A DNA stretch of 24,888 nt from a virus. Location: positions 1 to 24,888 of IMG/VR virus record IMGVR_UViG_3300037069_001462. One strand, 5' to 3'. Both the position numbers and the translations under genes were made by a program. The notes beneath the pieces were generated by a model that searched no databases, had not been told where the DNA came from, and was given only the letters and a program-made list of their open reading frames with translations. This document shows positions 1 through 24,888 of this stretch, one piece after another. Within the stretch, counting starts at the first letter, position 1; every line of letters starts with the position of its first letter.

Positions 1-135
1 AACCGCGGCCCCCCCCCGCCCTGCCGACCTCGGCCGCCGTCGCCGCCGGCCCCCCCATGCGGGCACGCGGCCGGTATTTGCCAAAAATTTTCGAAAAAAC
101 GCGGCCGGCGTCTGCCGGGCGCGGGGAGTGGGGTG
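1..135. promoter_or_regulatory. Non-coding stretch upstream of the packaging genes, with AT-rich core
   Basis: No convincing gene is seen here. The stretch opens with two C-runs (9 Cs at 9-17, 7 Cs at 50-56). A 10-bp sequence ACGCGGCCGG occurs at 65-74 and again at 99-108, flanking an AT-rich core that holds the overlapping palindromes AAAATTTT (84-91) and TTTTCGAAAA (88-97). In a genome this rich in GC such an AT island just ahead of the packaging operon is a reasonable place for a promoter, a protein-binding site or a packaging signal. No clear -35/-10 pair can be read. The function is inference. Confidence 0.35.
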
Positions 136-591
136 ATGGCATTGCGGCCGCCGACGATGGGCAGCTTCAAGCCGGGGCAGTCCGGCAACCCGGCGGGCCG
201 GCCGAATGACGCCGAAGTGGTCGCACTGGCGCGCCGCTACACCGCCGACGCCATCCGCGCCCTGGTCGAAGTCTGCCGCTACGGCAAGGGGAGCGAACGC
301 GTCAGCGCGGCGACCACGCTGCTAGACCGCGGCTGGGGCAAGCCCAAGCAGGAGCTGGAAGTGGGCGGGCTGGCCGAGGCCGTCCATCTCCACCTATACG
401 CCGTGCAGCGCATGGAGGCGGTGCAAGTGGTCGCCGCCGATGTCGGCGGCGCGCCGATCGAGGGCGTCGCCGACGACTACCTGGCCGAGCTGCTGCCGCG
501 CATCGATGACCGGCTGCCGCATGAGGCCCTGCCGCTGTGGGACGCCGCTGCGCGCCCGGAAGGCGCCAATCCGAACCCGGAGGACGAATGA
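136..591 (+). CDS. DUF5681-like phage protein, possible small terminase subunit
   Basis: This 151-residue protein has near its N-terminus (about residues 11-23) the motif FKPGQSGNPAGRP, the hallmark of the DUF5681 family found in phage packaging regions. An Ala-rich helical part follows, with a segment ending LLDRGWGKP (about 64-72) that is typical of the same family. The C-terminal half is acidic and unrecognised. Start choice: ATG at 136 has GGAG at 125-128, seven bases upstream; GTG at 133 is in frame but less well placed. The stop overlaps the next start. Its position two small genes upstream of the large terminase suggests a DNA-recognition (small terminase) role. The family assignment rests on the motif; the terminase role is inference. 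Confidence 0.68.
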   Translation: MALRPPTMGSFKPGQSGNPAGRPNDAEVVALARRYTADAIRALVEVCRYGKGSERVSAATTLLDRGWGKPKQELEVGGLAEAVHLHLYAVQRMEAVQVVAADVGGAPIEGVADDYLAELLPRIDDRLPHEALPLWDAAARPEGANPNPEDE

Positions 592-923
592 TGCCCGATA
601 CGGCCCGCCACGCGGCCGAGGATGCCGCTGTCCTGCACCTCGCGCTTCGCCACCTGACCCGCGACGGCAAGCCGCCGCCGACGCTGCAGGCCCGTCTCAC
701 GCTCGCCCTGCTGCACGAATGGGGGGCGCCGTCCGGCGAGGCGCCCGAAATGACCGCCCTGGCGCACCGGATGGGTGTGGCGCGGCCGGTCCTGGCGCGG
801 GCGTTCAAGGCGCTGCAGCGCAAGGGGCTGCTGACGGAAACGACCGAGACGGTGCAACGCGTCGTGGTGAAATATCGCACGGTGCGGCGCCTGGCGCTGG
901 CGGTGCCGAAGGTGGCGGCATGA
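588..923 (+). CDS. Small winged-helix DNA-binding protein
   Basis: A 111-residue protein (110 if the second ATG, at 591, is used). GGAGG at 579-583 fits the 591 start best with 7-base spacing, but both ATGs overlap the upstream stop. Residues about 50-85 look like a winged helix-turn-helix: a helix TALAHRMGVARPVLARAFKA, then KGLL and a beta wing ending VVVKYRTV, as in MarR or replication-initiator-type domains. It is probably a DNA-binding protein, perhaps a regulator of the late genes or a partner in packaging-site recognition. It ends in an ATGA overlap with the next gene. The specific role is unknown. Confidence 0.6.
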   Translation: MMPDTARHAAEDAAVLHLALRHLTRDGKPPPTLQARLTLALLHEWGAPSGEAPEMTALAHRMGVARPVLARAFKALQRKGLLTETTETVQRVVVKYRTVRRLALAVPKVAA

Positions 924-1096
924 GCGGGAAGCCGCCGGCCGCGCCGTCCGACGGGCTGCCGACCGAGGCCGACGCCGATTGGTCCGACCCGGCATGGGAT
1001 GAGGCCGGGGAGCCGCTGCCGGGGGTGCCGGTCGACACGCCGGTACCGGCACGGCCGAGGCTGATCGATGATCCGCGGCAGATTCCGCTGCTGTGA
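920..1096 (+). CDS. Small acidic Pro-rich protein, unknown function
   Basis: A 58-residue reading frame with overlaps at both ends: its ATG lies in an ATGA overlap with the winged-helix gene, and its TGA overlaps the GTG start of the terminase. It is rich in Pro, Asp and Glu (for example DADWSDPAWDEAGEPLP) and ends DDPRQIPLL. No domain is recognised and it is probably largely disordered. The tight packing between two genes, leaving no spare bases, is the main reason to regard it as a real gene rather than a spacer. Confidence 0.55.
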   Translation: MSGKPPAAPSDGLPTEADADWSDPAWDEAGEPLPGVPVDTPVPARPRLIDDPRQIPLL

Positions 1097-3453
1097 GCGG
1101 GCAAGCGCCGACTGCGGCCGAGCTGGCGGCCAGCCGCAACGCGTTCGGGGTACTGCTGGCGCGCTATGCCCGCGATGCCCTGGCCTTCGTGCGCGAGGTG
1201 TTCGGCGCCGAGCCGGACGAATGGCAATGTCAGGCGCTCGATGCGCTGTCGCATGGCCAGACGCGCATTTCGATCCGCTCTGGACACGGTGTTGGAAAAG
1301 GTTGCGCACACGATACAATTGTGCCGACGCCGAAGGGCTTCCGCCGCTGGGGAGACCTCAAAGTGGGCGATGAGCTGTTCGGACGCGACGGCCGCCCGAC
1401 GCGCATCCGCGCGCGCTACGAGCGCGGCATTCTGCCGGTGTATCGCGTCACGCTCGATGACGGGACCAGCTGCGTTGTCGACGGCGACCATCTGTGGTCA
1501 TTGCGCGGTCGCAGCCAACGCGCCGTCGGCGAAGGCGGCGAACGCTGCGGCGATTTCGTCACGATTTCGACGGCCGCGTTGATGACGCGCGAAATCAAAC
1601 GCTCGAACGGCAAGGCTCTGGTGCGCCAGTGGGAGCTGCCGCGCATCCAGCCGGTCGAATACCCGCCGTGCAATCTCGCGTTCGATCCGTTCTGGCTGGG
1701 CAAATGGCTGGGCAACGGCGATTTGGAAGCGATCAAGCCGGGGCTGACCAATCTGGCCTGGCTGGGCCTCTCGCCCGACGGCCGTTATGTGCCGGACGCG
1801 TATCGGACGGCGCCCGTAGAGGCGCGCTACCGGCTGTTGCTGGGGCTGCTCGACACGGGCGGTTTCGCGGCCAGGGGCGCCGCGCAATTCATGTCGTCGT
1901 CGCAACCGCTGACCGAGTGCGTCGCCGAGCTGGTGCGGTCACTCGGCGGCAAGGCGGTCGTGTTCAATAGCGGCGTCGAACCGCCGGCCGACGGTCCCGG
2001 ACGCCCGCGCCGGCCGAAGCCGTATTACTCCGCGGAGCTGTGGCTGCCGCCGCCGTTCGCGCCGTTCATCAACCCCGAAAAGGCCGCGAAACTGAGCGGC
2101 GGCGAGCGGCATTTGGCGCGCTGGATCGAAAGCATCGAGCCGGCCGGCGAGGCGCGCGTGAGCTGCGTCACCGTGGCCGCCGCCGATGGGCTGTTCCTGG
2201 CGAACGATCACATTCCGACACATAATTCCACGATGCTGTCCTGGGTGATGGCGTGGTTTCTGCTCACGCGGTTTCCCTGCAAGATCATCGTCACCGCGCC
2301 GAGCGCGCCGCAGCTGTTCGACGCGCTGTGGGCCGAGCTGCGCGGCTGGATGAAGAAGCTGCCGGCCGCCTGGCAGGTGCTGCTGGATATTCAGTCAGAC
2401 CACATCTCATTGAAGGCGCGGCCAGACGAGGCGTTTATCAGCGCGCGAACCTCACGCGCCGAGAGTCCCGATAGTTTGCAGGGAGTCCACTCGCGCCACG
2501 TGCTGCTTGTGGTGGACGAAGCGGCCGGCGTGCCCGAACAGGTATTCGAGGCGGCCGGCGGCTCGATGTCGACGCCGGGGGCAATCACGATCCTCGCGGG
2601 AAATCCGACGCGCACGACAGGGTTCTTCTGGCGCACGCATAATCTTGAGGCGGCGCGGTGGTTCACGCTGCGGGTGTCCTGCCTGACCAGTCCGCGCGTC
2701 GACCCGGCATACTCCAAGGAAGTCGCAGAGCGTTACGGTATTGAAAGCAACCAATACCGCGTCCGCGTGCTGGGCGAATTCCCGCTGGCCGAGGGCGACA
2801 CGCTGATCCCGGCGGTGCTGGTCGAAGACGCGATGCGCCGGATGCCGGAAATCGATGACGCCGCGCCGGAGATTTGGGGCGTCGACGTCGCGCGCTTCGG
2901 TTCGGATTCATCGTGCCTGGTGAAGCGAAAAGGTTTCGTCATGCTTGAGCCGACGCGGCGCTGGCAGCAGCTCGACACGATGCAGCTGACCGGCGCGATC
3001 GTCTCGGAATTCAATTACGCGTCCAAATCCACGCCGCCGGCTGCCGTCGTGGTGGACGCTATCGGCATCGGCGCCGGGGTGGCCGATCGGCTGCGCGAGC
3101 TGGGCCTGCCGGCAATCGATGTCAACGTGGCCGAGAGTCCAAGCAGCGATCGGTTCGTGCGCCTGCGCGACGAATTGTGGCACGGCATTCGCGACTGGCT
3201 GGACAGCCGCAAAGCCTCGATGCCGTGGGACGACCAGCTGCGCGCCGAGCTATGCGCGCCGCGATACGGCTTCGCATCCGACGGGAAACTCAAAGTCGAG
3301 TCCAAGGACCAGCTGCGTAGCCGCGGCGTGCCATCGCCCGACAGCGCGGACGGTTTGGCTCTGACGCTGAGTCCGGCCGCCTATCTCGCCGCCGCTTATG
3401 GCGCGGCGCGGATGGGCAAACCGCTCCGCAGAAACATTCAAGGGATTGTGTGA
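1093..3453 (+). CDS. terL: Terminase large subunit (packaging ATPase/nuclease) interrupted by an intein
   Basis: The precursor has 786 residues and splices to about 478, a normal length for a large terminase. Exteins are residues 1-70 and 379-786; the intein is 71-378. The ATPase domain has the P-loop SGHGVGKG at 63-70, continued by S379-T380 after splicing, a Walker B strand LLVVDEAAG with D475 and E476, and a coupling motif LAGNPTRTTG at 501-510. The C-terminal RNase H-like nuclease has candidate metal ligands D598 (WGVDVARFG), D655 (VVVDAIGIG) and D753 (SADGLALTLS). It would dock on the portal, pump DNA into the prohead and cut concatemers. The GTG start overlaps the upstream stop and lacks a clear Shine-Dalgarno, suggesting translational coupling. 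The assignment is firm. Confidence 0.95.
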   Translation: MSGQAPTAAELAASRNAFGVLLARYARDALAFVREVFGAEPDEWQCQALDALSHGQTRISIRSGHGVGKGCAHDTIVPTPKGFRRWGDLKVGDELFGRDGRPTRIRARYERGILPVYRVTLDDGTSCVVDGDHLWSLRGRSQRAVGEGGERCGDFVTISTAALMTREIKRSNGKALVRQWELPRIQPVEYPPCNLAFDPFWLGKWLGNGDLEAIKPGLTNLAWLGLSPDGRYVPDAYRTAPVEARYRLLLGLLDTGGFAARGAAQFMSSSQPLTECVAELVRSLGGKAVVFNSGVEPPADGPGRPRRPKPYYSAELWLPPPFAPFINPEKAAKLSGGERHLARWIESIEPAGEARVSCVTVAAADGLFLANDHIPTHNSTMLSWVMAWFLLTRFPCKIIVTAPSAPQLFDALWAELRGWMKKLPAAWQVLLDIQSDHISLKARPDEAFISARTSRAESPDSLQGVHSRHVLLVVDEAAGVPEQVFEAAGGSMSTPGAITILAGNPTRTTGFFWRTHNLEAARWFTLRVSCLTSPRVDPAYSKEVAERYGIESNQYRVRVLGEFPLAEGDTLIPAVLVEDAMRRMPEIDDAAPEIWGVDVARFGSDSSCLVKRKGFVMLEPTRRWQQLDTMQLTGAIVSEFNYASKSTPPAAVVVDAIGIGAGVADRLRELGLPAIDVNVAESPSSDRFVRLRDELWHGIRDWLDSRKASMPWDDQLRAELCAPRYGFASDGKLKVESKDQLRSRGVPSPDSADGLALTLSPAAYLAAAYGAARMGKPLRRNIQGIV
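1303..2226 (+). mobile_element. In-frame intein (308 aa) in the terminase P-loop, with degenerate LAGLIDADG domain
   Basis: The intein begins at C71 (CAHDTIVPTPKG, splicing block A) and ends HN at 377-378, followed by S379 as the +1 nucleophile. Block B is near DGTSCVVDGDHLW with H133. Blocks F/G are near DGLFLANDHIPTHN. All residues needed for splicing are present. Between them is a LAGLIDADG-type homing-endonuclease remnant: motif one WLGKWLGNG (201-209) and motif two LLGLLDTGG (249-257). The eighth position of each motif, normally the metal-binding Asp, is Asn208 and Gly256. Only about 40 residues separate the motifs, which is short. The element probably still splices but can no longer home. 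Confidence 0.92.
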
Positions 3454-3475
3454 TGACCGCAACAAAGTGGGCGTA

Positions 3476-3739
3476 ATGGCCGAGGCAAAGGACGCCGAGA
3501 CGATCGAACGGCTGCGCAAGAACCCGTGCAGCTACTCGGTCGACATCCGGCATTTCGAGCAAGACGGCGAATGGTTCATCGGCATCGATTTGAATACGCC
3601 GCCGCTGACCGAGGCGCAGCTAAGGGGCATCGCGTGGGATCTGCGCACGGCCGCGCTGCTGATCGAAAAGGACGCCGCGAAAGTGGGCGAAAAAGTCGCG
3701 ACGAACCTGGCCGAAACCGACGCCGCGGGGAGGGCGTAA
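3476..3739 (+). CDS. Small conserved-looking phage protein, unknown function
   Basis: An 87-residue protein starting at ATG 3476, 22 bases after the terminase stop. There is no strong Shine-Dalgarno; an in-frame GTG at 3467 is an alternative. The middle (IRHFEQDGEWFIGIDLNTPP) reads like a small beta-sheet, followed by a helix rich in Ala, Lys and Glu (AALLIEKDAAKVGEKVATNL). No domain is recognised. Its place between terminase and portal is common for small phage proteins of unknown function. Confidence 0.6.
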   Translation: MAEAKDAETIERLRKNPCSYSVDIRHFEQDGEWFIGIDLNTPPLTEAQLRGIAWDLRTAALLIEKDAAKVGEKVATNLAETDAAGRA

Positions 3740-3741
3740 CG

Positions 3742-4038
3742 GTGGCCGTAACGCTCAATTTCTGGCCGGTGCGCCTGCAGCGCAGCGCGGACGTGACGGG
3801 CGGCCCGGCCGTGCTGGATTGCTCCGGCGGCGGCCCGCGTTGCACGGTGGCGCTGCCAAGAGCCGCGGAATCCGGCGTGCAGAGCGTGGCCTGCAGCTGC
3901 GGCGCGTTCGCGGCGATCGGACTGCTGGGCCGCGACGGTGATCCGCGTACGGTGCTGCTTCCGTGCCGCTTGGGTACGCCAAAAATCGCCCGCGTACCCA
4001 TTGACTTGCCGAGACGATCGCGGCGCACCTTGCTGTGA
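3742..4038 (+). CDS. Small Cys-containing protein, unknown function
   Basis: A 98-residue protein starting at GTG 3742, supported by GGAGG at 3729-3733 with eight bases between. It has five cysteines (27, 34, 51, 53, 75), with C51-S-C53 and the C27/C34 pair resembling metal ligands; this is not a standard zinc finger that I recognise. The C-terminus is basic (LPRRSRRTLL). The stop forms TGATG with the portal start. The last part of the gene also carries a hairpin element that recurs before the capsid gene, so the 3' end may be doing two jobs. The function is unknown. Confidence 0.55.
   Translation: MAVTLNFWPVRLQRSADVTGGPAVLDCSGGGPRCTVALPRAAESGVQSVACSCGAFAAIGLLGRDGDPRTVLLPCRLGTPKIARVPIDLPRRSRRTLL
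3972..4005 (+). repeat. Copy 1 of a GGGTACGCC...GTACCCATTGAC hairpin element
   Basis: A perfect 8-bp inverted repeat, GGGTACGC (3972-3979) with GCGTACCC (3992-3999), has a 12-base loop and is followed directly by ATTGAC. The same arms and the same ATTGAC occur at 11126-11160 with an unrelated loop. This copy sits inside the last codons of the preceding small gene, 32 bases before the portal start. It could be an RNA hairpin (processing or translation control) or a DNA operator. Confidence 0.6.
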
Positions 4039-6443
4039 TGGACCCTCTCACACGTGCGCAAGCCTACGGCCCGGCCGCCGCGGTCCCGTCCGCGATGGGG
4101 CACGGTCCCGATCCGCAGGCCGGGCTGCCGCTCGGACCCGGCGAGGATGCCCACGCCGAAACGGTGCTGATCGCCGAACAGCCGGGGATGGACGAAGAAC
4201 GCTTCTCCGCGGTGTTCATGGCGCTGCGCACCGAGGCGCGCGATTACAACGACCGCCTGGCGCCGTCCCGCGTGCGCGCGTTGCGGCAATACAACGGCGA
4301 GCCGCAAGGCGACGAGGAACCGGGCCGCAGCGCGGTGGTGCTGACGGATGTTCACGACACCATCGCCGCCGTCATGCCGTCGGTCATGCGGGTATTTGCC
4401 GGCGCCGAAAACCCGGTGGAATTCGAGCCGCACAGCGACGGCGACGAGGCCGCGGCGGGGCAGGCGACCGATTACGTCCAGCATGTCGTGTTCAACGAAT
4501 GCGACGGCTTCCGCGCGATCCACGATGCCACGCTGGACGCATTCACGCTCAAAGCGGGCTGGGTGCGCTGGTGGTGGGATACCGCGATTCGGGTGACATC
4601 CGAGCACTACACCGGCTTGTTGGAACCGCAATGTGCGGCGCTCATCACGCAACCGGGCGTGCGCGCCATGCGCGTCACCCGCCGGCCGGCGACCGAGGAA
4701 GAACGCATCGGCCTCGACGGTTCGCCCGAGGCGCAAATGGTGCAGTCGGCGCCTGGCGTGCCGCTGCTGCTGTTCGACGTGACACTGACCCGGCGCAATC
4801 CGCGCAATGCGGTGGCGGTCGGCGCGGTGCCGAGCGAATCCGTCTGGATCGATCCCGACGCGTCCGGCCCGCACGATGCGCGCGGCCTGTTCATCGTGCG
4901 CGAAGTCGGCGTGTCCGATTTGGTGGCGCTGGGCATTCCCGAGCAGCTGATCGTATCGCGGATCAGCGAACCGGCGGCGCGGCGCAATGACATGGTGACG
5001 CGGCGGCGCGACCGCCGGGCCGCCATGGTCAGCCGCTCCGCGCCGCCGGATCCGGCGCTGCGCCGGTTGACGTATACGGAAGGCTGGATCCGGGTTGACT
5101 ATGACGGCGACGGCATCGCCGAGCTGCGCCACGTGCAAGCGATCGGCGACAACGGCCAGGACATTCTGGCGCACGGGCCGGCATCCGAAATTCCGCTGTC
5201 CCGCATTACGCCGTTCTACGTGCCGCATAAGGCGATCGGCGAGTCCTACGCCGACCGGACCGGCGATCTGCAGGTCGTCAACACGCGGATCATGCGCAAC
5301 ATCCTCGATAGCATGACCGAATCCATCCATCCGCGGACGGTCATCAAGGACGGCGCCGTTCCGGTTGATGACGTGCTGAATACCGAGATGGGCGCGGTCA
5401 TCCGCGAGCGCGAAGCCGGCGCGGTGCGCGAGCTGACGAAGCCGTTCATCGGCCCGGCGGCGCTGCCGCTGCTCGACGTCACCGCCGCCATCCGCGAGTC
5501 TCGTACCGGCATCACCCGCGGCAGCCAGGGCCTGACCGCCGAAAGCCTGCAGAGCACGGCGCCGATCGCGGTCAGCGCGCAGCTTTCGGCCGCGCAGGAC
5601 CGCATCGAGCTGGTGTTGCGCTGCATCGCCGAGGGCTTGAAGCCGCTTTACAGCGGCGTGCTGGGCCTGATGTGCGCGCATCAAGATCGCACGCGCGTCG
5701 TGCGTCTGCGCGGCAAGTGGACGCCGGTAGACCCGCGGCCGTGGATGGCCGGCTTCAACGTGGTGGTGCGCGTCGGCGTTGGCCACGGTTCAAGCATGGA
5801 TCGCGTCGCCACGTTCGGCGCCATTGCGCAGAAGCAAGAACAAATTCTGGAGACGCTGGGACCGAACAACCCGCTGGTTACGATCGGCCAATACAGCAAC
5901 ACGCTCGCCGACATGATGGGCGCGGCCGGCATCGCCAACACCTCCCGTTACTTCAAGCCGGTGCCGCTCGATTGGAAGCCGCCGCCGCCGCCGCAGAAAC
6001 CGAGTCCCGATGAGCTGCTGGCGCAAGTCGAAGTGATGAAAAGCAACAATTCCGCGGCCGGCGACGCCGCGCAGACGCGCCAGAGGACGCAGCAAATGCT
6101 GTTGGACGATGATCGCCAGCGCGACCAGGCGCGCGTCGACGCGCTGCTCAAGGCGGCCGAGCTGCAGGGCAAATATCCGGGGACGCAACTGGATTTCCGG
6201 GCGATTTCGGCGCTGCTCAATCGCGACCCCGAGCTGACCATGGCGCTGTCGATGCCGCATGACGGCAGCACGGCGCCGCTTATCCCCCCGATCCCCGATG
6301 GCACCGCCAGCCCGGCCGCGCCCGGCAACAGTCTCGCCGATGCGCGCATGTTTCTGCCGCCGAATCTCATTACGGCGCTGGCGACCGCGGAGCGTGCCGG
6401 CGGTGCCACGCCAGGCGGCGCCGTGCCGGGTGGGCCGGCATGA
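4038..6443 (+). CDS. Portal protein
   Basis: An 801-residue protein, close in size to podovirus portals such as P22 gp1 (725). Support is the position straight after the terminase, a conserved region RSAVVLTDVHDTIAAVMPSV (about 99-118) typical of these portals, the segment GDLQVVNTRIMRNILDSMTE, and a long Gln/Ala/Arg-rich helical C-terminal part (about 655-725) after the run PPPPPQKP, resembling a barrel or coiled coil. It would form the dodecameric ring at one vertex through which DNA enters and leaves, with the terminase below it in assembly and the adaptor later. The start is ATG 4038 (GTG 4035 in frame), overlapping the upstream stop. The end overlaps the next start as ATGA. Confidence 0.85.
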   Translation: MDPLTRAQAYGPAAAVPSAMGHGPDPQAGLPLGPGEDAHAETVLIAEQPGMDEERFSAVFMALRTEARDYNDRLAPSRVRALRQYNGEPQGDEEPGRSAVVLTDVHDTIAAVMPSVMRVFAGAENPVEFEPHSDGDEAAAGQATDYVQHVVFNECDGFRAIHDATLDAFTLKAGWVRWWWDTAIRVTSEHYTGLLEPQCAALITQPGVRAMRVTRRPATEEERIGLDGSPEAQMVQSAPGVPLLLFDVTLTRRNPRNAVAVGAVPSESVWIDPDASGPHDARGLFIVREVGVSDLVALGIPEQLIVSRISEPAARRNDMVTRRRDRRAAMVSRSAPPDPALRRLTYTEGWIRVDYDGDGIAELRHVQAIGDNGQDILAHGPASEIPLSRITPFYVPHKAIGESYADRTGDLQVVNTRIMRNILDSMTESIHPRTVIKDGAVPVDDVLNTEMGAVIREREAGAVRELTKPFIGPAALPLLDVTAAIRESRTGITRGSQGLTAESLQSTAPIAVSAQLSAAQDRIELVLRCIAEGLKPLYSGVLGLMCAHQDRTRVVRLRGKWTPVDPRPWMAGFNVVVRVGVGHGSSMDRVATFGAIAQKQEQILETLGPNNPLVTIGQYSNTLADMMGAAGIANTSRYFKPVPLDWKPPPPPQKPSPDELLAQVEVMKSNNSAAGDAAQTRQRTQQMLLDDDRQRDQARVDALLKAAELQGKYPGTQLDFRAISALLNRDPELTMALSMPHDGSTAPLIPPIPDGTASPAAPGNSLADARMFLPPNLITALATAERAGGATPGGAVPGGPA

Positions 6444-6700
6444 GCGACCGCATGACGCCCGCCGATCGGCAGCTGCACGCCGAGGCCCTGCGCAACAACC
6501 CGCTGCTGGCGTCGCTGCTGGCCGCGATCCGCGAGGATTGCGTGAACACCTGGCAGACCAGCTCAAACGCAATGCAGCGCGAAGACCAGTGGCACCGGCT
6601 CATGTCCGTTCGCGAGCTGGAATCGCGCATCGATCGCGCGATTGACGACGGCAAGATGGCCACGGCGCGCGAAGGCCGGGCACGGAAGGCCGCGCTATGA
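6440..6700 (+). CDS. Small protein between portal and scaffold, unknown function
   Basis: An 86-residue, mostly helical protein with no recognised domain. It has ATGA overlaps with the portal gene before it and the scaffold-like gene after it, which argues for a real gene co-translated with them. It contains a Trp-rich middle (CVNTWQTSSNAMQREDQWHR) and a basic C-terminus. A role in prohead assembly would fit the position but cannot be read from the sequence. Confidence 0.6.
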   Translation: MSDRMTPADRQLHAEALRNNPLLASLLAAIREDCVNTWQTSSNAMQREDQWHRLMSVRELESRIDRAIDDGKMATAREGRARKAAL

Positions 6701-7752
6701 GCGGCAGCAACGGCAGCGCCGATCCGAATCCCGGCGGCTTCCGTCCGGCCGAGGAAGTCCCACGCCCGGAAAACCTGACCGTCGACGGCGCGCTGGACCG
6801 GCTGCGCGCGCGGCGCAAGCAAGCCCGGCCGGCGCGCCAGGCCGCACCCGAGGAAGCGCCGGCCGAGCACCCGCAAGAGCCGGACGCGAACCCGCTGGCG
6901 TACGAGGACGGCAACCCGCTCGCCGAGCCGGCGCGGCAGGATCATGCGGCACCGCCGGAGGAAGGCGGCGAGGAAGGCGAGGCCGGCAACGGCGCCGACG
7001 CTGATCCGTCCGTGACGGTGACGATCGATGGCCAGGCGCAGCCGGTGCGGCTGTCCGAGCTGATCGCCGGCTATCTGCGCCAATCCGACTACAGCCGGAA
7101 AACCCAAGCGACGGCCGCGCAGCAGCAGGATGTCGCGCAGGCGATCAAAGCCTACACCGAGCTGCGCGGGCAGCTCGAACAGCGGCTGCAGCGGTTCACG
7201 ACCGAGGCGATGAAGGAATTCAGCCAGCCGGTCGATTGGGTGGCGATGGCGCGCAGCGATCCGATCGGCTGGGCCGAAAAACGCGCGCGTTTCGACCAGC
7301 TCAAAGAGGCCGAGGCCGAGCAACAGCGCGTCGCCGGAGAACGCGCGCAAGAGGACACGCTTCGGAAAAAACAAATGCTGCAATACGGGCATCAAGTCTT
7401 GAGCCAGGCGATTCCCGGCTGGAAAGACGATGCCACGCGGCGAAAGCTCGCCGGCACGATGCGCGATTACGCCATTTCCGTCGGCTACACGCCGGACGAA
7501 TTGGCCGCGGAAATCCTCGACCCGCGCCAGCTCATCGTGTTGCACGAAGCCGCACAATTCCGCGCGCTGCAGGGCCGCAAGGTCACGCCGCAGCCGACGC
7601 CAGGCGGCGCGCCGTTGTCGCGTGGCGCCGCACCGGCACCGCAGCCGGCGCGGCAGGTGCAAATGGCCGAGCGCAATTTTCATGCGGCGCCGACGGTGGA
7701 CTCTGCGCTGGCGGTGCTGCGCGCCAAGCGCGAGTCCGCACGGCGCGGATAG
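6697..7752 (+). CDS. Scaffolding-like protein
   Basis: A 351-residue, highly charged protein. The N-terminal ~100 residues are acidic and Pro-rich. Then come a short beta segment (SVTVTIDGQAQPVRLSELIA), the motif GYLRQSDYSRKT typical of phage scaffold proteins, and a long Gln/Glu/Lys-rich helical part (about 130-235) likely to form a coiled coil. The C-terminus is basic with many Arg. This layout, and the place between portal and coat genes, fit an internal scaffold guiding capsid assembly. GGAAGG at 6684-6689 lies seven bases before the ATG, which is in an ATGA overlap. A hairpin follows the stop directly. Confidence 0.75.
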   Translation: MSGSNGSADPNPGGFRPAEEVPRPENLTVDGALDRLRARRKQARPARQAAPEEAPAEHPQEPDANPLAYEDGNPLAEPARQDHAAPPEEGGEEGEAGNGADADPSVTVTIDGQAQPVRLSELIAGYLRQSDYSRKTQATAAQQQDVAQAIKAYTELRGQLEQRLQRFTTEAMKEFSQPVDWVAMARSDPIGWAEKRARFDQLKEAEAEQQRVAGERAQEDTLRKKQMLQYGHQVLSQAIPGWKDDATRRKLAGTMRDYAISVGYTPDELAAEILDPRQLIVLHEAAQFRALQGRKVTPQPTPGGAPLSRGAAPAPQPARQVQMAERNFHAAPTVDSALAVLRAKRESARRG

Positions 7753-7771
7753 GACGGGGCGGAACCCCGTC
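7753..7771 (+). terminator. Hairpin after the scaffold gene, possible terminator or processing site
   Basis: A perfect 7-bp stem, GACGGGG (7753-7759) with CCCCGTC (7765-7771), has a CGGAA loop and starts right after the TAG of the scaffold gene. No T-run follows, so it is not a standard intrinsic terminator. It may slow transcription, mark an RNA processing point or protect the 3' end of the upstream message. It sits at the border between the head genes and the accessory block. Confidence 0.45.
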
Positions 7772-7790
7772 ATGTGGTCTAGGGGCCAGA

Positions 7791-8024
7791 ATGCCCAACA
7801 CGCCGAGGCCGCAAGTTTGGGCGTGGATGCTGCTCGCGTTCGTCATCGTGTGCGGCATGGTGATCGCGTTCATCGCCGCGAGTATCTGCGTCTATGGCGT
7901 GGTGTGGGAACACACCGACCGCTGCAAGGACTTCGATCTGCGCGGTTGGATCGATGGCGTAATTTCCGCGCTGGTGGTGATGCTGACCGTCACGAAAAAA
8001 CCAGGGGGCGACAATGAACATTGA
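7791..8024 (+). CDS. Small membrane protein, likely holin
   Basis: A 77-residue protein with a strong hydrophobic segment at about residues 9-38 (AWMLLAFVIVCGMVIAFIAA within it) and a weaker one at about 52-67 (WIDGVISALVVMLTVT). The C-terminus is short and polar (KKPGGDNEH). AGGGG at 7781-7785 is five bases before the ATG. The gene overlaps the amidase gene by 11 bases. A small membrane protein beside an endolysin is the classic lysis pair, so it would form the inner-membrane lesion that releases the enzyme. No holin family motif is recognised, so the call rests on context and topology. Confidence 0.55.
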   Translation: MPNTPRPQVWAWMLLAFVIVCGMVIAFIAASICVYGVVWEHTDRCKDFDLRGWIDGVISALVVMLTVTKKPGGDNEH

Positions 8025-8403
8025 CGACGCCTGTTCTGCGCTGCGCGACAACGCCAAGCCGCAATCGACCGGCTACTGCGCCCGCCATGTCCGACAAGCG
8101 ATGGAAGCCGGCGGCCTGAACACCGAGGGCCGCCCGGTCGACGCGCGCGCCTACGGGCCTTTCCTCGCGCAGTCCGGCTTCCATTGCGCGGGAGCGAACG
8201 AGCTGCCCGCCGATCTGAAAGCCGGCGACATCATCGTTTTGCAGCCGTATCCCGGCGGCCATCCGTCCGGGCATATCGCGATGTACGACGGCGACCAATT
8301 TATCTCCGACTTCTGCCAGCGCGACCACTACGGCGGACCCGGCTTCCGCAACAATAAAGTCGCTTTCGAAGTCTATCGCTTCGGACCCGCGCCGACGGCC
8401 TAA
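8014..8403 (+). CDS. Endolysin: Cys/His peptidoglycan amidase or endopeptidase (CHAP/NlpC-P60-like)
   Basis: A 129-residue, single-domain enzyme. The catalytic Cys22 lies in STGYCARHVRQAMEAGG at the start of a helix; His87 lies in HPSGHIAMYDG, and a third polar residue may be D99 in FISDF. The order and spacing match papain-fold peptidoglycan amidases of the CHAP/NlpC-P60 group, including forms used by phages and by type VI amidase effectors. It has no signal peptide, so it should depend on the upstream holin-like protein. The start ATG 8014 has AGGGGG at 8003-8008. It would cut the peptide part of the host wall at lysis. The fold is well supported; the exact bond cleaved is unknown. Confidence 0.82.
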   Translation: MNIDDACSALRDNAKPQSTGYCARHVRQAMEAGGLNTEGRPVDARAYGPFLAQSGFHCAGANELPADLKAGDIIVLQPYPGGHPSGHIAMYDGDQFISDFCQRDHYGGPGFRNNKVAFEVYRFGPAPTA

Positions 8404-8444
8404 CCGACTCTCCTAGACGGCACCCGCAACGCTAAGGATCAGTC

Positions 8445-10154
8445 ATGGCAACCCCACTTCCGCCGACCATCCGAATCTTCGGCACCTATACCGACGCCGG
8501 AGACGGCTGGAATTTCGACGGCAACAACGACACCGCCCTGGTCGACTACATGCGCGACGTGATCGCGCCGCAGGCCGGCGGCGTCGTGCCGAACGCCTAT
8601 GACCTCTTTGCGGCATGGGGGACGCCGTACGATTTCGGCCCGAATATGAGCTGGAGCGTCTGGAATATGATGTCAGCCGGCTTTGTCGGCATCCCGATTG
8701 TTTCGTATCGCCCGCATAACGGGGATTCGAACCCTTATGGATGGAACGACACGCAAGCCCTGGTCGACTATGCCGATGGCAAATTCGACCAGACGCTGAC
8801 CAACATGATTGACGGCATCTACGAGTCGGGTTGTCGGTTCGTCATCTTTCGTTTCGCATACGAATACAATTTCGATTTTATGCCGTACGCGATGGGCTGG
8901 GATTCCGACAAGCAACAGAAATGGAAGGCGATGATGGAACACGTGTTCCGTCTCACGCGCGATTATGCCGCTGCGACCTATCCCGATCTTGTCTGGCTGA
9001 ATGCCTTGTGCTCCGCGATGGGCCGCGGCGGTCAGCCGGCTATGAGCGTGGTTCCTGATCCGGCGCTGTGGGACATCCTCGCGCCGGATTTTTACGGCAC
9101 TTATTACGGGGACGGCGACAAGCAGAATCCCGATCATCGCAAGGACTTTTGGCACAACGGCGCGAGCGGTTACGAAAATCCATGGACTGCGATCACGCAA
9201 CAGGCGCTGGACCTTGGCAAGCCGTTGATGCTGTCGGAAAGCGGCTGCGGCGGGCCGGATGGCGTTCACAACGACGAACATTGGATCGACTGGCTCGCCG
9301 ATCGCGTCGTGGAATTCCGCGCCAAAGGCGGCCGGTGGTGGGGGTTCTGTAAGTGGGATATCAGCCCCGGCGATGGCAGCTGGCGCTGGTCCGATGGCAC
9401 GCAACCGGCGCTTGGCGAGGCGCTTGGTCGCCGCATCGGCGATCTGCTCGGCGACGAAATCAGCACGACCAATCCGCTCGGCGACGTGATCGATCCGCCC
9501 GACCCGGTGGACCCGCCCGTGGAACCGCCGATTGACCCGCCGGCCAGCGTCGAACCGTCGCCGGACGGGACCACGGCGACCGCGCCCGGCCTGGTGCTCT
9601 ACAGCGCCGGAGGGAACAGCTTCGAGCTGGTCGAGCTGGACAACGCGGACGCGGATTACGGCATCGCCTATAACGGCGCGCACGACCCGGCCACGCATGA
9701 CGTCGACACGCTCTACGCCCAAGGCGGCGTGATCTATCAGCAAGCCAGCGGCTGGTGGTACGCCAGCGACGATCGCGGCGGCTGGGCCGGCGCGGATGAT
9801 CCGACCGCTGGACCCGTCGACCCGCCCGTGGAACCGCCCGTGGAACCGCCCGTGGAACCGCCGCCCGTGGATCCGAGCAATCCGAGCATCGAGATTCCGA
9901 TTGCGCCGCCACCCGGCGCGACGGATGCGGTCTATGTGACCGAGGCGCTGACCAAGCCGAGCAACTTCGTGTCCGTCAACGACATCTCGAAATGGCTCGG
10001 CGCGTCGCAGAAAACGCCGATCAACACGTATATCGGCAATACGGTTTACGATGTCGTCGGCTCGAAACAGGAAGGCAGCCAGTACGGGCTGCAATGCGGG
10101 GTGAAGGTGCAGCCGCCCGATGCACAGCTCAACTCGCCCGTCAGACTGGCCTAG
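8445..10154 (+). CDS. GH26-like glycoside hydrolase with Pro-rich linkers (possible depolymerase)
   Basis: A 569-residue multidomain protein. Residues 1-335 look like a clan GH-A barrel closest to family GH26 (beta-mannanases and relatives): [11 protein letters not shown] (87-97), then DGKFDQTL (111-118), strand [12 protein letters not shown] with E140 as candidate acid/base, and [13 protein letters not shown] with E266 as candidate nucleophile. Linkers of VDPPVEPP type (about 350-368 and 456-480) flank an ~85-residue domain with Trp/Tyr pairs ([15 protein letters not shown]), perhaps carbohydrate-binding. The last ~75 residues are unrecognised. AAGGA at 8434-8438 precedes the ATG and there is no signal peptide. 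It may degrade a host capsule or exopolysaccharide, either in the virion or after lysis. The substrate is unknown. Confidence 0.65.
9822..9857 (+). repeat. Three perfect 12-bp tandem repeats coding for PPVE
   Basis: CCGCCCGTGGAA is repeated exactly three times in a row (9822-9833, 9834-9845, 9846-9857), with a diverged further copy after it and a related single copy near 9511-9525. It encodes the second Pro-rich linker of the glycosidase. Exact copies at the DNA level point to recent slippage, so linker length probably varies between relatives. Confidence 0.85.
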
Positions 10155-10156
10155 CC

Positions 10157-10582
10157 GTGGCCGATCCGACGTTCCGCCCGATCATCGCCGTCGACTTTGA
10201 CGGCGTGATTCACTCCTACGAACGCGGATGGCAGGACGGGACCATTTATGGAACCGTCGTGCCCGGCTTCTTCGAATGGATCGAGCGCGTGCCCGAGCAT
10301 TTCCGCATCGCCATCTATTCGTCGCGCAGCAAGAGCGACGCGGGCGTCGCGGCAATGAGCTTATGGCTGCACAAGCAGCGCAACGCCTGGATCAAAGCCG
10401 GCGGCGCGCGCGACCCGGCCAGGCCGCTGACGATTGAGTTCGCGTGCGAAAAGCCGTCGGCGTGGGTCACGATCGATGATCGCGCGATATGCTTTCGCGG
10501 CGACTGGTCCGATCCGGCGCTGACCCCGGACGCCCTGGCGGCGTTCCGGCCCTGGACGCAGGCAAACGCGAAGGACGGCTGA
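10157..10582 (+). CDS. HAD-superfamily phosphatase-like protein
   Basis: A 141-residue protein with the haloacid-dehalogenase motifs in order. Motif I is [10 protein letters not shown] with nucleophile D13 and D15; motif II is [10 protein letters not shown] with S55/S56; motif III is K99 (CEKPSAW); motif IV is TIDDRA with D107 and D108. There is almost no cap domain, as in small phosphatases of this class acting on large or polymeric substrates. It starts at GTG 10157, three bases after the glycosidase stop, with no clear Shine-Dalgarno. Phages carry such proteins as nucleotide or polynucleotide phosphatases; which applies here cannot be told. Confidence 0.8.
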
Positions 10583-10583
10583 C

Positions 10584-10832
10584 ATGGCGAATGTCTTCGA
10601 CGGGGCGCCGGACGCGCGGCAATCCGATGACGTCGCAATGCCGGTGTCGCGGTTTCGTCCGAAATATCGGGCGCTGACCGCTGACGAGATTGCATTGCAC
10701 GACGCCATCAAAGCCAAAGCGACCGAGCTGGAAACGCTCATCGATCAAGTGAAACCAGGCCGCTATCGATCGCTGGGCATGACGGCGCTAGAGGCGGCGA
10801 TAATGTGGACGATCAAAGAATTGACGTCGTAA
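10584..10832 (+). CDS. Acb2/Tad1-type helical hairpin protein, candidate anti-CBASS/anti-Thoeris sponge
   Basis: An 82-residue protein. A ~30-residue N-terminal arm ends RFRPKYRALT. Two helices follow: TADEIALHDAIKAKATELET (about 32-51) and TALEAAIMWTIKELT (about 67-81), joined by KPGRYRSLG. This matches my knowledge of the Acb2/Tad1 hairpin family, with the E-I-A/HDAIK first helix and the MWTIKELT ending. Family members oligomerise and bind cyclic nucleotide or ADP-ribose-derived signals, starving CBASS or Thoeris effectors. AAGGA at 10571-10575 is eight bases before the ATG. The gene overlaps the next one as TAATG. Family call from pattern memory; ligand unknown. Confidence 0.7.
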   Translation: MANVFDGAPDARQSDDVAMPVSRFRPKYRALTADEIALHDAIKAKATELETLIDQVKPGRYRSLGMTALEAAIMWTIKELTS

Positions 10833-11119
10833 TGACCCGTGACGAACCGGCCCATGCGAAGGCGCTGGCGGATGCGGCCATGTTCGGAACGGGAGTGGTC
10901 AAGGCGACGACGGACGGCACAACCCATATCGAGCTAGAAACGATAAGGGAGCCACGCAAGGCGCTGCCCGAGATGGGCGCAGCCCGCGCGTGCGGAAAGC
11001 TGGGATGTCCAGCGCCGCGCTTCACGACGGGCTTAGGCTTCGCAGGCGGCGGATTCGGCGTGTACGAATTCTGCGAAGTCTGCGGCCAGGTTGTCGCCAA
11101 AACGCAGCTGGGCGACTGA
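10832..11119 (+). CDS. Small zinc-ribbon protein
   Basis: A 95-residue protein whose TAATG start overlaps the hairpin-protein stop; an upstream in-frame GTG at 10805 is possible. Its C-terminal half has two Cys pairs, C54-x4-C59 (ACGKLGCP) and C81-x2-C84 (FCEVCGQVV), with a Gly/Phe-rich stretch between them, a layout typical of a zinc ribbon. The N-terminal half is mixed alpha/beta without recognised motifs. It may bind nucleic acid or another protein. Co-translation with the Acb2/Tad1-like gene hints at a shared accessory function, but this is inference. Confidence 0.6.
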   Translation: MTRDEPAHAKALADAAMFGTGVVKATTDGTTHIELETIREPRKALPEMGAARACGKLGCPAPRFTTGLGFAGGGFGVYEFCEVCGQVVAKTQLGD

Positions 11120-11125
11120 CCGCTA

Positions 11126-11160
11126 GGGTACGCCGGCCCGTCTGCCGTGTACCCATTGAC
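11126..11160 (+). repeat. Copy 2 of the GGGTACGCC...GTACCCATTGAC hairpin element
   Basis: Arms GGGTACGC (11126-11133) and GTGTACCC (11147-11154) pair over 8 positions with one G-U; the 13-base loop is unlike copy 1, and ATTGAC follows directly as in copy 1. Pairing is kept despite the single arm change (GCG to GTG), which favours an RNA-level structure, though a DNA-binding dyad is possible. It lies in the leader of the capsid gene. Confidence 0.6.
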
Positions 11161-11207
11161 GGCCTAGCCTGCCGCCGCAGTAACCTCCGCGCTGGCCCGC
11201 CGGAAAT

Positions 11208-11301
11208 GGCAGTCCCGAGAGGGACCAAGCAACGCCGCCGGGCACGCGACCAGACGAACACGCGCAAAGCGAGTCCGCCGGCAGTCCTTACGGGACCAAG
11301 C
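11208..11301 (+). repeat. Duplicated GGCAGTCC-loop-GGGACCAAGC hairpin motif
   Basis: Two copies start at 11208 and 11280, 72 bases apart. Copy A has stem GTCCC/GGGAC with loop GAGA. Copy B has GTCCT/GGGAC (one T-G pair) with loop TAC. Both continue ACCAAGC and then a C/G-rich tail. The loops differ while the stems are kept, suggesting a duplicated structural element in the capsid-gene leader. Confidence 0.5.
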
Positions 11302-11387
11302 CGCGCCAGCCGCCGTCCCCGCACTCGCCGGCCGCTCTGACCCCGAAAAATCCGGCCGCCTCTGCGCGGCCCATGGAGGTTTGAGCA

Positions 11388-12377
11388 ATGGCCGTTCCGA
11401 GCCTTGGCGCAGCAATATCGAATACGTACGTCACGAATGGCGCAAATGGTGCAACGAATGTCCGCGAAGACTTGTCGGACATGATTTGGGAAATCGATCC
11501 TGAAGAAACGCCGTGTGTAACGGCGCTGGGCCGCGGCGAGGATGCCGAGGCTACGACGACGAATTGGCTCGTTCAGGAACTGAACGCTGCAGATTCCAAT
11601 ATCCAGCCGGAAGGGTTTAGATTCCTAGCCCAACCGGCAAAGAAACCTACCCGCATCGCCAATATCTGTCAGATCATGGTCCGCACGGTGACCGTATCGA
11701 ACACGTTGCGCGCGTCCGATACCGTCGGCGGTGACGAGTGGGACCGCCAGAGTTTGATGAAGGGCAAGGAAGTCCGGCGCGACCTCGAATGGTGGATTAC
11801 CCGCGATAAAGTCAAAGCGGCGACCGATCCCCGCCAGATGAGCAGCATTCAATGCTTCATCACGAACGGCAGCATGGGCGCCGGCACGGGCGCCCTGTCG
11901 AGCGGCGACGGCGTAACGGCGCCGATCCACGGCACCGCGCGCACGCTGACGCTGGATCTGATCGCGGACGCCATGCAGCAGGCGTTCACCGTCGGCGGCA
12001 AGCCGACGCTGGGCCTGTCATCGCCGCGCCTCAAACGGCTGTTTTCCGGGCTGGCGCAGGGCGGCGCCGGCAACGCGATTGCCGCGCAGAATCAGGCGCA
12101 GGTGACCCCGACGCGGCCGGTGACGATCATCGGCGCGGTCGACGCGTTCCTGTCGGATTTCGGCCGCATCGAGATGGCGCCGGACATCTTCATGCCGGAC
12201 GGCGCTTTCCTGCTGATCGATCCGAACCATGCCGAAGTCGCGCCGCTGACCGGGCGCGACATGAATCAGGAGCAATACGCAAAAACCGGCGATGCGGTCG
12301 ACGGCGGCGTGGTGTTCGAAGGCACGCTGCGCGTGACCGCGCCGAAGGCGCACGCGATGGTCGGCGATCTGAGCTGA
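11388..12377 (+). CDS. Major capsid protein, SU10/DUF5309 type
   Basis: A 329-residue protein beginning MAVPSLGAAISNTYVTNGA. The N-terminal region (VREDLSDMIWEIDPEETP, about 25-42) and the later APDIFMPDGAFLLIDPNHAE segment (about 263-282) are typical of the SU10-type major capsid family with an HK97-like fold. Length and place, after scaffold and before adaptor, agree. It would form the icosahedral shell in several hundred copies. This fits the best ribosome site in the window, GGAGG at 11375-11379 with eight-base spacing, and the structured leader upstream. The stop overlaps the next start as TGATG. Confidence 0.88.
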   Translation: MAVPSLGAAISNTYVTNGANGATNVREDLSDMIWEIDPEETPCVTALGRGEDAEATTTNWLVQELNAADSNIQPEGFRFLAQPAKKPTRIANICQIMVRTVTVSNTLRASDTVGGDEWDRQSLMKGKEVRRDLEWWITRDKVKAATDPRQMSSIQCFITNGSMGAGTGALSSGDGVTAPIHGTARTLTLDLIADAMQQAFTVGGKPTLGLSSPRLKRLFSGLAQGGAGNAIAAQNQAQVTPTRPVTIIGAVDAFLSDFGRIEMAPDIFMPDGAFLLIDPNHAEVAPLTGRDMNQEQYAKTGDAVDGGVVFEGTLRVTAPKAHAMVGDLS

Positions 12378-12712
12378 TGCTGCTGGACGAAACCAGCCCG
12401 GCCACGGGCATTCGCACGGAAATCGCGCGCGACCCGGAAACGGGCGTGCCGATCATCCGCCGATCGCAGGACGTGGCCGGGGTGCTCGACCAGAACGCGC
12501 GGGAGGCGGCGGATTTCGACGCCGCCCGCGTGGCGCGCAATCCCGGCGGCTTCCGCCACGTCGCGCGGATTCCCATGGTCGTCTTCGCGCAGCTGCGCGC
12601 CGCCGGCATCGTGGAAGGGATGCAGGTGATCGATGAAAAGCGGTTCCTGCAATTCCTGTCCGACCCCGACGTGCGCAAGCTGCGCACCGACAACGGCGGG
12701 CGCCTCGCCTGA
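12377..12712 (+). CDS. Small protein after the capsid gene, unknown function
   Basis: A 111-residue soluble protein, TGATG-coupled to both the capsid gene and the adaptor gene. The N-terminal part is polar (ETGVPIIRRSQDVAGVLDQN), and the middle reads GGFRHVARIPMVVFAQLRAAG. The last part (EKRFLQFLSDPDVRKLRTD) is helical. Comparable proteins sit at this place in related podoviruses, but I cannot name a domain. It could serve in capsid decoration or head completion; that is a guess from position only. Confidence 0.6.
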   Translation: MLLDETSPATGIRTEIARDPETGVPIIRRSQDVAGVLDQNAREAADFDAARVARNPGGFRHVARIPMVVFAQLRAAGIVEGMQVIDEKRFLQFLSDPDVRKLRTDNGGRLA

Positions 12713-13419
12713 TGACGCGCGGGGAGCTGCAGACCGCCGTACTTTCGTGGCTGCACCGCGCCAACTTCCGCAGCGCGGTCCCCGATTTCGATGCGGTGGG
12801 CAACTTCATTAGCCTCGCGGAACAGGACGTCAATCTAGACCTGCGCGCGCGCTGCATGGTGGTCCGCACCGAACAGCCGATCGATGCCGGCCCGCAGATT
12901 CCACTCCCCTGCGACTACATCGAGGGATTCCGCATCGGCCTGGTCGGCGGCGGCGAGCTGCTTTACGAGCCGAGCGCGCGGATCGGCGAGGGCGACGTGT
13001 ATCTGGCCTATGCCGAGCCGGAGGCGATCACCTATGCCAGCTCCGGGCCGCCGCGGTCCTATACGGTCATCGGCGACATCATGGAGATCCGGCCATGGTC
13101 GGCGCCGCCGGACCCGCTGCCGGCCGGCTGGATGCCATGGACGGTGCGCCTCGATTACTACGCGCGGCAATCGCTCGGGCCGAACCTGACCGATACGACC
13201 CGGGTACTGACGAACTATCCGGGCGTGTATCTCTACGGCGCGTTGCTGCAGGCGGCACCGTTCCTGCGCGACGATTCCCGGCTGGCGACCTGGCAAACCA
13301 ACTATCAGTCGACCATTTTCCGCGCCAATGCCGAGCATGAACGCGCGCGCAGCCAAGGCTCGCGCCTGGTCGCACGCTATGGCCGCCAGCCGCGACTCTC
13401 GCGGGATGTGAGCCTTTGA
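12712..13419 (+). CDS. Head-to-tail adaptor (SU10-adaptor/P22 gp4-like)
   Basis: A 235-residue protein. The start (MTRGELQTAVLSWLHRANF) and FISLAEQDVNLDLRARCM (about 33-50) form the helical part typical of these adaptors. A beta-rich middle (about 70-150) follows, then NYPGVYLYGALLQAAPFLRD (about 164-183), a highly characteristic block, and a C-terminal helix. It would bind beneath the portal after packaging and begin head closure. It is TGATG-coupled to the gene before, and its stop overlaps the next start. The assignment is by pattern and position. Confidence 0.78.
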   Translation: MTRGELQTAVLSWLHRANFRSAVPDFDAVGNFISLAEQDVNLDLRARCMVVRTEQPIDAGPQIPLPCDYIEGFRIGLVGGGELLYEPSARIGEGDVYLAYAEPEAITYASSGPPRSYTVIGDIMEIRPWSAPPDPLPAGWMPWTVRLDYYARQSLGPNLTDTTRVLTNYPGVYLYGALLQAAPFLRDDSRLATWQTNYQSTIFRANAEHERARSQGSRLVARYGRQPRLSRDVSL

Positions 13420-14000
13420 GCGCGGCGCTGGCCGCGCTGTGGCCGCCGACCGGCCCCGCCAGCCGCGCCGCTCCGGCGGTCGCGATAGCGCGCCTCGAAT
13501 TGGGCCTGCTGGGCGTTCACGTGGCGATCGGCGATCCACTCAATCCGGCGGCCGAGCTGCACGGCCGCGGATATCAGCGGATGCCGACGGGGGAGCTGGC
13601 GCATCCCGGTACCGATCCGGCTATTTGGAGTAACCCGCTGCCGATTCTGTGGCCGCAAGCCGGCGAGTCCTGGGGCATCGCGCAAGTTATGGCGGTGTTC
13701 GATCGCGACGACGCGCAATCGACCGTGCTGGCGACTGCGGCGGTGCCGCAGCCCTATGTCGTGCGCGGGGGCGACCAGCCGCGCATTCCGCCCTGGGGCT
13801 TGCTGATCGGCGGCGTCGACGCGGGAACCCCGCGGATGTTCGGCATGGGCCGTTTTGGCGAAAGCCTGTACGGCGGCTATCCGCCCGAGGGTGGCGTTTT
13901 CTTCACGGCAACCCTGATCGGCTTCGCCTGGCTGCGCGACACGGCGAGCTGCGCGCCCTACCAGCCGGCGCCGCCGCTTATCGTGGGAGGCTGCACCTAA
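13416..14000 (+). CDS. Virion-associated protein of unknown function
   Basis: A 194-residue protein with a TTG start inside a TTGA overlap with the adaptor stop; the uncommon start codon is chosen because no ATG/GTG fits the coupling, and it could be wrong. The protein is beta-rich with many Gly and Pro, including PIWPWG-like turns (RIPPWGLLIGGVDAGTPRMF) and GRFGESLYGGYPPEGG near the C-terminus. Position between adaptor and tail fibre suggests a tail or fibre-attachment role. No family can be named with confidence. Confidence 0.55.
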   Translation: MSAALAALWPPTGPASRAAPAVAIARLELGLLGVHVAIGDPLNPAAELHGRGYQRMPTGELAHPGTDPAIWSNPLPILWPQAGESWGIAQVMAVFDRDDAQSTVLATAAVPQPYVVRGGDQPRIPPWGLLIGGVDAGTPRMFGMGRFGESLYGGYPPEGGVFFTATLIGFAWLRDTASCAPYQPAPPLIVGGCT

Positions 14001-16348
14001 TGGATGTCACGCCGAATCTCGGACTGCAGAAACCGGCGGTGCTCGGCGATCCCGACGTGTGGGGGCAGGCGCTGAACGGCAATTCCGACACGCTCGACAC
14101 CACGATTAAGACGGCGCAGACCAACATCGCCGCCAAGGTGCCGCTGGCCGGCGGCACCATGACCGGGCCGCTGATCCTGTCCGCCGATCCCGCCGGCACC
14201 GCGCCGCTGCAGGCCACGACCAAAAACTACGTGGATACCGTTGATAATCTCAAAGCGAACATTCACGGCGACACGTTCACCGGCCCGCTGATCCTGTACG
14301 CCGATCCGGCGGCGGCATTGGAAGCCGCCACGAAACGCTATGTCGATACAAAGCTGCCGCTGATCGGCGGCACGCTGACCGGGCCGTTGCTGCTGGCCGC
14401 CGATCCGACGGCCGCGCTCGGCGCGGCCACGAAACAATATGTGGATGCGCTCGGTACCAGTGCGGCCGGCGCGTATCTCAAGCTGATCGGCGGCACGCTG
14501 ACCGGTACGCTCACGCTGTCAAGCAGCCTCGGGTTGGTAGTCCCTGGGCCAGCCGGAACGAGCCGGACGATTGCGTTCAGGACATCGCCGAGCGCCGCGC
14601 GCTGGAATATCGGCATGGACAATGCCGCCGAGACGGGCACCGGCAATGCCGGCAGTAACTTTGCCATCTATGCCTCTGCAGACAGTGGCTTTCCGCAAGG
14701 AACGTGGCTGACCATCAATCGCGCCACGGGTGAAGTAGGGATGCCCGGCGGCAGCATCACCCTGAACACGGGCGGCGCGCAGCTTTCCGCGCTCGCCGAC
14801 GGCTCGACGGTGTTTCGGGGCAACGCGGGCGCGCTCACGTTCAATACCAGCGGCGACGCCGGATTGGTGCGCTACTCGGATGGTGCCGGTTCGCTGTTCT
14901 TCGGCGGGGCGACACAGTTTTACGCCGCTGGCGGCGCGTTTCAGATCATCAACAGCGGCTTTGTCACGGTGTTCAATGCCGACGGCACGGTAACGCTGCC
15001 GAAAGACCCGACGGCGCCGCTCGGCGCGGCAACGAAACAGTACGTCGACGCGCTCGGTACCAGCGTATCCGGCGCGTATCTCAAACTGACCGGCGGCACG
15101 CTGACCGGGTTGCTCACCCTGAGCAACGCGACCGGCGTAGGGCAAATCCTCACGCTCGCCGCCCCGCCCAGCAAATACCGCATGGTCAATTTCAACAGCC
15201 TCGGCGCCTCAAGCCCGGCGCGTTGGTCCATCGGCGCCGGCCCCGCCACCGAAAGCGGCGGCAACGTGGGCAGCGATTTTCTGTTCATGGCAAGCAGCGA
15301 CACCGGCTTTCCGCAAGGGACTTGGCTGACGATCGCACGCGTCAACGGCGCGATAACGATGCCCGGCCCGGTTACGATGTCCGGCGCGGTGGGTATCCAG
15401 AACACGCTGACGATGGGGACCAACACCGCCGCCCAAGCCATTAACCTGAATGGGGCGGCGGGCAACATCCGCATCCTCCGATGGCAGACTGCCGGCGTTG
15501 CGCGGATGCAATGGCAGCTGAACGGCAATGCCGAGAGTGGTTCGAATGCAGGGTCGGACTTTAATCTGGTCCCGTTTGACGATACCGGAACGCAGTTACC
15601 GAACGCGATCACTGTCATCCGCGCGACCGGCGCAACAGTGTTCGGCAATAACGTAACGGTCAATGGAAGCGCCACGCTCGGCAATCTCTCGGTCCCCGTC
15701 GGCACCGCGACACTGACCGGCGGCACGTTCACCGGCACCTATGCCGGCGTTCACAGCTATTCCGGCGCGCTGACCTTCAACGGTGCGCCGAACACGTTCA
15801 ACGGCTCGGTGGCGCTTGCCGGCGGCGGCTCGATCAACGGCACATGGGGCGGCAACCCGACGTTCAGCGGCAACTCGACATTCAGCGGCAACTTGATATT
15901 CAGCGGCGCATCGGTGACCGCCGGCATCAATACGGCAGTAACCCCGCTTATCATCAACGGCCCGGTAGCCACCAACCGCATCCTCCGCTTCACCACCGCA
16001 GGCGTGAATCGGATGCAAATTACCTGCAACACCAACCCCGAGGCCGGATCAAACTCCGGATCGGACTTCGCACTCGTCACGTTTGACGACGGCGGCGCAG
16101 TACTCGGCACCGCACTGGCGATCTTCCGCGCCAGCAGCGCCGCCGTTTTTGGCGCTTCGGTTCAAGCGGCTACCATTTTCAAAGTCGGCGCCAATCAGGT
16201 GGTCACCGCGCGGCAAACCGGCTGGGGCGTGGCCTCGGGCGGCAGCCGGGCGGCTCTGAACGGCGCGACGGCCACGCTCGCGCAAACCTCGGCAGCGGTG
16301 GCGCAGCTCATCGCCGACCTCACAGCACACGGATTGATTGGACCGTAA
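14000..16348 (+). CDS. Long modular tail fibre protein
   Basis: A 782-residue protein. Residues 1-45 are an N-terminal anchor (PNLGLQKPAVLGDPDVWGQA). Next come repeats of the phage-fibre unit GGTLTGPL...ADPTAALGAATKQYVDAL (about 45-155 and 333-375). Four related modules of ~80-110 residues follow (near 155-250, 353-460, 470-550, 640-720), each with a core like NAESGSNAGSDF. The C-terminal ~55 residues end in a helical segment. It is a trimeric beta-rich fibre for host recognition. GGAGG at 13986-13990 is nine bases before the ATG, which is TAATG-coupled. The only lysis-type enzyme nearby is encoded elsewhere, so the fibre is probably binding only. Confidence 0.85.
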   Translation: MDVTPNLGLQKPAVLGDPDVWGQALNGNSDTLDTTIKTAQTNIAAKVPLAGGTMTGPLILSADPAGTAPLQATTKNYVDTVDNLKANIHGDTFTGPLILYADPAAALEAATKRYVDTKLPLIGGTLTGPLLLAADPTAALGAATKQYVDALGTSAAGAYLKLIGGTLTGTLTLSSSLGLVVPGPAGTSRTIAFRTSPSAARWNIGMDNAAETGTGNAGSNFAIYASADSGFPQGTWLTINRATGEVGMPGGSITLNTGGAQLSALADGSTVFRGNAGALTFNTSGDAGLVRYSDGAGSLFFGGATQFYAAGGAFQIINSGFVTVFNADGTVTLPKDPTAPLGAATKQYVDALGTSVSGAYLKLTGGTLTGLLTLSNATGVGQILTLAAPPSKYRMVNFNSLGASSPARWSIGAGPATESGGNVGSDFLFMASSDTGFPQGTWLTIARVNGAITMPGPVTMSGAVGIQNTLTMGTNTAAQAINLNGAAGNIRILRWQTAGVARMQWQLNGNAESGSNAGSDFNLVPFDDTGTQLPNAITVIRATGATVFGNNVTVNGSATLGNLSVPVGTATLTGGTFTGTYAGVHSYSGALTFNGAPNTFNGSVALAGGGSINGTWGGNPTFSGNSTFSGNLIFSGASVTAGINTAVTPLIINGPVATNRILRFTTAGVNRMQITCNTNPEAGSNSGSDFALVTFDDGGAVLGTALAIFRASSAAVFGASVQAATIFKVGANQVVTARQTGWGVASGGSRAALNGATATLAQTSAAVAQLIADLTAHGLIGP
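15863..15916 (+). repeat. Three 18-bp tandem repeats in the tail fibre gene
   Basis: Units beginning TTCAGCGGC occur at 15863-15880, 15881-15898 and 15899-15916 and encode FSGNST, FSGNLI and FSGASV. The first two are almost identical at the DNA level. They extend a beta-repeat stretch (about residues 622-639) and suggest slippage-based length change in the fibre shaft. Confidence 0.8.
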
Positions 16349-16527
16349 TGAGCGAGAACATCCAGCAACCGACCGTCAACCAGCAGACCCTGCTCGCGGT
16401 GCAGCTGCCGCTGCCGCAATGGGAGCTGATTCTGCAGCAGCTCGCCCAAGGCTCAATCGCGCGCTTCGGCGACGTGTTCGGGGAAGTCCGTAACCAGCTG
16501 CAAGAAAAGCTGCGCGCCGATGGCTGA
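16348..16527 (+). CDS. Small protein between fibre and collar genes, unknown function
   Basis: A 59-residue, Gln-rich, mostly helical protein (PLPQWELILQQLAQGSIARF in the middle). Its ATG lies in TAATG with the fibre stop, and its end overlaps the collar start by eight bases. Small proteins after phage fibres are often chaperones or accessory assembly factors; the helical composition is consistent with that, but no family is recognised. Confidence 0.5.
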   Translation: MSENIQQPTVNQQTLLAVQLPLPQWELILQQLAQGSIARFGDVFGEVRNQLQEKLRADG

Positions 16528-17218
16528 CGCCACCACGCCGGAAGGCTTCACGCTGCCCACCGTCGGCCTGGACCGCGACACGTGGGGCGGCATCACCAAC
16601 GAAAACTGGCAGCTCTGTGATGCGCTGCTCGCCGCGATCGACGCGAAGGCCAATGCCAACGCCGCCGCCGTGCAGTATCTCTCCAACGTCGTCCGCGCCT
16701 ATGTCGAGCCGATCGGCAGCATCAAGCTATGGCCGACCGGGGGGGCGCCGGGCGGTTGGCTGGGTTGCGACGGCACGGCGATTTCGCGATCGGTCTTTTC
16801 CGAATTGTTCGCGCTGATCGGTGGCACGTGGGGGGCCGGCGACGGCAGCACCACGTTCAACCTGCCAAACATGCAAGGATGCGTGCCGGTGCATCGCGGC
16901 GACTGGATGCCGTTCGGCGGCCGAGTTGGCGAGACTTCGCACGCGATCACCGAACAGGAACTGGCGCCGCATTATCACGCTGGCGCAACGGATTATGTCG
17001 GCGATCATTCGCATTACGTGAATCAGCCGGATTTCAGTCTGACCCAAGGCGGCGGCCCGTATGCGGCGGCCGGCATTACCGGCGGCTACACCAACAACGC
17101 GGGCGGGCACCAACACAACCTTTACACGAGTTACGTCGGCGCCGGCTGGGCACACAACAATATCCAGCCGAGTCTCGGAATCATGTTCATCATCAAGGTT
17201 CAATACTGGGGCTTTTGA
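16520..17218 (+). CDS. Tail-collar domain protein (short tail fibre-like)
   Basis: A 232-residue protein. The N-terminal ~40 residues (TPEGFTLPTVGLDRDTWGGI) resemble the anchor of the fibre encoded just upstream. A short coiled segment follows, then a tail-collar domain at about 66-120 (PGGWLGCDGTAISRSVF, then FNLPNMQG). The C-terminal region is His-rich with HYH, HSH and HQH triplets, as in fibre tips where His pairs hold metal ions. It ends in a hydrophobic IMFIIKVQYWGF. It is likely a receptor-binding or baseplate-type fibre. The start overlaps the small upstream gene. Confidence 0.82.
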   Translation: MADATTPEGFTLPTVGLDRDTWGGITNENWQLCDALLAAIDAKANANAAAVQYLSNVVRAYVEPIGSIKLWPTGGAPGGWLGCDGTAISRSVFSELFALIGGTWGAGDGSTTFNLPNMQGCVPVHRGDWMPFGGRVGETSHAITEQELAPHYHAGATDYVGDHSHYVNQPDFSLTQGGGPYAAAGITGGYTNNAGGHQHNLYTSYVGAGWAHNNIQPSLGIMFIIKVQYWGF

Positions 17219-17255
17219 AAAACCCTGATGCAGTCTGCAACGGAAGGAAATGACT

Positions 17256-17909
17256 ATGGCCAAGAATCCCGGCAATCCAAACGACCCCGAAACCCGCGAG
17301 CGCGCCGCCCGCGTGCAGGCGCACAGCAGCACGCCCGATCCATCCGAACGGCCCGGCGTGGTGCCGACCTCCGGCCCGACGGTGTACGTGGAAGGTGGCA
17401 GCGTCGGACAGAATCCGTACACCGATCCGCCGCCGATGGCGCAGCGCAAGTTCTACGAGGATCCGCGCCCGCTGGATCAGGCGACCGATGCGCAGGTGCT
17501 GCAGGGCCGCGGCGCGCCGCCCTACGATCCCGCGCATGAGCCGCGTCAACGGCCGTGGAACCCCGACCGCTTCCCCGACCAGGCGGCAGCGCCGCGCCCG
17601 GCTGACACCCCAAGCGACGGCGCGGGCGTGCTCGACTACACGCTGGCAATGCTTATCGCGCTGCCGCATGACGAACAGGAACGGATCCTGGCCGAAGCGC
17701 GAAAGGCGGACACGTCCGGCCGTCCGCCGGAATACACGACCCAGCCCGCGCAGCCGCCGCAGCGGCCGGCGGCCAGCCCGCAGCCGCTGCCAAGCCCGCC
17801 GCCCTACCGGCCGGGCGAAGCACATCCGGGCACGCCCGGCGGCGTCGGCCGCATGGACAAGGCCCATGAGGGCACCGTCCTGTCGCACACCGACGAAGAC
17901 GAGAAGTAA
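17256..17909 (+). CDS. Pro-rich low-complexity protein, unknown function
   Basis: A 217-residue protein dominated by Pro, Ala, Arg and Gln, with one ordered-looking segment (GVLDYTLAMLIALPHDEQER, near the middle) and an acidic end (THTDEDEK-like). GGAAGGA at 17242-17248 fits the ATG at 17256 with seven bases between; ATG 17250 is in frame but too close to it. No domain is recognised. Between the collar and stabilization genes it is probably a virion or assembly protein, but its function is unknown. Confidence 0.5.
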   Translation: MAKNPGNPNDPETRERAARVQAHSSTPDPSERPGVVPTSGPTVYVEGGSVGQNPYTDPPPMAQRKFYEDPRPLDQATDAQVLQGRGAPPYDPAHEPRQRPWNPDRFPDQAAAPRPADTPSDGAGVLDYTLAMLIALPHDEQERILAEARKADTSGRPPEYTTQPAQPPQRPAASPQPLPSPPPYRPGEAHPGTPGGVGRMDKAHEGTVLSHTDEDEK

Positions 17910-17917
17910 CAGCCCGG

Positions 17918-19423
17918 ATGTCGAAGCGCGTTCCGGTCACGCTGCCGCCCGGCTCGGGCCGCCGTGCCACGCCGCAGGATACGCGCGGGGCATGGTGGGA
18001 CATGAGCCTGGTCCGCTTCGTGTCGGGCGTGCTTCGGCCGTGGGGCGGCTGGGCGAAACTGCCCGGCGTGCAGACCTATGGCGCCGTGCGCAACATCCTC
18101 AGCTGGCGCGACAACGACCGCTTGCGCTGGGTGGCCGCGGCCAGCCTGGCGCAAGTGGTGGTGTGGGACGGTAACGCCGGCACCGTGCTGTCGCCGGGCG
18201 ATTTCGCGCCGGGGGAGGCCGGCGGCATTCCAGACGGCTATGGCGTCGGCGACTACGGCATGGAGGCGTACGGTACGCATCGGTCGCGCGAATCCGAGCA
18301 AACCCGCGCCGTGCCGTCCGATAGCGTCACCTTGGACAATTGGGGCGAAAATCTGCTGGTCATGGGATCGGCGGACGGGCGGCTGATGCAATGGGCGCCC
18401 GTGCTGCCGGTGAATACCGTAATGACGCCGGTACCGAACGCACCGGCCGGCCGCACGATGATCGTCACCGATCAACGGCACATTATGATCCTCGGCGCCG
18501 ACGGCGACCCGCGGCGGCTGTCATGGTGCAGCCAGGAGCTGCCGACCGATTGGGTGCCGACGATCACCAACACCGCCGGCAGCCTGCAAGTGCGCAGCTC
18601 CGGCGCCGGCCTTTCGATGCGCCGCGTCTCGCAAGGCGTGCTGATCTGGTGCGATGACGACGTACATCTGGCGTCGTATGTCGGGCCGCCCTACGTCTAT
18701 GGCGTCGACCGCATCGGCAGCGGCTGCGGTCCCGCCGGCCCGGAATCCATGGTCGCAATGACCGGGCGCGCCGTCTGGATCGGCGCCGAAGGATTCTGGA
18801 TGTATGACGGCGCGCTCCGGCCGCTGCCATGTCCGATCGCGGAATACGTCTTTTCCGACATCGTGCCGACCCTGCGCGGCAACACCTATGGTTTCCACAA
18901 TGGTATCTATCCCGAAATAACCTTCGGCTATTGCTCGACCAACTCGCCCAACCCCGACAAATACGTAACGTGGAATTACCAAGATAATCTCTGGACGCAC
19001 GGCCACATCAACCGTTCGATCGGTTGCGAGCCGGGCGCGTTCGGGCTGCCGCTGCTCGGCGATTCCGACGGCTACATCTATCAGCACGAAACCGGCTGGC
19101 TGGATGACGGGCAGCCGCGGGGTGCGACCGTCTATGCCGAAACCGGCGACCTGCAGATCGGCGACGGCGATACCGGGATTTTCGTGTCGGCGATCTATCC
19201 CGATTTGAAACAACCGCAGCTGGTGCAATTCCATCTCAAAGGCCAGTGGGAAGCCGGCGGGCCGGAAGACGATTTCGGCGTGTTCGTGCAGGAGCGCACG
19301 GATGGCGTGATCGATGTCTGCCATGAAGTGCGCAGCCTGCGCCTGCGCATCGAGGGCCTGCAGGACGGCGAATGGCAGCTGGGCCGCATCCGCCTCGAAA
19401 CCGCGCCGGGCGCCGGCCGGTGA
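17918..19423 (+). CDS. Packaged-DNA stabilization protein, P22 gp10-like
   Basis: A 501-residue beta-rich protein, close to the 472 residues of P22 gp10. It starts with a phage-stabilization-type N-terminus (LPPGSGRRATPQDTRGAWWD) and continues with repeated short strands of beta-propeller type (RRLSWCSQELPTDW, VYGVDRIGSGCGPAGPES, AVWIGAEGFWMYDGALRPLP). This protein class binds below the adaptor to plug the portal channel and seat tail appendages. ATG 17918 follows the previous stop by eight bases. The end overlaps the next start as GTGA. The family is inferred from pattern and position. Confidence 0.72.
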   Translation: MSKRVPVTLPPGSGRRATPQDTRGAWWDMSLVRFVSGVLRPWGGWAKLPGVQTYGAVRNILSWRDNDRLRWVAAASLAQVVVWDGNAGTVLSPGDFAPGEAGGIPDGYGVGDYGMEAYGTHRSRESEQTRAVPSDSVTLDNWGENLLVMGSADGRLMQWAPVLPVNTVMTPVPNAPAGRTMIVTDQRHIMILGADGDPRRLSWCSQELPTDWVPTITNTAGSLQVRSSGAGLSMRRVSQGVLIWCDDDVHLASYVGPPYVYGVDRIGSGCGPAGPESMVAMTGRAVWIGAEGFWMYDGALRPLPCPIAEYVFSDIVPTLRGNTYGFHNGIYPEITFGYCSTNSPNPDKYVTWNYQDNLWTHGHINRSIGCEPGAFGLPLLGDSDGYIYQHETGWLDDGQPRGATVYAETGDLQIGDGDTGIFVSAIYPDLKQPQLVQFHLKGQWEAGGPEDDFGVFVQERTDGVIDVCHEVRSLRLRIEGLQDGEWQLGRIRLETAPGAGR

Positions 19424-19656
19424 GCATCCGCCCCGTCACGCCGCCGCTCAAACTGCCGCGCGCCGCCGGGACCGTCGTGCGCGGCACCGACTATGACGCG
19501 GCCATGCAGCTGATTGAGCGGGCCGATGCGGGGAACCTCAAGCTCGGCACCACGCCGGCTCTGCCGGCGCTGATCCTGACCGCCGCGGACGGGTCCAGCT
19601 GGCGGCTGACCGTCGGCACCGACGGCGTGCTGCACACCGCCGCGGTGGCGCGATGA
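19420..19656 (+). CDS. Small protein, unknown function
   Basis: A 78-residue protein with a GTG start in a GTGA overlap with the stabilization gene and an ATGA overlap with the next gene. The C-terminal half (ALILTAADGSSWRLTVGTDG) reads as a beta-hairpin-rich piece of the kind found in phage tail proteins. No family is recognised. The double overlap supports translation. Confidence 0.55.
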   Translation: MSIRPVTPPLKLPRAAGTVVRGTDYDAAMQLIERADAGNLKLGTTPALPALILTAADGSSWRLTVGTDGVLHTAAVAR

Positions 19657-20018
19657 CCGAGGCGCAGCGCACCATGCTGGGCCGTCTCGACGCGGCGCTG
19701 CTGGCCGGCGGCGGCACGCATCGTTTCCAGGAAGACGTGATGCCGATGCTGCTCGATGGGCGCGCGCAATTCTGGCAGCACGATTCCGGCTGCGCGGTGA
19801 CCGAAATCAACGACCATCCGCGGCTGCGCGAAGTCAACGTCTGGCTGACCGCCGGCAATCTCGATGACTGCCTGGCGCTGCAGCCGGCGATCCAGAATTG
19901 GGCGCGCGCGCAAGGCGCGCAGCGCATCGTCGGCGCCGGCCGGATGGGATGGGCGCGCGTGTGTGTGGCCCGCATGGGCGCGCGGCTGTCCGGCGTCACC
20001 GTCGAGTGGAGGCTATAA
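19653..20018 (+). CDS. GNAT-like phage protein
   Basis: A 121-residue protein. The core strand-helix pattern (GCAVTEINDHPRLREVNVWL, then LALQPAIQNWARAQGAQRIV, then GRMGWARV) resembles GNAT-related proteins that sit before internal virion genes in podoviruses. The segment normally holding the acetyl-CoA P-loop (Q/R-x2-G-x-G/A) is not obvious, so enzyme activity is uncertain. It may be a structural relative. The ATGA start overlap and TAATG end overlap link it to its neighbours. Confidence 0.6.
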   Translation: MTEAQRTMLGRLDAALLAGGGTHRFQEDVMPMLLDGRAQFWQHDSGCAVTEINDHPRLREVNVWLTAGNLDDCLALQPAIQNWARAQGAQRIVGAGRMGWARVCVARMGARLSGVTVEWRL

Positions 20019-20896
20019 TGGGCGGCAAGAGCGCACCCGCGCAGACGGTGACGAATCAGACCACGTTGCCGCAATGGGTGCAGGACGCCGCGGCCTCGAA
20101 TGTGCAGCAGGCCAACGAAACCGCAAACCGGCCGTATGAAGCCTATGGCGGCCCGGAAGTCGCGCCGCTGACGGCGGACCAGCAAACCGCTTTCGGCTAT
20201 GTGCGGGACAATCTCGGGCAAGCCACCAACACGGTAAACGCGGCCAACGATCGGATCAGCGGCGACAACCTGACCGGCACGGTGCAGAGCCTGCTTAACC
20301 CGTATCTGGCCAATGTCGAAACCAACGCCGTCGGCAATGTGCAGCGCCAGGGCGCGCTGGCCAGCAACGACCTCGCTGCCAAAGCCGCGGCGGCCGGCGC
20401 CTTCGGCGGCACACGATTCGGCGTGCAACAGGGCGTGCTATCCGCCGAGACGGCGCGCCAGGCCGGCGATTTGTCGGCGACGATCCGCGCGCAAGGCTGG
20501 GATAAGGCGGTGTCGACCGCGCTGACGCAGGCGCAAACCGTCGGGCAGCTCGCCGGGCAGGGTCAGCAGCTCGGCCTGCAAAGCGCCTCGGCGCTGTCCG
20601 ACGCCGGCAGCCAGCAACAGCAATCGCAACAGCAGCAATACAGCGCGGCCATGGCCGACTGGCAGAAGGCGCGCGACTACCCGCTGGAACAGCTCGCGAT
20701 CCGTGAGAATTCGCTGACGTCTTCTCCATACGGCGGCACCACGACCAGCTCACAGCCGGTGCGCGCGGGCAATCCGGCGACCGGCGCGCTCGGCGGCGCG
20801 CTGTCCGGCGCTGCCGCCGGGGCCATGCTCGGCCCATGGGGCGCCGCGGCCGGCGCGGCGATCGGCGGACTTGGCGGCTATTTGGGGAGCCGATAG
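20018..20896 (+). CDS. Internal virion (ejection) protein-like, glycine-zipper C-terminus
   Basis: A 292-residue protein rich in Ala, Gln and Gly. Most is helical (about 30-235), including a Gln-rich run (SQQQQSQQQQYSAAMADWQK). The last ~40 residues form an Ala/Gly-rich hydrophobic glycine-zipper (AAAGAAIGGLGGYLG), able to insert into membranes. This composition, and the place before a large lysozyme-like protein, fit a P22 gp7-like DNA-ejection protein that is carried in the head and inserted into the host envelope. GGAGG at 20008-20012 precedes the ATG. The call is by analogy. Confidence 0.6.
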   Translation: MGGKSAPAQTVTNQTTLPQWVQDAAASNVQQANETANRPYEAYGGPEVAPLTADQQTAFGYVRDNLGQATNTVNAANDRISGDNLTGTVQSLLNPYLANVETNAVGNVQRQGALASNDLAAKAAAAGAFGGTRFGVQQGVLSAETARQAGDLSATIRAQGWDKAVSTALTQAQTVGQLAGQGQQLGLQSASALSDAGSQQQQSQQQQYSAAMADWQKARDYPLEQLAIRENSLTSSPYGGTTTSSQPVRAGNPATGALGGALSGAAAGAMLGPWGAAAGAAIGGLGGYLGSR

Positions 20897-21229
20897 ATGG
20901 CAGCACTCGGCTACGGACCCGCGCCCGATTTCACCAATTACGGGCCGGATATGTCGGACATGCCGACGGCCACGCCGATGGATTGGTCGAAGGTGGCCAC
21001 GGCGCTGAAAAGTCTCGGCGGTGTCGGCGCGCCCGGCGGTGTCGGCGGCTCGCCCGGCGGCGGCTACGGCACCAGCGACGCCAACTACTTGCGCATCGGC
21101 AATCCCGGCCAGGCGTTTTCGCCGGGGATGCCGCCGACCTTGCTGGCGACGCTGCTGCAAATGCACAACGCAGCCCTGGCCGCGCAACAGCCGCAATACG
21201 GCGCGCCGCGCGCCTCCTTGCTGGGATAG
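20897..21229 (+). CDS. Small Gly-rich protein, unknown function
   Basis: A 110-residue protein directly after the previous stop, with GGGGAG at 20884-20889 seven bases before its ATG. The middle is low-complexity Gly/Pro (GGVGAPGGVGGSPGGG), flanked by a short helical piece (LLATLLQMHNAALAAQQ). No family is recognised. It is likely a small virion protein of the ejection module. Confidence 0.5.
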   Translation: MAALGYGPAPDFTNYGPDMSDMPTATPMDWSKVATALKSLGGVGAPGGVGGSPGGGYGTSDANYLRIGNPGQAFSPGMPPTLLATLLQMHNAALAAQQPQYGAPRASLLG

Positions 21230-21233
21230 GCGC

Positions 21234-23990
21234 ATGGCCGGCCTGCTCGAATCCGACGACCCCGTTCTGTCGCTGCTGTCAGGCGTGTTTTCCGGCGGCC
21301 TGGCCGGGCGGCCGAACGCCGACGGCAGCATGACGCCGGGCGGAAGGCAGGCGAGTATCGACGCGCTGATGGCGGCCGGCGGGACGCTGGCCAATGCGGC
21401 GGCGCCCGGCTTCGGGCCGCGCCCGACCATCCTGCAGGGCATCACGTCCGCCATGAGTGCCGGCCAGCAAGCGGCCTATGGGGAGCAACAGCGCGAACAG
21501 AGCGCGACCATCCTGCAGCAAGCCGGCCTGGACGCGCAGATGCGGCGGAACATCCTGCAGCGCCAGCTCGAAATGCAGGATCTGGCGCAGCGGATGATTC
21601 TGCAGTCGCTGGGCGGCCGTCCGGGCGGCATGACGCCGGCCGCGCCGACGCCGGGCGCCACGCCGGGCGCCGCGCCGGCCGGCTTCAACGACGCGCCCGG
21701 GTACGTGCCCGGTGCTTCGGTGCAGTCCGCGCTGCTGCAGAGCGAGTCGGGCGGCGGCTATGGCGCGCGCAATTCCGCCGGCTATCTCGGCGGCTATCAG
21801 CTCGGGACCGGCCTGGCATCCGACGCCGGCCTGTATGCCCCGGCGACCGGCGAGGATCTGACGAAAAACCAGTGGGCCGGCAGCTTCAAGATCCCCGGTT
21901 TCGAGAACGTCAAGACGGCGGCGGATTTTCAGGCCAATCCGGCGGCGCAAGACGCGGCCTATCGCATCGCCATGGGCCATCTCGACGGCCGGCTGCGCAG
22001 CATGGGCATTTACGATCGCGCGCAGGCACGCGGTTCGATCGGCGGCGTCAACCTCACGCGCGACGGCTTGCTGGCGGGCGCCTGGCTGGGCGGCCCCGGC
22101 GGCGTGCGCGACTGGATCGATCACGGCACCGATGCGACCGATAGCAACGGCACGCCGGTTTCGCGCTGGGCCGCGCTGGCGCCGGGTGCGAAGGGCGCGC
22201 CGGCCGTTGGGCCGGCCGCAGCTCCGGCCGGTGCTCCGGCGCCCGCCGTCGCCGCCAACGACACGGGCAACCCGCCGCCGAATCCCGCCCTGCTGGCCGG
22301 GCCTGGCGCCCCCGACGTGGCGCCGGCGGTGCGGCCCACGACCGGCCCATGGACGCCGCCAGGCGCGCCGCAGACGGCGCAGGGCGGCCCGCCGCCGACG
22401 CTGCCGAGCAACGCGCCGGCCGACGGCAACCCGCTCAATCGCTTTAGCCAGCAGCAGCTGCTTTCGGTGCTCATGCTGCCGCCGGAAAAGCGCGGCCAGG
22501 CGCTGTTCGAATTGTCGAAACAAGTGCCGAACCACATCACGCTGGCGAACCCGGCGGATGGCGGAAAGCCATGGATGTACGAAGTGCAGCCGGGCGGGCA
22601 GAAAATCCCGATCGGCCCCGCGCCTTCGCAACTCGATACCGTCGACGTGCAAGGCCAGGACGGCAAAAACTATCGCTACGTGCGCAACCCGGATGGCACG
22701 CCGGGCAAGCAGATCGGCCTGTCGCCGACGCAGCAGCAGCTCGATACGGTCGACGTGCGCGACCCTACCGACGGCCAGACCTACCGCTATCAGAAAAGGC
22801 CGGACGGCACGCCCGGCGTCAAAATCGGCCTATCCCCGGTGCAGCCGCAGCTCGAGACGGTCGACGTGCAGGACGCGGACGGCTTCAACTATCGCTACGT
22901 GCGCAATCCGAACGGCACGGCGGGCACCAAGCTGGGCCTGTCCCCGGTGCAGCAGCAGCACGAGACGGTCGACGTGCAGGGGGAGGATGGCCGCAATTAC
23001 CGCTACGCGCGCAACACCGATGGATCGCAGGGCAAGTTGCTCGGCCTGTCCCCGGTGCAGCAGATGCTCGACACGATCGATGTGCAGGACAAGGACGGCC
23101 GCAATTACCGCTACGCGCGCAAGCCGGACGGCACCGCCGGGCCGCTGATCGGCCTGTCCCCCGTCCAGCAACAGCGCGAAACTGTCGACGTGCAAGCGCC
23201 GGACGGCCGCAATTACCGCTTCGTGCGCAACCCGGACGGAACGCAGGGCAAGCTGCTCGGCCTGGCGCCGGTCCCGCCCGAAGGCCAGCTGCTTTCGCCG
23301 GAAGTGGAAGCGCAACGGCGCCGCCTGGCGCTGGCGGCGTCCGGCGACGAATTCGATAAGACGTTGGCGAAGAACACCGCCGATCGGGTGCAGAGCAACC
23401 TGACCAATCGGGACACGGCGAACGCGATGCGCAGCCAGCTCGACCAGCTCGACTCGGTGATGCAGACCTATCGCACGAACGCGGCGGCCGGGATCCAAAA
23501 GACGATCGGTGAATACGGCGCCGCCGCGGGCCTGGACCTCTCCGGCATCATCCCCGGCACGTCGCCCAAGGATGCGATGAATGCCGAAGTGTTCGGCAAG
23601 ATCGCGAACGGCCTGGTCATGCGACTCCTTGGCGGCAAGGCGGGCGAGGGCTTCCCCAGCAACAACTTCTCCGACGCTGACCGCTCGTTTCTGTCCGACA
23701 CGATGCCGAGCCTCACGAACCGGCCGGAGGCAAACCAAGTCATCTCCGCATTCCTGCGCGCGCAAGCGCAACGCAACATCGACAAGGCGGGCGCCATGGA
23801 GGCGTATCCCGACCAGTCCGCGATCGGAATGCGCAGATTCGAAAGCGAGTGGCAGAAGAAGCTCAACGACGCGCCGTTGGTGCGCAACGTCAAGACGCTT
23901 GAAGACATGAACGCGCTGCCGCCGGGCACGATTTGGCACCGCACCGGCAGCCAGAGTTACGGCGTGGTGCCGCGGGTGCCGACGCAATGA
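21234..23990 (+). CDS. Large internal virion protein: lysozyme-like domain plus tandem 36-aa repeats
   Basis: A 918-residue protein in several parts. Residues 1-130 are helical. Residues ~163-315 resemble a virion lysozyme/transglycosylase: LLQSESGGGYGARNS with candidate catalytic E171, YLGGYQLGTG, NPAAQDAAYRIA, and GLLAGAWLGGPGGV. A Pro/Ala-rich linker runs from ~316 to 430. Six tandem repeats of 36-37 residues follow (467-683) with core TVDVQ..DGRNYRY.RNPDGT..GLSPVQQQ, and a diverged seventh copy just before. The last ~230 residues are helical. It is likely a peptidoglycan-opening ejection protein; the repeats may bind a partner or form an elongated channel. ATG 21234 is chosen by position after the previous stop. 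Confidence 0.75.
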   Translation: MAGLLESDDPVLSLLSGVFSGGLAGRPNADGSMTPGGRQASIDALMAAGGTLANAAAPGFGPRPTILQGITSAMSAGQQAAYGEQQREQSATILQQAGLDAQMRRNILQRQLEMQDLAQRMILQSLGGRPGGMTPAAPTPGATPGAAPAGFNDAPGYVPGASVQSALLQSESGGGYGARNSAGYLGGYQLGTGLASDAGLYAPATGEDLTKNQWAGSFKIPGFENVKTAADFQANPAAQDAAYRIAMGHLDGRLRSMGIYDRAQARGSIGGVNLTRDGLLAGAWLGGPGGVRDWIDHGTDATDSNGTPVSRWAALAPGAKGAPAVGPAAAPAGAPAPAVAANDTGNPPPNPALLAGPGAPDVAPAVRPTTGPWTPPGAPQTAQGGPPPTLPSNAPADGNPLNRFSQQQLLSVLMLPPEKRGQALFELSKQVPNHITLANPADGGKPWMYEVQPGGQKIPIGPAPSQLDTVDVQGQDGKNYRYVRNPDGTPGKQIGLSPTQQQLDTVDVRDPTDGQTYRYQKRPDGTPGVKIGLSPVQPQLETVDVQDADGFNYRYVRNPNGTAGTKLGLSPVQQQHETVDVQGEDGRNYRYARNTDGSQGKLLGLSPVQQMLDTIDVQDKDGRNYRYARKPDGTAGPLIGLSPVQQQRETVDVQAPDGRNYRFVRNPDGTQGKLLGLAPVPPEGQLLSPEVEAQRRRLALAASGDEFDKTLAKNTADRVQSNLTNRDTANAMRSQLDQLDSVMQTYRTNAAAGIQKTIGEYGAAAGLDLSGIIPGTSPKDAMNAEVFGKIANGLVMRLLGGKAGEGFPSNNFSDADRSFLSDTMPSLTNRPEANQVISAFLRAQAQRNIDKAGAMEAYPDQSAIGMRRFESEWQKKLNDAPLVRNVKTLEDMNALPPGTIWHRTGSQSYGVVPRVPTQ
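22632..23282 (+). repeat. Six tandem 36-37-codon repeats
   Basis: Units begin at codons 467, 503, 540, 576, 612 and 648 of the large virion protein (22632, 22740, 22851, 22959, 23067, 23175). Unit two has 37 codons, the others 36. Conserved positions include TVDV, DG, YRY, the R-x-P-D-G-T turn and GLSPVQQQ. DNA divergence between units is moderate, so the array is old enough to drift but still in register. A weaker copy precedes it (22534-22631). Confidence 0.92.
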
Positions 23991-24196
23991 TAGGGGCGCG
24001 CTCGATGACCATTGCCGGGCTGCGCTGCGCGTGTGGGGATAAGAGGCTGGCGGCCGTCTCCCCGGGTACCGAAGGCGACAATTTCGCCAGCATCGCGCTG
24101 CGCCGGCCGGTACCGCCGCGGGCCTGGTGCCGATCCTGCTGGACGCTGCGGTTCGGCCGCGTGTCCGAAGCGGCACCGCAGCGGGCCGCGCGCTAA
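23987..24196 (+). CDS. Small Cys-rich protein, possible zinc-binding
   Basis: A 69-residue protein starting at ATG 23987 in an ATGA overlap; ATG 24005 is an alternative with TAGGGG at 23991-23996 eight bases ahead. Two Cys pairs, C-x-C in RCACGDKR and C-x2-C in WCRSCW, lie about 34 residues apart and could form a zinc site. The C-terminus is Arg-rich. It is one of three small Cys-pair proteins in the window. The function is unknown. Confidence 0.5.
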   Translation: MIGARSMTIAGLRCACGDKRLAAVSPGTEGDNFASIALRRPVPPRAWCRSCWTLRFGRVSEAAPQRAAR

Positions 24197-24888
24197 TGGC
24201 CGCCACCAAACGCCCGACGGCCGCGGAAATGTGGCCCGGCGAATTCGTCGCGCCGGAGCCGGGCGCCGCGGCGCCGGCAGCGCCTGCTGCACCTTGGCCC
24301 GGTGAAATCGGCGCACCGCCGCAGCCGCCAGGCTCCGGCGCGTGGGCGAGTCTGTTGCAGGGCCTGAGCGACACGGCAAGCGGCGTGGGATCGGGGCTGT
24401 ATGACCTCGGCGCGCTGCCGCAGAATCTGCTGTCGCACGTGCCCGGCCTAAGCCTGCTGCATACGCCATCCGGCCGCGAGCAAATCGACCGGCTGACGGG
24501 AGCCGTCGGACTGCCGCCGGCCGGCAGCTCGCTTGCGAGCGACATCACGCAGAACGTCGCGGGGACTCTACCGACCTTGCTGGCCGGGCCGCTCTCGCGC
24601 CTGGCGACAAGCGCCGAGGCTGCGGCCGGGCCGCTGACCGCGCGCATCGCCGAAAAACTCGCCGCGCCGGCCGCGGGGGGCACGCCGAAGCTGGCGGAAA
24701 CGGTGGCAACGCAGCTCGCCGAACATCCGGTGCCGCAAGTCGCCGCGGGCGTCGGCGCGGGCGTCGGCCAGGCCGTCGGCGACAAGTCCGACAACTCGGT
24801 TGTGCGGATCGTCCTGCCCATGCTGGGCGCGGTGGCCGGCGGCGGCCTGGCTGCCGGTACCGGCGCCGCATACCGGGCGCTGACGCGG
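24196..24888 (+). CDS. Large protein, N-terminal part only (probable internal virion protein)
   Basis: 231 codons from ATG 24196 (TAATG overlap with the gene before) run off the window end without a stop. The start has two WPGE motifs (EMWPGEF and PWPGEI) separated by Ala/Pro-rich linker. An Ala/Gly-rich part follows with hydrophobic stretches (VAAGVGAGVGQAVGD, then LPMLGAVAGGGLAAGTGAA), again membrane-active in character. Position after the lysozyme-like protein suggests a further large ejection protein, as in P22 gp20/gp16 modules. The repeated WPGE boxes at the N-terminus could be docking peptides. The function is inferred from context. Confidence 0.6.
   Translation, partial: MAATKRPTAAEMWPGEFVAPEPGAAAPAAPAAPWPGEIGAPPQPPGSGAWASLLQGLSDTASGVGSGLYDLGALPQNLLSHVPGLSLLHTPSGREQIDRLTGAVGLPPAGSSLASDITQNVAGTLPTLLAGPLSRLATSAEAAAGPLTARIAEKLAAPAAGGTPKLAETVATQLAEHPVPQVAAGVGAGVGQAVGDKSDNSVVRIVLPMLGAVAGGGLAAGTGAAYRALTR

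Follow-up and report, generated by a model that had tools for sequence, protein, structure and literature searches.

A predicted class 3 intein with a degenerate LAGLIDADG endonuclease in the P-loop of a phage large terminase

Introduction

Inteins of class 3 are without an N-terminal nucleophile, and their splicing is initiated by a cysteine in block F; the class is defined by a triplet (WCT) of a block B tryptophan, a block F cysteine and a block G threonine (PMC7664689, PMC7891396, PMC5050341). Terminase inteins inserted in the P-loop are already known (PMC5050341). A published survey of 1,701 class 3 inteins found LAGLIDADG motifs in 82.5% and none in the remaining 17.5% (PMC7891396). The homing cycle leads one to expect inteins whose endonucleases have degenerated (PMC1654191, PMC8966425), and recombination with an empty allele has been described as a way in which an intein can be precisely lost (PMC1654191). 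Here we examine an intein in the large terminase of an uncultured phage, its borders, its splicing class and the state of its endonuclease, and compare it with these systems.

Results

The window (the whole stretch of DNA that was analysed) is a 24,888-base IMG/VR virus record, a single uncultured contig and the sole isolate. A reading frame on the plus strand (1093-3453, GTG start) encodes 786 residues without interruption and specifies, as proposed in the initial annotation, a large terminase whose Walker A motif is interrupted by an intein. The C-terminal part of this protein matches phrog_2 (terminase large subunit, E 3.1e-34), and genes for an SU10-type portal (E 1.6e-161), a scaffold, an SU10-type major capsid protein (E 7e-68) and adaptors lie downstream, so that both TerL homology and the context of packaging genes are present.

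Three other reading frames were noted in the window. Within the head gene module there is a small endolysin-like frame (8014-8403; phrog_38472, E 2.4e-10), and between this gene and the capsid region lies a frame of 569 aa (8445-10154) that has no Pfam or PHROG match and looks glycoside hydrolase-like by eye. A frame of 989 aa (21021-23990) contains about six tandem repeats of 108 bp (36 aa) at 22628-23272, with a repeat unit of approximately DTVDVQDxDGRNYRYVRNPDGTPGKxIGLSPVQQQ and no clear Pfam match.

The borders of the intein were set by comparison with terminases that lack it. A scan with the C-extein produced 80 terminase loci, which served as the empty-site set, and none of the 80 has an intein at this site. 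In all 79 intein-free terminases with the junction aligned, it reads GK-S or GK-T (the hyphen marks the junction); in the 80th (L026) the match begins downstream of the junction, and the P-loop is still uninterrupted (GHGIGKTK). The closest terminases (L020-L025), approximately 69-71% identical to that of the window, are intein-free, and both DNA flanks of the intein align to the empty sites without gaps. The junctions in the window read SGHGVGK-GCAHDTIV and IPTHN-STMLSW. Given the sequence at the empty sites, the intein must start at Gly70 of the precursor (nt 1300) and runs to Asn378, leaving a predicted ligated junction of SGHGVGK-STML and a predicted spliced product of 477 aa. The start had previously been placed one codon further on, at nt 1303, with an expected product of ~478 residues, and both figures are corrected here (Table 1). 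By tblastn, 413 phage records contain relatives that span 80% or more of the intein, and hence no part of the observation is plausibly due to chance.

Table 1. Positions of the terminase exteins, the intein and its predicted functional residues in the window.
Feature	Position	Strand	Basis
N-extein of large terminase, ends SGHGVGK (Walker A Lys69)	1093..1299	+	Junction set by 79 aligned intein-free relatives, GK-S or GK-T
Predicted class 3 intein, 309 aa, Gly1 to Asn309	1300..2226	+	Empty-site border, conserved residues, AF2 model, DnaB intein fold match
Cys2 of intein (precursor C71), not a conserved nucleophile	1303..1305	+	Cys here only in the window
Block B His64-Leu65-Trp66 (W of the WCT triplet; catalytic His)	1489..1497	+	H64 and W66 in 83/83
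First LAGLIDADG helix (H130-139), Asp to Asn139 (codon 1714-1716)	1687..1716	+	PI-SceI D218; D in 73/83
Internal deletion site, ~34-37 residues of relatives absent after residue 140	1717..1722	+	Alignment; models of L100 and the window intein
Second LAGLIDADG helix (H173-187), Asp to Gly187 (codon 1858-1860)	1816..1860	+	PI-SceI D326; D in 77/83
Block F Cys289, predicted class 3 branch-point nucleophile	2164..2166	+	83/83; aligns with block F Cys of 6rix and 6bs8
Block G Thr307-His308-Asn309 (T of WCT, penultimate His, terminal Asn)	2218..2226	+	83/83
C-extein of large terminase (rest of ATPase and nuclease), +1 Ser, stop included	2227..3453	+	phrog_2; intein-free relatives ~71% identical

The position of the border bears on the splicing class. 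If the intein started at Cys71, which had been taken for the first nucleophile, it would be a class 1 intein with this cysteine making the first N-S acyl shift; Cys71 adjoins the junction, and the histidine, the His-Asn pair and the serine at +1 are also compatible with such a mechanism. However, a start at Cys71 would leave GKGS, with an extra glycine that occurs in the P-loop of none of the 80 relatives, and would therefore break the P-loop, so that a Cys or Ser as first intein residue and an intact extein after splicing are not found together here. We compared 83 distinct intein sequences, that of the window included, from viral contigs, bacterial genomes and phages, and only in the window is there a cysteine at intein position 2. 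In the 76 inteins that could be read at this point, the first residue after the P-loop lysine is alanine (45) or glycine (13), with L, E, V, Q and M also present, serine in two and cysteine in none. As the full WCT triplet, the mark of class 3, is present as well, we regard the class 1 reading as highly improbable.

By its residues, the window intein is a class 3 intein with no N-terminal Cys/Ser nucleophile. It has a non-nucleophilic Gly1, tryptophan at block B position 12 (W66), cysteine at block F position 4 (C289) and threonine at block G position 5, with His-Asn next and then a serine at +1. Six residues (H64, W66, C289, T307, H308 and N309) are invariant in 83/83 sequences, an invariance that is partly by construction for T307, H308 and N309 since THN formed part of one retrieval pattern; H64 and W66 were in only one of the six peptide patterns used for retrieval and C289 was in none. 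These comparisons support the retention of every splicing-site residue. Five positions of the splicing domain that are conserved in relatives are altered in the window (F52L, V68L, R75A, Y271H and F304H), which could slow or impair splicing.

The closest solved structures by sequence are mycobacterial class 3 DnaB inteins (6rix, 6riy and 6bs8; E 3.5e-12 to 1.3e-11). An AlphaFold2 (AF2) model of the window intein (mean pLDDT 86.7) has a predicted Hint fold when set against 6bs8, which is also the tightest fold match (Z 19.9, rmsd 1.5 over 123 residues, 37% identity), and matches PI-SceI over its whole length (Z 21.7, 291 residues). No Pfam family matched the window intein at E 0.01, and at E up to 1 there was only a sub-threshold match to Hint_2 (E 0.12).

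The LAGLIDADG motifs of the window intein read WLGKWLGNG and LLGLLDTGG, while those of relatives read LGxWLGDG and LxGLLDTDG. When a profile of 15 inteins is aligned to PI-SceI, D218 falls in the final acidic column of block C and D326 in that of block E. Asp218 and Asp326 are the catalytic aspartates of PI-SceI. Asn139 and Gly187 of the window intein occupy these two positions, and neither helix has an acidic residue there. The loss of both aspartates, as originally described, is thus upheld, and a search for an intact aspartate at either catalytic position, in the alignment of 83 inteins and in the PI-SceI profile alignment, found none left in the window. The block C column of the 83 inteins contains D in 73, N in 8, E in 1 and R in 1, and that of block E contains D in 77, N in 3, G in 2 and H in 1; both aspartates are gone only in the window and in one other sequence (L017). 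The short spacing between the motifs was also borne out: blocks C and E are 48 residues apart in the window as against 74-104 in 79/83 sequences, the others being L017 (33), L182 (55) and L116 (63).

Of the 37 alignment columns missing from the window intein, the majority follow directly after residue 140. A model of an intact sister intein (L100; mean pLDDT 91.9) has four strands between the LAGLIDADG helices (E140-143, E146-151, E174-176 and E179-184), whereas inspection of the window model revealed no strands between these helices, and hence no two-half alpha-beta-beta-alpha-beta-beta-alpha arrangement. As all four strands of L100 are absent, the first DNA-binding beta-sheet of the endonuclease is gone in the modelled structure, and with it half of the surface that would bind DNA. 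Pfam LAGLIDADG_3 recognises 13/15 of the aligned inteins and does not recognise that of the window, and a scan with the 64-aa segment from block C to block E yielded no closer relatives with the same deletion.

It could be argued that the endonuclease is non-canonical and still active, or still binds DNA, or is complemented in trans, as replacement of the block C aspartate alone by asparagine is seen in 8/83 sequences. Against this, the window intein has lost both aspartates and a whole DNA-binding sheet, and LAGLIDADG_3, in a search whose positive controls worked, had no match elsewhere in the record, a 24.9-kb fragment. We therefore consider retained or complemented activity to be extremely improbable; the homing endonuclease is almost certainly dead and is predicted, from the alignments and the model, to be unable to cut.

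The remnant of the endonuclease keeps 9/11 and 12/14 of the positions that are fixed in relatives and, except for loops, is modelled confidently by AF2. These features would fit a remnant that is kept as a scaffold for the splicing domain (HINT-HEN mutualism), as in TliVMA, for which the same dependence has been reported (PMC8966425), and the endonuclease-dead helicase inteins L017 and Cp1R7A-A1, 62% identical to each other, also keep a remnant. Nevertheless, class 3 DnaB inteins of ~140 aa splice without any endonuclease (PMC6195587, PMC7664689), so this dependence is not general, and a recent inactivation would look alike. A scaffold role is compatible with a fossil endonuclease, to which it would add a reason for the remnant, and we hold it as a tentative and rather doubtful addition.

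Preferential decay of the endonuclease half was considered separately. Against L100-L102, the splicing halves of the window intein are 56-75% identical and its endonuclease remnant is 30-39% identical; the same contrast exists between pairs of intact inteins (81-92% in the splicing halves and 42-71% in the endonuclease). A rough correction gave a similar excess in all regions, and relaxed selection in the endonuclease half alone was not demonstrated.

In the intein tree, the window intein is sister to L100-L102 (support 99/99), which occupy the same insertion site in the same terminase subfamily. In the terminase tree, the window clusters with three terminases that lack an intein (L020, L021 and L025; 99/98), and a neighbouring group combines L100 and L101, which have one, with L064 and L026, which do not. 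Presence on the trees is thus patchy, through either an old intein that was lost several times or repeated homing. The branch of the window intein is long (1.48, versus 0.23-0.43 for its sisters), whereas that of its terminase is ordinary (0.20). Endonuclease loss in L017 and in L182 is separate from that in the window on the intein tree. The 62% identity between the dead helicase forms L017 and L187 (from Mesorhizobium phage Cp1R7A-A1) indicates that such forms can be passed on over long periods.

Some further inteins deserve mention in their own right. L182, from Lentzea xinjiangensis, is a class 3 intein of 290 aa with glycine for the block E aspartate and a shortened endonuclease; its relatives L183 and L184, which share its location, are intact. 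In the TerL intein of Clavibacter phage CN1A (L186), a spacing of 52 is combined with both aspartates, and it appears possible for the sheet to be lost before the acids. Several RefSeq terminases and helicases that bear inteins (e.g., NC_054727, NC_054716 and NC_023549) are named 'DarB-like antirestriction' or 'exonuclease', and the original GenBank records give terminase or helicase; these names may have been transferred via the common intein.

Discussion

We consider it very probable that the window contains a class 3, cis-splicing P-loop intein of TerL with a fossil endonuclease, which is inherited with its gene. The insertion lies between the Walker A lysine and the following serine of a phage large terminase, at the 'classic' P-loop site. 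According to a splicing chemistry borrowed from class 3 studies, Cys289 of block F would attack the carbonyl of Lys69, at the Lys69-Gly70 bond, producing a branched thioester, which would then be attacked by the serine at +1, taking over the N-extein. Cyclisation of Asn309 and an acyl shift would complete the reaction, with the exteins ligated as GVGK-STML in the 477-aa terminase. The endonuclease, with both metal-binding aspartates gone and the first DNA-binding beta-sheet apparently deleted, would neither cut nor home.

With an endonuclease that is predicted not to cut, the intein would persist only together with its gene, and such vertical inheritance is to be expected, since mis-splicing would cost the packaging motor its ATP site. 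The initial annotation went further and held that the intein cannot be lost. This is too strong, as the closest terminases have a clean empty site.

It was also suggested that the intein, having stopped homing, serves as a splicing-dependent switch on the terminase, such that splicing and hence packaging wait for a signal. P-loop inteins do block ATPase function until they are spliced, and there is a precedent in the class 3 P-loop DnaB mini-intein of M. smegmatis, which is reversibly inhibited by H2O2 (PMC6195587), oxidation joining its Cys48 and Cys118 (PMC6195587). The catalytic Cys289 and a further cysteine, C58, are present in the splicing domain of the window intein. However, the position of the partner Cys48 of DnaBi1 is occupied by Val47 in the window, so the redox pair of the MsmDnaBi1 type is missing, and C58 is common to sister inteins with intact endonucleases and is thus unconnected with the loss of homing. 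In addition, mycobacteriophage terminase inteins spliced quickly when tested in a reporter (PMC5050341), and the nearest terminases have no intein. We found no positive evidence for a switch and regard one as very unlikely; it is very unlikely indeed that the homing-dead intein acts as a timer or sensor of the packaging motor through conditional class 3 splicing with a trigger other than the Cys48-Cys118 disulfide of DnaB. The switch reading would, if true, matter more than the fossil endonuclease, but nothing here favours it.

With a fossil endonuclease as the preferred reading, the locus provides a snapshot of degeneration within the homing cycle, in a packaging motor: the acids and, in the model, one sheet have gone, the splicing residues are untouched, and the insertion site is occupied by sister inteins that are intact and stands empty in the nearest terminases. 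By analogy with described homing cycles, the window intein is at the degeneration stage. It also illustrates a trap for readers of sequence, as a chance cysteine by the junction gives a class 3 intein the look of class 1 and moves the border by one codon.

The nearest known counterparts are class 3 TerL inteins found in phages and prophages, among them those of Salmonella phage 66FD and Clavibacter phage CN1A and the sisters L100-L102 from viral contigs, which share the host protein, the P-loop site between K and S/T and the WCT residues. Identity to the window intein is 41-43% for L100/L101 and 34% for 66FD. Unlike the window intein, the five named here all retain both aspartates, and L100-L102 retain the first DNA-binding sheet; the CN1A intein has a deletion similar to that of the window but still has both aspartates. 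The helicase inteins of L017 and Cp1R7A-A1 resemble the window intein in being class 3 P-loop inteins with both aspartates lost and a shortened endonuclease, but they differ in host protein, and their decay is independent on the tree. The DnaB inteins of M. smegmatis and M. chimaera (6bs8 and 6rix) share the class 3 splicing domain, the P-loop site and the want of a working endonuclease; in these, however, the endonuclease is wholly lost, the host is DnaB, and the redox Cys48 is present where the window has valine. A parallel outside class 3 is PhoVMA (7qst), in which the LAGLIDADG endonuclease has lost an active-site aspartate and part of the DNA-binding sheets and splicing is retained (PMC8966425). 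Its host is the VMA ATPase, and it is not a class 3 phage terminase intein. PI-SceI matches the window model in fold over the whole length but has an active endonuclease with two aspartates. Splicing of PI-SceI is of class 1. Going by the published survey, a working endonuclease is lacking in a minority of class 3 inteins, a well-known state, and in the light of these systems the window intein is, on its predicted features, mostly ordinary.
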